The notes below the pieces were generated by a model that had not been told where the DNA came from, made no database searches, and saw nothing but the letters and a program-made list of their open reading frames with translations. A DNA stretch of 64,000 bases from Anaerofilum sp. An201 (GTDB lineage: Bacteria; Bacillota; Clostridia; Oscillospirales; Ruminococcaceae), in NCBI RefSeq assembly GCF_002160015.1, contig NZ_NFJT01000011.1, forward strand, positions 1 through 64,000. Direction: 5' to 3'. Position numbers and translations under genes: made by a program. Positions 1 to 64,000 of this stretch are shown here, piece by piece; positions within the stretch are counted from its first letter, which is position 1, and every line of letters starts with the position of its first letter.

Positions 1-812
1 TACCGGCTTCCGTCGATGGTATTCCAGCCTTTGAGCAGCGCACCGTCCGAACCGGCGTAATACTTGTTTCCGTCCAGTTCGATCCAGCCGTATTGCAAAA
101 TTCCGCTGGACCCGAACACATAGTGCTTTCCGTCAATGAGCTGCAGGCCAAACACGAAGCTGCCGCCCTCCGTGACATACCGGCGGGTGTCTTTCAATGT
201 ATTCCAGCCCGGGGGCAGCAGGTTGCCCGAGGTGTCGTAGTAGTACCAGTAGCTTTCGCCGTATTTCTGGAAGTCGATCTTCTGCACACCGGTCACTTCG
301 TCAAATCGATACCGGCGGCCGCCGATCATCTGCCAGCCTTTCAGATACTGTCCGTTTTCATCGATATAATAGCGGTTTCCCTGAGAATCCGTGATCCAGC
401 CCTTATTCTGTTGGGTCTCCTGGCCGGAACCGCTCTCGATCTCATCCATTTCCTCAGAATTCGACGGGATGGAAGGGGTCTCGGTCGGTATCGCAGGGGT
501 GGGACTGGGCGTGGGAGTTGCCGGCAAAACCGGCTCCTCGGGCGCAGGGGTGTTGGTAGGTACAGGCGTCGGAGTCGGAGTAGGAGTGGGGATGGGAGTT
601 GACGTGGGAGCAAGCGTGGGCGTTTCGGTGGGAACAATCACTTCCTCCCTGTCGCCCGACGGCACAGAGGAATCTGTCTCCGCAGAGGTGGCGGCGGATA
701 CAGAACTGCTTTCTTTCCCGACCACATCTTGCTGTGCAAACGCAGCCAAGGGGAAGCTCTGTATCAGAATGGTTGTTGCTGCACACAGAGCGAGCACTCG
801 TTTGATATTCAT
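1..812 (-). CDS. secreted cell-wall-binding repeat protein, N-terminal part (runs off window)
   Basis: The frame opens at an ATG preceded by AGGAGGG and stays open to the left edge, giving about 270 residues with no stop. Residues 1-26 form a signal peptide (MNIKRVLALC, hydrophobic core, AAFA cleavage site). A low-complexity Ser/Thr/Pro linker follows (PTPTPTPTPVPTNTP near 90-100). From about residue 140 there are aromatic repeats of the choline/glucan-binding type (GWITDSQGNRYYIDENGQYL, GWQMIGGRRYRF, GWIELDGNKYYAGSDG), each about 20 residues with G-W, Y-Y/F and D-x-G. Such repeats hold surface proteins on teichoic acid or other glycans. The catalytic or adhesive part, if any, would lie outside the window, so the function is unknown. 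Confidence 0.85.
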   Translation of the reverse strand, partial: MNIKRVLALCAATTILIQSFPLAAFAQQDVVGKESSSVSAATSAETDSSVPSGDREEVIVPTETPTLAPTSTPIPTPTPTPTPVPTNTPAPEEPVLPATPTPSPTPAIPTETPSIPSNSEEMDEIESGSGQETQQNKGWITDSQGNRYYIDENGQYLKGWQMIGGRRYRFDEVTGVQKIDFQKYGESYWYYYDTSGNLLPPGWNTLKDTRRYVTEGGSFVFGLQLIDGKHYVFGSSGILQYGWIELDGNKYYAGSDGALLKGWNTIDGSR

Positions 813-844
813 TTTTGACAGACCCTCCTAATAACTGCGGCAAT

Positions 845-2101
845 TTATAAGGGTTTCTTCCGCTGTATTCTGCTCCGAAGCAGTTGGACCTTCCTGCAAA
901 ATTGCCAGCTTCTTGAACGATATATTTTTTCTATTTCTTCTCTCAATTGCTGTACGTTCTGTTCCAGTGCCATATTCTGCGCTTCCAACGTTTGATTGTT
1001 CTGCCGCAGTGCCTGGTTGTCCTGATTCAGCTGCAAGATCTGCTGATTGGCGTTTTCGATCTTCTCAAACAGCACCTTTGCATCTCTTTCGTATTTCCTT
1101 ACAAACTCCCACGCCTCCTGCATTTGCACGAGCCGGTTCTCGTATTTTTCCTCGTCCTCTTGTTCTTTTTTGCAGATGAGTTCCATCTGTTTGCAATAAA
1201 ATGCATACTCGTCCCATACATAGGTCCGGACATATTCCTCCGGATGAGCCACAAATTTTCGGACGATCTCCTTCAGGCGGCTGGCGGTCTCCCGGAATTC
1301 CGGCGGATTGGGCTGCGGGTCTGCCAGGAACCCATCCCATTTTCCGGTCAGGATCTCTTCCTGTGTTGCAACACGCGCATACTGCCGCAATCCTTCGTAC
1401 CGCTCGCTTTCCCTTCCCTCGTACAACAGAAGGACGGGCGTCCCCAGCGCCAGGCAGGGCATGCAGCAGTGCAGGCGGGTTGTGATCACCAGCTTTGCCG
1501 CCTGGTATCGCTTCAAGCGCTCTTCGGCCTGCTGCATCCGGGATTCAAAAGAATCGTAATAAAGGGACAGGTTTTCGTGCGTGTCCACATGGGCGGACAG
1601 CACCTTGCTTTTGACGTATTCCTGAATCTTTTCGGGAGCGTCCACCAGAATAACCTCTCCGCTCGTCGTTACGCCTTCAAAAGGCTCTATCGTGAGCGTC
1701 ATACAGCCGGTAAAATACGCAGGCACCCCATTCTGCTTCATCAGCTCCAAGGTCTTTGTATCACGGCATCCAATGGGTGCGTATTGTTTCAGATACTCGA
1801 TCTGTACATTCTCGCCGTTGTCCTGTTTGTCCTCATGCAGGAAAGAAAGGGTTGGAGTAAAATGCATCGAGACGGGCAGCGGAACGAGATCCGCCGAAGG
1901 AGGCCATGCCATTCCTTCCGCGTGCAGATACCACCCGTTCATAATACAGGCAACCTTTTCGTGCTCCCTGGAGCGAAAAAGATTCAAATGCTCCCTGTCC
2001 ACCAGATAGTCGATCCGCGGCAAAAACTGTTTTTGCGCATAGGTTTGGATATCGTCACCGATATTGCCTGTATTCTTCCAGTACAAACAGCCATACTTCA
2101 A
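845..2101 (-). CDS. polysaccharide pyruvyl transferase family protein with coiled-coil tail
   Basis: About 418 residues. The N-terminal part (1-300) matches the polysaccharide pyruvyl transferase family: KYGCLYWKNTGNIGDDIQTYAQ-type start, GCRDTKTLELMK near 115, and VITTRLHCCMPCLALGTPVLLL near 210. These enzymes move pyruvate from PEP onto cell-wall glycans. Residues about 320-395 form a Gln/Asn-rich coiled coil, and the end carries YRSRSWQFCRK, a tail often seen on clostridial glycosyltransferases. I chose TTG at 2101 because GAGGTG sits 6-8 bases upstream. The GTG nine bases earlier overlaps that SD. It lies beside a cell-wall-binding protein, which fits an envelope role. The family call is firm; the acceptor glycan is unknown. 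Confidence 0.85.
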   Translation of the reverse strand: MKYGCLYWKNTGNIGDDIQTYAQKQFLPRIDYLVDREHLNLFRSREHEKVACIMNGWYLHAEGMAWPPSADLVPLPVSMHFTPTLSFLHEDKQDNGENVQIEYLKQYAPIGCRDTKTLELMKQNGVPAYFTGCMTLTIEPFEGVTTSGEVILVDAPEKIQEYVKSKVLSAHVDTHENLSLYYDSFESRMQQAEERLKRYQAAKLVITTRLHCCMPCLALGTPVLLLYEGRESERYEGLRQYARVATQEEILTGKWDGFLADPQPNPPEFRETASRLKEIVRKFVAHPEEYVRTYVWDEYAFYCKQMELICKKEQEDEEKYENRLVQMQEAWEFVRKYERDAKVLFEKIENANQQILQLNQDNQALRQNNQTLEAQNMALEQNVQQLREEIEKIYRSRSWQFCRKVQLLRSRIQRKKPL

Positions 2102-2395
2102 TACAATCACCTCAAGAAAGATGCAATTTTTTACAGCCCACCAAAATCCTCAGACAAATCTTCCGCTTTGCGCAATCGCTTTCCCAAGCAATTTGGTGCA
2201 GGCCCTATAAACACAGGTTTTCGCAGCATGAGCCGTTTTCGGGATACAGGATCTATCCTTGACCCCACTCTGTTCAGCGGCACGCTGCTGCACGACATTT
2301 CAATTCTCCATAGACGGAGCAGCTGCCTATCTGTTCAAAGTATACAGTCCGGTTTTTTCAAGATTCAACATATACATTTCTTGCGCATCTCCATC

Positions 2396-2450
2396 ATTAT
2401 ATCATACGTTTTTCAAACTCCATGAAACTACCAGAATTTGCAAAATTCTG
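2396..2450 (-). promoter_or_regulatory. extended -10 promoter and perfect palindrome upstream of the pyruvyl transferase
   Basis: The 372-base gap 2102-2473 holds no gene that I can support. On the minus strand it contains TGATATAAT (extended -10, hexamer at 2396-2401) with no good -35. Instead, a perfect 8-bp inverted repeat CAGAATTT-gca-AAATTCTG (2432-2450) lies about 40 bp upstream of the -10, where a regulator would bind. If used, this promoter gives a leader of nearly 290 nt. The rest of the gap shows nothing recognisable. Confidence 0.35.
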
Positions 2451-2473
2451 TGCTTCACAAAAAGTTTGCCATC

Positions 2474-2743
2474 TTATTTTTTCGGATTGTGCCGATTGCC
2501 ATGTTCTTCCACAATAAGGTCTTGCCCTGTTTTGCGCTGTGTATTGGGAATGTATTCCAGCAGCTGCGTGATGTCGCAGTCCAGCGCTTCGCAGATTCGG
2601 TCCAGATGCTCTAAGCTCACACGATCGGCAAGCTCGTTATACAGCTCATTGATGGTTGCACGCCGGATCCCGGTCTCGCGGGCCAGCTGTGCCTGGGTCC
2701 ATCTTCTTTCTCCGAGCAGTCTGGATAAATGGTTTTTAATCAT
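2474..2743 (-). CDS. XRE-family helix-turn-helix regulator
   Basis: 89 residues. The start at 2743 is set by GGAGGG six bases upstream; a longer frame to 2773 lacks an SD. Residues 1-65 form a Cro/C1-type HTH: LSRLLGERRWTQAQLARETG, then IRRATINELYNELADRVSLE and LDRICEALDCDITQLLEY, the usual helix 2-3 plus dimer helices. The tail is short and charged. It resembles compact XRE repressors that often control themselves or a neighbour. The base composition here is clearly more AT-rich than in the genes to the right. Its target is unknown. Confidence 0.85.
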   Translation of the reverse strand: MIKNHLSRLLGERRWTQAQLARETGIRRATINELYNELADRVSLEHLDRICEALDCDITQLLEYIPNTQRKTGQDLIVEEHGNRHNPKK

Positions 2744-2783
2744 CGTATCCCTCCAAACTCTTATTGTATACATTTATGGAAAG

Positions 2784-2804
2784 ATAGTCCTATATACGTA
2801 CTAT
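2784..2804 (-). promoter_or_regulatory. candidate operator upstream of the XRE gene
   Basis: Inverted repeat ATAGT-N11-ACTAT lies about 40 bases upstream of the XRE start, in an AT-rich stretch. It could be the regulator's own operator, but it does not resemble the palindrome at 2432-2450. The rest of 2744-2899 shows no gene. Confidence 0.25.
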
Positions 2805-2899
2805 AATTACGAATATTGTACATTTTATCCACGTTTTCTGCGAAAATACCGAATCTCGCTTTTGGCAAAAAAAGAGACTGCAGAAGAATGGAGCGCTGC

Positions 2900-2944
2900 A
2901 AAAAAACAGCCGGATGTCTGGCCAAACCCACAGACATCCGGCTG
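2900..2944 (-). terminator. intrinsic terminator of the AI-2E transporter gene
   Basis: A 14-bp perfect stem (CAGCCGGATGTCTG with its complement, 2907-2920 and 2931-2944) is followed on the minus strand by seven T residues. It lies 40 bases after the transporter stop. Confidence 0.88.
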
Positions 2945-2984
2945 TTTCCGGTTTCATTGTGAAGAGCAAAAGCAAGCGGTCAAA

Positions 2985-4130
2985 TCAATCCGCCGAGCTG
3001 CTTTTTGCTTTTCGCTCGTTGCGTTTATTGGTATATTCCCGCAGCAGGGTATAGAGCACGCTGGCGATCGGCACGCTGAACAGCATACCGCCGATACCGC
3101 TGATGCCGCCGCCGATCGTGACAGCCACCAGCACCCACAGCGCCGGCAGTCCCACACTGGACCCCACCACGCGCGGATAAATGAGGTTGCCTTCGATCTG
3201 CTGCAAAACGATCAAGAAGATCACAAAGCCAATCGCCTGCAGCGGCGACTGCATCATAATCATGAAAACACCCACTGTGGCGCCGATGAAAGCGCCCACG
3301 ACCGGGATCAAAGCAGTGACGCCCACCATGGCGCCCACCATCGGCGCATACGGCATACGCAGCAGCGCCATACCGCCGGCACACAGGCAGCCGAGAATCA
3401 CCGCCTCTGTGCACTGGCCAACAATAAAGTTCGAGAAGGAACGATGTGCAATCGAGCCGATATGAAGCAGATACGATTCAAAGCGGGGTGCAAAAAATGC
3501 ATGCAGAACGCGGCAGAACTGGCGGCCCAGGCGTTCCTTGTCCAGCAGGATATAGATGCTGATAATAAAGGCCACAACGCCATTGACCACTCCGGTGAAC
3601 ACTCCCGAAATCACGGCGACCGTTCCGCCTAAAACGCCCGAAACGCCGCTGGTGAGAGCCTGAAACACTTGCTTCCCCAGCTGCTCCCAGTTGATCGAAA
3701 GCCCAACGATCCACTCTCTCACCGCAGGGTACATCTCTTCGTTTTCCAGCATCCACTTCTGGATCCAGCCCCAGAATTTGGGGATCTCACTGGCAAGCAG
3801 CTGTACGGTGTTGGTGAGCTCCGGCACAACCAGCGCAACCACCAGGCCCAATGCGGCTGCAATGAACACCACAGCGCCGATCAGGCTGAAAGCCCTGCTC
3901 CAGCGTTTGAGCCAGCGCCAGCGTGTGTGCCGCAGATATCCCTCGATGGCGGACATGGGAATATTCAATACGAACGCGATGCAGCAGCCGACCAGAATCG
4001 GCTGGGCAAAGCCGAACAGCATGCCGATTCCTTTCCCGATTGCCTCCAGATTTTGTGCGGCGCAATACAGCACAAAGGCAAGAACGATCAGCCCTGCCGC
4101 ACCGCGCCATTTTTTTGTACGGAATTCCAT
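2985..4130 (-). CDS. AI-2E family transporter (PF01594-type membrane protein)
   Basis: 381 residues with about eight hydrophobic segments. The layout is typical: two N-terminal helices (GLIVLAFVLYCAA; FAQPILVGCCIAFVLNIPMS), a hydrophilic middle region, then GVVNGVVAFIISIYILLDKE and a C-terminal helical half with GVTALIPVVGAFIGA and LQQIEGNLIYPRVVGSSVGL, the family signature. Members include TqsA (AI-2 export) and Na+/H+ antiporters, so the substrate cannot be read from sequence. ATG with AGAGGGA upstream. It has its own promoter-like element and terminator, so it is probably monocistronic. Confidence 0.9.
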   Translation of the reverse strand: MEFRTKKWRGAAGLIVLAFVLYCAAQNLEAIGKGIGMLFGFAQPILVGCCIAFVLNIPMSAIEGYLRHTRWRWLKRWSRAFSLIGAVVFIAAALGLVVALVVPELTNTVQLLASEIPKFWGWIQKWMLENEEMYPAVREWIVGLSINWEQLGKQVFQALTSGVSGVLGGTVAVISGVFTGVVNGVVAFIISIYILLDKERLGRQFCRVLHAFFAPRFESYLLHIGSIAHRSFSNFIVGQCTEAVILGCLCAGGMALLRMPYAPMVGAMVGVTALIPVVGAFIGATVGVFMIMMQSPLQAIGFVIFLIVLQQIEGNLIYPRVVGSSVGLPALWVLVAVTIGGGISGIGGMLFSVPIASVLYTLLREYTNKRNERKAKSSSAD

Positions 4131-4180
4131 TGCTTTCCCTCTTTCCGACGATCACAGGATGGGATCGATCGCCTGTTTTT

Positions 4181-4209
4181 ATGGTACGTGCCTTTGGCGG
4201 TAAAGTCAA
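4181..4209 (-). promoter_or_regulatory. promoter of the AI-2E transporter gene
   Basis: TTGACT, 17-bp spacer, TACCAT, about 50 bases upstream of the ATG. The -35 is near consensus and the -10 is weak. Confidence 0.45.
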
Positions 4210-4239
4210 GCAAAATCGACAGAATCTCCAAATTGCAAG

Positions 4240-4282
4240 GACCCTTATCCCCTTTTCCGTATCCTGGAAGGAGATAAGGGTC
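4240..4282 (-). terminator. stem-loop downstream of ppk1
   Basis: A perfect 10-bp stem GACCCTTATC/GATAAGGGTC (4240-4249, 4273-4282) with further inner pairing lies about 40 bases after the polyphosphate kinase stop. There is no T-tract, so it is either a weak or Rho-assisted terminator or an RNA 3'-end stabiliser. A second small inverted repeat overlaps the ppk stop codon. Confidence 0.4.
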
Positions 4283-4319
4283 TGTATTCCGCAAGTGACT
4301 TTGTCTGTTCGGTGTCAGG

Positions 4320-6485
4320 TCACTTTTTGCCAAACAGCCGGCTGAGCACAGCGCGAACGCCGCTTGGAGCCTTTCCCTCCGGGCGCACGCGCGCCTTGAC
4401 TTTGACCGTTTTGGCCGCAGGCTGCGGCCAGGCATCTTCCAGCAGCGCATACATCGCCATCTGGCTGTCCACCACCGGCTCTTCGCCGGTCCGCTTCACC
4501 TTGGTATAGCTGCCGTCAGCCTGCATGACACGGGCATTCACATTGTCGTCCAACTGCAGCTGTAGCATCTTCATCAGACGCATCGCCAGCTCGCTGTCGC
4601 GCACACGGACGCCCACTTCCACGCGGCGCTCGGTATTGCGGGTGAGGAAATCGCCCGACGCGATATACACACGCATCCGCTCGCCCTGTCCAAAGCAGTA
4701 GATCCGGCTGTGCTCCAGATAGCGGCCCACGATGCTGCGCACGCGGATGTTTTCCGTCATTCCCGGCACACCCGCACGCATACAGCAGATCCCGCGGATA
4801 ATCATATCCACCGGCACACCGGCGCAGGAGGCTTCCTGCAGCTTTTCGATGATCTCGGGGTCGTTCATGGAATTGCATTTCAGGATCGCACGTCCCGGTT
4901 TGCCCTCCTTGCAGGCGTCGATCTCCTGCTGCAGCTCGTTGATCAGGACGCTCTTGAAGCAGAGCGGCGCCACCAGCAGTTCGTCCACATGGTCGGTCAG
5001 GCGCTCCACCGCGAGATTGTTGAACACGGCTGCCACTTCTTCGCCGATGGTGTGATCGGAGGTGACGAAGGACAGGTCGGTATACTGCTCGCTGGTCTTT
5101 TCGTTGTAGTTGCCGGTGCCGATCTGGCTGATGTATTCGTAATGGGTCCCCTTCTTTTTGGTGATCAGGGTCAGTTTGGAATGCACCTTATAATCCGTAA
5201 ACCCATAAATCACCGTACAGCCGGCCTTTTCCAGCTGCTTGGACCAATCGATGTTGTTCTGCTCGTCAAAGCGGGCGCGCAGCTCCACGATGGTCACAAC
5301 TTCCTTGCCGTTTTCCGCCGCGGAAATCAAAGCCTGCACGATTTTGGAATCCCGCGCCACCCGATAGAGGGTCATCTTGATGGAGATCACTTCGGGATCT
5401 GCCGCCGCCTCCTCCAGCATCTGGATAAAAGGGCGCATGCTCTGGTAGGGATAGGCGATGAGAACGTCGCGGCTCTGCACGGCCTGGCTGAGACGGAAAT
5501 CCGCCGGCGCCTGCATCGGTTTTGCAGGGGGATAGGCCAGTTCGGGGCGGTTGTCCTGCGCGATGCGGCTGGACAGGCGGAAGAAAAACGACAGATCCAT
5601 CGAGGACTGCTGAGCAAAGCACTGATTTGCAGGCAGCTGCAGCTTCTGGCACAGGAAGGTCTGCACCGGGCCGCCGCTGCCGGGCCAGGTCTGCAGCCGG
5701 ACCGCCGCCAGTTTGCGCCGCTTTTTCAGCAGCTCGCCCATCACTTCGCGGTAGTCGATGTCCTGGTCGAACATCGCTTCATCCATCGTGATGTCGGCGC
5801 TCCGGGTGACCCGGAACAGGCAGCGGGATTGGATGCTGTTCTTTTCAAAAATATGATGGGCGAAATGCAGGATGAGCTCCTCCACCAGAGCGAACGTCTG
5901 CACAGAGCCGTCCCGGATCAGGATGAGGCGCTCAAACTGGGAGCTGATGGGCACTACGCCATACGACATCGCGGTATCGTTCTTGCCGCGCAGCGCGCAT
6001 CCCAGATAGATCTCCTGATTGCGCAGGAAGGGGAACGGATGGCGCCGGTCGATCACCTGCGGCGACAGAACCGGGAAAATCTCATTGATAAAGTATTTTT
6101 TCCAGAACCGTTCCGCGTCCTTGCTGAGATCGTCGAAGTTGATCTTCTTATAGCCCTGTTTTTCCAGATTGGTATACAGCCGCGCCGTGATGTTGTCGCA
6201 CACCTGCTGCAGCGCCGCCGTCTTTTCCATAATGTGGTTCAGCTGGCGCGTCAGCTCGCTGTGCTGATTCTTGCTGTCCTTGTCTTTGAGAAACAGCTGA
6301 TCGTACAGCGAACCCACACGCACCATGAAAAACTCGTCCAGATTGCTGCCGTAGATCGCCGCAAACTTCAGCTGCTCTCCCAACGGCACATCCTTGTCCT
6401 TGGCAAGCGCAAGCACTCTGTGATTGAAATCCAACCAGCTCAACTCGCGGTCAATGAAAATGCTGTTGTCCGGTTTGCTACTCAT
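4320..6485 (-). CDS. ppk1: polyphosphate kinase 1
   Basis: 721 residues, the family's usual length. PPK1 reversibly polymerises ATP gamma-phosphate into polyphosphate. The order is complete: N domain (ELSWLDFNHRVLALAKD), head domain, and two phospholipase-D-like catalytic domains. His435 lies in YKVHSKLTLI and is the phospho-acceptor expected from E. coli numbering. His592 lies in EHSRIYCFGQGE and precedes IASGDFLTRNTERRVEVG. The C-terminus carries a basic tail of about 40 residues. It follows an exported helix-hairpin-helix gene by 13 bases, so the two are probably cotranscribed. No ppx is seen nearby. Confidence 0.95.
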   Translation of the reverse strand: MSSKPDNSIFIDRELSWLDFNHRVLALAKDKDVPLGEQLKFAAIYGSNLDEFFMVRVGSLYDQLFLKDKDSKNQHSELTRQLNHIMEKTAALQQVCDNITARLYTNLEKQGYKKINFDDLSKDAERFWKKYFINEIFPVLSPQVIDRRHPFPFLRNQEIYLGCALRGKNDTAMSYGVVPISSQFERLILIRDGSVQTFALVEELILHFAHHIFEKNSIQSRCLFRVTRSADITMDEAMFDQDIDYREVMGELLKKRRKLAAVRLQTWPGSGGPVQTFLCQKLQLPANQCFAQQSSMDLSFFFRLSSRIAQDNRPELAYPPAKPMQAPADFRLSQAVQSRDVLIAYPYQSMRPFIQMLEEAAADPEVISIKMTLYRVARDSKIVQALISAAENGKEVVTIVELRARFDEQNNIDWSKQLEKAGCTVIYGFTDYKVHSKLTLITKKKGTHYEYISQIGTGNYNEKTSEQYTDLSFVTSDHTIGEEVAAVFNNLAVERLTDHVDELLVAPLCFKSVLINELQQEIDACKEGKPGRAILKCNSMNDPEIIEKLQEASCAGVPVDMIIRGICCMRAGVPGMTENIRVRSIVGRYLEHSRIYCFGQGERMRVYIASGDFLTRNTERRVEVGVRVRDSELAMRLMKMLQLQLDDNVNARVMQADGSYTKVKRTGEEPVVDSQMAMYALLEDAWPQPAAKTVKVKARVRPEGKAPSGVRAVLSRLFGKK

Positions 6486-6498
6486 AGATTTTCCCGCC

Positions 6499-6822
6499 TT
6501 ATTCGTTTTGTGTACAGAAATAAACCTTCCAAAGGTCCACCATACGCTGTGAAATACCGGAGATCGGTTCCAGATCCTGCAGAGTCACACGAGGTTCGCT
6601 GTCGCGCAGCTCGATGATCTGTGCCGCCCGCTTCTCTCCTATTTCGGGCAGGCACATCAACTGGCCGGGAACCACCGTGTCGAGACAGAGCTTGCGGCCG
6701 GCCTGCCGGACAATATCCCCGCACTCCGGCACCGCAGTCTGATAGGGCGCCGCCGACACAAGACCGGCAGCCACGATCAGCACGCCTGCCGCCGCAGAGG
6801 CCAAAAACAGTTTTGTCCGCAT
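6499..6822 (-). CDS. exported helix-hairpin-helix (ComEA-like) protein
   Basis: 107 residues. Start at 6822 behind GGAGGGG; the frame continues upstream without an SD. Residues 1-25 are a signal anchor (LFLASAAAGVLIVAAGLVSA). The C-terminal half is a tandem helix-hairpin-helix module: LPEIGEKRAAQIIELRDSEP, then LQDLEPISGISQRMVDLW. This matches the DNA-binding half of ComEA, the uptake receptor of transformable bacteria. It lacks ComEA's longer N-terminal domain, and no comEC or comEB is adjacent. A competence role is only a possibility; a general extracellular DNA-binding protein is equally open. Confidence 0.8.
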   Translation of the reverse strand: MRTKLFLASAAAGVLIVAAGLVSAAPYQTAVPECGDIVRQAGRKLCLDTVVPGQLMCLPEIGEKRAAQIIELRDSEPRVTLQDLEPISGISQRMVDLWKVYFCTQNE

Positions 6823-6855
6823 ACACCCCTCCGTTTTCTGTGCATATACGTCTAT

Positions 6856-6884
6856 ATTATACCATGTATTCCATTCCGATGCAC
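6856..6884 (-). promoter_or_regulatory. promoter of the HhH-ppk1 unit
   Basis: GTGCAT, 17-bp spacer, TATAAT with an upstream TGG (extended -10), ending 34 bases before the ATG. Confidence 0.6.
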
Positions 6885-6908
6885 TCGCAGAAAATGTAAA
6901 ATTTACGC

Positions 6909-6942
6909 AAAAAGCCTCGCACACTATCGCAGCGCACGAGGC
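6909..6942 (-). terminator. intrinsic terminator of the transketolase unit
   Basis: GCCTCG...CGAGGC stem (6914-6919, 6937-6942) with a run of five T on the minus strand, 12 bases after the tktC stop. Confidence 0.8.
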
Positions 6943-6953
6943 CAAAAGACTTT

Positions 6954-7898
6954 TTATTTCGCAGCCAGCTCGCGCGCTTTGGCGACAATGTTGTCCACCG
7001 TCAGGCCATACACTTCCAGCAACTCCAGAGCAGGGCCGGACGTGCCGAACTGATCCATGATCGCGACCGGAGCCACCTTGCAGGGAGCCTCGGCGCACAC
7101 CACCTCACAGACAGCGCTGTACAGCCCGCCGATCACACTGTGCTCCTCGGCAGTGACGATCCCGCCGGTCTCGCGGGCAGCAGCCAGAACAGCCTCGCGG
7201 TCGATCGGCTTGATGGTGTGCACATCCAGCACACGGGCGTGAATGCCTTCCGCAGCCAGCTGATCGGCGGCCAGCAGGGCGCGCTCCACCATCAGACCGG
7301 TGGCCATGATGGTCACATCGGCGCCTTCCCGCAGCTTTACAGTCTTTCCGATCTCAAACTGGAAGGTCTCCTCGTCGTTCACAACGGGAACCGCCAGACG
7401 GCCCAGGCGGATATACACCGGGCCATCATACTCCGCGGCGGCACGCACCGCAGCGCGCGCTTCCACATCGTCGGACGGGTTGATCACCACCATGCCGGGA
7501 ATGCTGCGCATCAGCAGCATATCCTCATTGCACTGATGGGTGGCGCCGTCTTCGCCCACCGAAATACCAGCGTGGCTTGCGCACACCTTCACATTCAGAT
7601 GCGGATATCCGATCGAGTTGCGGATCTGCTCGTAGGCACGGCCCGCCGCGAACATCGCAAAGGTGGAAGCAAAGGGGATCTTTCCGCTGGCGGCCAGGCC
7701 GGCGGCGATGCACATCATGTTGGCTTCCGCGATGCCGCAGTCGATGTGGCGCTCGGGGAACTCCTTGCGGAACACGCTGGTCCGGGTGGAATCCGCCAGA
7801 TCGGCGTCCAGCACAACAATGTTTTCATTTTCACGGCCCAGTTCAGCCAGCGCACGGCCATAACTGTCACGGGTCGCGATACGCTTGGTTTCTGCCAT
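6954..7898 (-). CDS. transketolase, C-terminal subunit
   Basis: 314 residues holding the pyrimidine-binding and C-terminal domains of transketolase. It moves two-carbon units between sugar phosphates in the non-oxidative pentose phosphate pathway. The catalytic Glu sits in DCGIAEANMMCIAAGLA (about residue 60). SHAGISVGEDGATHQ and the C-terminal fold (AEEHSVIGGLYSAVCE) follow. It cannot work without the TPP-binding subunit, whose stop lies two bases before this ATG; SD GGAGGT is inside that gene's end. Split transketolases are common in Clostridia. A 1-deoxyxylulose-5-phosphate synthase role is less likely because Dxs is a single chain. Confidence 0.93.
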   Translation of the reverse strand: MAETKRIATRDSYGRALAELGRENENIVVLDADLADSTRTSVFRKEFPERHIDCGIAEANMMCIAAGLAASGKIPFASTFAMFAAGRAYEQIRNSIGYPHLNVKVCASHAGISVGEDGATHQCNEDMLLMRSIPGMVVINPSDDVEARAAVRAAAEYDGPVYIRLGRLAVPVVNDEETFQFEIGKTVKLREGADVTIMATGLMVERALLAADQLAAEGIHARVLDVHTIKPIDREAVLAAARETGGIVTAEEHSVIGGLYSAVCEVVCAEAPCKVAPVAIMDQFGTSGPALELLEVYGLTVDNIVAKARELAAK

Positions 7899-7899
7899 T

Positions 7900-8745
7900 T
7901 TATTCTACCTCCAGCTGCGCATAGGCGGCCTTCAGTTCGGCCATTGCCTTTTCATATTCCTCGGCGTTGGTGGCCTTGCCGTGCCAACCAGCCTGATTTT
8001 CCATAAAGGATACACCCTTGCCCTTCACCGAGCGCTGCACCAGCACCACCGGCTTGCCGGTGATCGTCATCGCTTCCTGGAAACCGGCTTCCAGACTGTC
8101 GAAGTCGTGTGCGTCCACCGTGATGGCATGCCAGCCAAAGGCCACGAACTTGTCCTCGATCGGATAGACCGAGCAGACGTCGCTGACCTTGCCGTCGATC
8201 TGCAGGTTGTTGTTGTCCACAATGGCGATCAGGTTGTCCAGCTTACGGAAACCGGCAAACATCGCCGCCTCCCACACCTGGCCTTCCTGCAGCTCGCCGT
8301 CGCCCAGGATCGCGTAGGTGCGCCATTTCTTGCCGGACAACTTTGCAGCCATCGCCATACCGCAGGCGGCAGAGATGCCCTGCCCCAGGCTGCCGGAGCT
8401 CATATCCACGCCGGGAACCGTTTTCATGTCGGGATGGCCCTGCAGCATCGCTCCCACATGGCGGAGCTTCTGCAGCTGTGCGCGGTCGAAATATCCTTTC
8501 TGGGCCAGCACCGAATACAGCGCCGGGCAGCAATGTCCCTTGGACAAGACCAGACGGTCGCGGTCTTCCCACTTGGGATTGGCCGGGTCCACATTCATCT
8601 GCACATAGTACAGATAGGTCAGCACATCGGATACCGACAGCGAACCGCCAGGATGACCGCTCTTGGCATGATAAGTAGCCTCGATCACTCCCTGGCGGAC
8701 CAGATTCGCACGTTTTTGCAGCTCTCTTTTACGGGATTGCTCCAT
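7900..8745 (-). CDS. transketolase, N-terminal (TPP-binding) subunit
   Basis: 281 residues, the thiamine diphosphate-binding half. HAKSGHPGGSLSVSDVLTYL near 27-46 and the TPP/metal motif GDGELQEGQVWEAAMFAG ... IVDNN near 148-182 are intact. It pairs with the C-terminal subunit directly downstream to make one active site. SD GAGGTGG precedes ATG. A HAD phosphatase gene ends 12 bases upstream, so these genes, and possibly the rluD unit, form one transcript. Confidence 0.93.
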   Translation of the reverse strand: MEQSRKRELQKRANLVRQGVIEATYHAKSGHPGGSLSVSDVLTYLYYVQMNVDPANPKWEDRDRLVLSKGHCCPALYSVLAQKGYFDRAQLQKLRHVGAMLQGHPDMKTVPGVDMSSGSLGQGISAACGMAMAAKLSGKKWRTYAILGDGELQEGQVWEAAMFAGFRKLDNLIAIVDNNNLQIDGKVSDVCSVYPIEDKFVAFGWHAITVDAHDFDSLEAGFQEAMTITGKPVVLVQRSVKGKGVSFMENQAGWHGKATNAEEYEKAMAELKAAYAQLEVE

Positions 8746-8757
8746 CGTTGTTCCACC

Positions 8758-9576
8758 TCATGTGTATTCTTTAATCAGTTGATATAGATAGGATGCCACA
8801 CCGCCGTCCCGGCAATCGCCCGTGACAACGCCGGCAGCCTGCTTGACTTCCCACGGTGCGTTGCCCATCGCCACCGATCGTCCGGCAGTTTTCAACAAAT
8901 CAATATCGTTATAATAATCGCCGATTGCAACGGTATTTTCAAGAGGGATTTGCATTTTTTGGCATAACAGCCGCAAACACTCCCCTTTGTTCACATTTTC
9001 TGGCATGATTTCATAATAGACACGATTCGTTTCCACCAGTTGGATATCCGAAAAAACCTGCTGTGCAACGTACTGTTTTACCTGTGCAAGCAGCTGCGGC
9101 TCGGCTGCAAACAGCACCTTCAGCCATCCCGAGGGCACTTCTCCGGGCGGGCACCACACACAGGAGAGGCTTTCGTCGCGGATATGCTTTTCGGTATAGG
9201 GAGACGCGTTGACAATATAGATCTCGCCGCTGCCGGTCATCACCTCGGCGCCAACCTCCGGAAAGTGCTCCAGCACCCCATTCAGCAGCCAGGTGGCCGC
9301 CGTTTCGTTGAGCCGTTTGGCGTACAGCACCGCATCGGTCTGGGTATCCAGCAGCATCGCACCGCCGCACGCGATCACCGGCGCGTTGATGGGGACATCG
9401 CGGACCGCCGTGCGGATGGAGGCAGGCGTTCGTCCGGAGGCAACCGTAAAATGGCCGCCCAGCGTACAAAACAGGCGAATCATCTCCAGATTGCACGCCG
9501 GCAGCTCCATCGTATCGGTGATCAGTGTATTGTCGATGTCACATACGACGAGGATGTCCTTCAAAGATTGTTTCAT
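8758..9576 (-). CDS. HAD-superfamily hydrolase, Cof/YidA-like sugar or nucleotide phosphatase
   Basis: About 272 residues from ATG 9576. Motif I is VVCDIDNTLIT (DxD). Motif II is the TVASGR region. Lys and the C-terminal GDYYNDIDLLKTAGRSVAMGNA (motif IV) are all present, with a C2-type cap domain between them, as in Cof-type phosphatases. The start follows the rluD stop by two bases; the frame is open upstream only through rluD coding sequence. The substrate is probably a sugar phosphate or flavin/pyridoxal phosphate. The place beside transketolase hints at sugar phosphates but does not prove it. Confidence 0.85.
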   Translation of the reverse strand: MKQSLKDILVVCDIDNTLITDTMELPACNLEMIRLFCTLGGHFTVASGRTPASIRTAVRDVPINAPVIACGGAMLLDTQTDAVLYAKRLNETAATWLLNGVLEHFPEVGAEVMTGSGEIYIVNASPYTEKHIRDESLSCVWCPPGEVPSGWLKVLFAAEPQLLAQVKQYVAQQVFSDIQLVETNRVYYEIMPENVNKGECLRLLCQKMQIPLENTVAIGDYYNDIDLLKTAGRSVAMGNAPWEVKQAAGVVTGDCRDGGVASYLYQLIKEYT

Positions 9577-9578
9577 CG

Positions 9579-10502
9579 TTACTCGAGAGTCCTTTTCAGC
9601 GTTTGCAAAAAATGGGTAAAATACTCCGGCAGCTCTGAGTCGAATTCCATATACTCCCCGGTACGCGGATGAAGGAAGCCCAGCGTCTTGGCGTGCAGGC
9701 ACTGCCCCCCAAGACTTTGGATCACATTGCGCGGACCGTACACATCATCGCCGGCAACCGGATGGCCGATGCTCGCCATATGTACGCGGATCTGATGGGT
9801 GCGCCCGGTTTTCAGGCGCAGCTGCAGGTGTGTGAATCCCTGATAGCGCGCCAGCACCTGCCAGGCGGTATAGGCAGGCTTGCCGCCCTGTGCGACCACC
9901 GCCATCTTCTTCCGGTCCAGCTTATGGCGGCCGATGTTGCCTTCCACAAAGCCACTGTCCTCCTTCATGCCGCCGTACACAACTGCCTGATAGGTGCGGG
10001 CAATGCTGTGCTCGGCCATCTGTGCGGAAAGACAGACATGTGCCTGGTCGTTTTTTGCCACCACCAGCAACCCGCTGGTATTTTTGTCGATGCGATGTAC
10101 GATTCCCGGGCGAAGCTCGCCGCCGATCCCGGATAGGCTCCCCTGGCAGTGCCACAGCAGCGCATTCACCAGCGTCCCGCTCTCGTTGCCGGGAGCAGGA
10201 TGGACCACCATCCCCTTCGGCTTGTTCACCACCAGGAGATCCGCATCCTCATACACGATCGAGAGGGGGATGTTTTCCGGCTGGGCTTCGGTTGGGCGGG
10301 CGTCCGGACGCTGCACAAGGATGTGCTGGCCACTCCGCAGCTTGGTGCTTTTTGCGGCGGGCTTTCCGTCCAGCAGCACCATCTCTTCCTCAATCAGCTG
10401 GCTGAGAGCACTCCGGGTCATTTCCGGCACAAAAGCAGGCAGGGCTTTGTCCAGCCGCATGCCCGTCTGCTCTTCGCCGCATACAAATTCAAGCTTCTCC
10501 AT
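9579..10502 (-). CDS. rluD: RluD-type 23S rRNA pseudouridine synthase
   Basis: About 307 residues. It has an N-terminal S4 RNA-binding domain (MRLDKALPAFVPEMTRSALS) and a synthase domain with the catalytic Asp in GIVHRIDKNTSGLLVVAKN. KTGRTHQIRVHMA and the ending FLHPRTGEYMEFDSELP are typical of RluD/YlyB. ATG 10502 was chosen because the protein then begins MEKLEFV just before the S4 domain; it overlaps the lspA stop by 14 bases. The lspA-rluD pairing equals lspA-ylyB in Bacillus. The exact uridine target cannot be fixed from sequence. Confidence 0.9.
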   Translation of the reverse strand: MEKLEFVCGEEQTGMRLDKALPAFVPEMTRSALSQLIEEEMVLLDGKPAAKSTKLRSGQHILVQRPDARPTEAQPENIPLSIVYEDADLLVVNKPKGMVVHPAPGNESGTLVNALLWHCQGSLSGIGGELRPGIVHRIDKNTSGLLVVAKNDQAHVCLSAQMAEHSIARTYQAVVYGGMKEDSGFVEGNIGRHKLDRKKMAVVAQGGKPAYTAWQVLARYQGFTHLQLRLKTGRTHQIRVHMASIGHPVAGDDVYGPRNVIQSLGGQCLHAKTLGFLHPRTGEYMEFDSELPEYFTHFLQTLKRTLE

Positions 10503-11019
10503 CTGTATTCGCCGCATCCTTTTGCGCGGCATTGCTGCGGCGCTCGTTCAGCGTGTCCAAAATCGTATACAGAATCAAAAGCCCCATGGCCGTGCACACC
10601 AGAATATCCGCCAGATTGAACACCGGAAACTGTATGAAGCGGAACTCCAGATAATCCACCACAACCCCTGTACGAACGCGGTCGATCAGATTGCCGATAC
10701 CGCCGGCCAGCACGAGGATGCCAAACCAGTACAGCAATCCGGACGAACGCTTGACGATCATCCACACTGCCACGGCAATCAATGCCGCCGTTGTCACGAT
10801 CACAAGCAGCCACCGGCTGCCGGAGAAGGAACTGAAGGCGGCGCCGTCATTCAAAACATAGCGCAGCCCCAAAATGCCCGGCAGCAGATCTGCCTGCCCC
10901 ACAGGCGCCAGCCAGACGGTGGCGCACCATTTCAACAGCTGATCGGCCGCCACCAGAACGGCCACAAGGAATACTGATAAAACCAAAACCAAACTGCTCC
11001 TTTTTTCCTGCTTCAGCAT
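10489..11019 (-). CDS. lspA: signal peptidase II (prolipoprotein peptidase)
   Basis: 176 residues with four transmembrane segments. The two catalytic Asp motifs are present: VLNDGAAFSSFSG (about residue 55) and GGIGNLIDRVRTGVVVDYLEF (about 110-130). LspA cleaves signal peptides from diacylglyceryl-modified lipoproteins, such as the peptide-binding lipoprotein encoded at 60409-62340. The ATG directly follows the divIVA stop, with AGGAG inside divIVA. Confidence 0.95.
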   Translation of the reverse strand: MLKQEKRSSLVLVLSVFLVAVLVAADQLLKWCATVWLAPVGQADLLPGILGLRYVLNDGAAFSSFSGSRWLLVIVTTAALIAVAVWMIVKRSSGLLYWFGILVLAGGIGNLIDRVRTGVVVDYLEFRFIQFPVFNLADILVCTAMGLLILYTILDTLNERRSNAAQKDAANTDGEA

Positions 11020-11619
11020 TTACTGCTGCTCCTGGGAAAACTCCGGCTGCGGATCATCCTCGGGCAGTTCGATGTCGATCCCCTCGTCTTCCACCGCAGG
11101 CAGCTCGATCTCCTCTTCCGGCTCCTGCTGGGCAGTCTCTTCCGGCTCCACCACAGGCGCTTCCTCCTCCGGCTCGCTGTCGGGCAGGGTGCTGAGCGAC
11201 TCGATGTGGATCTTGTACAGGCTCAGAACGCTGGCCTTGAAGTGCGCGACCTCGTTCTGTACGCGCTCCAGCTCGGTCTGCTGCTCCACGATCTTCGCTT
11301 TCAGCTGCTCATCCAGGGACTCCGCCTTCAGGGCGGCATCGCGCAGGATGGAATCCGCCTTCTGTTTTGCCTCGTGGATCACATTTTCACCCAGACGCTG
11401 GGCGTTGATGAGCGCGCTTTTCAGGGTGTCCTCGTCGGCGCGGTACTGCTCGATCTTCTGGGCCAGAACGTACAGGTTCTTCTCCATCTCGGCGCACTTT
11501 GCATTCTGCTGATCCATCTGATCCGCGATCTGACGCAGAAAAGCATCCACATCCTCGCAGCGATAGCCGCGCATCGCTTTGTCGAAAGAAACGGTACGAA
11601 TTTCATTGCTTGTCAACAC
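11020..11619 (-). CDS. divIVA: DivIVA-family cell-division/polarity protein
   Basis: About 199 residues. The N-terminal lipid-binding domain is typical (LTSNEIRTVSFDKAMRGYRC then EDVDAFLRQIADQMDQQ). A long coiled coil covers about 30-150 and an acidic Pro/Glu tail ends the protein. DivIVA senses negative membrane curvature at septum and poles. The GTG at 11619 has AGAGGG seven bases upstream and gives the standard MLTSNEIR start; TTG codons at 11625 and 11616 are alternatives. It lies in the sepF-ylmH-divIVA-lspA series. Confidence 0.92.
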   Translation of the reverse strand: MLTSNEIRTVSFDKAMRGYRCEDVDAFLRQIADQMDQQNAKCAEMEKNLYVLAQKIEQYRADEDTLKSALINAQRLGENVIHEAKQKADSILRDAALKAESLDEQLKAKIVEQQTELERVQNEVAHFKASVLSLYKIHIESLSTLPDSEPEEEAPVVEPEETAQQEPEEEIELPAVEDEGIDIELPEDDPQPEFSQEQQ

Positions 11620-11641
11620 AGGCAATCCCTCTTTTCTTTGA

Positions 11642-12445
11642 TTAGATATATTCTTGATAATGGATAAAGATCCGGTCTTTTCGGCTCTTTCCGCCGATCT
11701 CCTGCAGACGGAACCGTCCCTTTCCCCGCACGGTGATCACGTCGTCCTGATAAACGGGCAAGTGCGCCGACGAAACCTCCACGTGGCCCACCTGCACCTT
11801 TCCGGTGCGGATCAGGCCGGCGGCCTGATCGCGGCTGCAGTGCAGCATGGCGGCCAGCACTGCGTCCAGACGCAGCGAGGCCACCGTGGCGGAACACAGC
11901 TGCGTGGAAAAATGGGGCTGCCAGTCTGCGTCTTCGCAGAGCTGTACCGTCACATCGGCGCGCCCCACCTGGCGCAGTTCGTCCACGATCAGGCGGGAAA
12001 CCGTCGGCTGGCAGAATGCCACCATCGAACCGTCTTCCTCCGGCAGCAGATCACCCAATCCGGCACGGTCCAGGCCAAGCCCCAGCAGCGCCCCCAGACA
12101 GTCGCGGTGCTGCAGCCGCACGCTTTTCTCGCGCGGCGTGATGCGGACCGCCTGAATGGGAGGCTCACAGGGCGCGTCCAGATCGCTCAGGATGCACAAA
12201 ATTTTGCGCTCGGCCTGCGGATACCCGCCCTCCCAGCGGCAGGACGACCATCCGGCACGGTGCAGCGCCGCCTGCGCCAGCTGCTGCTGACGGTCGGACA
12301 GGAAATCGGTATAGCGCGGCTGCCCCCGGAACTGCACCGCGCGGCAAAGCTCTTCCACGCGGCGCTGCAGAAGCTGTTCCTCGGCGTTCTGCGGAGGCAA
12401 ATACCCTCGCTGTGCCGTATGTTTTGTATCAGAAGAAGACGCCAT
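11642..12445 (-). CDS. ylmH: YlmH-family S4-domain RNA-binding protein
   Basis: 267 residues. An N-terminal mixed domain (residues 1-180) is followed by an S4 RNA-binding domain (SLRLDAVLAAMLHCSRDQAA ... GKVQVGHVEVSSAHLPVYQDDVI). YlmH homologues bind 50S-peptidyl-tRNA complexes in ribosome quality control and are linked to division by synteny. The ATG overlaps the sepF stop by 17 bases, so the two are translationally coupled. Confidence 0.9.
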   Translation of the reverse strand: MASSSDTKHTAQRGYLPPQNAEEQLLQRRVEELCRAVQFRGQPRYTDFLSDRQQQLAQAALHRAGWSSCRWEGGYPQAERKILCILSDLDAPCEPPIQAVRITPREKSVRLQHRDCLGALLGLGLDRAGLGDLLPEEDGSMVAFCQPTVSRLIVDELRQVGRADVTVQLCEDADWQPHFSTQLCSATVASLRLDAVLAAMLHCSRDQAAGLIRTGKVQVGHVEVSSAHLPVYQDDVITVRGKGRFRLQEIGGKSRKDRIFIHYQEYI

Positions 12446-12884
12446 TGTTGACCTGTGTGCTCTCCAGTTCGTCCAAAATATCGCCCATCACGTCCACATT
12501 GTAGGGCGTGATGATGAAGGTGCTGTTGGCCACGCGCTTGATCTTGCCGTTGTTGGCATAGGCAACGCCGGACAGGAAATCGACCAGGCGGCGGGACACC
12601 TCTTTGTTGGTGGATTCCAGATTCAATACCACGGTGCGCTTCTCGTTCAGATGATCGGCCACCATGCTGGCGTCGTCAAATCGCTCGGGCTTTACCAGGA
12701 CGACCTTCAGCTGGTTGGGCGCAGGGGTATTGATGTTCACGGTTTTGTGGGCGCGAGGCGGCTGTTCGTCCTCGTACGCAGCCGTCGTGGATTCCTGGAC
12801 ATCGTCTTCCTCCATGTAGACGTCGTCCTCCTCGTATTCGTCTTCATCTTCGCCGTTCAGGATATTTTTCAATTTGTCGAACAT
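12429..12884 (-). CDS. sepF: cell-division protein SepF
   Basis: 151 residues. The N-terminal amphipathic membrane anchor is MFDKLKNIL. A very acidic linker (about 10-45) leads to the SepF domain (LKVVLVKPERFDDASMVAD ... RRLVDFLSGVAYANNGKIKR). SepF tethers FtsZ to the membrane and polymerises into rings. The start at 12884 is fixed by AAAGGAG. It is the first gene of the sepF-ylmH-divIVA-lspA-rluD unit and has a near-consensus promoter. Confidence 0.93.
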   Translation of the reverse strand: MFDKLKNILNGEDEDEYEEDDVYMEEDDVQESTTAAYEDEQPPRAHKTVNINTPAPNQLKVVLVKPERFDDASMVADHLNEKRTVVLNLESTNKEVSRRLVDFLSGVAYANNGKIKRVANSTFIITPYNVDVMGDILDELESTQVNNGVFF

Positions 12885-12962
12885 ATCGGATTCTCCTTTG
12901 CCCATCATTCTTTATTGTCGCAGCACTGTCGCAGACAGCGTAACCTGCTGAACTTATTCTCT

Positions 12963-12991
12963 ATTATCGCTTTTTTGGTTTTGCTTGTCAA
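12963..12991 (-). promoter_or_regulatory. promoter of the sepF division unit
   Basis: TTGACA, 17-bp spacer, GATAAT on the minus strand, about 80 bases upstream of sepF. This is one of the few canonical -35 elements in the window. Confidence 0.65.
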
Positions 12992-13032
12992 TAAGTATGC
13001 CTTTTTTTCTGCCGCGAACGTCTGTGCCGCCA

Positions 13033-14277
13033 TCAGAGCAGGCGCTGGTCGCCCAGGTCTTTTCCTTTCACGATCACTTCGTCGTATTCCCGCACCTGAT
13101 TGTCGCCGTCGGTGCTTCCGTCCAGCGGCAGCAGGATGTATTCATCGTTTTCGTAGATCTTGTCGGTGATCTTGCGGAAATACATCAGCCCTCCCTGCTT
13201 GACATACACGCCGTACACCTCGTGCTGCACGCCGTTTTCGTCGGTCTCCACCGCGACGTGCTGGGCCTCCCGGCTGACACGCAGGCCTTCGTATTCGGCC
13301 AGAACCAGCTCGGCCTCCTCGATGCCCAGGCCAACGATCTGCGCGGTGATGTTCTCGCAGGTGAGCTGAACCTTTACCAGCCCGCTTTCCTCGTCTTTTT
13401 CCAGAAGCGCGACCGTCATCGGCAGTTCGGCGCCGCGCTTGGGCAGACGGACCGTGAGCTTCTGGCCAGACGACAGACGCGCGGCCTCCTCCTGCGGCAG
13501 GACGCCGAACAGGCTCCAGTGGTAGTCGGTGATGATCCGGCCGGCCCCCTGCTCCTGTGCATAGACCGGCTGCTCCAATGTCTGCTGCAGCTGGGCGGCG
13601 GTCATGCCGGACAGTTCCTCCGTTGTGTAGGGCTGCACGCTCTGGCCGGTGGCCGGAACGAAATAGCCGCTGGCCGGCGCCGTGATCGTATCAGGCGTGC
13701 CTGCCGCTTCCTTCAGCGCGGCGCTCTGGCTTTGGAGCTGCTCGAGGGAAGCGGAGAAGCCCTCGGTCTGGCCGGTCATCAGCTGCACTTTATTGGCCGC
13801 CACAAGATACTGGTCGAAGTCCTCCGCACAGGAGGCGTATTCGCCGGAATCCAGCGCGTCCAGCACCTCGTACAGGCTGTTCTGCATCTGCTGGGTCAGC
13901 ACATCCAGCGATGCGCCGTCGATATTGCCCGACTGTTCCAGCAGCGCGGCCTGGTGCTCGAGAGATTGCAGCTTCCGATTGGCCAGCGCCTGTTCGGCAC
14001 TGCCGTATTTTTCGGCCACCGCCTGTCCGGTGCTGACTCGTTCGCCGCTTTCCACAAGATAGCCCAGCTGGCCGCTTCCCTCCACCGGCTGGCTTTCAAA
14101 GGCGGCGGCCGCCTGCATCGTGATGCTGTCGGTCATTGTATAGCGCATGGCGATCTCCGTCTGGTAGTCCTTATACATGATGCCGAACATCTGCACCAGA
14201 ATGTACACCACCACCAGCACAAACACCACGGCGGCAAGCAGCCGGCCGGGATGGCGTATCCTACGTTTGCTTTTCAT
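13033..14277 (-). CDS. HlyD-like membrane-fusion/periplasmic adaptor protein
   Basis: 414 residues. There is one N-terminal membrane helix (LLAAVVFVLVVVYILVQMFG, about 13-32). A lipoyl-like half-motif (GYLVESGERVSTGQAVAEKY) is followed by a coiled coil (about 90-190), a second lipoyl half (ITAPASGYFVPATGQSVQPY) and beta-barrel regions. This is the HlyD/RND adaptor plan. No transporter partner lies beside it. In related Clostridia a similar gene sits near sepF, so a division or envelope role is possible but unproven. It begins inside the miaA stop (ATGA overlap) behind AGGAGGAG. Confidence 0.8.
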   Translation of the reverse strand: MKSKRRIRHPGRLLAAVVFVLVVVYILVQMFGIMYKDYQTEIAMRYTMTDSITMQAAAAFESQPVEGSGQLGYLVESGERVSTGQAVAEKYGSAEQALANRKLQSLEHQAALLEQSGNIDGASLDVLTQQMQNSLYEVLDALDSGEYASCAEDFDQYLVAANKVQLMTGQTEGFSASLEQLQSQSAALKEAAGTPDTITAPASGYFVPATGQSVQPYTTEELSGMTAAQLQQTLEQPVYAQEQGAGRIITDYHWSLFGVLPQEEAARLSSGQKLTVRLPKRGAELPMTVALLEKDEESGLVKVQLTCENITAQIVGLGIEEAELVLAEYEGLRVSREAQHVAVETDENGVQHEVYGVYVKQGGLMYFRKITDKIYENDEYILLPLDGSTDGDNQVREYDEVIVKGKDLGDQRLL

Positions 14278-15227
14278 GGCTCCTCCTGTTCCGGCGCAAG
14301 GTGCGCCCTCACCAGTTCACATGCGGGTTCCAGCGGGTTGCCGTCCGCCGTCAGCCAGTGCATCCCCTCCATACGCCGGAACCAGGTGAGCTGGCGTTTG
14401 GCATAGCGGCGGGTGGCCTGCTGCAGCTGGGCAACGCATTCCTCCAGCGAAGCAGTGTGTTCAAAATAGGGAAAGAATTCCTTATAGCCGATGGCCTGCG
14501 CCGCCGTCTGGTAGCTGCCGCGGTTGTCGTAGACCAGCTTTGCCTCTGCCAGCACCCCGTCTTCCACCATCTGGCATACGCGCCGGTCGATGCGGGAATA
14601 GAGAAACTCCCGGGACGAACAGTCCAGCCCCAGCAGCAGCGCCCGATACGGCGGGCTGGAAGGCAGGGAATGCTCCCGCTGCCAGGTCATGGTGCGGCCG
14701 GTCTGGCGGTGCAGCTCCAGCGCGCGCAGCACACGCCCGCGGTTGTTGGGGTGCAGCCCGGCGGCATACTCCGGGTCGATGGCGGCCAGACGGCGGTGCA
14801 TCTCCTCCGCTCCCAGCTCCTCTGCCTGCCGTTCCAGCTCCCGGCGCACCTGCGGATCGAAGGTTTCCTCTGTAAAGCGAACTCCCTTTACAAGGCTTTC
14901 GATGTACAATCCGGTGCCGCCGGCTATGATGGGCAGCTTTCCCCGCGCGCAGAGATCGCGGATGCAGTCGGCTGCCCGGGCCACAAAATCGGCCGCGCTG
15001 AACCGCTGCTGCGGATCGAGGATATCCAGCAGATGGTGCGGGATGCCCTGCTGCTCCTCGGCGGTCGCCTTTGCGGTGCCGATGTCCAGACCGCGGTAGA
15101 TCTGCATGGAATCGGCCGAGATCACCTCGCCGTCAAAGCGGCGGGCAAGCTCCACCGCAAGGCTTGTTTTGCCCACCGCTGTGGGACCGCATACGGCCAC
15201 AATGGCTGGTTTACCCTTGTCTGCCAA
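14274..15227 (-). CDS. miaA: tRNA dimethylallyltransferase
   Basis: 317 residues. It adds a dimethylallyl group to A37 of tRNAs reading UNN codons. P-loop GPTAVGKTSLAVELARR, DSMQIYRGLDIGTAKATAEE and GGTGLYIESLVKG are present, with RQLTWFRRM near the C-terminus. Its product is the substrate of MiaB, encoded in the same run of genes. The start is TTG at 15227, overlapping mutL by 17 bases. Confidence 0.95.
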   Translation of the reverse strand: MADKGKPAIVAVCGPTAVGKTSLAVELARRFDGEVISADSMQIYRGLDIGTAKATAEEQQGIPHHLLDILDPQQRFSAADFVARAADCIRDLCARGKLPIIAGGTGLYIESLVKGVRFTEETFDPQVRRELERQAEELGAEEMHRRLAAIDPEYAAGLHPNNRGRVLRALELHRQTGRTMTWQREHSLPSSPPYRALLLGLDCSSREFLYSRIDRRVCQMVEDGVLAEAKLVYDNRGSYQTAAQAIGYKEFFPYFEHTASLEECVAQLQQATRRYAKRQLTWFRRMEGMHWLTADGNPLEPACELVRAHLAPEQEEP

Positions 15228-17214
15228 ACTGCTTTTCCAGCTCCTTTCGGGTGAGTTTGAGGATCACGGGGCGTCCGTGCGGACAGAATGGCGGGACCTC
15301 GCCGTCCAGAATCTGCTGGGCCAATGCCAGCAGTTCCTCCGGCCGATTGCGGTCGCCCGCCTTTACCGCGGCCCGGCAGGCGATGGAGTGCAAGACCCAT
15401 TCCGCCTTTTCGGTGAGCGCCTGCCGGCTGTTGGTGATGAGCCGGTCTGCCAGCTCCACCACCAGATCCTCCACATCATCGGGGGCGATGTCGGCCGGGA
15501 CACTGCGCACCAGCACAGCGTTCCCGCCAAAATCGTCCGTCTCCACGCCGTTTTCTGCCAGCATGTCCCTGTGCTGCAGCACGGCGCTCTTCTCGGCGGC
15601 CGAAAGCTGCACCGTCACCGGCGTCAGCAGCATCTGGCTGCCCGGCGCTCCCCGGCGGGACACCAGCTGTTCATACAGGATACGCTCGTGTGCGGCGTGC
15701 TTGTCGATAAAGCAGATCTCGTCGCCGCGCTGGGCCACGATATAGGTGCGGAATACCTCGCCCACCAGGCGCAGCGATTCGGTCTGCGGCTGGGTTCCGG
15801 GCAGGGCAATCTGTTCCGGCTGCGGATTCGCCGCCGGTTCCCTCCGGGGTTCCGCGGCGGCAGGGGCTTCCGGTTCTTTTTCCGGCAAAGACGGCTCCGA
15901 AACCGGCTTCGGGATTTCGTTTTTGAGGGGAAGTGTTTCTTCCTTTTCCTCCACCAGGATGTCCAGCGACGGTTCGCTGCGGACAGGCGCGCCGTAGGGC
16001 AGCGGCTGCGAGGCGAACCCTCCTGCCACCGGCTGCCAGGGACGGGCGGAGGGCGCGATTTTTTCTGTAAAGTTTTGAGGCTTTACAGTATTTTCCGCCG
16101 GTTTCTGCCAGGATACGGCGGGCATCGCGGGACGGGCGGCGGACGCCGGCTGCGGTTCGTTTTTCACTGGCGGCGCCGGGGAGGTCTTTTTCTGTTCGGC
16201 AAATTCCAGCTGCTGTTCTCCGCTGCCCGGCACTTCCAGTGCCAGCTTGACCGCCTTATACACGGCGTCGAACACTTCGTTTTCCCGCGCAAAGCGAACC
16301 TCGGTTTTGGCGGGATGGACGTTCACGTCCACCAGCTCGGGCGGCATGGTCAGCTCCAGCACACAGCCGGGGAACTTCCCCTGCATCAGCGTGCCTTTAT
16401 AGGCGGCCTCCAGCGCGGCCATCATGGTGCGGTTTTTGACAAAGCGACCGTTGATGAAGAAAAACTGCATGCTGCGGCTGGCACGGCAGGCGCGCGGCGG
16501 CGTGATGAGCCCGGTCACCCGGTATGCGTGCAGCGCGGCGTCGACCGCAAGCAGGTCCCGTGCAAATTCGCGCCCCAGCACCGCGTGCGCCGCGCTCTGA
16601 CGGCTGCCGTCGCCGGGCGTGCGGAACTGCATCTTTCCCTCCCGCACAAACCGGATGCTCACCTCCGGGTGGGAAAGCGCCATCCGCTGGACCGTCTCGG
16701 CCACATAGGTGCCCTCGGTGGAATCCTTTTTCAGGAACTTCATCCGGGCAGGGGTGTTGTAGAACAGATCGCGCACCGTGATGGTGGTGCCCACCGGGCG
16801 TGCCGCCGGTTCCATCCCCTTTTCCTGCCCGCCCTCGATGCGGTAGAGACAGGCGAACTCGTCCTCCGGCGTGCAGGTGAGCAGCTCCACCCGCGCCACA
16901 CTGGCGATGGACGCCAGCGCCTCGCCGCGGAATCCCAGCGTGTGGATGTTTTCCAGATCGCTCTCGGTGCGGATCTTGCTGGTGGCGTGGCGGATGAAGG
17001 CGGTGGGGACATACTCGGTGTCGATGCCGCTGCCGTTGTCGGCCACCTCGATCCGCTGCACGCCGCCGCGCTCGATGGTCACCGTCACCTGGCTGGCCCC
17101 CGCGTCCACCGCGTTTTCCAGCAGTTCCTTCACCACCGAGGCAGGGCGCTCCACCACTTCTCCCGCCGCAATCAGCTCGGCGGTGTGCGGATCCAGCACA
17201 TGGATCACTGCCAT
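15211..17214 (-). CDS. mutL: DNA mismatch repair protein MutL
   Basis: 667 residues. The N-terminal GHKL ATPase motifs are complete: LLENAVDAGASQV, DNGSGID, FRGEALASIASV and GTTITVRDLFYNTPARMKF. A low-complexity Pro/Glu linker spans about 350-470. The C-terminal domain carries the endonuclease metal site (DKHAAHERILYE, a DQHA variant), ACR-type CRAAVKAGD and CPHGRPV, so this MutL is predicted to nick DNA, as in most bacteria without MutH. It lies 20 bases after mutS, with SD GGGAGG. Confidence 0.95.
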   Translation of the reverse strand: MAVIHVLDPHTAELIAAGEVVERPASVVKELLENAVDAGASQVTVTIERGGVQRIEVADNGSGIDTEYVPTAFIRHATSKIRTESDLENIHTLGFRGEALASIASVARVELLTCTPEDEFACLYRIEGGQEKGMEPAARPVGTTITVRDLFYNTPARMKFLKKDSTEGTYVAETVQRMALSHPEVSIRFVREGKMQFRTPGDGSRQSAAHAVLGREFARDLLAVDAALHAYRVTGLITPPRACRASRSMQFFFINGRFVKNRTMMAALEAAYKGTLMQGKFPGCVLELTMPPELVDVNVHPAKTEVRFARENEVFDAVYKAVKLALEVPGSGEQQLEFAEQKKTSPAPPVKNEPQPASAARPAMPAVSWQKPAENTVKPQNFTEKIAPSARPWQPVAGGFASQPLPYGAPVRSEPSLDILVEEKEETLPLKNEIPKPVSEPSLPEKEPEAPAAAEPRREPAANPQPEQIALPGTQPQTESLRLVGEVFRTYIVAQRGDEICFIDKHAAHERILYEQLVSRRGAPGSQMLLTPVTVQLSAAEKSAVLQHRDMLAENGVETDDFGGNAVLVRSVPADIAPDDVEDLVVELADRLITNSRQALTEKAEWVLHSIACRAAVKAGDRNRPEELLALAQQILDGEVPPFCPHGRPVILKLTRKELEKQFGRQG

Positions 17215-17234
17215 GATGTTCTCCTCCCAGAGTC

Positions 17235-19844
17235 TCAGCCTTTCACAAAGGCCTGTTTCAAATCGTACAATACATTCAGCGCTTCGATCGGCGTGAGCGT
17301 CTCCACATCCAGCGCCGTCAGCTTTTCCGCCACCGCCGAAGGCACCGGCGGCGGCGCGAACTTCTCAAAGTTGCCGAAGTCCAGCTGCATCGTCCTGGAA
17401 AGGTCGGGCGCCGCCGCTTCCAGCTGGCGCAGGACTTCTTTGGCGCGGTCGGTGACCGAATCGGGCAGGCCGGCCAACCTGGCCACCTGGATGCCGTAGC
17501 TGTCGTCGGCCGGGCCGGCCACGATGCGGCGCAGGAAGGTGATGTCGTCGCCCCGCTTTTTCACCGCCACCGAATAGTTCTTCACGCCGTCCAGCTCGTT
17601 TTCCAGGCCGGTCAGTTCGTGGTAGTGGGTGGCAAAGAGGGTCTTGCAGCCCAGATGGCCGCTCTGGTCGGCCATGTGCTCCACCACCGCGCGCGCGATG
17701 CTCATGCCGTCGTAGGTGGAGGTGCCGCGGCCGATCTCGTCCAGGATCACCAGACTTTTGGGGGTGGCATATTGAAGGATTTCGGCCACCTCGGTCATCT
17801 CCACCATGAAGGTGGACTGCCCCGCCGCCAGGTCGTCCGACGCGCCCACGCGGGTGAAGATGGCATCCACCACACCCATCCGGCAGCTGGCCGCCGGCAC
17901 AAAGCTGCCGATCTGCGCCATCAGCGCGATCAGGGCGTTCTGACGCATATAGGTGGATTTGCCGGCCATGTTCGGGCCGGTGATGATGAGCAGGCGATTG
18001 TCGGCGCAGTCAAGCAGGGTGTCGTTGGGCACGAACAGGCTGCCTTTCAGCATCTTTTCGATCACCGGGTGACGGCCCTGCTTGATCTCCAGCCGGTCGC
18101 CGCTGTCCACCTCCGGTTTGACATAGTTGTTGTCGGCGGCCACCGCGGCCAGCGAACACAGCACGTCCAGCCGCGCCACCGCGCCCGCTGTGCGCTGGAT
18201 GCGGGTCAGCTGGGCGGAAATGGCGGCCAGCAGCTGGTCGAACAGCTGCCGCTCCAGGCCCAGCAGCCGCTCGCTGGCGCCGAGGATCTTGTTTTCCAGC
18301 GCTTTCAGGTCCTCGGTGATGTAGCGCTCGGCGTTGGCCAGCGTCTGCTTGCGCACAAAGTGTGCCGGGACCTGCGAGGTGAAGCTCTTGCTGACCTCGA
18401 TGTAATAGCCGAACACCCGGTTATAGCCGATTTTCAGCGTGCGGATGCCGGTCTCTTCCTTGAGCTTGCTCTCCAGCGTGGTAAGGTAGCCCTTGCCGCC
18501 GTGCACGATGTCGCGCAGTTCGTCCACCTCGGCGCTGTAACCGGGGCGGATGAAGCCGCCGTCCTTCATCATCGAAGGCGCGTCCTCGTCCAGCGCGCGG
18601 AGGATCTGGTCCCGCACATCCTCCAGCGTGTCGATATCGTCGGAGATCTGCTGTAGGATAGGCGCGGAATATTCGCCGGAGCGCTGTTTCAGGCCCGGCA
18701 ATTCGGCGCAGGTGGCCGCCAGTGAGTAGACCTCGCGCGGGGTGGCCGAGCCGAACATCGTGCGGGTCATCAGACGCTCGATGTCGAACACGCGGGAGAG
18801 GCTGTCGGCCAGTTCGTCGCGGCCGATGGTATCGTTCACCAGCTGCTCCACACCGTCGAGTCGGTCGTTGATGGCCGCCGGGGATACCAGCGGCTGCTCC
18901 ACCCAGCTGCGCAGCATGCGCTTGCCCATCGCGGTGTTTGTCTGGTCCAGCACCCACAAAAGGGTGCCGCGCTTTTCCCGTCCGCGCATCGTTTCGGTGA
19001 GCTCGAGGTTCGCGCGGGTGACCGGCGACAGCTGCATGTACTGGGTCTCGTTATAGTGATGTACCGTTTTCAGGCGCTGCACGCCCTTTTTCTGGGTATC
19101 GGCCAGATATTCCAGCAGTACGGCCAGCGCTGCATAGCGCAGGTCTCCGCGGGGCAGGCCGGTTTCCGCCTCGCAGGATTCCCCAAACTGTGCCTGCATG
19201 GTGGCGTCGAGGCGCTGCGGGGCATACCGCTCGTCCTCCATCAGCTCCACCGCGCACTGCATCCGCTGCCTGACGTAGCCGGTGACCTCTTTCATGTCCA
19301 GCACGGCGGTGTTCAGCAGAAGCTCGCTGGGAGAAAACCGGCACAGCTCGGCGATGATCTGCACCGGCAGGCGCTCGCCTTCCAGCGTGGTGACATGCGC
19401 GTCGCCGGTGGACACGTCGGCAAAGCAGACGCCCGCCCTGCCGTCCTGCACCACGATGCTGCCCAGATAGTTGTGCTTGTCGTCCTGCAGCATGCTGCTC
19501 TCGATGACGGTGCCGGGGGTGATGACGCGGATGATGTCCCGCTTCACCAGGCCCTTGGCGGTGGCGGGGTCCTCCATCTGCTCGCAGATGGCCACCTTGT
19601 AGCCCTTGGCGATCAGCCGGGCGATGTAGTTTTCACAGCTGTGGAACGGCACGCCGCACATCGGCGCGCGCTGTTCCTGGCCGCAGTCGCGGCCGGTGAG
19701 GGTGAGTTCCAGCTCCTTCGACGCCAGAATAGCATCGTCGTAGAACATCTCGTAGAAATCGCCCAGACGGAAGAAAAGGATCTCGTCCTTATGCTGCTCC
19801 TTGATGGCGAAATACTGTTTCATCATGGGAGAAAGCTCGGCCAA
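17235..19844 (-). CDS. mutS: DNA mismatch recognition protein MutS
   Basis: 869 residues, full length. The mismatch-binding motif RLGDFYEMFYDDA is at about 25-37. The ATPase has Walker A GPNMAGKSTYMRQNA, then DDLAAGQSTFMVEM, and Walker B LVILDEIGRGTST. The helix-turn-helix and C-terminal dimer region are present. The start is TTG at 19844 with AGGAGG eight bases upstream. Together with mutL it forms the core of mismatch repair. Confidence 0.97.
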   Translation of the reverse strand: MAELSPMMKQYFAIKEQHKDEILFFRLGDFYEMFYDDAILASKELELTLTGRDCGQEQRAPMCGVPFHSCENYIARLIAKGYKVAICEQMEDPATAKGLVKRDIIRVITPGTVIESSMLQDDKHNYLGSIVVQDGRAGVCFADVSTGDAHVTTLEGERLPVQIIAELCRFSPSELLLNTAVLDMKEVTGYVRQRMQCAVELMEDERYAPQRLDATMQAQFGESCEAETGLPRGDLRYAALAVLLEYLADTQKKGVQRLKTVHHYNETQYMQLSPVTRANLELTETMRGREKRGTLLWVLDQTNTAMGKRMLRSWVEQPLVSPAAINDRLDGVEQLVNDTIGRDELADSLSRVFDIERLMTRTMFGSATPREVYSLAATCAELPGLKQRSGEYSAPILQQISDDIDTLEDVRDQILRALDEDAPSMMKDGGFIRPGYSAEVDELRDIVHGGKGYLTTLESKLKEETGIRTLKIGYNRVFGYYIEVSKSFTSQVPAHFVRKQTLANAERYITEDLKALENKILGASERLLGLERQLFDQLLAAISAQLTRIQRTAGAVARLDVLCSLAAVAADNNYVKPEVDSGDRLEIKQGRHPVIEKMLKGSLFVPNDTLLDCADNRLLIITGPNMAGKSTYMRQNALIALMAQIGSFVPAASCRMGVVDAIFTRVGASDDLAAGQSTFMVEMTEVAEILQYATPKSLVILDEIGRGTSTYDGMSIARAVVEHMADQSGHLGCKTLFATHYHELTGLENELDGVKNYSVAVKKRGDDITFLRRIVAGPADDSYGIQVARLAGLPDSVTDRAKEVLRQLEAAAPDLSRTMQLDFGNFEKFAPPPVPSAVAEKLTALDVETLTPIEALNVLYDLKQAFVKG

Positions 19845-19959
19845 AGGGTTCGCCTCCTGACAGGAAATTCGGGCACACCGGCCCGTTTAACGTCCGATTG
19901 CCGGATACCGACAAAAGCGGCACCCGGCAAGCAGCGTGCGGTTACTGTTTTTTGTGGGA

Positions 19960-20367
19960 TCAGTGGCAGCCGCCGCAGGAGGAACAGCTGCCGGTGCAGG
20001 AAGCGCTGGGCTCGGCCACGGTCATGGGGTCGCCGCCCTGCACAGCGGTGTTGACGATGGCGTTGATGTGGTTGATCATGTTCTCCACAGCGGTCTTGGC
20101 CTCGTTGTAGGCCACCATCTCGGGGGTCTCCATGATCTGGTTGTACACCTTGCCCACCTTCTCGTTCAGCTCGGCGATCTTCTGGTTGTTGCGCTCCGAC
20201 TTGCCGATCTCCTCGTTCAGGTCGATGCGGATGAGGTTGAACTCGCCGATCAGATCCTGCAGAGCCTGGTTCTCGTCACAGGCGCGCTGGGCGCTGTTGA
20301 GGGCAACGCAGCGGGGGTCGGTCTGCATGGCGGCGGCGGCTTTCTTGAACAGTTCGATGCAATCCAT
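19960..20367 (-). CDS. ymcA: YmcA/YlbF-family regulator with C-terminal cysteine cluster
   Basis: 135 residues. Residues 1-110 are the all-helical YlbF/YmcA domain (ECF-like MDCIELFKKAAAAM, LQDLIGEFNLIRIDLNEE, VYNQIMETPEMVAYNEAK). The end is Cys-rich: CTGSCSSCGGCH, with Cys124, 128, 131 and 134. In Bacillus, YlbF, YmcA and YaaT form an Fe-S-bearing complex that acts with RNase Y and promotes Spo0A activation. Its position between miaB and mutS equals ymcB-ymcA-...-mutS in Bacillus. Whether it is the YmcA or the YlbF orthologue is open, since the Cys tail is more YlbF-like. Confidence 0.85.
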   Translation of the reverse strand: MDCIELFKKAAAAMQTDPRCVALNSAQRACDENQALQDLIGEFNLIRIDLNEEIGKSERNNQKIAELNEKVGKVYNQIMETPEMVAYNEAKTAVENMINHINAIVNTAVQGGDPMTVAEPSASCTGSCSSCGGCH

Positions 20368-20432
20368 AGTATAAATTTCTCCTTTTGCAGCTTTTCTTTT
20401 CTATCGCTTTGCACGGGGGCAAATACGCGGTT

Positions 20433-21815
20433 TCAGTCGGCCAGGCGGCCTTTGAGCACCGTGGCGCGGGCGTCCTCCACCAGCACCTCGGCATACTGCC
20501 CGATGCAGGCGGGATCGGCGGCAAACTCCACGATCAGATTGTTGTCCAAACGGCCGGTGAGCATTCCCTCCTGCCGGGCATGGCCTTCCACCAGCACCCG
20601 GAAGGTCTGCCCCACCATGCCGCGGGCAAGGCGGGCGGCGATCTCGTCCTGCACCTCCAGCAGACGCGCCATGCGGGCTGTCTTATCCTTGTGGGTGTAG
20701 GGGTCGGGCATGGTGGCGGCGCGGGTGCCTCCGCGCTTGGAGTAGATGAAGGTGAACAGCTGCATGTACTCCACCTTGCGGATGAGGTCCAGCGTCTGCT
20801 CGAACTCCTCCTCCGTCTCGCCGGGGAAGCCCACGATGATGTCGCTGGAGAAGGTGATGCCGGGGATCTTCTGCTTGGCGTAGTCGATCAGGCTCAGGTA
20901 CTGCTCGACGGTGTAGTGGCGGTTCATCTCTGCCAGCACGCGATCGCTGCCGCACTGCACCGGCAGATGCAAATGACGGCAGATCTGGGGATGCGCCGCC
21001 ATCGTGTCGATCAGGCGCGGGGTGGCGTCCTTGGGATGGCTGGTCATGAAGCGGATGTGGTAGTCCCCTTCCTCGGCGCACAGCAGCTCCAGCAGGCCCG
21101 AGAAGTCGATATCCTCCTCCAGGCCCTTGCCGTAGGAGTTGACGTTCTGGCCCAGCAGAGTGATTTCCTTGTAGCCCGCCGCCACCAGCTGGCGGAACTC
21201 GGCCAGGATGTCGGCGCTCTTGCGGCTGCGCTCGCGGCCCCGCACATAGGGCACGATGCAGTAGGAACAGAAGTTGTCGCAGCCGTACATGATGGGGAGC
21301 CAGGCGCGGAAGGTGGAATCGCGCCGGATGGGCACCTCCTCCACCACGTCGTAGCGCTCGGTGGGGGTCTGCAGCAGGCGGCGGCCCTTCTGCAGCTTTT
21401 CGGCCAGCAGAGCGGGCAGTGTGTCGATACCGTTCACGCCGAACACCAGGTCGACGAACGGATAGCTCTTGCGCAGCTTGTCCACCACGCTCTGCTGCTG
21501 GGTCATGCAGCCGCAGATGCCGATGATCAGCCGCGGATTGGCGGCTTTCAGCTGCTTGAGCGCGCCCACATTGCCGAACACGCGATCTTCGGCATGCTCG
21601 CGCACCGCACAGGTGTTGAACAGGATCAGGTCGGCCTCCTCCAGCTTGTCGCAGATGCCGAAGCCCACGTCGGACAGCACGCCCTTGATCTTTTCGCCGT
21701 CGTTGACGTTCTGCTGGCAGCCGTAGGAATGGACATAGGCCATCGGCGGAGTGTCGTAGCTGGCCGCGATGACCGCCGCCGCCTGTGTATCATGAGAAAA
21801 ATCGATTCGGTTCAA
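20433..21815 (-). CDS. miaB: tRNA-2-methylthio-N6-dimethylallyladenosine synthase
   Basis: About 460 residues. A radical-SAM methylthiotransferase acting on i6A37. The N-terminal cluster Cys residues lie in SYGCQQNVNDGE, FNTCAVREHAEDR and GICGCMTQQ. The radical-SAM motif is YGCDNFCSYCIVPYVRG, and a TRAM domain ends the protein. TTG at 21815 has GAGGTG correctly spaced; the GTG at 21824 overlaps that SD. It is first in a run miaB-ymcA-mutS-mutL-miaA. Confidence 0.95.
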   Translation of the reverse strand: MNRIDFSHDTQAAAVIAASYDTPPMAYVHSYGCQQNVNDGEKIKGVLSDVGFGICDKLEEADLILFNTCAVREHAEDRVFGNVGALKQLKAANPRLIIGICGCMTQQQSVVDKLRKSYPFVDLVFGVNGIDTLPALLAEKLQKGRRLLQTPTERYDVVEEVPIRRDSTFRAWLPIMYGCDNFCSYCIVPYVRGRERSRKSADILAEFRQLVAAGYKEITLLGQNVNSYGKGLEEDIDFSGLLELLCAEEGDYHIRFMTSHPKDATPRLIDTMAAHPQICRHLHLPVQCGSDRVLAEMNRHYTVEQYLSLIDYAKQKIPGITFSSDIIVGFPGETEEEFEQTLDLIRKVEYMQLFTFIYSKRGGTRAATMPDPYTHKDKTARMARLLEVQDEIAARLARGMVGQTFRVLVEGHARQEGMLTGRLDNNLIVEFAADPACIGQYAEVLVEDARATVLKGRLAD

Positions 21816-21840
21816 TGATCGCACCTCGTAGATTCATTAG

Positions 21841-21882
21841 AGTATACTTTTTCAGTATACTACAAAATCCGCGGCAATACAA
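21841..21882 (-). promoter_or_regulatory. promoter of the miaB-mutS-mutL run with two AGTATACT palindromes
   Basis: TTGTAT (21877-21882), 17-bp spacer, TATACT (21854-21859) on the minus strand. AGTATACT, itself palindromic, occurs at 21841-21848 and again at 21854-21861, five bases apart, covering the -10 and start site. That arrangement could be an operator. Confidence 0.45.
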
Positions 21883-21911
21883 GGGCGGCGGAGCAGAAAC
21901 GCCCGCCGCCC
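21883..21911 (-). terminator. GC-rich stem-loop after the deaminase gene
   Basis: A perfect 9-bp stem GGGCGGCGG/CCGCCGCCC (21883-21891, 21903-21911) lies 13 bases after the cytidine deaminase-like stop. The tail is only TTGTATT, so termination would be modest. Confidence 0.4.
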
Positions 21912-21923
21912 GCAGAAAGATCG

Positions 21924-22358
21924 TTATGGCGTGTAATGTTCCAGCTCCTGGGGCGGGTAGGCGGCAGACCAGTGGTAGGGCTGCATTTGGCACAGCGGCA
22001 CAAACAGCAGCTCGCCGCCCGGTACGGTGACCCCCACCCGCACATCGTCGCCCCAGTAGCGCAGACGCTCCTGACAGATGCCGCAGGGGGACAGCACCTT
22101 GAACGGCGCGGTTTCATCGTCCCGCACCACACACAGGCAGTGCGTGATCTTTTCGCCGAACTTGTACGCCTCGCACATGGCCCCCACCTCGATGCAGAGG
22201 CTGGTGCTGAGGTTGGCGTTTTCCAGCGCCACGCTGAGATAATAGTGGTCCGCCGCTGTGCGCACAACGGCGGCGCCGCCCCACCCTGTGGGATAGCGCC
22301 GGGGGATGAACTCCACCGCCATCCGGTACATCTTTTCTTCGATCTGGCGTTCCGTCAT
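21924..22358 (-). CDS. cytidine deaminase-like zinc enzyme
   Basis: 144 residues. The zinc-deaminase motifs are visible: CIEVGAM near residue 55 (C-x-E in place of the more usual C/H-A-E) and PCGICQERLRYWG near 90 (PCxxC). The size and layout match the single-domain tetrameric cytidine deaminase/blasticidin-S deaminase family. A short Pro/Tyr tail ends the protein. It starts seven bases after the uvrA stop behind GGAGG, so it is cotranscribed with the excision-repair gene. Pyrimidine salvage is the default role; the substrate is not certain. Confidence 0.8.
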   Translation of the reverse strand: MTERQIEEKMYRMAVEFIPRRYPTGWGGAAVVRTAADHYYLSVALENANLSTSLCIEVGAMCEAYKFGEKITHCLCVVRDDETAPFKVLSPCGICQERLRYWGDDVRVGVTVPGGELLFVPLCQMQPYHWSAAYPPQELEHYTP

Positions 22359-22364
22359 GGTTTT

Positions 22365-25208
<2,844 letters not shown>

Positions 25209-25235
25209 TGTGTATTTCCTTTCCTGTATCCTCTG

Positions 25236-27269
<2,034 letters not shown>

Positions 27270-27298
27270 ACGGGGCACCTCCTTGCATAGAAAAGGGC

Positions 27299-27328
27299 GG
27301 CTGCGGAGCACAGACGGCATCCGCAGCC
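27299..27328 (-). other. stem-loop in the uvrB leader
   Basis: A perfect 9-bp stem GGCTGCGGA/TCCGCAGCC (27299-27307, 27320-27328) is followed on the minus strand by GCCCTTTTC and then the uvrB SD about 15 bases later. It may be a leftover terminator of the glycosyltransferase gene or an attenuator in the short uvrB leader. Confidence 0.5.
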
Positions 27329-27346
27329 TTGGTTTTGTCACAACTT

Positions 27347-27375
27347 ATTATATCACATCGCGCAAGCCTTAACAA
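27347..27375 (-). promoter_or_regulatory. promoter of uvrB-uvrA
   Basis: TTGTTA, 17-bp spacer, TATAAT preceded by TGA (extended -10). The leader would be about 70 nt. I see no clear LexA-type box beside it. Confidence 0.65.
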
Positions 27376-27405
27376 CTATATTTACAAAGTTTCCGCTTGC
27401 TTTTT

Positions 27406-30400
27406 TTAGAACGGATAGAGGTCCCAGCTGGGCAGCCACATCGTGCTCTCGGCGTAGGAGCGGCTGACCGGCAGGCCGGTGAGCGCGGGATAGAACCACA
27501 CCAGCAGCACCGCCGACACCGCCACCATACCGATGCAGGCCCGCTTGACGCCGCGCGGATGTTTGGCTGCCAGCTGCTGCAGCATCAGGGCAAGCAGCAC
27601 CGCCGAGAACATCAGGCTGGCAAAGTAGTGGTAGATGAAGGTGCAGCGGGTGACCGCCACCCAGGGCAGCAGCTGCGTGAGGTACAGCACCAGCGCCATG
27701 TTCTGGGCCATTGTGGTCTTGCGGCGCACCGCCTGCACGATGGTGTAGACCACGGCAACTGTGCCGCACCAGGCCAGCACCGGGCCGGCCATGCCGGAGA
27801 TGCTGGCGTATTTGTCGCCCGCACTGCTGTAGTAGTACCACACCGGGCGCCAGTCCAGCGGCCAGGTGAACCACATCGACTGGAAGGTATGGGTGGACTG
27901 CAGGGTGCTGTGGTAGCGGTACATGGCTGTCTGGCAGTTCCACCAGTCGGAGATGGAGAAGGAAGGGTCCCTCCACCAGTATGGCAGATAGCTCAGCAGA
28001 TAAATCACCAGCGGCACCATCACATAGAACAGCACGCCGCCCGCAATGGCCATCCGCAGTTCATGGGCAAAGCCCGGCCTTTTCTGTTTCCAGCGCAGAT
28101 ACAGCACCGCGAAATAGAGGACAGCCAGCCCGGCGCCGGCATAGATGCCGGTCCATTTGGCCGCGGCGCCCAAACCGAAGAACACGCCGCCCAGCGCCAT
28201 CGGCAGCAGCGAGGCGTCCACGCCCTTTTCCAGCACGCTCTGGCAGTACCACACCATGAAGAAGCCGGACCACAGGATAAACAAAACCACGAAGCTGTCG
28301 ATGGTGGCCATGCGGCTCTGACCGAACCGCATGAAGTCGAGGCCCACGATCGCGGCCGCAAAGGCGGCGGGCCAGCGGCGCGCAGACAACCGGCGCACCA
28401 GCAGATAGACCGCCGGGATCATCAGCACGCCGCACAGCGCGCCGGCAAAGCGCCAGCCAAAGGCATTCATCCCAAAGATGGCGATGCCCAGCATGATCAG
28501 GTCTTTGCCCAGCGGCGGATGGGTGGTCTCGTAGACCGGCATCTCGTGCAGCATCTCGTAGGCCGTGCGGGCGTGGTAGATTTCGTCGAAGTACATCCCG
28601 TTCAGCTGGCTGATCGTGTCCGGCACAGCGTCCTGTTCGTCCAGGAGGGCGGGCTGGTCACAGCTGGCCGACAAAAGCGTTCCATTCGCATCCCGGAACG
28701 CGATCTCCATCAGCTGCGCACCGCTGATCTCCAGTGTATACCGGCCGCCGGCGGGGATGTCCAGCGTCTGCCACTTGAAGCAGCTGAGATAGTCGGTGGA
28801 CAGCTCGGCCGCCACCGCGCCGCTCTCGTCCAGCAGCTTGATGCCGCCGTTCTGGGGGATGCCGGGATACACCCACAGCTCGGCAGAGCCTTCCTCGGCT
28901 TCGATGGCCACAGACAGGGTCTCGTTCTGCGGCACCAGAAGGCCGCTTTCCGGCGCGCTGGTGCTGCCCAGATAGGTGAAAGCGAGCACCGCCGCCGCCA
29001 GCGTGCCGGCGCACAGGCCGATCACCTCTTTGCGGCTGACCGGCGGCTGGCGCAGGGTTCGGACCGTCTGTTCGGGCAGCGGACGCCTGGCCGCTTTGGC
29101 CCAGCTGGTGATGGGAGCGGCCAGCTTTTCTTCCGCCGAACCGTCCCACTTTGCAACGAAGGAAAGGGCGGGCAGTTCCAGCAGCTTCCACAGGGTCACC
29201 AGAACAAGCGGGACAAACAGCGCCACGTTTGCAAGGCCCAGCAGCTGCAGAGCGAAGCCGGCCACGCCGTCCATCAGGAACTGCGCTTCGGTCTCCACCG
29301 TGAAATACACCAGCATCTGGTTCAGCAGGCTGGTGACGGTGAGGCCTCCCGCGATGTACAGCAGGCTCCGGCTGTTGTGCAGCGCGGCCGCAGCCAGCAC
29401 CAGCACCATGCCGAACACCAGATAGCGCTCATGCATCGAATGGGCCAGCACAAAGACGCCGGTGGTGTAGAAACCGGCCAGGATCATCGGGCAGAAGCGC
29501 CCCCTGCGGGCCGACAGCACCGCAACCGCAATGGTGGCGGCAGTGAAGATCACAAGGAACAGCGTGCCCCACTGCTTCCAGCTGAGGAAGAGGAAGCGCG
29601 CGTTTTCGTCGGCCCAGTTGGCGCCCAGCGCGGCAAACAGGTTGCCCGCGTTCACCACCGCATAGGGATATCCCCTGCTGGTGGACGTGTATTTTTCAAC
29701 AAGATTGGGCAGGCTCTCCTTCCAGCCCCAGAACGGCACGGCCGGAAGATACACCGCCAGCACGGCCACCACCGCGCCCAGCACGGTGCGCCCGATCTGG
29801 CGCAGGCGGCCCTCCCTCTGCAGCAGCGGCAGCAGGAACGCAAGCGCCAGCACGGGGCCCGCGATCAGCGCCTGCGGCTTGATGGCCAATGTGAGGCCGT
29901 AAGCAAGCGCGCCGGGCAGCCAGCGTTTCTGGATCAGCAGCCAGAAGCACAGCACCAGCCCCAGCGAGAAGAGCGTATCCACCTGTTTCCAGACGCCGGT
30001 ATCAAACCACAGCGACAGGTTCAGCGCCACACACAGGCCGAACAGCAGCCCGGCGCGGTCGCCGCCCGCTTTGCGGCCCAGCACCGCGATCGCCGCCATC
30101 AAGCCGCACTCGCCCAGGATCACCGGCAGCGCCAGCAATACGCGCGCCAATGCGGTGCCGCTCTGCGCTCCCAGGGCCAGCATCGCCTCGCCCACCAGCT
30201 TGAGCACCCACAGGTAGCCCGGCGGGTAGTCAGCAAAATAGCCCTCGGCGTAAAATTCGCTGGCCGGCGTCTGCGCCATGCGCAGAGCCCAGGCGGTGAA
30301 GGTGTTCTGGTCGTACAGATAACCGGGTGTGGCCGCGGCTGTGAGCAGGCGCAGCACAAACAGCCCCAACACGCCGATCCCCAGCAGTTTCCAAAAATCG

Positions 30401-30432
30401 GGGCGGCGTTTTTGCAGCGATTGTGTGTTCAT
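27406..30432 (-). CDS. membrane glycosyltransferase: two GT-C modules fused through a beta-rich domain
   Basis: 1008 residues, about twice a usual PMT-family enzyme. The N-terminal half (1-480) is a polytopic module with DQNTFTAWALRM and YFADYPPGYLWVLKLVG. A middle segment (about 515-620) looks like a beta-sandwich (SVAIEAEEGSAELWVYPG ... YTLEISGAQ). The C-terminal half is a PMT-type module: GMYFDEIYHARTAYEML (acidic pair) and YETTHPPLGKDLI, then further helices. PMT enzymes use lipid-linked sugars to glycosylate proteins or lipids outside the membrane. ATG 30432 is behind AGAGGA; longer upstream reading overlaps radC. Acceptor unknown. The same architecture as a single gene should be checked in relatives. 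Confidence 0.85.
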   Translation of the reverse strand: MNTQSLQKRRPDFWKLLGIGVLGLFVLRLLTAAATPGYLYDQNTFTAWALRMAQTPASEFYAEGYFADYPPGYLWVLKLVGEAMLALGAQSGTALARVLLALPVILGECGLMAAIAVLGRKAGGDRAGLLFGLCVALNLSLWFDTGVWKQVDTLFSLGLVLCFWLLIQKRWLPGALAYGLTLAIKPQALIAGPVLALAFLLPLLQREGRLRQIGRTVLGAVVAVLAVYLPAVPFWGWKESLPNLVEKYTSTSRGYPYAVVNAGNLFAALGANWADENARFLFLSWKQWGTLFLVIFTAATIAVAVLSARRGRFCPMILAGFYTTGVFVLAHSMHERYLVFGMVLVLAAAALHNSRSLLYIAGGLTVTSLLNQMLVYFTVETEAQFLMDGVAGFALQLLGLANVALFVPLVLVTLWKLLELPALSFVAKWDGSAEEKLAAPITSWAKAARRPLPEQTVRTLRQPPVSRKEVIGLCAGTLAAAVLAFTYLGSTSAPESGLLVPQNETLSVAIEAEEGSAELWVYPGIPQNGGIKLLDESGAVAAELSTDYLSCFKWQTLDIPAGGRYTLEISGAQLMEIAFRDANGTLLSASCDQPALLDEQDAVPDTISQLNGMYFDEIYHARTAYEMLHEMPVYETTHPPLGKDLIMLGIAIFGMNAFGWRFAGALCGVLMIPAVYLLVRRLSARRWPAAFAAAIVGLDFMRFGQSRMATIDSFVVLFILWSGFFMVWYCQSVLEKGVDASLLPMALGGVFFGLGAAAKWTGIYAGAGLAVLYFAVLYLRWKQKRPGFAHELRMAIAGGVLFYVMVPLVIYLLSYLPYWWRDPSFSISDWWNCQTAMYRYHSTLQSTHTFQSMWFTWPLDWRPVWYYYSSAGDKYASISGMAGPVLAWCGTVAVVYTIVQAVRRKTTMAQNMALVLYLTQLLPWVAVTRCTFIYHYFASLMFSAVLLALMLQQLAAKHPRGVKRACIGMVAVSAVLLVWFYPALTGLPVSRSYAESTMWLPSWDLYPF

Positions 30433-30449
30433 AGGTTGGCGTTCCTCTC

Positions 30450-31193
30450 TTACAGTTTTCCGTTGATGTCGCTGGCGGCGGACGGGAAGGCGACCGGGTC
30501 CTCCGGACCGAGCAGAAAGCCGCTTTCCGCAAAGGAGATGCCGTCGTCTTCGCAGATGATGACATGGTCGCTCACCGCGATGTTCAGCACGGCCAGCGCC
30601 TGTGCGATCTGATTCGTCATCCAGCGGTCCTTTGCACTGGGCAGCGCGATCCCGCCCGGATGGTTGTGGGCGAGGATGACGTTGGTTGCTCCCGCGCTGA
30701 TGGCTTCGGCTGCGATCTTGCTGCTGGAAACCGCCACCGCATTGATCACGCCTTCGGCCATCGTGGTGCAGCGCAGCACCTTGTGCTTGTCGTCCAGGAA
30801 CGCAACCATGAAGCATTCCACCGTCATGCCGTAGAAACGGGGCAGGAAATAGGCCACCGCGTCGGCTCCGCTGTTGATCTGCACAAAATCACGGTTGCGG
30901 CTGATGTAGTAATAGCGTCCCATCTGCGGAATCAGCTTGCAGAGCACCGCGCAGGAACGGCCCACGCCTTTCACCTGCATCAGTTCCTCCAGCGGCGCGT
31001 CCAGCACCTGGTGCAGACTGCCGAACCGCTCGATCAGCGCATGCGCCAGCTCGTTGGTGTCGCAGCGCGGCTTTGCAAAGAACAGCAGCAGCTCCAGCGC
31101 CTGGTGTTCCTCGAACGAATCCAGACCTTCCCGCAAAAAGCGCTGATACATCCGTTCCCTGTGGCCTTCGTGCGGATGCTTTGTTTGTGCCAT
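30450..31193 (-). CDS. radC: RadC/JAB-domain protein
   Basis: 247 residues. An N-terminal helix-hairpin-helix region (VKGVGRSCAVLCKLIPQMGRY) precedes a C-terminal JAB/MPN metallopeptidase-like domain with ILAHNHPGGIALPSAKDRWM, which supplies the HxH and downstream Asp of the zinc site. The name radC is historical; it is not needed for recombination in the species tested. SD AGGAGG. It is transcribed away from the neighbouring pseudouridine synthase. Confidence 0.9.
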   Translation of the reverse strand: MAQTKHPHEGHRERMYQRFLREGLDSFEEHQALELLLFFAKPRCDTNELAHALIERFGSLHQVLDAPLEELMQVKGVGRSCAVLCKLIPQMGRYYYISRNRDFVQINSGADAVAYFLPRFYGMTVECFMVAFLDDKHKVLRCTTMAEGVINAVAVSSSKIAAEAISAGATNVILAHNHPGGIALPSAKDRWMTNQIAQALAVLNIAVSDHVIICEDDGISFAESGFLLGPEDPVAFPSAASDINGKL

Positions 31194-31219
31194 CCGGTCG
31201 CCTCCTGTCTATTTTGCTC

Positions 31220-31248
31220 TTTACGCACAACTGGTTTTATTATATACT
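31220..31248 (+). promoter_or_regulatory. promoter of the plus-strand pseudouridine synthase gene
   Basis: TTTACG (31220-31225), 17-bp spacer, TATACT (31243-31248). The expected transcript starts near 31255, which supports the ATG at 31285 over the one at 31261. Confidence 0.7.
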
Positions 31249-31267
31249 AAACCCAACAGAATGAAAA
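31239..31267 (-). promoter_or_regulatory. promoter of radC, overlapping the divergent promoter
   Basis: On the minus strand, TTTTCA (31262-31267), 17-bp spacer, TATAAT (31239-31244). The two -10 hexamers overlap by two bases, so polymerase on one promoter should block the other. Confidence 0.5.
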
Positions 31268-31284
31268 GAGGGAGAACCAGACCC

Positions 31285-32253
31285 ATGAAGGAATTTACCG
31301 CCGGAAAAAACGAGGAGGGCGTGCGCCTGTCCCGCTTTGTGCAGAACGTGACCATCAACCTGCCGACCTCGCTGCTGTACAAGAGCTTCCGCAACAAGCG
31401 CATCAAGGTGAACGGGAAAAAAGCCGCGCCCGAAACCCGCCTGTGCGAGGGGGATGTGGTGCAGCTGTATATCAACGACGAATTTTTTGCCGCCGCCCCC
31501 TCTCCCGCCCCGGCGCGCCGCCTGCCGCCGCCGCAGGTGGTGTATGAGGACGGGAACATTGCGGTGCTCTACAAGCCCGCGCACCGGCTGTGTCACTCCG
31601 ACCGCACCGGCGACCTGAGCCTGGTGGAGCAGTTCTGCGCCTATCTGCGGGAAAAAGGAGAATACGACCCCGACGCCGAACACACCTTCTCCCCCGCCAT
31701 CTGCAACCGTCTGGACCGCGGCACCGAAGGACTGGTGATCGCGGCCAAAAACTACGCGGCACTGCGGGATATGAACACCATCATCCGGGAGGACATGGTG
31801 CGCAAGGAATACCTCACCATCACCTGCGGCATCCCGCCCAAAGGACGCCACACCGCCTGGCTGCGCCACGCCGAGAAGAACAACAAGGTGGAGATCCGCC
31901 ACGCCCCGGCCGACGGCTTCAAGGAGATCATTACCGAGGTGGCGGTGGAGAAGGCGCACGGACCTTTCGCCCTGTGCCGCATCGGGCTGATCACCGGGCG
32001 CACGCACCAGATCCGCGCGCATCTGGCCGACCTGGGGGCGCCGGTGCTGGGCGACGTGAAGTACGGCAGCCGCCGCATGAACCAGAGGACCGGCATGCAG
32101 ACCCAACAGCTGTGCGCCGTGCGGCTGACCTTTGGGCAGATCCCCGAAGCCAACACGCTGCACGGGCTGTCCGGACGGGTGATCGAGCTGGAACATCCCC
32201 AGATCTTGGACCGCTTTGCACTTCTGACCCAATCCGACACGTCCAACCGATAA
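31285..32253 (+). CDS. RluA-family pseudouridine synthase
   Basis: 322 residues. An S4-like N-terminal domain (VRLSRFVQNV ... KRIKVNGKKAAPETRLCEGD) is joined to a synthase domain with CNRLDRGTEGLVIAAKN (catalytic Asp) and ITGRTHQIRAHLADLG. The C-terminal part is a standard RluA fold. ATG 31285 has GAGGGAG upstream. Its RNA target is uncertain; it belongs to the RluC/RluA group rather than RluD. It is a lone plus-strand gene between minus-strand genes. Confidence 0.9.
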   Translation: MKEFTAGKNEEGVRLSRFVQNVTINLPTSLLYKSFRNKRIKVNGKKAAPETRLCEGDVVQLYINDEFFAAAPSPAPARRLPPPQVVYEDGNIAVLYKPAHRLCHSDRTGDLSLVEQFCAYLREKGEYDPDAEHTFSPAICNRLDRGTEGLVIAAKNYAALRDMNTIIREDMVRKEYLTITCGIPPKGRHTAWLRHAEKNNKVEIRHAPADGFKEIITEVAVEKAHGPFALCRIGLITGRTHQIRAHLADLGAPVLGDVKYGSRRMNQRTGMQTQQLCAVRLTFGQIPEANTLHGLSGRVIELEHPQILDRFALLTQSDTSNR

Positions 32254-32255
32254 AA

Positions 32256-32292
32256 CAAGCCGGCACGCTGCGAACGTGCCGGCTTGTTTTTT
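32256..32292. terminator. bidirectional terminator between convergent genes
   Basis: A perfect 12-bp stem CAAGCCGGCACG/CGTGCCGGCTTG (32256-32267, 32275-32286) with T6 on the plus strand and T4 on the minus strand. It separates the plus-strand pseudouridine synthase from the minus-strand zinc-ribbon gene. Confidence 0.87.
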
Positions 32293-32310
32293 ATTTGTGC
32301 GGGCTGTTTG

Positions 32311-32883
32311 TCAGCCGAGCATCCCGTATCCGCTCATCATATACGACGCGACCAGCGGGCGAAGCGCGAACCATCCAACCACCAGCAGCAGCATCAGGCC
32401 CAAATGCGCCACCAGCAGCGCTTTGGCCAGTGTTCGGCGGTTTCGGTCCTCCTCGTCGCTGAACAGCATCACCAGGGTGAGCAGGATCAATCCTGCCAGC
32501 GGCACCATCGCATATATGCACATCACCACCGCATCGCTGAATTCCAGCGGCGCGGGAGCGGGCTCCTGCGACAGGTATTCCAGCTGCAGATCACAGGGCG
32601 CATCCACATCCGCAGAGAGTTCCTCCTGCGCATCGGCCTCGGAAGCATCCGGCTCCGGCTCTGCTTCGCCGGGCTGGCCGCATACGGTGTCCTTTTCTTC
32701 CAGTTCTTCCAGAGATCCTTCGGCACCGGCGTCCGCATCCGCCTGCGCGGCGGGGACACTCTCCTGCTTTACAAAAGAAAGCGGCTGGCTGGCGGCGTCC
32801 CAGTCGATCTGACGGCCGCAGCAGGGGCAGCTTTCGGCGGGCGGCTCCAGCCGTGTGCCGCAGGTTGCACAGAATCGTTCCAT
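32311..32883 (-). CDS. zinc-ribbon membrane protein with acidic linker
   Basis: 190 residues, no family I can name beyond the domains. Residues 4-23 are a zinc ribbon (CATCGTRL ... CPCCGR). A long Glu/Asp/Ala-rich segment (about 45-115) follows. Two membrane helices come at the end (MCIYAMVPLAGLILLTLVML; HLGLMLLLVVGWFAL). Such proteins are common in Clostridia and of unknown role. SD AGGAGG. The gene follows the THUMP methyltransferase after about 30 bases and ends at the shared terminator. Confidence 0.75.
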   Translation of the reverse strand: MERFCATCGTRLEPPAESCPCCGRQIDWDAASQPLSFVKQESVPAAQADADAGAEGSLEELEEKDTVCGQPGEAEPEPDASEADAQEELSADVDAPCDLQLEYLSQEPAPAPLEFSDAVVMCIYAMVPLAGLILLTLVMLFSDEEDRNRRTLAKALLVAHLGLMLLLVVGWFALRPLVASYMMSGYGMLG

Positions 32884-32916
32884 TCCATTCTCCTCCTTCT
32901 GGTACGGGATTCGATC

Positions 32917-34026
32917 TCAATAATACATATATACCTGACACGGAATCATGCCGTTATACAGCTTGCGCCGGCGGTTGGCTTTGCGGCCAAAATGGTGCTC
33001 GAATTCGGCGTCGGCGGTGATGATATAGGCGCCCGAGACCGGATGCTGCTTCAGGCAGCTGCCAAGCGTTTTTTCCAGCGCGGCAGCCCCGGCCAGATCC
33101 CCCATCCGCTCGCCGTAGGGAGGGTTTGTCAGGACGATCGCTTCGGAGGGCGGCGCAAAGTCCCGGACGTCCGCCACCGCAAAGCGGCAGCGGTCGGCCA
33201 CGCCCGCCAGACGCGCGTTGTTTGTGGCCAGCGCCACAGCGGCGGGGTCGATGTCGGTGCCCACGCCTTCAAAAGCAGCATCCCGGCGGATGGCTTCCAG
33301 CGCCTCGGCACGGGCGCGCTGCCAGCACTCGGCCGGCACAAAGGCGTATTTCTCGGCTGCAAACCGGCGGCGCAGGCCCGGCGCGATATTCAACGCTTTT
33401 TGGGCCGCCTCGATCACCAGCGTGCCGCTGCCGCTGAACGGATCGTATACAACGCTGTCGCGGCGGACACGTCCCAGATCTGCCATCGCGGCGGCCAGCG
33501 TCTCCTTCAGCGGCGCGGCGTTGGAATTGCGGCGGTATCCGCGCTTGTGCAGTCCGTCGCCGGAGGTGTCCAGATAGATCTCGGCCAGATCCTTGCGCAG
33601 CGCCACACGCACCTGGTACTGGCTTCCCGTCTCCGGCAGCGTGAGCACGCGGTGCCCTTTCTGTAGGCGCTTTACGATCGCCTTTTTCACGATGCTCTGG
33701 CAGGCGGGCACGCTCGACAGCTTGCTGGACAGCGAGGAACCCTTCACCGGGAACGCGCCGTCCGCAGGGATCAGCTCTTCCCAGGGAATGGCATAGACGC
33801 CGTCGAACAGTTCGTCGAAGGTGGTGGCCTTGTAGCTGGCCAGCAGCAGCAGCACGCGCTCGGCACAGCGCAGGTTCAGGTTGGCGCGCGCGATCAGGTC
33901 TGCGGGGCCTTCAAACCGGATGCGGCCGTCGCTGACCTGCACGTTCTCGGCGTTCAGACGGCGCACTTCAAACGCTGCGGTGGACTCGGTACCAAAATAA
34001 CAGGGGGCGACAAATGTATAGTTCAC
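32917..34026 (-). CDS. THUMP-domain class I rRNA methyltransferase (RlmL/YpsC-like)
   Basis: About 369 residues from GTG 34026 (AAGGGAA seven bases upstream). An N-terminal THUMP RNA-binding domain (about 40-155) precedes the methyltransferase domain: SAM site VYDPFSGSGTLVIEAAQKAL and catalytic NPPYGERMGDL (N-P-P-Y, N2-guanine/N6-adenine type). These proteins methylate 23S rRNA guanine; E. coli RlmL modifies G2445. The NTVNYTF start matches the family. Exact site inferred only. Confidence 0.9.
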   Translation of the reverse strand: MNYTFVAPCYFGTESTAAFEVRRLNAENVQVSDGRIRFEGPADLIARANLNLRCAERVLLLLASYKATTFDELFDGVYAIPWEELIPADGAFPVKGSSLSSKLSSVPACQSIVKKAIVKRLQKGHRVLTLPETGSQYQVRVALRKDLAEIYLDTSGDGLHKRGYRRNSNAAPLKETLAAAMADLGRVRRDSVVYDPFSGSGTLVIEAAQKALNIAPGLRRRFAAEKYAFVPAECWQRARAEALEAIRRDAAFEGVGTDIDPAAVALATNNARLAGVADRCRFAVADVRDFAPPSEAIVLTNPPYGERMGDLAGAAALEKTLGSCLKQHPVSGAYIITADAEFEHHFGRKANRRRKLYNGMIPCQVYMYY

Positions 34027-34143
34027 AGTATTTCCCTTTCTGCAATGCACGGATAGAATGTTCTGACAGTTTATTGTACTATGTTTTGGCCCGGATTTCT
34101 ACCCCCTGTTTTCATTTTTGTGCCGCCGCTTTTTTGCACGCCA

Positions 34144-34178
34144 GAAAAGGAAAAGCGGCCCGCAGAGGTGCGGACCGC
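34144..34178 (-). terminator. terminator of hpf
   Basis: A 10-bp stem (34155-34164 with 34169-34178, one G-U pair) and four-base loop, then TTTTCCTTTT on the minus strand. It lies 45 bases after the hpf stop. Confidence 0.75.
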
Positions 34179-34223
34179 CTTTCGAGGGGAAAGAGGGGGT
34201 TAAAAAGAGGGATTGAGAAAATA

Positions 34224-34742
34224 TCAGCGTTCAGGGACCAGCAGGCCGTAGGTGTCGTCGCTGCGGCGATAGACGACCTGGATGGAATCGGTCTCCTCGT
34301 CGCGGAAGACAAAGAAGCTGTGGCCCAGCAAATTCATCTGCAGGATGGCTTCCTCCACACTGCAGGGTTTCACATGGAAATGCTTCTCGCGGATGACGGC
34401 GTACGGATCTTCGTCTGCGGGTTCTTCATACGGCTCGGTGAAAGCCGGGCGGGAGAATTTATCGTCAAGGCGTTTGCGGTTTTTCACGATCCGGCGGCTC
34501 AGCAGGTCCATCGCGGAATCCAGCGCGTCTTCCATGCGCACAGCGGCTCGCTCGGCCCTGATCGCCACACCCTTGTCACGCACGGTGATCTCCACTGTCT
34601 GGCGGTCTTTCTCTACCGTGACCGTGACCTGTGCCTGTGCATCGTCGGAGAAAAACTTCTGCAGTTTTGCCAGTTTGTCCTCTGCGCGCTGGGTGAATGC
34701 GGGTTTCAGGGTGACTTTTCGTCCTGTGCAGGTGATCTTCAT
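34224..34742 (-). CDS. hpf: long-form ribosome hibernation promoting factor
   Basis: 172 residues. The N-terminal YfiA/HPF domain (MKITCTGRKVTLKPAFTQRA ... ITVRDKGVAIRAERAAVRME) binds the 30S subunit. The C-terminal domain (YAVIREKHFHVKPCSVEEAI ... GHSFFVFRDEET) mediates dimerisation into 100S ribosomes in stationary phase. The start is fixed by AAAGGAGG before ATG 34742. It is monocistronic, with its own promoter and terminator. Confidence 0.95.
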   Translation of the reverse strand: MKITCTGRKVTLKPAFTQRAEDKLAKLQKFFSDDAQAQVTVTVEKDRQTVEITVRDKGVAIRAERAAVRMEDALDSAMDLLSRRIVKNRKRLDDKFSRPAFTEPYEEPADEDPYAVIREKHFHVKPCSVEEAILQMNLLGHSFFVFRDEETDSIQVVYRRSDDTYGLLVPER

Positions 34743-34827
34743 AAGAGCGCCTCCTTTGCGTACATCCGAAAGGGCCGCAAAGTATTTGGAAGAATTGGCT
34801 ATCCAGAACAGCCCTTCCGTTGAGTTC

Positions 34828-34860
34828 ATTATAGCACAATGCACAACGAATTGCACTATC
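34828..34860 (-). promoter_or_regulatory. promoter of hpf, with a 12-mer shared with another promoter
   Basis: GTGCAA, 17-bp spacer, TATAAT preceded by TGC (extended -10). The -35 lies in GATAGTGCAATT (34849-34860 in complement), which recurs at the same spacing in front of the NTF2-like gene (51571-51582). Confidence 0.6.
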
Positions 34861-34923
34861 CAGTTTCACGAAAATACTGTGAAAAATTTTCCCTTTTGCA
34901 CCTTGACGCTGCCAAAGCGGCAC

Positions 34924-34959
34924 AAAAATGCGCGGCCCCGTGTGAAAAAACAGGGCCGC
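34924..34959 (-). terminator. terminator of the yabO-yabR unit
   Basis: Stem GCGGCCC/GGGCCGC (34932-34938, 34953-34959), followed on the minus strand by GCATTTTT. It lies 15 bases after the yabR stop. Confidence 0.75.
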
Positions 34960-34974
34960 ACAGAACATGCAAGG

Positions 34975-35403
34975 TTATCTGCGGCGGGAATATCCGCCGC
35001 CGCGGCGCGCTTCGGTGACGCGCTTGAGGTCCGAGATCTTCTCTTCGCTCTGACTCTTGAACTTTGCCATCATGTCCTCGAAGCTCATCTCACCGGCCGG
35101 CTCGGAGCGGCGGGGCTGCCACACGCGGCCGCCGTCGCTGCGCTGCGAACGGGAAGAGCGGGCCGGGCGCTCGACGGTGCGCTTGATGGACAGCGCGATC
35201 TTGCCGTCGGGCGCGATGTTCATCACCTTCACCTTCACCATCTGGCCCTGTGTGAGGACCGTGGAAAGATCCTGGATATACTCGTTGGAAACCTCCGAGA
35301 TGTGCACCATACCGGTTTTGTTGCCGGGCAACTCGACAAACGCGCCGAAACTTTTTACGCCGGTGACCTTGCCCTCAACGATACTTCCTACCTCAAACTC
35401 CAT
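34975..35403 (-). CDS. yabR: S1-domain RNA-binding protein, YabR/GSP13-like
   Basis: 142 residues. One S1 domain fills residues 1-75 (VGSIVEGKVTGVKSFGAFVE ... GMVHISEVSNEYIQD, VKVMNIAPDGKIALSIK), followed by an Arg/Ser-rich basic tail. YabR-type proteins associate with ribosomes. The ATG at 35403 starts the S1 domain exactly, with AAAGGAG upstream. Its place after divIC repeats the Bacillus order. Confidence 0.88.
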   Translation of the reverse strand: MEFEVGSIVEGKVTGVKSFGAFVELPGNKTGMVHISEVSNEYIQDLSTVLTQGQMVKVKVMNIAPDGKIALSIKRTVERPARSSRSQRSDGGRVWQPRRSEPAGEMSFEDMMAKFKSQSEEKISDLKRVTEARRGGGYSRRR

Positions 35404-35457
35404 GTAACGGAAAAACTCCTTTGCGATTGTTAATATCAAAAGCGGGGGATTTCCCTG

Positions 35458-35757
35458 CTATTTGCCGCTGGTATCCACGAACACCCGCTCGCCGGGCATG
35501 GCGTAGCCGAACCGGTCGCGGGCAATGCGTTCCATGATCTCCTCCTCGGTGCCGCTCTCCAGCACACGGGTCAGCTCGGTGTTGCGCGCGAGCTGCTCTG
35601 TCAGCTGGGTCTGCACCGCGGAAAGCTCCTGTTTTTTGCTTGCGATCTCCACCTGTGTCTGGATAAAGGAAACCACCAGATAGCACAGCACCAGGCCCAT
35701 AACACCCCATGCTGCCAGACGTGCGCGTGCTTTTTTGTGTTTTACCCTCTTGGACAT
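35458..35757 (-). CDS. divIC: septum-formation initiator DivIC/FtsB-like
   Basis: 99 residues. A short basic N-terminus (MSKRVKHKKARAR), one membrane helix (WGVMGLVLCYLVVSFI), then a coiled coil (about 40-75) and the FtsB/DivIC ending ERIARDRFGYAMPGERVFVD. It works with FtsL and DivIB in the divisome. ATG 35757 is behind GGGGGAG. It sits between yabQ and yabR as in Bacillus. Confidence 0.9.
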   Translation of the reverse strand: MSKRVKHKKARARLAAWGVMGLVLCYLVVSFIQTQVEIASKKQELSAVQTQLTEQLARNTELTRVLESGTEEEIMERIARDRFGYAMPGERVFVDTSGK

Positions 35758-35805
35758 GGCTGTGGTCTCCCCCATCCCGCTCTGCAAGATTCTACAGACG
35801 GATTA

Positions 35806-36282
35806 TCAGTTAGAATTATACAACACTTTTGCCGTGCTTTGCAACTGTTTTATCCGCTTTTGGCGGGCTTTCAGGCGTTTTTTTTCGATTCTTCGGGACC
35901 GTTCCGCCTGTATCCAGCCTTTCAGGCGCCTGGCCGGAGGCGCCGCGATCCGCACCAGCAGGCGCAGCGGAAGCCCCAGCACCCACAGGATCAGCCGGCG
36001 CAGGCGGAAGGTGGCCGGCGCCAGGACATTCTGATACGCCGCCGCTCCCGCCGCCATCCCGGCCAGATGATACCAGCGCACCACTCCTGCGTAGCTGCGG
36101 GAGGCCGCATAGCTGCACGCCAGGATACCCGCCAGCACAAACGCGGCGATGTCCAGCGGCAGCACCACGCGGCGGCCGAACAAAAAAAGGACTCCGTCGT
36201 ACAGCGCCGCCACCGCAAGCCCCAGCCCCAGGCAGCACAGCACATCCGCCAGCGCCAGCGGGACGTCGATCGCCACCGGCAT
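35806..36282 (-). CDS. yabQ: spore cortex biosynthesis protein YabQ
   Basis: 158 residues. Four membrane helices lie in the first 100 residues (LALADVLCCLGLGLAVAALY; VVLPLDIAAFVLAGILACSY; a third around 65-85; LRRLILWVLGLPLRLL), then a basic C-terminal tail. YabQ is a membrane protein needed for cortex formation in sporulation. ATG 36282 overlaps the yabP stop (TGATG), so translation is coupled. Confidence 0.88.
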   Translation of the reverse strand: MPVAIDVPLALADVLCCLGLGLAVAALYDGVLFLFGRRVVLPLDIAAFVLAGILACSYAASRSYAGVVRWYHLAGMAAGAAAYQNVLAPATFRLRRLILWVLGLPLRLLVRIAAPPARRLKGWIQAERSRRIEKKRLKARQKRIKQLQSTAKVLYNSN

Positions 36283-36563
36283 CAGCGCACCAGCCGATGC
36301 CACAGGCCGGATTTTTTCTCGGCCCGGTCGGTATATTGCAGGTATTCAATGCTCCCGCTGATCTTCACCTCGCCGCTTTGGGTGGAGAGCTCGCTCACCT
36401 TCAGCCCCTCGCCGCCGATCTGCAGCATCCCCTGTTCGGTTTCCAGCGTGGCGGCGTAGGCGTCGTAGCTGATGATCGAGCGCACGCCGGTGGCCGTGAG
36501 ACTGCGGCGGTTTTCCATGATGATGTTGTGCGGCGCGGCCGGGCGTTCTGTCTGTGTCTGCAT
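36282..36563 (-). CDS. yabP: sporulation protein YabP
   Basis: 93 residues, the normal size. The YabP fold is recognisable: HNIIMENRRSLTATGVRSII, AATLETEQGMLQIGGEGLK and a C-terminal basic end. It is needed for sporulation and always accompanies yabQ. SD GGTGGA precedes the ATG. Confidence 0.9.
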   Translation of the reverse strand: MQTQTERPAAPHNIIMENRRSLTATGVRSIISYDAYAATLETEQGMLQIGGEGLKVSELSTQSGEVKISGSIEYLQYTDRAEKKSGLWHRLVR

Positions 36564-36625
36564 ATCCGATATCCACCTTCCGTTTTTGATACAGGATATG
36601 CAGACAGGCTATGGGATAGAACCGC

Positions 36626-36871
36626 TCAGCCCTCCAGCACTTCGTACATCTCACGCGCCACATCCTTGCCGGCCGCGGCCTCCACAGACAGCACCCGCAC
36701 CTTGACCGGGCGGTTGCCGAAGGTGATCTCGATCACATCGCCCACCTTGACGGCATAGCTTGCCTTCACCGGTTTTCCGTTGACCTCGATGCGGCCGGCA
36801 TCGGCCACCTCGTTGGCCACCGTGCGCCGCTTGATCAGGCGGCTGACCTTGAGATATTTGTCGATACGCAT
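36626..36871 (-). CDS. rqcP: S4-domain ribosome quality-control protein RqcP (YabO)
   Basis: 81 residues, one S4 domain: MRIDKYLKVSRLIKRRTVAN, GRIEVNGKPVKASYAVKVGD and VRVLSVEA. RqcP works with RqcH to add alanine tails to stalled nascent chains on 50S subunits. ATG 36871 is behind AAAGGAG; nine upstream codons are not needed. First gene of rqcP-yabP-yabQ-divIC-yabR. Confidence 0.92.
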   Translation of the reverse strand: MRIDKYLKVSRLIKRRTVANEVADAGRIEVNGKPVKASYAVKVGDVIEITFGNRPVKVRVLSVEAAAGKDVAREMYEVLEG

Positions 36872-36945
36872 ATAGAAAAGCTCTCCTTTCCAGAACAAAG
36901 GCTTTGTACATCCTGTTTAGTGCTATATTTTCTGCCCAGCTTTTT

Positions 36946-37320
36946 TCACTGGCGATCGCTGTCAAATTTTCTTTTAAGCTCTTTTTCCGTCAGAGCAATC
37001 AGTACCATCCACAGAATCAGCTGAACAGCGCAGACCGCGCCTCCCACAATTCCCACACAATTAACATTGCTGTTCCAGACAAACAGCAGCGGCAGAACCG
37101 AAAACGGTATAAGGATCAGCCCCATCACAAAACAGTGTTTTCCAAAATATCTGTGTGCATATTGCCAGGTATCCTGGTTTTTCATCGACATGGCTGTTCT
37201 ATACCCAAATGTATGGTTGATAGATGCGGGAGCGCCGCAAGCAAATCGTTTTCCAAAAATGATCATGGAAAGCGGAATGAGTAAATCCATCAGCAGCATG
37301 AAAAACCAAAACGCTCTCAT
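36946..37320 (-). CDS. SdpI-family/DUF membrane protein
   Basis: 124 residues with about four membrane helices (FWFFMLLMDLLIPLSMIIFG; CFVMGLILIPFSVLPLLFVW; a third at GIVGGAVCAVQLILWMVLIA). SINHTFGYRTAMSMKNQDTW matches the SdpI C-terminal-type domain (GxRT...W..A). SdpI itself gives immunity to the SdpC toxin, but most members have no known toxin partner and none is seen here. The coding sequence is visibly more AT-rich than its neighbours. ATG 37320 behind GGAAGG. Confidence 0.78.
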   Translation of the reverse strand: MRAFWFFMLLMDLLIPLSMIIFGKRFACGAPASINHTFGYRTAMSMKNQDTWQYAHRYFGKHCFVMGLILIPFSVLPLLFVWNSNVNCVGIVGGAVCAVQLILWMVLIALTEKELKRKFDSDRQ

Positions 37321-37354
37321 CTTGCGCTCACCTTCCAAAATGTTTCTGTGAAGC

Positions 37355-37390
37355 AAAAAGGCAAGCGAACGAGCTGCCGTCCGCTTGCCT
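37355..37390 (-). terminator. terminator of the HU gene
   Basis: Stem AGGCAAGCG/CGCTTGCCT (37359-37367, 37382-37390) with a run of T on the minus strand. Confidence 0.8.
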
Positions 37391-37423
37391 GCACCGCACA
37401 GCTGTGCGGAAATACATGATCTC

Positions 37424-37699
37424 TTATTTTGCCAGAGCGTCCTTCAGAGCCTTGCCGGCCTTGAAAGCAGGCACCGTGGTGGCGGGCACGGGGATCTCGG
37501 CATGGGTGCGGGGGTCGCGGCAGACACGGGCAGCGCGCTCGCGTGCCTCGAAGGTGCCGAAGCCAACCAGAGCGACCTTATCGCCCTCCACCAGAGCGGC
37601 GGTGATGGCGTCCAGAGCGGCATTGATGGCTTTCTCGGCGTCCTTCTTGGTCAGGCCGGCATCGGCGGCCACTTTGGCGATCAAATCAACTTTCGTCAT
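37424..37699 (-). CDS. hup: HU-family DNA-binding protein
   Basis: 91 residues, standard HU length. [20 protein letters not shown], the beta-arm region [20 protein letters not shown] and [14 protein letters not shown] are typical. HU bends and compacts DNA. SD GGAGG eight bases upstream, own promoter and terminator. Confidence 0.96.
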
Positions 37700-37852
37700 T
37701 GTTTTTTCCTCCAGTTATAAAATCCTGTCCGGCCCTGTGTTTCTGTGAACACCGGCCGTGCTGCCCTGTGTCCGCACGGGGATGTGCGAATGTGTGCGGC
37801 AGCTGCGCGGCCCCGATTTTTGGGCCGCCCGTTCAAATCTTGACGGAACTTA

Positions 37853-37881
37853 ATTTTACCCGATACCGTTGGATATTGCAA
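37853..37881 (-). promoter_or_regulatory. promoter of hup
   Basis: TTGCAA, 17-bp spacer, TAAAAT. The leader is about 145 nt and GC-rich. Beyond this, the 300-base gap 37700-37999 holds nothing I can identify. The same pair of hexamers with the same spacing precedes spo0A. Confidence 0.65.
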
Positions 37882-37999
37882 GCCTTTTTGGATAGTTTTC
37901 AGTTTTTTTTCGGTTTTGACGGCCTGTGCCCGCGCCGGGCTGCAAAAAACCTCTGCATTCTGACAAGATCCGCCAAAAGCGCCGGGACCGCAAACCCCT

Positions 38000-38371
38000 T
38001 TACAGACGTGCGCCGCAGCCGCTGCAGAAGACGTCCTCCTGCGAGACCGCGCGCCCGCACTGCGGGCAGACCGGGCTGGCCGTGGTGACCGTGACGAATT
38101 CATCCTGCTTGCCCGTCTGGCTGGCCTGCTCCAGCTGGCTTTCCAGCTGCGCGATCTCGTCGATATACTTCTGCACCAGCGCGGGGTTCTGCTGGCCGCT
38201 GCGCGACAGGCTGTACACCAGCGCGCCCAGCTGACGCTGTGCTTTGGCCAGCTTGTTTTCCAGGGACAGAATGTCCACCTGCTTTTTCCCTTTTTCCACC
38301 AGTTCTCCGGTGGCGGACACCACCTTGCCGGTCATGTTGGCAGCCAGGCTGCGCAGTTCATTCAGATCCAT
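38000..38371 (-). CDS. small coiled-coil zinc-ribbon protein
   Basis: 123 residues. Residues 1-95 are helical and coiled (LRSLAANMTGKVVSATGELV ... IDEIAQLESQLEQA). The end is a zinc ribbon: CPQCGRAVSQEDVFCSGCGA. There is no membrane helix. Function unknown; the same layout is common in Clostridia, often next to unrelated genes. SD GAGGTG. Confidence 0.72.
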   Translation of the reverse strand: MDLNELRSLAANMTGKVVSATGELVEKGKKQVDILSLENKLAKAQRQLGALVYSLSRSGQQNPALVQKYIDEIAQLESQLEQASQTGKQDEFVTVTTASPVCPQCGRAVSQEDVFCSGCGARL

Positions 38372-38468
38372 TGCAACACACCTCGTTCCTTTGATTGGGG
38401 CCGCCCCAACAGGGCGCGGCTTGTTCTGTTTCTATTATATCCAACCCCACACCAAAGAGCAACCGGAA

Positions 38469-39392
38469 TCAGCCCATAAACTCCCGCAGCATCGAATCCT
38501 CCGGCACCCATTCCAGCGGCATCGGTGTGCACAGGCTGAACCGCTCCGCCAGACTGTTCAGCGTTTCCCCGCCCTGTTCGCGGGCGAGCCGGCCGGCCAG
38601 CGGTGCGATCACGCCGCCCAGCACACAGATCTCGTAGCTGAACGAGGTGTCCATCAGCAGGTCCGCCTGGCTTTTGAACACCTTGATGTTGCGCTCTTCC
38701 CCGGCACACACCGCCGGCCACATCTTGATGGTTTTTTCCAGCGAATGACCGCGGAATTTGTGGTCCCGCACCATCCGGCGGGCAAGGCGGATATCCCGGG
38801 TGGGGAGGATGCGCTGGCCCCCCTTGCTGTACTCCTCCCGCAGGCCCACATAGATGCGGTAGACGCTGCCTTCGGGAAGCAGCGACGTGGTGAGCGGGTT
38901 CAGCGCATGGATGCCTTCCACGATGCACACGCCGCTGCCGACCTCCAGCGGGATCTTCTCTTCCTTGCGGTGCTCGGTGTAGAAATCGAACTCCGGCAGC
39001 ATGGTGCGGCCGGTGGCGATGATCTCGTTCAGGCAGCTTTGCAGCGAAGCGAGATCCACCGCATGGATGTTTTCGTAATCCTTGGTCCCGTCCGGAAGGC
39101 GCGGATATTCCTCCAGATTTTTGAAGAAATTGTCCATGCTGACAACCGCCGCCTGCACCCCGCGCGCACGGATGGCCGCCGCCAGCTTGTGGGCGGTGGT
39201 GGTCTTGCCCGAGGCGGACGGGCCGGCCAGCATCACCACATGCCGCCCGGAGTGCAGCACCTCCGACGCAGCGGCATATACGCGGCTTTCGTATTCGATC
39301 TCGCAGTGGGTGATGAATTCACGGCCTGCCAGCGCGGCCGTATTGATCAGGCTCACTTCAACCAGACGTTTGGGAATCCACATAGCGGGCAT
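38469..39392 (-). CDS. uridine kinase-like nucleoside kinase
   Basis: 307 residues. The P-loop is MLAGPSASGKTTTAHKLAAA (about 52-72), with FDFYTEHRKEEK and VEGIHALNPLTTSLLP, as in uridine kinase/phosphoribulokinase P-loop kinases. The N-terminal 45 residues and the C-terminal 100 residues go beyond the usual Udk core, so it belongs to the longer clostridial nucleoside-kinase group often annotated only as uridine kinase. ATG 39392 (GAAGGAG upstream) lies inside the hemZ end, giving a 35-base overlap. Substrate inferred. Confidence 0.82.
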   Translation of the reverse strand: MPAMWIPKRLVEVSLINTAALAGREFITHCEIEYESRVYAAASEVLHSGRHVVMLAGPSASGKTTTAHKLAAAIRARGVQAAVVSMDNFFKNLEEYPRLPDGTKDYENIHAVDLASLQSCLNEIIATGRTMLPEFDFYTEHRKEEKIPLEVGSGVCIVEGIHALNPLTTSLLPEGSVYRIYVGLREEYSKGGQRILPTRDIRLARRMVRDHKFRGHSLEKTIKMWPAVCAGEERNIKVFKSQADLLMDTSFSYEICVLGGVIAPLAGRLAREQGGETLNSLAERFSLCTPMPLEWVPEDSMLREFMG

Positions 39393-40809
39393 AAAAATCG
39401 TTCACTCCTTCTTTCCGCTGGAGCACGGCGTCGAATCCGTTGATGTAATCCAGCGGATATTTATAATTGAACACGCGCTTGATGAGATTGCCTTTCTGCT
39501 GGCGCAGCTTGGTGGAGCCGCCCGCGCCGGCAGACAAAATGGTATGCACTTCTTCCATGATATAGATGTTGTACAGGCCCTCATACCCCGGCTTGCACCA
39601 CCCGGTGTTTTCCAGGTTTTGCAGCGTCCCCTTCTGGCGGTAGAGATAATAGGGGGCATACCCGGCTTTTCCCAGCACATTGCAGCGGGAAATCATCTGC
39701 GCTACATCGCCGTATTCCTCCTGCCGCTGCTCGATCACCAAATTGGATGCGCGCTTGAGGGTGAGGGTGTGCACCGTGATGTTTTCCGGCGACAGGGTGA
39801 GGACGCCGTCCAGTGTGGCCGAAAAGCCGTCGGGCGTGTCGCCGGGCAGGCCGGCGATCAGATCCATGTTGATGTTGGTGTGCCCTACGCTGCGCGCCTG
39901 CTCAAAGCAGCGGATGACGTCCTCGGCGGTGTGGCGGCGGCCGATGCGCGCGAGCACCTCGTCCGACAGGGTCTGCGGGTTGATCGAAATGCGGGTGGCG
40001 CCGTATTCCTTGAGCACCTCCAGCTTTTCCAGGTCGGTGCAGTCGGGGCGGCCGGCCTCCACCGTGTATTCCTGGATGTCTCCCAGGTCGTACAGGCGGC
40101 GCACCGTGCCCATCAGCTGGCGCAGCTGGTCCGCCGAGAGGCTGGTGGGGGTGCCGCCGCCGATGTAGATGGTTTTCAGATGCAGGCGGTTGTGGTCGGC
40201 CAGGGAGCGGATGTCCTCCAGCTCGCGGCAGAGAAGGTCCACATACGGCTGCACCAGCTTCTTCTCCTTCTCGATGGTGCGCGAGACAAAGCTGCAATAG
40301 CTGCACCGGGACGGGCAGAACGGGATGCCGATGTAGAGGCTGTAGTCCCGCTCGTCGGCCTGCATCCAGGGGGACTGGCGGTTTGCGATGTCCAGCGCCA
40401 GCTCAAATTTTTCGTCGGTGACATCGTATTTGTGGCAGAACAGGCGGCGGATCTCGCTCTCGCTCATGCCCTTTGCGCGGGAGTCGTGGATGATGCGCAC
40501 GGGCCGCACGCCCGTCAGCATCCCCCAGGGCGGGCGCTTGCCGGTGCGCCGGCACAGCAGGCGGTACACCAGAGCCGCCAGCGCGTATTCGGGCGTCTGA
40601 TTGTCGTCCGGGCCGGGCAGCGGCGCGTACTCCCAGCTGCACTGCCCTGCGCAGCACAGTCCCGCCAGCATCCGCCGTCTGCCCAAATGCGCGATCACCG
40701 CGTCCTGCCCGCGGGTGCGGCGGGGACGAATCTCGGCACCCGGATAAAACAGCCGCACCAGATGCTCGATGTCATAAACCGAGGCAAGGCCTCGCACTAC
40801 CGTCTGCAT
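39358..40809 (-). CDS. hemZ: coproporphyrinogen dehydrogenase-like radical SAM protein HemZ
   Basis: About 483 residues. The radical-SAM Cys triplet is PFCPSRCSYCSFVSR (CxxxCxxC). IYIGGGTPTSLSADQLRQLM, RISINPQTLSDEVLARIGR and HTNINMDLIAGLPGDTPDG follow, in HemN order. An N-terminal domain of about 150 residues distinguishes HemZ from HemN. Several HemN-like proteins are not oxidases for coproporphyrinogen, so the haem role is not assured in an anaerobe. ATG 40809 behind AGGAGAA. Confidence 0.88.
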   Translation of the reverse strand: MQTVVRGLASVYDIEHLVRLFYPGAEIRPRRTRGQDAVIAHLGRRRMLAGLCCAGQCSWEYAPLPGPDDNQTPEYALAALVYRLLCRRTGKRPPWGMLTGVRPVRIIHDSRAKGMSESEIRRLFCHKYDVTDEKFELALDIANRQSPWMQADERDYSLYIGIPFCPSRCSYCSFVSRTIEKEKKLVQPYVDLLCRELEDIRSLADHNRLHLKTIYIGGGTPTSLSADQLRQLMGTVRRLYDLGDIQEYTVEAGRPDCTDLEKLEVLKEYGATRISINPQTLSDEVLARIGRRHTAEDVIRCFEQARSVGHTNINMDLIAGLPGDTPDGFSATLDGVLTLSPENITVHTLTLKRASNLVIEQRQEEYGDVAQMISRCNVLGKAGYAPYYLYRQKGTLQNLENTGWCKPGYEGLYNIYIMEEVHTILSAGAGGSTKLRQQKGNLIKRVFNYKYPLDYINGFDAVLQRKEGVNDFYARYVDSQTSG

Positions 40810-40834
40810 GTTGTTTCTCCTGTCTCTCCTGTTT

Positions 40835-41416
40835 TTACCTTGCGAAACCAAGGTAGGGGTTGCTTGCTTTTTCCTGCTCCATCGTGGAAAAATCCTCGTG
40901 CCCGGGCAGCACCTGGGGATCGTCGTGGACAGCGTCGCACAGCTTTTTCAGGCTGTCCATCAGCTGGTCGTAGTTGCCGCCGGGAAGGTCGGTGCGGCCC
41001 ACTGTGCCGGCAAACAGCGTGTCGCCGGTGAACAGCAGCGCATCGCACCGGATGCAGGTGGAACCGGGCGTATGGCCCGGCGTGAAGATGGTGGTGTAGC
41101 AGTCCTCGTCCACCTGGATCTGCCCGCCGTCGGTGTACACCTCGTCCGGCTGGATGCCGAAATGGGCGGCGTCGGCGGCGTTCATATACAGCTTTGCACC
41201 GTCGGCGCGCAGTTCGTTCACGCTGCCCACATGGTCGTGATGGCCGTGAGTGAGCAGGATGTGGGTGAGGGCTGCGCCCTCCTTTTCCAGCAGCTGCCGG
41301 TATTTTTCGGCGGGGGCGTCGGGGTCGATGGCCACCGCGTGGCCCGCCTCGGTGACGAGCAGGAAGGTATTGGTAAACAGCGGCGCGCGGCCGTGGATGT
41401 GGTACACTTTTTTCAT
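40835..41416 (-). CDS. MBL-fold metallo-hydrolase (glyoxalase II-like)
   Basis: About 193 residues. Metal motif [14 protein letters not shown] (HxHxDH), PGHTPGS (His), [19 protein letters not shown] (Asp) and PGHEDFS (His), the ordering of YcbL/glyoxalase II-type hydrolases. ATG 41416 overlaps the dtd stop (ATGA). Likely thioester or small-molecule hydrolase; substrate unknown. Confidence 0.88.
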
Positions 41417-41880
41417 GCTTTGCTCTCCTTTGTCCATTCGTCGGTGTCGATGACGATGGTGACCGGGCCGTCGTTCACCAGGCTCACCTGCATATCGGCC
41501 CCGAACTCGCCGGTCTGCACACCGGCCAGACCGGCCTGCCGCATCTGCTCCACAAAGGCGTTGTAGCAGTCCACCGACAGCGGCGGCTTTGCGGCGGCGA
41601 TAAAACTGGGCCGTTTGCCCTTGCGGGTGTCGCCGTACAGGGTGAAGTTGCTGACCACCAGCGCCTGGAGCCCCAGCTCGCGGGCACTGCGGTTCAGCTT
41701 GCCTTCCTCATCTTCAAAAATGCGAAGGCCCGCACATTTTTCCGCCAGTTTGGGCACGATGGCGAGGGTGTCGGTGTCCCGCACGCCCAGCAGGATCACG
41801 ATCCCCCGCCCGATGGTGCGCGGTGCGCCGCCGTCCACCACAACGCTGGCCGAGGCCACGCGCTGAATCACAGCTCTCAT
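41413..41880 (-). CDS. dtd: D-aminoacyl-tRNA deacylase
   Basis: 155 residues. [36 protein letters not shown] (S-x-F-T-L, active site) and [12 protein letters not shown] (Gly-Pro motif) are intact. It frees tRNA from D-amino acids. It follows rel by 23 bases, the common rel-dtd pairing of Firmicutes, with SD AAAGGAG. Confidence 0.95.
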
Positions 41881-41903
41881 AGGTTGGTTTCTCCTTTCGC
41901 GTA

Positions 41904-44087
41904 TCAGGTGCGCTCTACATTGATGACATCCCGCACCTTGCGCAGCTTCTGGATCACCGAATTGAGGTGCTCGGTGTTGGCGATGCTGATGGTAGCGATG
42001 ACGGTGGCGCGGCCGTCGCTGGTTTTGCGGGCGTTGATGGCGTGAATGGGGATGCGCATCTCGCCCAGCGTGGCCGAGACATCGGTGAACAGGCCGTCGC
42101 GGTCCATCGCGGTGATCTCCAGCGTGGACTGGAACTCCTCTTTCACGCTCTCGTCCCAGTGCGCGCGCACCCAGCGGGGATCGCTGCCGTCGTCGCGGAC
42201 GTTGATGCAGTCCTTTTTATGGATGGAGACGCCGTAGCCGCGGGTGATGAAGCCCACGATGCGGTCGCCGGGCAGCGGGTTGCAGCACTTTGCGAATTTG
42301 ACCAGGCAGTTGTCCAGGCCCTCCACGATAACACCGTCGGGGTTCTTCTGCTTTTTGGCGGGGATCTGGAAGGTGACGGTGGGGTCCTTCTCCTTGATCA
42401 TCCGGTTGTACTCGTCCTTGATGCGCAGCATCAGGCGGGACAGCTGGATGCCGCCGTAGCCGATGGCGGCATACATCTCCTCCACGCTGTTCATCCGCTG
42501 GCGGCGGACGATCTCGTTCATGAAGGCCTCGTAGTCCTCTTCGGGGATGGTGATGAGATTGCGGCGCATCTCCTTTTCCAGCGCCGCCTTGCCCTCGGCA
42601 ATATTCTCCTCTTTGCGTTCTTTTTTGAACCAGTTGCGGATCTTGTTTTTGGCCTCGCCGGTGGTGACGATGTTCAGCCAGTCGCGGCTGGGGCCCTTGT
42701 CGGCCGGGCCGGTGATGATCTCGATGATCTCGCCGGTGACCACCTTGTGGTCGATGGGCACCATGCGGCCATTCACCTTCGCGCCGATCATCCGGTTGCC
42801 CACCGCCGAGTGGATCGCATAGGCAAAGTCGATGGCGGTGGCGCCGGCGGGAAGGTTGATGACGTCGCCCTTCGGGGTGAAGGCGAACACTTCCTCGGGC
42901 AGCAGGTCGCTCTTCATGTCGCGCAGCAGATCGCCCGCGTCGTCGCTGTCGCGCTGGCTTTCCAGCAGCTGGCGCACCCAGGCGAGACGCTCTTCCAGGC
43001 GCGCGGTCTTGCTGCCGCCCTGCACGCCCGCCTTGTATTTCCAGTGCGCTGCCACGCCATATTCGGCCATGTGGTCCATCTCCCAGGTGCGGATCTGCAC
43101 CTCGAAGGGGATGCCCTCGTGCCCGATCACGGTGGTGTGCAGCGACTGGTACATGTTGGGCTTGGGGGTGGAGATATAATCCTTGAAGCGGTTGGGCAGC
43201 GGATGGTACATATCGTGGATCACGCCCAGCGCGTTGTAGCACTCGCCCACCGTGTCCAGGATGATGCGCACGGCATAGACGTCGTAGATTTCCTCGAAGC
43301 TGCGGTTGTGCACAAACATCTTGCGGTAGATGCCGTACACGCTTTTGATGCGCTTTTTGATGGTGCAGTCCTTCATGCCGTTTTCGGCCAGACGCTCGCG
43401 GATCTTGTTTGCGATATTGGTGATGAACTGCTTGGCGCTGCCGTTGCGGTCGAGCATGCTGCTGATCTCCTCATACCCGATCGGGTCCAGATACCGCAGG
43501 CTGAGGTCCTCCAGCTCTTCCTTGATGTTGCTGATGCCCAGACGGTGGGCGATGGGGGCGTATACCTCCATCGTTTCCAGCGATTTGTCGCGGCGTTTCT
43601 GCGGGGGCCAACCGTCGGCCGTGCGCATGTTGTGCAGCCGGTCGCACAGCTTCACCAGCATCACGCGCACGTCCTGGCTCATGGCCAGCAGCATCTTGCG
43701 CAGGTTCTCGGCCTGCTGCTCCTCCACGCTGGAAAAGCTGATGCGGGTGAGCTTTGTGACGCCGTCCACCAGGTGCGCCACATCTTCGCCGAACTCGTTT
43801 TTCAGCCGGGACAGCGGGACGCCGGTGTCCTCCACCACGTCGTGCAGCAGCGCCGCCGCCACGCTCTCGCTGTCCATGCCCATATCCACCAGCAGCGCCG
43901 CCACACTGAGCGGATGCGTGATATACGGTTCCCCGCTGCGGCGGCGGGCGTCCCCGTGCGCGGCGGCCGCCACATCGTATGCGTGGCGGATCATTTCCAT
44001 GTTGTACGGCCGGCCGGACTGTCCAATGGCGTCCACAAGGCCCTGATATTCCATGATCGTCGTGCTTCTATCCCCTCTTGATTCCAT
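41904..44087 (-). CDS. rel: bifunctional (p)ppGpp synthetase/hydrolase
   Basis: 727 residues. The HD hydrolase domain is near 55-155 ([26 protein letters not shown]). The synthetase domain holds [20 protein letters not shown] and [24 protein letters not shown] domain, zinc-finger-like [13 protein letters not shown] and a C-terminal ACT domain follow. Both catalytic halves look intact, so it should make and degrade the alarmone. The start at 44087 has GGAGGG eight bases upstream and follows the recJ stop; ATG 44054 is an alternative. Confidence 0.95.
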
Positions 44088-44091
44088 TCCC

Positions 44092-46116
44092 TCATCCCTC
44101 CAATGCCGCCAGCACCCGTGCCGAGTGCAGGTCTTTTTTCTCCTTGCTTGGCAGCGGGCGCAGCGTGCCGTCGGCCTCGCTTGTGCCCACCAGCGAAAGC
44201 TCCTCCAAAGCCGCCAGGCTGGCCAGGATCCGGCCCGGCTCGATCTGCCCCAGACGTGCAAACAATCCCCGCAGATCCTGCGCATTCACACCGCCGGCGC
44301 GGATCTGCTGATATACCGCCACGGTGTCGGAACGGGCCGGGCACAGCAGCGCCTTTTCCTGCACGGTGAGCGTTTTGCCGGCGCGGTATCCCTCAAACAG
44401 CGCCGCCTGCTGCACATGCGCTTCGCTCAGGCCGGCCGGGCGGATCTCCTTGATCCGTCCGGACAGCTGCGGCCCGTTTTTGCCCTCGTACACCGACAGC
44501 GACACCACCGCGTCCACCAGGCTTCCCGGCGGATAGGGAAGCTGCTGCACGCTCTGGCCAAACCAGACCGCATACAGGCCCCGGTTCCCCTGCCGCAGGC
44601 GCAGACGGCAATGCCGGCCGTCGCCCACAGGATATGCGCCGTCCACCGTGGCCTGTTCCAGCAGGAAGAGCGGCGACGGATTGCCGGCGCCGAACGGTTC
44701 CAGCAGCTCCAGCGCCTGCACGTCCTCCACCGAAAGCTGGTCCAGGCGTACCGGCGCGTCCACCTCCAGCGGGGGGCATGGCATCACCGGGTGATGCTGG
44801 GCGGCCCACTCGTTGATGCGGCGGCGGAATTCCTCCATCCGCTCGGGCAGGATCGACAGCCCGGCCGCCATCGCGTGCCCGCCGTAGCGGACGAAGCAGT
44901 CGGCACAGGCAGCCAGCGCCTCGTGCAGATCGAACCCCTTCACGCTGCGGCCGGAGCCTTTTCCCTCGCCCTCCGCAACGCTGATCAGGATGGCGGGGCG
45001 TCCATATTTTTCCACCAGGCGGCTGGCGGCGATGCCGATCACGCCCTGGTGGTAGTCCTGTCCCCACAGCACCAGCACCCGGTCGGCCAGCAGGGCGGGG
45101 TCCCGCTCCAGCTGGGCGCGCACCTCCTCCATGATGGTCTGCTCGGCCTGCTGCCGGGCGGTGTTGGCGTCGCACAGATGCGCGGCGAGCTGTTCCGCCT
45201 GGTCCTCCCCTTCGGTCAGCAGCAGGCGCAGCGCCTGGGTGGCGTCCTCCATGCGCCCGGCGGCGTTCAGGCGGGGGGCGATGCCAAACGCGATGTTCTC
45301 CGCCGCCAGCGGCTTTTTGTCCAGCCCGGCGGCGCGGATCAGCGCGTCCAGGCCGGGACGTGCCTGCTGGTTCATCAGCTGCAGGCCGTACCGCACCGCG
45401 GAGCGGTTTTCCCCCACCAGCGGCACCACGTCGGCCACCGTCCCCACCGCCACAAGGTCGGCGTAGAAATCCAGCATTTCCTCGGGCGGGCAATTTTCCA
45501 GCGCACAGGCCAGCTTGAAGGCCACGCCCACGCCGGACAGGAATTTGAAGGGGCTCTCGTCGTCCGAACGCGCCGGGTCCACCACCGCCAGCGCAGGCGG
45601 CAGCGTTTCCGGCGGCAGATGGTGGTCGGTGACGATGACGTCGATGCCCTGCTCCACCGCGAAGGCGATCTCCTCCGACGCCGACACGCCGTTGTCCACC
45701 GTGATCACCAGCTTGTAGCCGTTGCGCGCCAGCTTTTCCACCGCGCCGCGGGACAGGCCGTAGCCGTCCCCATCCCGGCTGGGCAGCATGCAGCGGACAT
45801 TCGCGCCCATGCTGCTGAGGTGGCTGAACAGCAGCGCCGTGGAGGTGACGCCGTCCACATCGTAATCTCCGAACACCACGATCTTTTCGTCCCCGTCGAT
45901 GGCGGCATGGATGCGCTGCACCGCCCTGTCCATATCTTTCAGCAAAAACGGGTCGCTGAAAGCGGTGCCGTCCAGCAGGGCGCCGGCAGCCTCGGGCGTG
46001 TCGATGCCGCGGGCTGTGAGCACGCGCGACGCAAGCAGCGGCAGGCCCAGCGCGGCGCAGAGCTGTTTTGCTTTGGCCTCCTCCGGCCGTTTGATCTTCC
46101 AGGAACGATAGCGCAT
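44092..46116 (-). CDS. recJ: single-stranded-DNA-specific exonuclease RecJ
   Basis: 674 residues. DHH phosphoesterase motifs: VFGDYDVDGVTSTALLFSHL (motif I), VIVTDHHLPPE (DHH) and DHHA1-type RLVEKYGRPAILIS, GRSVKGFDLHEALAAC. RecJ degrades 5'-ended single strands in repair. The C-terminal 130 residues are less conserved. SD AAAGGAG. Neighbour rel follows after five bases. Confidence 0.93.
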   Translation of the reverse strand: MRYRSWKIKRPEEAKAKQLCAALGLPLLASRVLTARGIDTPEAAGALLDGTAFSDPFLLKDMDRAVQRIHAAIDGDEKIVVFGDYDVDGVTSTALLFSHLSSMGANVRCMLPSRDGDGYGLSRGAVEKLARNGYKLVITVDNGVSASEEIAFAVEQGIDVIVTDHHLPPETLPPALAVVDPARSDDESPFKFLSGVGVAFKLACALENCPPEEMLDFYADLVAVGTVADVVPLVGENRSAVRYGLQLMNQQARPGLDALIRAAGLDKKPLAAENIAFGIAPRLNAAGRMEDATQALRLLLTEGEDQAEQLAAHLCDANTARQQAEQTIMEEVRAQLERDPALLADRVLVLWGQDYHQGVIGIAASRLVEKYGRPAILISVAEGEGKGSGRSVKGFDLHEALAACADCFVRYGGHAMAAGLSILPERMEEFRRRINEWAAQHHPVMPCPPLEVDAPVRLDQLSVEDVQALELLEPFGAGNPSPLFLLEQATVDGAYPVGDGRHCRLRLRQGNRGLYAVWFGQSVQQLPYPPGSLVDAVVSLSVYEGKNGPQLSGRIKEIRPAGLSEAHVQQAALFEGYRAGKTLTVQEKALLCPARSDTVAVYQQIRAGGVNAQDLRGLFARLGQIEPGRILASLAALEELSLVGTSEADGTLRPLPSKEKKDLHSARVLAALEG

Positions 46117-46129
46117 GAAGTGTTCTCCT

Positions 46130-47722
46130 TTACAGTTCGTTTACAGGGGCAAAGCGCTGGACGATGGCACGCGCCACCCGCAGGCCGTCCACCGCCGCCG
46201 ACATGATGCCGCCGGCATAGCCCGCGCCCTCCCCGCAGGGATAGAGGCCGGGCAGTGCCAGGCACTCCAGCTCTTCGCCGCGCACAAGGCGCACCGGCGA
46301 AGAGGTGCGGGTCTCCAGGCCTGTGAGCAGGGTGTCGGGCGCGTCGTACCCGCGCAGCTTGCGCCCAAAGGCCGCAAGGCCGGTGCGCAGGCCATTCGCC
46401 AGCTCGTCCGGCAGCAGACTGCCCAGATCGGCCGCGGCCACGCCGCGGGAATAGGTGGGCTGCACCCGGCCCAGCTCCAGCTTTCCCTGTCCCTGCAGAA
46501 AGCTGCCCAGCGTCTCGGCCGGGGCGGTATAATCGCCGCCGCCCGCGCGGAACGCCGCGCGCTCCAGCTCGCGCTGGAAGGCGATCGCACGCATGGGGTC
46601 GCCGCCGAAATCGCGGCCGTCCACACTGATCACCACCGCCGCGTTGGCGTTTTTGCCGTCGCGCGCGTGGTAGCTCATGCCGTTGGTGACAACGCCTCCC
46701 TCTTCGCTTGCCGCCGCCACCACCTGCCCGCCGGGGCACATACAGAAGGTATACACGCACCGGTCGCCCACATGGTGGCTGAGCTGGTATTCCCCGCGCG
46801 GCAGCGCCGGATGGCCGGCCGCCCCATGATACAGGCCGAGCTCGATGTCGGATTGCAGGTGTTCGGCGCGGAACCCCACCGAGAACGGCTTGCATTCCAG
46901 CGGCAGGCCCTGTTCGCGCAGCATCTCGAAGGTATCGCGGGCGGAATGGCCCACCGCCAGCACCGCGACCTGTGCCGGGATGGCGCCTGCCGTTGTTTGT
47001 ACGGCCGAGAGGCGTCCGTTTTTGGTTTCCAACCCGGTGAGCCGGGTGTTGAACAGCACCTCTCCGCCCAGCCGCACGATCTCCTCGCGCAGCGAACGGA
47101 TCACCGCCTGCAGACGGTCGGTGCCGATGTGCGGCTTCTGCCGCCAGGCAATGTCCTCCGGCGCGCCGTGCTCCAGCAGAAGGCGGGTCACCTCGCCGCA
47201 CAGGGCGTCGCCGATGCGGGTGGTGAGTTTGCCGTCCGAGAAGGTGCCGGCGCCGCCCTCGCCGAACTGGATGTTGGCGTTGGGGTCGAGCGGGCCGCCC
47301 TCGTTGAAGGCGTGGATGGCCTGCATACGCTGCTCCATCTGCGGGCCGCGCTCCAAAATCAGCGGCCGAAATCCCTGTTTGGCCAGCAGAAGGCCGCAGA
47401 ACAGTCCGGCCGGGCCCAGGCCCACCACCACCGGCCTCGTTTCCAGCGGCTGCGTGCCGGGCGTGAGCTCCAGCGGCGGATTCGTTTGGAAGAAAACGCA
47501 GGGCGCAGAGCCCGCAAACGCAGGCTCGGCACCCTCGTCGAGCAATTTGATGGCTATGGTGTACACCAGCGTGGGCGTGCCGCGCCGGGCGTCCACCGAG
47601 ATCTTGGCTGTCTGTGTGCCGGCCACAAGCCGGGCCGGCACACCTGCCATCCGGATGGCGCGCTGCGCCGCCTCCTCTGCGGAAGCGGACAGCGGCATGC
47701 GGATATTGCGAACAAAAAGCAT
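46130..47722 (-). CDS. FAD-dependent oxidoreductase (COG2509-type)
   Basis: About 530 residues. The Rossmann motif PVVVGLGPAGLFCGLLLAKQ starts near 107, after an N-terminal ferredoxin-like region. FGEGGAGTFSDGKLTTRI, VLAVGHSARDTFEMLREQGL and a C-terminal FAD site LYPCGEGAGYAGGIMSAAVD are characteristic of this large uncharacterised FAD/NAD-dependent protein family. ATG 47722 behind AGAGGTG. It lies between cdaR and recJ; no biochemical role is established. Confidence 0.88.
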   Translation of the reverse strand: MLFVRNIRMPLSASAEEAAQRAIRMAGVPARLVAGTQTAKISVDARRGTPTLVYTIAIKLLDEGAEPAFAGSAPCVFFQTNPPLELTPGTQPLETRPVVVGLGPAGLFCGLLLAKQGFRPLILERGPQMEQRMQAIHAFNEGGPLDPNANIQFGEGGAGTFSDGKLTTRIGDALCGEVTRLLLEHGAPEDIAWRQKPHIGTDRLQAVIRSLREEIVRLGGEVLFNTRLTGLETKNGRLSAVQTTAGAIPAQVAVLAVGHSARDTFEMLREQGLPLECKPFSVGFRAEHLQSDIELGLYHGAAGHPALPRGEYQLSHHVGDRCVYTFCMCPGGQVVAAASEEGGVVTNGMSYHARDGKNANAAVVISVDGRDFGGDPMRAIAFQRELERAAFRAGGGDYTAPAETLGSFLQGQGKLELGRVQPTYSRGVAAADLGSLLPDELANGLRTGLAAFGRKLRGYDAPDTLLTGLETRTSSPVRLVRGEELECLALPGLYPCGEGAGYAGGIMSAAVDGLRVARAIVQRFAPVNEL

Positions 47723-47733
47723 CCGTTCACCTC

Positions 47734-49008
47734 TTAGTTTTTGGTACTGATCTCGCAATCGGCGGTGTAGCTTCCCACCGCCAGGACGTTGGGCGCACCC
47801 GGCACCTGAATGCGCACCGGCACCGTCACCTCGCCGTTGGCCACCTGGAAGTCCTCTGCGTTGACCTGCGCGATGACCGAGGCCGACGTCAGGCCTGCCA
47901 GATCCTCCTCGGGGCCGATCAGGGTGACGTTGCTGATGCGCCGGGTGTTCACCCGGATGGTGTAGTTATCGGGCACGTTCGCGGTGCGGATATCGCTCAC
48001 GGTGACGGTTTTTTCACTGAGGCCCGCATTGTCAAAGCTGAGGGTGATGCTGTTGACGTTTTCCTGTGCGCGGATGCCGTCCGGCATCTGGATGGGAATG
48101 GTGTAGTCCCTGCCCAGCGCGAAGGTGGTGACGTCGAAGTAGCCCACCGTCAGCTCGCTGAGCGACTCCAGGCGGCGGGAATCGCCCGCCACCCACATCG
48201 AATCCACCGACAGGCTCATGCGTTCTTCCAGCTGGCTCACGTCATAGCCGGACGGGACATTCGTGAACTCCACCTTCAGCGGCAGCTCCTTTCGCTGGAG
48301 GACGGAGAGGGTCACTTCGGCCACCTCGGAGGAGAAGGTCACGTATTTCAGATCCAGTTCCTCGCCGTTTTCGTCCACCGCGACCAGCGTGGCGGTCTGG
48401 TTGACCGAGCGGTCCCACTCGCCTTCCAGATACAGCGGCGCCATCACCTTATCGACCTTGTCGATCTCGCCGGCCGGGCCGCGCAGGGTGACTTCGGTGG
48501 GCGTGCAGAGCGCCCTGTCGAAGATATAGCCCTCTGCGATCTGCACATTGGAGGTGTCTGCCGTGACCGCGAAGGTCTTGGTGACCACCGTGTCGAACAC
48601 CACATGGACGGTGGGCAGGTCCTTTTCGTTCAGGATGCTCACCTGCTGGCTGTCCCAGCTGCCGTCCACCGGCCTCACAAGCAGCGGCAGGTCGTATTCG
48701 CCGGGGCCGTTGATCAGGCTGTAGTTGGGATAGACGAGAATGTCCTCCTTCTCCATATTATTGATCGCCCTTCGCTGCCCATAGACGCGGATGTCCACCG
48801 TATCGCCCGGCTGCGACACAATGTCGAGGCCCAGCGTGGTGTAGGCGGAGGAGTTGTAGTCGTAATTCACCGGCACGTCGCGGATGACGCCGTCTGTCTC
48901 GGTGCTGATGGTGGTGACCACGATCAGCCAGGCCACCACGGCGATCACCAGCGAAAGGATCATGGTGAACAGACGGCTCTCAAACAGTTTTTGCAGATTT
49001 GTTTTCAT
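47734..49008 (-). CDS. cdaR: YbbR-domain protein CdaR
   Basis: 424 residues. One N-terminal membrane helix (FTMILSLVIAVVAWLIVVTT) is followed by four YbbR-type beta domains (for example VRIYGQRRAINNMEK; VTLRGPAGEIDKVDKVMAPL; TLIGPEEDLAGLTSASVIAQ). CdaR sits outside the membrane and modulates the diadenylate cyclase CdaA. Its ATG overlaps the cdaA end by 29 bases, behind AGGAGA. Confidence 0.93.
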   Translation of the reverse strand: MKTNLQKLFESRLFTMILSLVIAVVAWLIVVTTISTETDGVIRDVPVNYDYNSSAYTTLGLDIVSQPGDTVDIRVYGQRRAINNMEKEDILVYPNYSLINGPGEYDLPLLVRPVDGSWDSQQVSILNEKDLPTVHVVFDTVVTKTFAVTADTSNVQIAEGYIFDRALCTPTEVTLRGPAGEIDKVDKVMAPLYLEGEWDRSVNQTATLVAVDENGEELDLKYVTFSSEVAEVTLSVLQRKELPLKVEFTNVPSGYDVSQLEERMSLSVDSMWVAGDSRRLESLSELTVGYFDVTTFALGRDYTIPIQMPDGIRAQENVNSITLSFDNAGLSEKTVTVSDIRTANVPDNYTIRVNTRRISNVTLIGPEEDLAGLTSASVIAQVNAEDFQVANGEVTVPVRIQVPGAPNVLAVGSYTADCEISTKN

Positions 49009-49885
49009 CTTTCTTTCTCCTGAACAGGGATTTCTTCTTTTCCTGCTCCGGCTCGGCCGGGACCACGTCGCCTTCCAGCAGGCGGAACAGGTTCTGGCGG
49101 TCCAGCCGGCGGATGAGCACGCCGTTTTTGGCCACCGAGATGATGCCGGTCTCCTCGCTGACCACCACCACCACGGCGTCGGAATTTTCGCTCATGCCGA
49201 GCGCCGCGCGGTGGCGGGTGCCCATATCCTTGCCGATCTCAAGGTTGTTGGAAAGGGGCAGAAAACAGCCTGCCGCTTTGATCTTGCCGTCGCGCACCAC
49301 CACCGCGCCGTCGTGCAGCGGGGTGCCTTCATAGAAGATGGTGCCCAGCACCTCGGGGTTGATGTCGCCGTTCATCGCGGTGCCGGTCTTGATGATCTCG
49401 CCCAGGTTCGTTTTCCGCTCGATGACGATCAGCGCGCCGGTGCGGCTGTCGCTGAGACGCTCGGCCGCGTCGCAGATGGCCACCACGGCATTGCGCCATT
49501 TCTCCCGCAGATCGTAGGAAACCGCCTGGTTTTTGAACAGCTGCACAGCAAAAATATTGGTGCGCCCCATCTGCTCCAGCGCACGGCGAAGCTCCGGCTG
49601 GAACACCACAATCAGCAGGATCAGGCTGGCCTGCATCAGGTTGTTCAGCGCGTAGGCCACTGTGCGCAGGCCCACCGTGTTCGCCACCCAGTTGAACAGC
49701 AGCAGGATGATGATGCCCTTGGCCAGCTGTGCCGCCCGGGTCTGCCGGACCAGCAGGATCAGCTCGTAGACCACAAAGGCAACGATGAGAATGTCCAGCA
49801 GGTCGGTGATGATGGTGCTGGGCTGAAAAACATTTCGGAACAACTGCTGCCAGTAGTCCTGAATGCCCTGTATAAACTCCGTCAA
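48980..49885 (-). CDS. cdaA: diadenylate cyclase CdaA
   Basis: 301 residues. Three N-terminal helices (about 20-90) precede the DAC domain: GTAMNGDINPEVLGTIFYEG, TPLHDGAVVVRDGKI (DGA) and GTRHRAALGMSENSDAVVVV (RHR). It makes c-di-AMP. A basic C-terminal tail follows. I chose TTG at 49885 with AAGGAGG eight bases upstream. The usual third partner, glmM, is absent; cdaR is followed by an FAD protein. Confidence 0.94.
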   Translation of the reverse strand: MTEFIQGIQDYWQQLFRNVFQPSTIITDLLDILIVAFVVYELILLVRQTRAAQLAKGIIILLLFNWVANTVGLRTVAYALNNLMQASLILLIVVFQPELRRALEQMGRTNIFAVQLFKNQAVSYDLREKWRNAVVAICDAAERLSDSRTGALIVIERKTNLGEIIKTGTAMNGDINPEVLGTIFYEGTPLHDGAVVVRDGKIKAAGCFLPLSNNLEIGKDMGTRHRAALGMSENSDAVVVVVSEETGIISVAKNGVLIRRLDRQNLFRLLEGDVVPAEPEQEKKKSLFRRKKDENKSAKTV

Positions 49886-49952
49886 ATGTACAGCCTCCTT
49901 GCTTGTCCGGTTGGCCGCTGCGCGGCGCATGGCGGCATTGGTATCACAGAGA

Positions 49953-49980
49953 ATTATACCACAAACCGCTCCGAAAACAA
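49953..49980 (-). promoter_or_regulatory. promoter of cdaA
   Basis: TTGTTT, 16-bp spacer, TATAAT preceded by TGG (extended -10), about 70 bases upstream of the TTG start. Confidence 0.55.
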
Positions 49981-49994
49981 ACCATTTTTTCGAT

Positions 49995-51104
49995 TCAGCG
50001 AAGCAGTGCCACCGCGTGCGCCGCGATGCCCAGCTTCTCGCCCGTGAAGCCCAGCTTCTCCTCGGTGGTGGCCTTCACCGACACGCTCTCCACCGCAATG
50101 CCCAGCGCGGCGGCCAGGTTGCGGCGCATGGCCGGGATGTGCGGCGCCAGCTTGGGAGCCTGGCAGAGGATCGTTGCGTCGATGTTGCCGATGCGCAGAC
50201 CGCGTGTTTGCAGCAGGGCCGCCACATGGCGCGCCAGCTGCAGGCTGTCGGCGCCCTTGTAGGCGGGGTCGCTGTCGGGGAAGTGCTGGCCGATGTCGCC
50301 CAGCGCGGCCGCCCCCAGCAGCGCGTCCATCACGGCGTGGGTGAGCACGTCGGCGTCGGAATGGCCCAGCAGGCCCGTTTCGTGCGGGATCTCCACCCCG
50401 CCCAGAATCAGCTTGCGGCCTTCCACCAGCCGGTGCACGTCATATCCATGTCCGATACGCATAGGTTCCTCCTTCAGATCCTCCGGTGTGGTGATCTTGT
50501 AATTCCCGTATTCGCCCTCCACCAGGCGGACCGGCAGCCCGGCCCGCTCGAACAGCTGGCAGTCGTCGGTGACGGTATCGTCGCCGGTCTGTTCCAGAAT
50601 GCGGCGATAGGACGCTGTTTCAAACACCTGCGGCGTCTGCACGGCGTACAGGCTGCTGCGCGGCGGCGTCTCCACCACATAGCCTCCCTGCGCCCGTTTG
50701 ACGGTGTCCTTGACCGGCACGGCCGGAGCGGCGGCCCCCGTTTCAAAGGCGGCGCGCAGCGTGCGCTCGATGAGCTGCCCGGACACGAACGGGCGGGCGC
50801 CGTCGTGAATGGCCACGAACTCCCCGGCCGCCTGTTCCAGCCCTGCCCGCACCGAAGCGGCGCGGGTGGCTCCGCCCTGCACCACCACAGCCGGCTTGGT
50901 GCAGGCGCCGGCAAATCCGCGGACCTCTTCGATGTTCCCCGCCGAGGCCACCACCACCACCTGGTCGATCATGGGATGGGTGTCGAGCGCGTGGATGGTG
51001 CGGGCCAGCACCGGCTGCCCGTCCAATGGATAGAGCAGCTTGTCGAACCCCATTCGTGTGGAGCTGCCTGCCGCCACAATAATTGCCGTCACTGTATGTT
51101 GCAT
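49995..51104 (-). CDS. ispDF: bifunctional IspD-IspF (MEP pathway)
   Basis: 369 residues. Residues 1-222 are IspD (CTP:MEP cytidylyltransferase): [29 protein letters not shown] and AVQTPQVFE. From about 223, IspF begins: [20 protein letters not shown] (metal Asp-x-His), [20 protein letters not shown] and [16 protein letters not shown]. The fused enzyme catalyses two non-consecutive MEP steps; IspE should be elsewhere. ATG 51104 with GGAAAGG upstream. The IspF part starts with an internal Met, but there is no separate SD of note. Confidence 0.95.
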
Positions 51105-51141
51105 CCTGTCGCATCCTTTCCTGCAGTCGGTGTGAGATCCG

Positions 51142-51510
51142 TCAGCGGAGGGGGCGGCCCAGCTGCATCTCTGCTCTCCAGGCCGGCGCCGGGCCGTCGT
51201 CTCCCCAATATTCGTCGATCGAATGGATTTTCTCGTCTTTGATGCGAAGGAAGGACACGGCGTGAAAGCTGGCCGAACCATCCTGCGCATACACCCGGGT
51301 CACGGTGATGGTCAGATCGCCGCGCTGCTCGATGCGCTCCACTTCCCCGCCCCAGCGGCCGGGATAGGCGCAGTTGGCGCGGATGAATTCGTCCGCCGTG
51401 AACAGCTCGTTCGTGTTGTGCCAGCGGATCTGCGCGTCTGCGGCAAAGTATTCCTTCAGCTGCCGGGCGTCCTGCCGCACGACCGCCTGCCAGAATTTTT
51501 CAGCGTCCAT
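51142..51510 (-). CDS. NTF2/SnoaL-like small protein
   Basis: 122 residues. The fold is suggested by [40 protein letters not shown] and [20 protein letters not shown], the cone-shaped NTF2-like pattern of small isomerases or ligand carriers. No catalytic set can be assigned. SD GGGGAGG. It precedes ispDF by about 37 bases and probably shares its transcript. Confidence 0.78.
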
Positions 51511-51549
51511 CTGCCGTCCTCCCCTCACACACGATTCCGGTATTCTTTT

Positions 51550-51582
51550 ATTATACAAAATACGCGCACAAATTGCACTATC
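51550..51582 (-). promoter_or_regulatory. promoter of the NTF2-like/ispDF unit
   Basis: GTGCAA, 17-bp spacer, TATAAT. The -35 lies in the 12-mer GATAGTGCAATT also present at the hpf promoter. Confidence 0.55.
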
Positions 51583-51647
51583 TGTGTCGAGATATTTGGA
51601 AAGAATACAAATATGTAAACCGATTGTAACCCTTTTGCCGCCGTTTC

Positions 51648-51695
51648 AAAAAATCCCGCGCCGCGGCAGCCTCCGGAAAGGCTCCGCAGCGCGGG
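51648..51695 (-). terminator. terminator of the nitrite/sulfite reductase gene
   Basis: Long GC-rich stem-loop (CCCGCGC...GCGCGGG with inner GGAGCC/GGCT pairing) ending in ATTTTTTG on the minus strand, 14 bases after the stop. Confidence 0.82.
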
Positions 51696-51709
51696 AACAG
51701 GAACGGGAT

Positions 51710-53245
51710 TCAGCGGACGAATTTCTGCACCAGGGCGTTGAATACATCCGTATGCGCGGGATACCACTCGTCGAAGGTGGAGTTTGCGGCCTGCACCGTG
51801 CGGCCCAGCTCCACGATGAACTGCGGGATATCCTCCTGCAGCAGCACGCCGGCCAGACGTCCGAACTGCTCGCCGCCCGCGGCGTCGATGCCGCCCACCA
51901 TCAGGGTGAAGGCGGGATGCGGCACCTTGTCGATGGTTTTCACGCCGCCCACGAAGCCGAGCGTCCCCACCTGATGGGTGCCGCAGCTGGACGGGCAGCC
52001 CGAAATGTGGGCGCGGGGCAGAACGCCGTCGGCAAAATTTTCGCGGCGGGCGGCATCCAGCATCGCGGCCAGCAGCTGCTGGGAATCGCGCGCGCCCTGC
52101 TGGCAGATGGACGCGCCGATGCAGCACACGCTGGTTTCAAACAGGGTGTTCGCGCCGTCGTCGGTGACCTGCAGCACCGCGGGGACCTCCCTGGCGGTGA
52201 GGTTGATGAGATACAGGGTGCCGTCGGCGCCGATGCGGACCGACACATCCGGCAGATCGCGGATGACCCGCAGCAGTTCGGCCGGCTTTTCGGGCGCAAG
52301 GTCGCCGCCCAGCGGATGGTAGCTGACCGCGTACAGTCCCGGCTGCTTCTGCGGGATCACGCGCCCGGCCTCGATGGCGCCGTCGGCGGGCTTGTCCACC
52401 GGCTGCGGCGCGGGGAATACCGAGAGGTCGCGCTGTGCCTTCGACTCGGCCAGCGCCTCGGCAAACGCCTGGCGCAGACCCTCGGCGCCCAGCGTATCCT
52501 GCAGGTAGCGGGTGCGCGCACGGGCGCGGTTTTCGTAGTTACCGTGGGCAGTGAAAACACGGATCATCGCGTCGGCGCAGTGCAGCACGTCTTTGGGTTC
52601 GATGCGCTCCCGCACGCACACGCCCAGCTTGGGATTGGGGCCCAGGCCGCCCGCGCAGTAGACCGCAAATCCGCCGTCCTCCCGCGCCACAAAGCCCAGG
52701 TCGCGGAAGGTGGCATGGGTGGCGTTGGCCGGGCTGTTGGAGAAGGCGACCTTCAGCTTGCGGGGCATGCGGAGCTCGCGCACACGGCCCAGCAGGTACT
52801 CCGCCATCGCATCGGCCCAGGGGCGCACATCGAAATATTCGCCCTGCTCCACGCCGGACAGCGGGCTGACCATCACATTGCGCGGGAAATCTCCTCCTCC
52901 GCCGCGGGTGATGATGCCGTGGTCCATCGCCTCGGTCATGATGGCGACGGTGGCGTCGGCCGACAGATCGTGCAGCTGCACGGTCTGGCAGGTGGTGAGC
53001 TTCAGACGCCGCACCGACCAGCGGTCCACGCAGTCTGCCAGGAAGGCCAGCTTTTCCTTGTCCATCGCGCCGCCCGCCATGCGCAGACGCAGCATATTGC
53101 CGCCGTTGCGCTGGGCATAGCTGCCGAAGCCGCCGGAAAATCCTTTGTAGGTCTTTTTGTCGATCTCGCCCGCTTCGAACGCGCGCAGCTTTTCTTCAAA
53201 CAGGCGGATGTCCGCTTTCAATTCCTGATACAGTATCTGATCCAC
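51710..53245 (-). CDS. siroheme/4Fe-4S nitrite or sulfite reductase
   Basis: 511 residues. Two ferredoxin-like reductase repeats. The siroheme/4Fe-4S Cys set is CIGASIC (Cx5C) plus SGCPSSCGTHQ (Cx3C), near 365-420. Substrate-site basic residues are in the RLKLTTCQTVQLHDL region. The single-subunit layout fits assimilatory-type nitrite/sulfite reductases with an unknown electron donor; which anion is reduced cannot be read from sequence. GTG at 53245, SD AAGGAG. Monocistronic, with promoter and terminator. Confidence 0.9.
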   Translation of the reverse strand: MDQILYQELKADIRLFEEKLRAFEAGEIDKKTYKGFSGGFGSYAQRNGGNMLRLRMAGGAMDKEKLAFLADCVDRWSVRRLKLTTCQTVQLHDLSADATVAIMTEAMDHGIITRGGGGDFPRNVMVSPLSGVEQGEYFDVRPWADAMAEYLLGRVRELRMPRKLKVAFSNSPANATHATFRDLGFVAREDGGFAVYCAGGLGPNPKLGVCVRERIEPKDVLHCADAMIRVFTAHGNYENRARARTRYLQDTLGAEGLRQAFAEALAESKAQRDLSVFPAPQPVDKPADGAIEAGRVIPQKQPGLYAVSYHPLGGDLAPEKPAELLRVIRDLPDVSVRIGADGTLYLINLTAREVPAVLQVTDDGANTLFETSVCCIGASICQQGARDSQQLLAAMLDAARRENFADGVLPRAHISGCPSSCGTHQVGTLGFVGGVKTIDKVPHPAFTLMVGGIDAAGGEQFGRLAGVLLQEDIPQFIVELGRTVQAANSTFDEWYPAHTDVFNALVQKFVR

Positions 53246-53298
53246 GTAAAACTCTCCTTATTCTTCTCAAACAATTCCAAAATGAAGAATGAGTGTCC

Positions 53299-53327
53299 AG
53301 TATACAATATCTGGCGGTCATATGCAA
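53299..53327 (-). promoter_or_regulatory. promoter of the nitrite/sulfite reductase gene
   Basis: TTGCAT, 17-bp spacer, TATACT on the minus strand, about 55 bases upstream of the GTG. Confidence 0.6.
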
Positions 53328-53397
53328 CATGCCGGCCGCAAAATCCACAATTGTGCAAAAAATACTTCCAAAATCCGCCGCACACACGGCACGTCTG

Positions 53398-53427
53398 CGA
53401 ATAAACTGGAAAACAGATGGGATACTA
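53398..53427 (+). promoter_or_regulatory. sigma-G/F-like promoter of spoIVB
   Basis: CGAATA (53398-53403), 17-bp spacer, GATACTA (53421-53427). This differs by one base in each box from TGAATA-N17-CATACTA, the forespore sigma-G type consensus, and lies 30 bases before the spoIVB ATG. Confidence 0.6.
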
Positions 53428-53457
53428 ATTGTCAAATTGTGTAGGAGGGATGCCTGG

Positions 53458-54672
53458 ATGCAGTTCAAGAGACGTATCCTGCTTCGCATAGGCGCGGCTC
53501 TGACAGGCGCTGCCGTGGCGTTTGCCGCCGTGCTGTACAGTAAAGTGCCAGACACCTTGTATCTTTCCCCCGGACAGTCGCTGACCATCTCCGGCATGCC
53601 GTTTTTGCAGCCGATGTCCCGCACACAGACCACCGCCGTGGCGGGCGGCAGCTCTGCGCAGAGCCAAATGGTGGGGCTTTTTGGGCTGCTGCCCTTGAAA
53701 CGAATCCATATTCAAATCCGCGAAAAAGAGTATGTGACCGTGTGCGGAACGCCCTTTGGCATCAAAATGTTTGCAGACGGCGCGATGGTGGTGGGATTTT
53801 CGGATGTGTTCGGCACCGAAGGCTGGCGCAGCCCCGGCAAGGACGCCGGCCTGCGGATGGGCGACATCCTGGTGAGCGTGGGAGGCATCCAGACCACCGG
53901 CAACGACGATGTCCAAAAGGCGGTGCAGGCCGCGCAGGGAAACCCCGTGGAGGTGGTCTATACCCGGGAAGGACGCCGCTGCACCACCACCCTGACGCCG
54001 GTGAGGGCACAGGACGGCAGCTATAAGGCCGGCGTGTGGGTGCGGGATTCCTCCGCCGGCATCGGCACCCTTACGTTTATAAAGAAGAACGGCATCTACG
54101 GCGGACTGGGGCACCCCATCAGCGACGCCGACACCGGCCAGACCATCCAGCTGCTTTCCGGCGAGATCGTACCGGTGGAGATCACCGGCGTGAAGATCGG
54201 CCAGAGCGGAAGCCCCGGCGAATTGCAGGGAAGGTTCTCCGGCAACACAACCGGCAATATCCTCATCAACGGTGCGTCCGGCGTCTACGGGCGCATGACA
54301 GAGCAGCAGGAAGGGCTGTGGCTGCCGGTGGCCCACCGGCAGGAGGTGGAGCGCGGCGAGGCGGTGATCTACACCAGCATCGACGACACCGGCCCCCACG
54401 CCTACACCGTGCGCATCCGGCAGGCCAATCTCACCAGCGACCAGCCCAACCGCGATATGCTGATCGAAGTGACCGACCCGGCCCTTTTGGAAAAGACCGG
54501 CGGCATCGTGCAGGGAATGAGCGGCAGCCCGCTGATCCAGAACGGCCATCTGGTGGGCGCCGTGACCCACGTTCTGGTGAACGACCCCACCTGTGGATAC
54601 GCCATCTTCGCGGAAAACATGCTGGAAACCGCGGAAATCTTAGAAAAGGATACAGAAAATCAAGCGGCTTGA
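53458..54672 (+). CDS. spoIVB: SpoIVB peptidase (sporulation signalling protease)
   Basis: 404 residues. One N-terminal membrane/signal helix (GAALTGAAVAFAAVLYS). A PDZ domain covers about 110-185 (GKDAGLRMGDILVSVGG). The S55 serine protease domain carries GMSGSPLIQNGHLVGAVTHV (catalytic Ser in GMSGSP, about 353-358), with His in GLGHPISD. SpoIVB is secreted by the forespore and triggers pro-sigma-K processing. ATG 53458 follows GGAGGG. spo0A comes next, as in Bacillus. Confidence 0.95.
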   Translation: MQFKRRILLRIGAALTGAAVAFAAVLYSKVPDTLYLSPGQSLTISGMPFLQPMSRTQTTAVAGGSSAQSQMVGLFGLLPLKRIHIQIREKEYVTVCGTPFGIKMFADGAMVVGFSDVFGTEGWRSPGKDAGLRMGDILVSVGGIQTTGNDDVQKAVQAAQGNPVEVVYTREGRRCTTTLTPVRAQDGSYKAGVWVRDSSAGIGTLTFIKKNGIYGGLGHPISDADTGQTIQLLSGEIVPVEITGVKIGQSGSPGELQGRFSGNTTGNILINGASGVYGRMTEQQEGLWLPVAHRQEVERGEAVIYTSIDDTGPHAYTVRIRQANLTSDQPNRDMLIEVTDPALLEKTGGIVQGMSGSPLIQNGHLVGAVTHVLVNDPTCGYAIFAENMLETAEILEKDTENQAA

Positions 54673-54688
54673 CGATAAGTATGCGGCG

Positions 54689-54752
54689 ATATTTCCAAAA
54701 GATGGGAAATTTTTCCAACCTTGTTGCAATATCTGGAAATATATGGTAAAAT
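54689..54752 (+). promoter_or_regulatory. spo0A promoter with flanking inverted repeat
   Basis: TTGCAA (54724-54729), 17-bp spacer, TAAAAT (54747-54752) preceded by TGG. ATATTTCCA (54689-54697) and TGGAAATAT (54734-54742) form an inverted repeat bracketing the -35. I see no clear sigma-H element or Spo0A box. Confidence 0.6.
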
Positions 54753-54793
54753 TGGCATTGTTAAGGGAAAACGCAACAGGAGGAAAAAGAATC

Positions 54794-55540
54794 ATGGAAA
54801 TCGAATTTGTTATGACCGACTTGCAGTCCGATCTGACCGCCCAGTGCGTGCAGGCCCTTAGCCGCCGCGGGGTGCACACCACGGTATGCCAGAAGGACGG
54901 CGAGGCCGTACTGGCACAGCTGCAGCAGATGCATCCCACAGCCGTGTTGCTGGATGCCTTTCTGCCGGGGCTGGACGCTCTGGCGGTGAAGGAGCGCTAT
55001 GAAGCCGCCGGCGGCTCCCGCACCACCTTCCTGGCGATGGGCGGATTCCAGAACGAGGCGCTGGCCCAGCAGCTGATGGAAGCCGGTTTCGTCTTTTACT
55101 TCGTCAAGCCCTTCGACCCCGAGGTGCTGGCCGAACGGGTGGCGCGCCTCTCCTCGGCCGTTCCCTGCAACGACGCCGCCAACGACGAGATCAACGCCAC
55201 CGAGATCCTGCATCAGATCGGCGTGCCGGCGCACATCAAGGGATACCAGTTCCTGCGGGATGCCATTCTGCTGACGATGAGCGACCCGGAATATATCAAC
55301 GCCGTGACCAAGCGGCTGTATCCGCAGATCGCAAAGACCAATTCCACCACGCCTTCCCGCGTGGAGCGCGCGATCCGGCACGCCATCGAAGTGGCGTGGG
55401 ACCGCGGCGATGTGGACACGCTGAACAGCTATTTTGGGTACACCATCCACAACCTGCGCGGCAAGCCCACCAATTCCGAATTCATTGCCATGATTGCAGA
55501 CAAGATGCGTTTGGAGAAAAAGAGCCATCGCACCGCCTGA
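54794..55540 (+). CDS. spo0A: sporulation transcription factor Spo0A with a degenerate receiver
   Basis: 248 residues. The DNA-binding half (about 135-248) is near-canonical: IGVPAHIKGYQFLRDAILL, TTPSRVERAIRHAIEVAWDR and KPTNSEFIAMIADKMRLE. The receiver (1-115) is diverged: the phospho-acceptor Asp54 (VLLDAFLPGLD) and Lys105 (YFVKPFD) remain. Of the acidic metal pair only Asp9 is left (Leu10 follows), and the conserved Ser/Thr before the Lys is Ala81 (FLAMGG). ATG 54794 behind AGGAGG. It is the master sporulation regulator; how it is phosphorylated is open. Confidence 0.95.
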   Translation: MEIEFVMTDLQSDLTAQCVQALSRRGVHTTVCQKDGEAVLAQLQQMHPTAVLLDAFLPGLDALAVKERYEAAGGSRTTFLAMGGFQNEALAQQLMEAGFVFYFVKPFDPEVLAERVARLSSAVPCNDAANDEINATEILHQIGVPAHIKGYQFLRDAILLTMSDPEYINAVTKRLYPQIAKTNSTTPSRVERAIRHAIEVAWDRGDVDTLNSYFGYTIHNLRGKPTNSEFIAMIADKMRLEKKSHRTA

Positions 55541-55588
55541 ACCCCACACATCCACCCCACACACGCCCCTTCTCTTCCCCACCAGCCC

Positions 55589-55623
55589 GGCAGCCGTCTG
55601 TGCACACAGTGCAGGCGGCTGCC
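55589..55623 (+). terminator. stem-loop after spo0A
   Basis: A 12-bp stem GGCAGCCGTCTG/CAGGCGGCTGCC (one G-U pair), followed by GCTGTTGTTT, about 50 bases after the stop. The T-tail is weak. Confidence 0.5.
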
Positions 55624-55654
55624 GCTGTTGTTTCTGCAAAGGCCGTTCTGCCAT

Positions 55655-55685
55655 AAAAAAGCCCCCGATCTGTACGATCGGGGGC
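55655..55685 (-). terminator. terminator of the SPFH-zinc-ribbon-TPM unit
   Basis: Perfect 10-bp stem GCCCCCGATC/GATCGGGGGC (55661-55670, 55676-55685) followed by T6 on the minus strand. Confidence 0.85.
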
Positions 55686-55778
55686 AAAGGGTGCTGAATC
55701 CGGCCGGAAGCCTTCTCCTGCCGGGGGCAAAAGCCGGCCAGCGACGAAGGATGCCGCGCGGGCCAAGGCGGCGGAGGT

Positions 55779-56543
55779 TCAGAACTTGCCGCTGGTGCCG
55801 GAGAATCCGCCGCTGCCAGAGGAGGAACCGTGCCCGCCGGACTGGCTGCGCGGCTGTTCGATCCGGCGGCGGGATTCGGTGGTGTGTGTGTAGATATCGT
55901 CGCGCACCCGCCATTTTTCACTTCCCTGCAGCAAATACATTCTGGCCTGTGCACCGATTTTCACCGATTTCATCTTCGACTTCAGAGTCATGACCACGAT
56001 GAGAGCAACGGCAGCCGGGCAGACCAGCACCACAACAATGCCGAGCATCCCCTGTTTGAAGTGATCGCCGGAAAGAGCCTTGCCGCTGTTTTCCAGATAG
56101 GCCTGGAATCCGTTGTTCCAGTCGTTCCTTCCGAAATAGGACAGAAAACTGTCGGCGATGTCCTCCCGGGCGGTCTGGTCAAAGATCCGGTTGGCCAAAT
56201 TCCCGTGACAGATCAAAGCGTAGTCGGGCTCCGACATACTGAGCAGCAGCAGTATGCCATCGTGCTGCGCACCCACGCCCATATTTTTCTCCTGATAAAT
56301 CTTCTCGGCAGCATCCTGCACATCGCTGCCGGAATCGCGGTAGTTGTCAACCGTGGCGATATACAGCCCGCAGTCGTACTTTTTGGTATACTTGGCGGCC
56401 AGATCGTTCAACTGCTGCTCCTGCTGTTCGTCCAGCAGCTGCGCCTCGTCGAACACATAGCTCCCGGATGCGTCTGCCGCTGCCGGAACCGCCAGCAGCA
56501 CCAGAAACAGCGCCGCCAGCAGTGCAAAAAACTTTCGTTTCAT
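55779..56543 (-). CDS. TPM-domain membrane protein (YdjH/YgcG-like)
   Basis: 254 residues. Signal peptide 1-24 (FFALLAALFLVLLAVPAAA). A TPM domain covers about 28-150 (YVFDEAQLLDEQQEQQLND, YDCGLYIATVDNYRD, GVGAQHDGILLLLSM). A membrane helix lies at about 166-187. The cytosolic tail ends in a Ser/Gly-rich stretch. TPM domains face outwards in this class. It resembles Bacillus YdjH by domain layout and by company: it follows a zinc-ribbon and an SPFH gene in one unit, starting five bases after the former. Membrane-stress function is inferred. Confidence 0.85.
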   Translation of the reverse strand: MKRKFFALLAALFLVLLAVPAAADASGSYVFDEAQLLDEQQEQQLNDLAAKYTKKYDCGLYIATVDNYRDSGSDVQDAAEKIYQEKNMGVGAQHDGILLLLSMSEPDYALICHGNLANRIFDQTAREDIADSFLSYFGRNDWNNGFQAYLENSGKALSGDHFKQGMLGIVVVLVCPAAVALIVVMTLKSKMKSVKIGAQARMYLLQGSEKWRVRDDIYTHTTESRRRIEQPRSQSGGHGSSSGSGGFSGTSGKF

Positions 56544-56548
56544 TTGCC

Positions 56549-57634
56549 TTACCTTCCCCCATACAGCATGCAAAACACCAGCGCCAGAGCCGACAGCGGC
56601 GCCATCGTAGCGAAAAATATTGCCCAGAAGCGCTTCCAGCTGATGGGAAGGTCGCCAACCATCTTTCCTGTCTGGCCGTTCATGGCAAACAGGTAGTTGT
56701 TGCCCTTCCACCGGGTGCTGAGCAGCCACACCGGCAGCAGCGCCTGCCGCATCTTGGTGCGTTCGAGGTTGATCTTCTCATCAGTCAGCGTACAGCTGTC
56801 GTAGCCGGTGACGGTTCCGCGGATAAACTCCCGTGCAGAATTGCGGCAGCGCGTCTCGATCCGTCCCGTGCAATCTTCCGCGCTGATGTCGTATTTGTCG
56901 GCCAGAAAGCCCGGAAGGTAGGCGGTGGAAAAGGGCTTCATCTCGCTGTAGTTGAACGGCTCCAGAGAATCCATGTAATCGTCCGGCATCTTGGAGGACG
57001 CATCGGCCGGCACCCGCTCGAATTCCAGCGTTCCAGCGCGCCGCACATTGTAGTGCCGTGTTGTGATGATCTCATAATCGCCCCGGCGATGCACACTGCT
57101 GCGGGTGGCGTGGAAGGTCTGGTCCACGTCCGCGTGCATATCCATCAGCCAGAAAGGAACGTACACGCCGCGGATCTCCTGGATATGGCTGTCGCTTCGG
57201 AATTCTTTGGGCAGCAGGATTTTGTTTTTGTAATGCCGCCTGAGCGCATTTTCCGCCTCCTGTTTGTCCAATTGGAAGGGGATCACATAATTCGGCTCGA
57301 ACACGCCGGTCAGCTGGCCGGGCACCACCGACGGATTGCCGCAATAGGGGCAGCTGGTGGCGGCGGTGGTCTGGTCGCAGACCAGCTGCGCCGAACAGGA
57401 GGGGCAGGTGTAGACCCGGAGGTCCGCCTGTGCGGCTTCCTGCGCGGGGTTGGCCTGCTGTTCATTCTGGAATGCCTCGACGGCCTTCTCTTCCTTTTCG
57501 GCATACAGCGCCTCGATCTCGGCCACGTCATAGGAGGAACCGCAGTATTCACATTCCAGCTTTCCGCTGGAGGCCACAAATTTCAGCGGGGCGGTACAGG
57601 CCGGGCACTGATAGTTCGTCACTTGTGTGGGCAT
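56549..57634 (-). CDS. double zinc-ribbon membrane-associated protein (YdjG-like)
   Basis: 361 residues. Two TFIIB-like zinc ribbons lie at the N-terminus: CPACTAPLKF ... CEYCGSSYDV (about 10-32) and CPSCSAQLVCDQ ... CPYCGNPSVV (about 70-95). A conserved mixed region follows (VFEPNYVIPFQLDKQEAENA, GVYVPFWLMDMHADVDQTFH). The C-terminus has one or two membrane helices (FWAIFFATMAPLSALALVFC). This is the layout of Bacillus YdjG. SD AAGGAGAG. Partners are the SPFH gene before and the TPM gene after. Confidence 0.82.
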   Translation of the reverse strand: MPTQVTNYQCPACTAPLKFVASSGKLECEYCGSSYDVAEIEALYAEKEEKAVEAFQNEQQANPAQEAAQADLRVYTCPSCSAQLVCDQTTAATSCPYCGNPSVVPGQLTGVFEPNYVIPFQLDKQEAENALRRHYKNKILLPKEFRSDSHIQEIRGVYVPFWLMDMHADVDQTFHATRSSVHRRGDYEIITTRHYNVRRAGTLEFERVPADASSKMPDDYMDSLEPFNYSEMKPFSTAYLPGFLADKYDISAEDCTGRIETRCRNSAREFIRGTVTGYDSCTLTDEKINLERTKMRQALLPVWLLSTRWKGNNYLFAMNGQTGKMVGDLPISWKRFWAIFFATMAPLSALALVFCMLYGGR

Positions 57635-57666
57635 TGTCTCTCTCCTTCCGATGCATGCGGCACGGG

Positions 57667-59052
57667 TCAGTTTTTCATGTCCGTATCGGTGAAGGGATCG
57701 CCGCACTCGGGGCAGAATTTGGGCGGATGCCGGGGGTCTTCCGGCTCCCATCCGCATTTATCACACCGGTAGAGCGGCGCACCGGCCGGCTTTTTGCTGC
57801 CGCACTCGGAGCAGAATTTGCCCTTGTTCACCGCGCCGCAGGAACAGGTCCACCCCTGCGGGGCCGCGGGACGGGGCTGGCCGCATTCGGGGCAGAAATT
57901 GCCGGTGGCGACGGCGCCGCAGCTGCATTTCCAGCTTTCGGCGGGAACTGGCTTGGGGCTGCCGCAAGCGGAACAGAAATTGCCGGTGTTGCCGGTCTGG
58001 CCGCAGCTGCAGGTCCAGCTCTGTGCTGCGGCGGCAGCCTGCTGCTGGCCCATCTGGTAGAGGTTTTGGGCGTTGAATCCGCCCGCCTGCGCCGCCATGT
58101 TCATGTTCATGAAAGCCAGCGCCGGGCCGGTGGCCTGATTGCCGGCCGCCGTGCGCAGCGCGTCGGCCTGTGCGCGCGCCAGATTGGCCGCCGCACGGGA
58201 GGGGTCGGTGAAGGCCGCGTTCACCTGCAGCTCCCGGATCATCTTCTCGTCCTCCTCGTCGGCCGTGACCGAGGAGACGCCCACCGAAACGATCTCGATG
58301 CCGCGCTTTTCCTTCCACTGGGACGAAAGCTCCTGGTTCAGCGCCCGGGCCATCTCGGCGGTGTGGCCGGGCAGCGCCGAATAGCGCACGCCCATTGCGC
58401 TGATGCGGGCAAACGCCGGCTGCAGCGCGGTGAGCAGCTCGGTTTTGAGCTGGCTGTCCAGCTGGGAACGGGTGTATGCCTGCTCCACGTTGCCGCACAC
58501 ATTGGTGTAGAACAGCAACGGGTTGCAGATGCGGTAGCTGTATTCGCCGAAGCAGCGGATGGAGATGTCGATGTCGATGCCGGCGCGTTGGTCCACCACA
58601 CGGAACGGGACCGGATTGGCCGTGCCGTATTTGTTGCCGAGCATTTCCTTTGTGTTGAAGTAGTAGACGCGCTGGTCCCGCGCGGTATCGCCGCCGAAGG
58701 TGATGCGCCGGCCGACGGCCTTGAAGGTCTCGATGATGCTGTCGTCGAGGTTACCGGCAAAAATGCTGGGCTCCAACGAGGCGTCGTAGGTGAACTCGCC
58801 CGGTTCGGCGCACACCTCCACCACCTTGCCCTGGTCCACGATCATCATGCACTGCCCGTCGGCCACCGCAATGACCGAGCCGTTCGTGATGATGTTGTCG
58901 CTGCCCTTTTTGTTGCTGGAACGCCCCGAGGTGCGCTTCCGGCCCCGGACAGCCAGAACATTCTCTGGCAGAGAATCGCAGAAAAAATATTCCTTCCACT
59001 GGTCGGCGAGCACCCCGCTCACAGACCCCAGCGCAGCTTTGATCAGGCCCAT
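57667..59052 (-). CDS. SPFH-domain protein with four C-terminal zinc ribbons (YdjI-like)
   Basis: 461 residues. The SPFH/band-7-like domain covers about 25-330 (DISIRCFGEYSYRICNPLLF, YSALPGHTAEMARALNQELS, GIEIVSVGVSSVTADEEDEK). An Ala/Gln-rich hinge (about 310-345) leads to four zinc ribbons: CSCG...CSACG, CSCG...CPECG, CSCG...CSECG and CDKCG...CPECG. Bacillus YdjI has the SPFH domain and acts with PspA, YdjG and YdjH at the membrane; four ribbons are more than usual. It lacks a signal peptide, so it is cytosolic and scaffold-forming by inference. SD GGAGGA. First gene of the unit. Confidence 0.87.
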   Translation of the reverse strand: MGLIKAALGSVSGVLADQWKEYFFCDSLPENVLAVRGRKRTSGRSSNKKGSDNIITNGSVIAVADGQCMMIVDQGKVVEVCAEPGEFTYDASLEPSIFAGNLDDSIIETFKAVGRRITFGGDTARDQRVYYFNTKEMLGNKYGTANPVPFRVVDQRAGIDIDISIRCFGEYSYRICNPLLFYTNVCGNVEQAYTRSQLDSQLKTELLTALQPAFARISAMGVRYSALPGHTAEMARALNQELSSQWKEKRGIEIVSVGVSSVTADEEDEKMIRELQVNAAFTDPSRAAANLARAQADALRTAAGNQATGPALAFMNMNMAAQAGGFNAQNLYQMGQQQAAAAAQSWTCSCGQTGNTGNFCSACGSPKPVPAESWKCSCGAVATGNFCPECGQPRPAAPQGWTCSCGAVNKGKFCSECGSKKPAGAPLYRCDKCGWEPEDPRHPPKFCPECGDPFTDTDMKN

Positions 59053-59126
59053 ACTCCTCTTTCCTCCCTGTTCTTGCAGGACGGCCCGGTTTGGGGCACG
59101 TCTTGTTTTTGTCTTTCCTGCGCCCT

Positions 59127-59154
59127 ATTATATCACAAAACAGCGGATTCGCAA
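59127..59154 (-). promoter_or_regulatory. promoter of the SPFH-zinc-ribbon-TPM unit
   Basis: TTGCGA, 16-bp spacer, TATAAT preceded by TGA (extended -10). The gap 59053-59344 otherwise holds only the divergent promoter below. Confidence 0.6.
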
Positions 59155-59225
59155 ACACTGGAAAACACGCCTGCGAATTGGTGGAAATGCACAAAACCCC
59201 GTCTGTGCGGTTTTGCGGCGGGTGG

Positions 59226-59254
59226 TGGCAAATCCGACCGGTTTGTGGTATACT
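59226..59254 (+). promoter_or_regulatory. promoter of the plus-strand methyltransferase gene
   Basis: TGGCAA, 17-bp spacer, TATACT preceded by TGG. The -35 is weak; the -10 is good. Confidence 0.4.
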
Positions 59255-59344
59255 TGTACGCAAAGGAAGTGAACGCGCTGTGCGGCGGCACAAGCCCGGC
59301 AGGCACGGGCACGCCCGATTCGCTCACAGGGGAGGAAACCTGCA

Positions 59345-60076
59345 ATGAATGAAAACAAATACGACGACGAGATTTTTTTTGAAAAGTACAGCCAGATGGC
59401 ACGCTCCCGGCAGGGGCTGAAGGGCGCCGGCGAATGGAGCGAGCTGCAGAAGCTGCTGCCGGATTTCCACGGAAAGCGCGTGCTGGACCTGGGCTGCGGG
59501 TACGGCTGGCACTGCAAATATGCCGCCGAACACGGCGCGGCCTCGGTGCTGGGGATCGATCTTTCCGAAAAGATGCTGCAAATCGCCCGCCGGCTGAATC
59601 CCGCGCCCTGCATCGAATACCGCCGCGCCGCCATGGAGGACCTGCGCTTTGACGCGTGCAGCTTCGATGTGGTGCTCAGCTCGCTGGCCTTCCATTATGT
59701 GCGCGACTTCGCCCCGCTGGCGGACAACATCGCACACTGGCTCTGCAAAGGCGGCGACCTGGTCTTTTCGGTGGAACATCCGGTTTTCACCGCCTACGGT
59801 TCGCAGGACTGGTACTACGACCAGGACGGGAAGATCCTGCATTTCCCGGTGGACAATTACTACTACGAGGGACAGCGGCAGGCCATTTTTCTGGGAGAAC
59901 CGGTGACCAAATACCACCGCACCCTCACCACCTACCTGCACACCCTGCTGCAAAAAGGGTTCATGCTCACCGATGTTGTGGAACCGCAGCCTCCGGCAGA
60001 GATGATGCATCTTGCCGGGATGAAGGATGAGATGCGCCGTCCGATGATGCTGCTGGTGGCGGCGCGCAAGCTCTGA
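59345..60076 (+). CDS. class I SAM-dependent methyltransferase
   Basis: 243 residues. Motif I is VLDLGCGYGWHCKYAAEHGA; acidic motif II is VLGIDLSEKML. FDVVLSSLAFHYVRDFAPLA and HPVFTAYGSQDWYYDQDG match the UbiE/SmtA-like small-molecule methyltransferases. Substrate not predictable. ATG 59345 behind AGGGGAGG. Lone plus-strand gene, ending before the repeat-rich gap. Confidence 0.88.
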   Translation: MNENKYDDEIFFEKYSQMARSRQGLKGAGEWSELQKLLPDFHGKRVLDLGCGYGWHCKYAAEHGAASVLGIDLSEKMLQIARRLNPAPCIEYRRAAMEDLRFDACSFDVVLSSLAFHYVRDFAPLADNIAHWLCKGGDLVFSVEHPVFTAYGSQDWYYDQDGKILHFPVDNYYYEGQRQAIFLGEPVTKYHRTLTTYLHTLLQKGFMLTDVVEPQPPAEMMHLAGMKDEMRRPMMLLVAARKL

Positions 60077-60112
60077 GCGCCCGGCTGCCCCGGCGCATAC
60101 CGCAATACAAAG

Positions 60113-60155
60113 GAAACCGGCCCGAAGTCCGCTGCGCGGAGCTCGGGCCGGTTTC
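60113..60155. repeat. terminator-like hairpin, copy 1
   Basis: GAAACCGGCCCGA (60113-60125) pairs perfectly with TCGGGCCGGTTTC (60143-60155), and inside it TCCGC pairs with GCGGA. It lies 36 bases after the methyltransferase stop, as a terminator would, but its tail TTTCAGG is weak. It matches copy 2 at 60351 except for one base in the shared 39. Confidence 0.8.
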
Positions 60156-60201
60156 AGGCTGTCCAGTAAGCGATTCCCTTTGTGCGGCGGGGTAGCTTCG
60201 A

Positions 60202-60303
60202 CCTCATCCGCCCCGCTCGGGCGGGGCGCCTTCCCCAGGGGAAGGCTTGCCGTACCGTTGGCTTCCCCCAGGGGGAAGCTGTCCCCGAAGGGGACGGATG
60301 AGG
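60202..60303. repeat. compact multi-hairpin palindromic element (MITE-like)
   Basis: Ends are inverted repeats CCTCATCCG (60202-60210) and CGGATGAGG (60295-60303). Inside are four hairpins in a row: CGCCCCG/CGGGGCG (60209-60228), GCCTTCCCC-a-GGGGAAGGC (60228-60246), GCTTCCCCC-a-GGGGGAAGC (60261-60279) and GTCCCC-gaa-GGGGAC (60281-60295). There is no coding capacity. Such non-autonomous or REP-like elements recur in Ruminococcaceae genomes by my recollection; only one copy is seen in this window. Confidence 0.7.
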
Positions 60304-60350
60304 GGAAAGCCTGTGCGCAGCGCAAACCATCCCTTTGTCGGCAAGCTGAG

Positions 60351-60396
60351 ACCGGCCCGAAATCCGCTGCGCGGAGCTCGGGCCGGTTTGTGTTTT
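60351..60396 (+). repeat. terminator-like hairpin, copy 2
   Basis: ACCGGCCCGA (60351-60360) pairs with TCGGGCCGGT (60378-60387), again with the inner TCCGC/GCGGA stem, then TTGTGTTTT on the plus strand. It is a near-exact repeat of 60116-60154 and flanks the multi-hairpin element on the other side. The gap 60077-60408 contains these three elements and no gene. Confidence 0.8.
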
Positions 60397-60408
60397 GCAG
60401 AGACAGGA

Positions 60409-62340
60409 TCAGGAGGCCGCGTCGGACGCGTGCATCCGCTTTTCGTTCCACTCGTTCAGAGCGGTTTCAAACTCGGCGGCGCTCATCGGCTTCTCCAGCA
60501 GGTGCTGCCCCTTATAGCGCTCGCGGGCGGCGCCGAAGGGGGCATACTGCCCCTCGAAGGGATTCAGGTAGCTGGCAATGTAGCCGCTGCCCGACATGTG
60601 ATACGGGATCACGAAGGCGTGCTCGATGAGGAAGGCCTCGGCTTCGGCAAAGGCGGCATAGCGCTCGTCGTTGCTGGTGGTGATCTGGGAGGCGGCTTCC
60701 ATCATCCCATAGTATTCGTCCACCAGCGCCTGGGTCTCGGCGGTCTTGTTGGTGTAACCGTTTTCGGCGTCGGTGTACATGAACTGGTAGCTGTTGCCCG
60801 CCTTGAACGGTTCGCCCGCGTTCTCGGGGTCGGCGTAGTCGAAGCCCCAGTTGCAGATCAGCATGCCGTATTTGCCGGCGCGGCGGATCTCGCCCAAAAA
60901 TCCGGTGGAGGGACCGCTCACCAGCTGGATGTCGATATAGTCGGTGCCCAGCAGGCCCTCCAGCTGCTGCTCGATGACCTGGCACTCCTTGTCGCAGTTG
61001 GTCTCGTTGGGGTTGATGACCAGCGGGATAATGACCGGCAGGCTGGCGCCGGCGGCTTCCAGATCGGCCAGGGCGGCTTCTTTATACTCCAGCGCCTGGT
61101 CGGCGTCGAACGGATCGCCCTGGGTGATCGCGGCCAGCGAGCCCATCTCGGTGTAGTCGGTGCCGCTCTCGCCCACGGCAAAGGCCGGCGGCGTGATGGT
61201 GTTCAGCAAAAGCGTCTCGGGGTTTTCGGGCATCTGCACCGAGTAGCTCTTGACCCGGTCCAGACCGTAGTAGATGGATTTGCGGAAGTTCTCGCTGTTC
61301 ACCGCTTTGATCCAGTTTTCGGGCTGGTACTGCTCGTCGAAACTGGGCTCGAAGTTGAAGCTGATGAAATAGGTGTAGCTGGGATCGGCGCGGTTGGGAC
61401 GGACCAGGTCCTTGGTGGCGTCGTCCTCCATCCAGGCCTGCACCAGGTCGATGCTGATGGAGGCTTCGTCGATCTCGCCGCGCTTGAACATCTCGGGCGC
61501 CAGCGTGCCGGCCTCGGTGTTGAATTTCTTCTCGATCGTCTCGATATACACCTTATCCTTATCCCAGTAGGACGGGTTTTTCTGGTATACGTGCCGGTTC
61601 TGCGGCTCGAAGGACTCCAGGTAGTAGGCGCCGCAGTAGAGCAGGGTGTCGTTGCTGGTGCCGAAGCTGTCGCCCTTTTCCTCCAGGAACGGGCCGTACA
61701 CCGGGTAGAAGCAGCCGAAGCTGACCGCCGACACGAACCACGGCTTGACGCCGTCGGTGGTGAACTGGAGGGTGTAGTCGTCCACTGCCTTGATGCCCAC
61801 ATCCTCAAACGCGACCTCCTCCACCGGCTCGATGGGATCGCCCTCCGCGTTGGTGGTCCTGGTGCCGTTCTCGCTCTCCACCAGATAGGCGGTGTAGTCG
61901 TTGTAGGCCGCGGCGTTCTTCAGCGTGTTGGTCATCATATAGGCGGTGCCGGACCCGTTCGCCGCATCCAGCGCATAGCGGGCGGAGGACACGAAGTCGT
62001 TGGCGGTGACCTCGGCCACCTCCTGGGCGTTGTGGTCGATCCACTTCACGCCTTTGCGCAGATGGAAGGTCCACACCTCGGGGTTCTCCGGGTCCTGCTC
62101 CCAGCTCTCGGCCAGGCCGGGCAGCACGTTGCCGTAGCTGTCGTATTCCACCAGGCAGTCGATGGTGTTGTAGGCCACCTTCAGCTCATCGGTGGACGAG
62201 CTGACCAGATAGTTCAGGGTGCTCACCTCGCCGCTGTACAAAACGCGGTAGGTATTCTCATCCTTTGTACTTGTGCCGCCGCAGGCCGCAAGGCCCACCA
62301 TCATGGCAGCCGCCAGCGCCAAACTGATGGCTCGTTTCAT
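60409..62340 (-). CDS. oligopeptide ABC transporter substrate-binding lipoprotein
   Basis: 643 residues. Lipoprotein signal peptide MKRAISLALAAAMMVGLAAC with the acylated Cys at 20. The family-5 solute-binding fold follows: YRVLYSGEVSTLNYLVSSST, WTFHLRKGVKWIDHN, YFISFNFEPSFDEQ, FRKSIYYGLDR and NWGFDYADPENAG. It is longer than typical OppA/DppA but complete. SD AAAGGAGG. It follows a dipeptide epimerase gene by 37 bases, suggesting muropeptide or dipeptide uptake. Permease and ATPase genes are not in the window. Confidence 0.9.
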   Translation of the reverse strand: MKRAISLALAAAMMVGLAACGGTSTKDENTYRVLYSGEVSTLNYLVSSSTDELKVAYNTIDCLVEYDSYGNVLPGLAESWEQDPENPEVWTFHLRKGVKWIDHNAQEVAEVTANDFVSSARYALDAANGSGTAYMMTNTLKNAAAYNDYTAYLVESENGTRTTNAEGDPIEPVEEVAFEDVGIKAVDDYTLQFTTDGVKPWFVSAVSFGCFYPVYGPFLEEKGDSFGTSNDTLLYCGAYYLESFEPQNRHVYQKNPSYWDKDKVYIETIEKKFNTEAGTLAPEMFKRGEIDEASISIDLVQAWMEDDATKDLVRPNRADPSYTYFISFNFEPSFDEQYQPENWIKAVNSENFRKSIYYGLDRVKSYSVQMPENPETLLLNTITPPAFAVGESGTDYTEMGSLAAITQGDPFDADQALEYKEAALADLEAAGASLPVIIPLVINPNETNCDKECQVIEQQLEGLLGTDYIDIQLVSGPSTGFLGEIRRAGKYGMLICNWGFDYADPENAGEPFKAGNSYQFMYTDAENGYTNKTAETQALVDEYYGMMEAASQITTSNDERYAAFAEAEAFLIEHAFVIPYHMSGSGYIASYLNPFEGQYAPFGAARERYKGQHLLEKPMSAAEFETALNEWNEKRMHASDAAS

Positions 62341-62377
62341 AAAACATCCTCCTTTTGATCGGCAGAACGCCGATTTT

Positions 62378-63466
62378 TTAAATCGTTTCCAGCGTTGGCA
62401 TCCCCGTGATGCCGATGCCGGGGGTGCAGGGCATCTCGATGCGTCCCGCCGTGTAGACGGGGCCGCCCTCATACGGGTCGATGCGGCACAGGCCGGGGCC
62501 GTCCAGATCGGCGCGGGTGACGATCCCCTTCGCCGCGGCCAGGTGGGCGGCGGCGGATACGGCCAGCTTGGTCTCCAGCATACAGCCCACCATACACTCC
62601 ACGCCGCAGGTCTCGGCGATGGCGCACACCCGCAGCGCCCCGTGGATACCGCCGGTCTTCATCAGCTTGATGTTGATGAGGTCGGCGGCATGGCGGCGGA
62701 TGACCTCCAGCGCGTCGGCGGGAGAAAAGACGCTCTCGTCGGCCAGGATGGGGGTGGACACCGCGGCGGTGACGGCGGCCATGCCGTCCAGATCGTGGGC
62801 GGGGACCGGCTGTTCCACCAGGTCGATGTCCAGCCCGGCGTCCTCCATTTGGCGGATGATGCGCACCGCCTGCTTGGCGCTCCAGCCCTGGTTGGCGTCC
62901 ACCCGCAGCGCGATGTCCGGGCCGACCGCCTGCCGGATGGCCTGCATCCGCTGCACGTCGGCCAGCCCTTCCTTGCCCACCTTCACCTTCAGGATGCGGT
63001 ATCCCCCGGCCACGGCGGCGAGGCTGTCGGCCACCATCTGGTCAACGGGGTTGACGCTGATGGTGAGGTCGGTCTCGATGCAGCGGCGGCGGCCTCCCAG
63101 CAGCCGATACAGCGGGCGGTCCAGGATCTTGCCGTACAGGTCGTACAGCGCCATGTCCACCGCCGCCTTGGCCGAGGTGTTGTGCACCATGCAGCCGTCC
63201 AGCCGGGCAAAGAGTTCGTCCAGCTGTTCGGGGTCGCCGCCCTGCAGGGCCGGTGCGATGCAGCCGCGCACCGCGGCGGCGATGCTCTCCATCGTCTCGC
63301 CGGTGATGACCGCGGTGGGAGGCGCTTCGCCGTATCCGCAGACCCCTTCGTCGGTGCGCACGGTGACAATGACGCTCTGCACCGTTTCCACTGTGCGCAG
63401 GGCGGTCTTGAACGGACGGTGCAGCGGCGTGTACAGCGCCCCTGCCTCGATGGATGTGATCTTCAC
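62378..63466 (-). CDS. L-Ala-D/L-Glu-type dipeptide epimerase
   Basis: 362 residues, enolase superfamily (muconate lactonising subgroup). The N-terminal capping domain is followed by the barrel: catalytic Lys in KVKVGKEG, metal ligands Asp in RVDANQGWS, Glu in LVEQPVPAHDL and Asp in ADESVF, and the second Lys in INIKLMKTGG. This is the YkfB/YcjG pattern for murein-derived L-Ala-D-Glu. GTG at 63466 overlaps the hydrolase stop (GTGA) behind GGGAGG. The precise dipeptide is inferred. Confidence 0.9.
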   Translation of the reverse strand: MKITSIEAGALYTPLHRPFKTALRTVETVQSVIVTVRTDEGVCGYGEAPPTAVITGETMESIAAAVRGCIAPALQGGDPEQLDELFARLDGCMVHNTSAKAAVDMALYDLYGKILDRPLYRLLGGRRRCIETDLTISVNPVDQMVADSLAAVAGGYRILKVKVGKEGLADVQRMQAIRQAVGPDIALRVDANQGWSAKQAVRIIRQMEDAGLDIDLVEQPVPAHDLDGMAAVTAAVSTPILADESVFSPADALEVIRRHAADLINIKLMKTGGIHGALRVCAIAETCGVECMVGCMLETKLAVSAAAHLAAAKGIVTRADLDGPGLCRIDPYEGGPVYTAGRIEMPCTPGIGITGMPTLETI

Positions 63467-64000
63467 AGGCTTCCTCCCTCCTCGGCCTGCTCATACAGCA
63501 GCCGGGTGATGTCCTGGATCGCCCGGATAAACCGGGGCGGATCGGTGTGCTGCGAAAGGAAGCAGCCGGCAAAGGGGCGCGCGGCGTACACGATGCCCAC
63601 GTCGTGGGTGATGCCGTCGTCCTCGCCGGTCTTGTGCGCGCAGCGTGTGCCGGGCGGCAGCCAGAAGGGCATTTTGCCGTTCAGCCGCTGGTCGGCCAGG
63701 ATGTCCAGCATTTCGGCGCTGGCCTCGGGGCTGACGATCTCGCCCGCATAGAGCTTTTGCAGGAGCAGCAGCATGTCGGACGCGGTGACCGTGTTCTCGA
63801 TGCCCTTTGCCGAGGCGTCCGCGTCGAACAGAAGCCGCCGCAGCCTGGAATCCCGCGCGCCGTACTGCGCCATGCAGCCGTTCACCGCGTCGATGCCCAC
63901 CAGGCGGATCATCCGGTTGGCGGCGGTGTTGTCGCTGACCGTGATCATCAGGTGGCACAGGTCGGCCACGGTGGGCACGAGGCCGTCGTGCATGGCTTTC
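63463..64000 (-). CDS. serine hydrolase/class A beta-lactamase-like protein (start outside window)
   Basis: C-terminal 178 or so residues. The SDN loop is ITVSDNTAANRMIR and the KTG triad is CAHKTGEDDGITHDVGIVYA, both as in class A beta-lactamase-fold serine hydrolases. The SxxK motif and signal peptide must lie beyond the right edge, and the frame stays open to position 64000. Beside an epimerase and a peptide-binding protein it could act on murein peptides; a true beta-lactamase cannot be excluded. Confidence 0.85.
   Translation of the reverse strand, partial: KAMHDGLVPTVADLCHLMITVSDNTAANRMIRLVGIDAVNGCMAQYGARDSRLRRLLFDADASAKGIENTVTASDMLLLLQKLYAGEIVSPEASAEMLDILADQRLNGKMPFWLPPGTRCAHKTGEDDGITHDVGIVYAARPFAGCFLSQHTDPPRFIRAIQDITRLLYEQAEEGGSL

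Follow-up and report, generated by a model that had tools for sequence, protein, structure and literature searches.

A PspA-free SPFH, double-zinc-ribbon and TPM gene trio in Anaerofilum sp. An201 as a candidate membrane scaffold

The pspA-ydjGHI operon of Bacillus subtilis encodes, besides PspA, a double-zinc-ribbon (DZR) protein, a TPM protein and a soluble SPFH protein with a C-terminal ribbon (PMC8581546 and PMC11237479, in their accessible parts), a combination that is likewise found in the operon described here. Deletion of either ydjG or ydjH was reported to abolish the membrane recruitment of both YdjI and PspA (PMC8581546), and the accessible text of PMC8581546, PMC9239133 and PMC11237479 presents YdjGHI-like proteins in the role of PspA partners. 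Ravi et al. 2024 (PMC11237479) describe operons in which PspA is joined by TPM, band-7 and zinc-ribbon proteins, the same partner domains as in our locus, and propose a chaperone-like assembly role. In the accessible part of that paper the ydj-type context is described with pspA and a PspA-free version was not found, whereas the trio of our window, by which we mean the whole 64,000-nucleotide stretch of Anaerofilum sp. An201 DNA that was analysed, is PspA-free. A literature search on a PspA-free trio returned no paper among the matches listed, with most subscription papers lying outside its scope. The SPFH fold is also common to the window protein and the ring or cage formers stomatin, HflK/C, prohibitin and flotillin, from which the window SPFH differs by the addition of C-terminal ribbons.

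We assign a probability of about 0.5 to the reading in which the three genes encode a PspA-independent SPFH scaffold on the cytoplasmic membrane, at its inner face, docked by the DZR protein and by the tail of the TPM protein. In this reading the system is a relative of Bacillus YdjGH plus YdjI in which a ribbon-rich SPFH of another subfamily takes the place of YdjI and the PspA output is missing.

Operon layout and the three encoded proteins

A three-gene operon encoding an SPFH protein with four C-terminal ribbons, a DZR protein and a TPM protein had been predicted from the sequence alone, and the three genes are indeed present on the minus strand (Table 1), separated by gaps of 32 nt (SPFH-DZR) and 5 nt (DZR-TPM) and each preceded at its chosen start by a Shine-Dalgarno-like stretch recognized by eye. 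The trio would be expressed as one transcript running from a promoter-like site to a terminator-like hairpin; promoter-like sites number five in the 6 kb against a shuffled mean of 1.5 (sd 1.1), while the eight terminator-like sites in the 6 kb fall within the shuffled expectation (mean 6.0, sd 2.8). Unlike B. subtilis pspA-ydjGHI, which is induced by envelope stress through sigma-W, the window operon has a sigma-70-like promoter and lacks both PspA and a sigma-W-like motif, none of the latter appearing in the 293 nt upstream of the operon.

Table 1. Positions of the genes, domains and signals of the operon in the window
Feature	Positions	Strand	Details
Sigma-70-like promoter, extended -10	59127..59154	minus	10/12 matches, TG before -10
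SPFH (Band_7_1) gene	57667..59052	minus	461 aa; first gene of the operon
SPFH domain proper	58231..58899	minus	residues 52-274
Four zinc ribbons of SPFH	57700..58011	minus	residues 348-451; last ribbon 57765-57700
DZR gene, double-zinc-ribbon membrane protein, YdjG-like	56549..57634	minus	361 aa; longest open frame 402 aa
DZR C-terminal helix, presumed membrane anchor	56558..56638	minus	residues 333-359, hydrophobic by eye
TPM gene, YdjH-like	55779..56543	minus	254 aa; longest open frame 316 aa
TPM domain	56088..56456	minus	PF04536 E 1.4e-20, above cut-off
TPM membrane helix and juxtamembrane tail	55848..56048	minus	residues 166-232; segment carried by DZR at some loci that lack TPM
Intrinsic-terminator-like hairpin	55661..55685	minus	10-pair stem, then TTTTTT

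The first protein belongs to the SPFH superfamily both by sequence (PF13421, Band_7_1, E 4.3e-16, above the Pfam cut-off) and by fold, its model matching stomatin (E 1e-8), HflK/C, prohibitin and flotillin, with a probability of 1.00 for the best matches. Its ribbons occupy residues 348-364, 376-391, 403-418 and 430-451, and their number is variable among loci, in a comparison where locus L126 stands among the 100 rows without an adjacent pspA although PspA adjoins its SPFH; the SPFH alignment itself comprised 41 of the 53 listed rows plus the window. Inspection by eye revealed no transmembrane helix, and an amphipathic N-terminal membrane helix was considered and rejected, the hydrophobic moment of residues 2-19 ranking at the 49th percentile among all windows of this protein. 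In the model, short helices follow the SPFH domain, where HflK/C has long coiled coils.

The DZR protein consists of two N-terminal zinc ribbons with four CxxC knuckles, a domain with two long beta hairpins and one C-terminal membrane helix (model pLDDT 93.8). All eight cysteines are invariant in 23 rows; in a larger set of 45 rows (44 of the 64 listed plus the window) six remain invariant and the other two almost so. No Pfam family matched above its cut-off, the DZR model reaching 18 of the 27.3 bits needed, and nothing in NCBIfam exceeded a cut-off. The protein is, however, 36% identical over most of its length (E 4e-82) to the DZR protein of the pspA operon of genome G164, which identifies it as a double zinc ribbon membrane protein of the YdjG type. 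An NTF2-like or YpeB relation has been proposed for the beta domain (PMC11237479, accessible part). Foldseek gave no match to this domain at E 0.001 or better, and the top score of a second structure comparison was Z 3.8 over 56 residues, with no row among its 50 named NTF2-like or YpeB; a new fold is not demonstrated by this. Pore-forming proteins ranked high among the Foldseek matches of the DZR protein at probabilities of 0.12 or below and were disregarded.

By eye, the third protein begins with a signal-peptide-like N-terminus and continues with an externally placed TPM domain, a single membrane helix and a tail on the cytosolic side. Its assignment to the TPM family is backed by a sequence match in the PDB (7tbr, E 0.0013), and it is of the YdjH type, being 22% identical (E 2e-10) to the TPM protein of the G164 pspA operon and having the tail in common with it. 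With regard to a conserved active-site cluster, as a TPM phosphatase or ATPase would have, D32 in the external part is invariant across 28 rows (27 of the 42 listed plus the window), and L45, R106, G114, F146 and G159 are nearly so.

Conservation of the trio and transfer of a helix-plus-tail segment

The original prediction would have fallen had the trio been confined to this strain or had the SPFH gene usually stood alone. Instead, the gene order is kept at 17 of the 28 DZR loci that could be assessed in relatives and at 37 of 68 from named genomes, only loci with room on both sides being counted (6 of 34 and 12 of 80, respectively, dropped out). The proposal of a PspA-free, ribbon-rich trio is supported far beyond the strain, the role against phage or bacteriocins attached to it is not supported (see below), and its placement 'in an anaerobe' proved not to be specific, as a record of Enterococcus gallinarum carries the trio as well. 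In Bacillota, Spirochaetota and Actinomycetota, the DZR-TPM pair often appears without PspA and with a different SPFH; Blautia wexlerae and Collinsella aerofaciens are culturable carriers. Among mapped relatives, six SPFHs of the window type are located apart from any DZR gene, as second copies in L052, L061 and L085-L088.

Our comparison further demonstrates that the membrane helix of the TPM protein and its cytosolic tail of about 44 residues constitute a portable segment, which occurs on the DZR protein in 11 of the 21 cases without a TPM gene versus 1 of the 101 with one, 9 of 131 DZR frames with less than 1.2 kb downstream having been excluded. The tail would be cytosolic, by eye, in both the TPM-borne and the DZR-borne forms. 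The remaining 10 of the 21 TPM-less DZR proteins are also devoid of the tail, and in L062 a tailed DZR gene adjoins a TPM gene. Transfer entailed at least five changes on the DZR tree, which took in 32 chosen loci of the 80 named ones, excluding DZR frames below 300 aa and L084. The association between tail and missing TPM gene rests on related rows, and when reduced to five independent pairs, too few to reach significance, about four changed in the direction opposite to the TPM gene and none in the same direction (p 0.125). Tailed DZR genes lie within 4 kb of an SPFH gene less often than TPM-type ones (5 of 12 versus 79 of 100); this makes it less convincing that the tail exists for SPFH docking, and it slightly lowered our confidence in the scaffold reading. 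The segment offers a small, directly testable piece for asking how soluble SPFH proteins stay at bacterial membranes.

A proposed membrane scaffold and its nearest alternative

In the proposed scaffold, the SPFH protein, soluble on its own, would probably self-assemble into a ring or similar oligomer, as its fold suggests, and its ribbons would presumably bind protein partners. The cytosolic DZR protein, through its C-terminal membrane helix, may act as one partner holding the SPFH at the membrane, and the TPM protein as a second one, with its membrane helix and tail as the likely docking part, while its external domain may serve, optionally, as a sensor or as a scaffold on the envelope side. 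The assembly would have a role in membrane maintenance. With the DZR-TPM pair so often free of PspA and joined to a different SPFH, the core would be the constant part, and not PspA. Against this reading weigh the presence of PspA elsewhere in 9 of 31 genomes, its adjoining position in L126, the six window-type SPFHs without a DZR gene and the shortness of the helices after the SPFH domain.

The ribbons as an assembly hub, as originally proposed, receive no more than suggestive indications from two genomes: at L126, PspA adjoins a window-type SPFH and carries that protein's terminal ribbon, and genome G056 encodes two further ribbon proteins. A rather unlikely extension would be a modular, addressable hub, in which the helix-plus-tail, borne by TPM or DZR, captures the SPFH ring, the terminal ribbon works as a portable address tag, and ribbon-wearing proteins (the PspA of Candidatus Faecousia and the two of G056) are recruited, PspA being one of several interchangeable outputs of the SPFH-DZR-TPM core. 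A general ribbon tag was rejected, because a profile of the terminal ribbon matched only once in the host genome, on the SPFH protein. A second ribbon-bearing PspA was absent among the matches listed for 391 genomes of the class, at no more than the six best candidates per genome. In that search, a match in G578 covers residues 1-288 and contains internal stops.

The alternative that survives best, although we regard it as unlikely, is a membrane-protein quality-control or protease-adaptor scaffold comparable to HflK/C or prohibitin with FtsH, in which the ribbons recruit substrates or the protease. The fold matches to HflK/C and prohibitin, which extend to structures of HflK/C-FtsH complexes, are in agreement with it, and a variable number of ribbons fits a recruiting array. 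However, the neighbours of the trio, compared by size, vary between loci, so that no constant protease gene is suggested, and the N-terminal membrane helix of HflK/C is not seen in the window SPFH.

Relation to PspA and less probable explanations

That no pspA gene adjoins the trio had been noted before; we confirm it, and in addition the whole 3.22 Mb assembly (99.1% complete) contains no match to PF04012, a search that gave a match in 9 of 14 control genomes. Of the 31 genomes that encode a DZR protein of this type, 22 are without PspA above the cut-off and 9 encode it on another contig; in the relatives alone, with the weak place G039:C6 set aside, 18 of 23 are without it. Part of these counts covers the best 14 candidates per genome (for G201, the best 14 of 17).

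In the SPFH tree, the window clade comprises 61 rows, with pspA adjacent in one of them (L126), and the SPFHs labelled as pspA-adjacent form a separate clade (SH-aLRT 99 and 100); this is a quick tree that took in 26 chosen loci out of the 80 named ones, built without B. subtilis YdjI and without the SPFH of L082 (G017), which is cut by the contig end, and it comes with a warning that L089 forms a long branch close to the window clade. BLASTP of the window SPFH against pspA-linked SPFH aligned nothing significant outside the ribbons. The pspA-linked SPFHs of G126 and G164 bear one ribbon, whereas the window protein bears four, and in those two pspA operons, taken here in place of B. subtilis's own, the SPFH gene comes last and not first. 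By these sequence comparisons, the window SPFH is not of the pspA-linked (YdjI) type.

The locus could still belong to the usual kind of YdjGHI-PspA membrane-stress system, its PspA being encoded elsewhere or having been missed. This would agree with the homology of its DZR and TPM proteins to the partners in pspA operons, with the genomes carrying PspA on another contig and with the PspA adjoining in L126. For the host genome this explanation is largely refuted by the absence of a PF04012 match, and the PspA-free relatives, the clade of the SPFH and the gene order all make it quite improbable in general.

It is very unlikely that the trio is a redox- or zinc-sensing regulator acting through its ribbons, with the DZR protein binding nucleic acid. 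The YdjG ribbon has been described as belonging to a type with known DNA binding (PMC9239133, accessible part), and the invariance of the ribbon cysteines would suit such a function, but the long beta domain of the DZR protein and its hydrophobic C-terminal helix speak against it, and the DZR ribbons resemble many kinds, each at a low score, giving no pointer to DNA.

Least probable of all is an anti-phage or anti-bacteriocin module. In its favour, phage SPP1 reportedly activates pspA-ydjGHI of B. subtilis, and a high-mass band containing the CBASS cyclase under study was found to include YdjI (both PMC11153139, accessible part); among PADLOC families at E 0.01 the SPFH and TPM proteins matched none and the DZR protein one, PDC-S64, weakly. 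But this match (E 6e-4) covers only the ribbon part of the DZR protein (residues 7-100), the sole annotated copy of the trio, in E. gallinarum, has housekeeping neighbours, and phage carriage of DZR and SPFH amounts to few and doubtful records (DZR in 8 of 50,697, none annotated and six below 9 kb, and SPFH in 9). Among plasmid records, 12 of 72,556 contain DZR. Vibrio and Paracoccus replicons, as well as G152 and G078, carry an SPFH gene directly upstream of a DZR homologue with no adjoining TPM gene; these SPFHs fall in a clade other than the window's, and those of Vibrio and Paracoccus end in a domain without ribbons, where the window SPFH carries them.

The trio and its conservation

As the original prediction had it, the window carries three minus-strand genes encoding an SPFH protein with four zinc ribbons, a double-zinc-ribbon membrane protein (DZR) with two and a TPM protein, separated by 32 nt (SPFH-DZR) and 5 nt (DZR-TPM), with a sigma-70-like promoter 5' and a terminator-like hairpin 3' of the trio. 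In Pfam, the SPFH protein matched Band_7_1 and the third protein TPM above cut-off, DZR matched no family above its cut-off, and NCBIfam gave nothing above any cut-off for the three proteins. The eight DZR cysteines were all invariant in 23 aligned rows; in a second alignment of 45 rows six were invariant and two nearly so. DZR was modelled (pLDDT 93.8) as two ribbons plus a pair of long beta hairpins, with a helix at the C-terminus; the model found no good match among solved structures. The SPFH model (pLDDT 78, pTM 0.54), with only short helices after the SPFH domain, matched structures of stomatin, HflK/C, prohibitin, flotillin and Erlin, all of them oligomer formers. SpoIVB-like and Spo0A-like genes (by eye) adjoin the trio, which suggests a spore-forming host; a methyltransferase-like gene lies on its other side.

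Features of the window and of related loci
Feature	Sequence	Coordinates	Strand	Remarks
SPFH gene	window	59052-57667	minus	461 aa; first of three
DZR gene	window	57634-56549	minus	361 aa; second of three
TPM gene	window	56543-55779	minus	254 aa; third of three
SpoIVB peptidase-like gene	window	53293-54672	plus	by eye; convergent towards trio
Spo0A-like gene	window	54743-55540	plus	by eye; convergent towards trio
Methyltransferase-like gene	window	59345-60076	plus	by eye; divergent from SPFH gene
PspA with ribbon	L126	6874-7773		ends in a zinc ribbon closely copying the terminal one of the adjacent SPFH
Two extra terminal-ribbon proteins	L055 (G056)	3645-5545		between SPFH and DZR
pspA-type SPFH and divergent DZR	L079 (G003, host's genus)	5818-8203
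Tandem TPM domains, two or three	L074 (G059)	7059-8732
Tandem TPM domains, two or three	L055	298-1455
Tandem TPM domains, two or three	L059	7090-8382
Tandem TPM domains, two or three	L064	4760-6169
SPFH-DZR pairs, Vibrio/Paracoccus replicons	L233; L234	2891-5044; 2851-5287		without TPM

The trio order is widespread: SPFH lay immediately 5' and TPM immediately 3' of DZR in 17 of 28 relatives' loci (window counted) that had enough flanking sequence on either side, and in 37/68 such loci of named genomes, where 80 loci, the best 80 of 592 confirmed places, were mapped. Since DZR was the selection criterion for all mapped loci, both fractions apply to DZR loci only. Oscillospiraceae, Lachnospiraceae, Erysipelotrichaceae, Treponema and Coriobacteriia are among their sources; in the six Coriobacteriia loci (L147, L149, L155, L156, L159, L160) a TPM gene is present in L149 alone. 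The annotation of an Enterococcus gallinarum record reads SPFH, hypothetical protein and TPM, flanked by dnaX and a pyridoxal-phosphate-dependent enzyme gene. Counter-cases are six window-type SPFHs among relatives without a nearby DZR (a second copy in L052, L061 and L085-L088), permuted gene order in L065, L105, L111 and L149, a DZR-TPM pair in a genome with no Band_7_1 match (G041), and a window-type SPFH preceding a divergent-clade DZR (L078, genome G047). Some loci carry tandem TPM domains.

PspA and the two SPFH clades

The predicted lack of pspA extends to the whole host assembly (3.22 Mb, 99.1% complete), in which a PF04012 search returned 0 matches; 9 of 14 control genomes were positive in that search. 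Among 61 genomes (the host and 60 relatives), DZR was found in 28, TPM in 34, Band_7_1 in 38 and PspA in 12 (10 above cut-off). A midpoint-rooted DZR tree of 79 rows placed the window's DZR in a 55-row clade (support 82/80); another clade, with 12 rows (86/94), shares this kind of operon, and both together are termed here the window's DZR type, to which the incomplete DZR of G168, not a row of the tree, was assigned by identity. The tree did not resolve the node uniting both clades with the DZRs from the G126 and G164 pspA operons, and the window's DZR type therefore need not form one clade. PspA above cut-off was missing from 18 of the 23 relatives-set genomes with this type, one of them (G045) having a single weak match below cut-off, and lay on a different contig in the other five. 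A phylum sample of 199 genomes added eight genomes with the type, G168 among them: four without PspA and four with PspA on a different contig.

Operons with pspA immediately 5' of DZR occur in G017, G042, G126, G164 and G254. A divergent DZR clade of eight rows (support 100/99) includes, among relatives, G003, G017, G039, G042 and G047. G003 has a pspA-type SPFH and yielded no PspA match; there, the SPFH and divergent DZR sit behind a putative ABC transporter (by eye). The gene order in G126 and G164 is pspA, DZR, TPM, SPFH, the order given for the B. subtilis operon in PMC8581546. Between the window and the G164 operon, identity was 36% for DZR and 22% for TPM, and the two SPFHs gave no significant alignment outside the ribbons. 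In a quick SPFH tree (78 rows, SH-aLRT only, long-branch warning for L089), four SPFHs labelled pspA-adjacent and that of G003 formed one five-row clade (SH-aLRT 100), and the window's SPFH fell in a separate 61-row clade (SH-aLRT 99); L126 is a row of the latter, yet PspA adjoins it. The labelled four accompany two different DZR kinds, so that PspA goes with SPFH more than with DZR. By pattern count, pspA-adjacent SPFHs (n=5, one incomplete) have at most one ribbon each, and 92 of the 100 remaining SPFHs two to four.

The window's trio is related to the YdjGHI core but lacks PspA and has an SPFH from another clade, so we do not class it with the PspA-YdjGHI systems. Like them, it would likely work as a membrane scaffold. 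The proposed defence against phage or bacteriocins found no support beyond one weak ribbon match. The Vibrio/Paracoccus SPFHs differ from the window's in having a non-ribbon domain at the C-terminus instead of ribbons; a gene near the Paracoccus pair is annotated as a toxic anion resistance protein.

A portable helix-plus-tail segment

At their C-terminus the TPM proteins have a membrane helix followed by a juxtamembrane tail and a Gly/Ser-rich terminus. Across 28 rows, conserved positions are about twice as dense in the last 66 residues (A200, G252 and F254 invariant; Y203, D216 and G246 nearly so) as in the external part (D32 invariant; L45, R106, G114, F146 and G159 nearly so). In some loci a helix-plus-tail profile matched the DZR C-terminus rather than TPM, mostly with the Gly/Ser-rich terminus missing. 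Among 122 DZR frames followed by 1.2 kb or more of sequence, a same-strand TPM gene lay within 4 kb of 1 of 12 segment-bearing DZRs as against 100 of 110 segment-free ones (Fisher p 3e-9, computed on related rows). The single exception, L062, is a second DZR 3' of a normal DZR-TPM pair. Ten DZRs have neither segment nor TPM gene. Six belong to the divergent clade (L078, L079, L083, L187-L189); the others are the long-branched L200, L084 (not a row of the DZR tree), L091 and L116. On the DZR tree (74 rows scored) the segment changed at least five times; five independent pairs gave on average 3.9 opposite to the TPM gene, 0 the same way and 1.1 without difference, with a sign-test median p of 0.125, 0.05 being out of reach with five pairs. 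SPFH lay within 4 kb of 5/12 segment-bearing and 79/100 TPM-type DZRs, which counts against the segment being linked to SPFH. In both forms the tail is, by eye, cytosolic, following the external domain and one helix in TPM and a second helix in DZR. On the simplest reading, helix and tail are the part that the complex requires and the external TPM domain is optional. The tail is also present in the TPM proteins of the G126 and G164 pspA operons, and is thus not confined to PspA-free operons.

The terminal ribbon on other proteins

In the host genome, a profile search found the terminal ribbon on SPFH only. In L126 (Candidatus Faecousia) the PspA frame, with its copy of that ribbon, starts 59 nt 3' of SPFH; no second PspA-ribbon fusion appeared among the matches listed for 391 genomes, with at most six candidates scored per genome. 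Such ribbon-bearing proteins lend weak support to the terminal ribbon acting as a tag. One of the two extra ribbon proteins of G056 resembles DUF4428 proteins.
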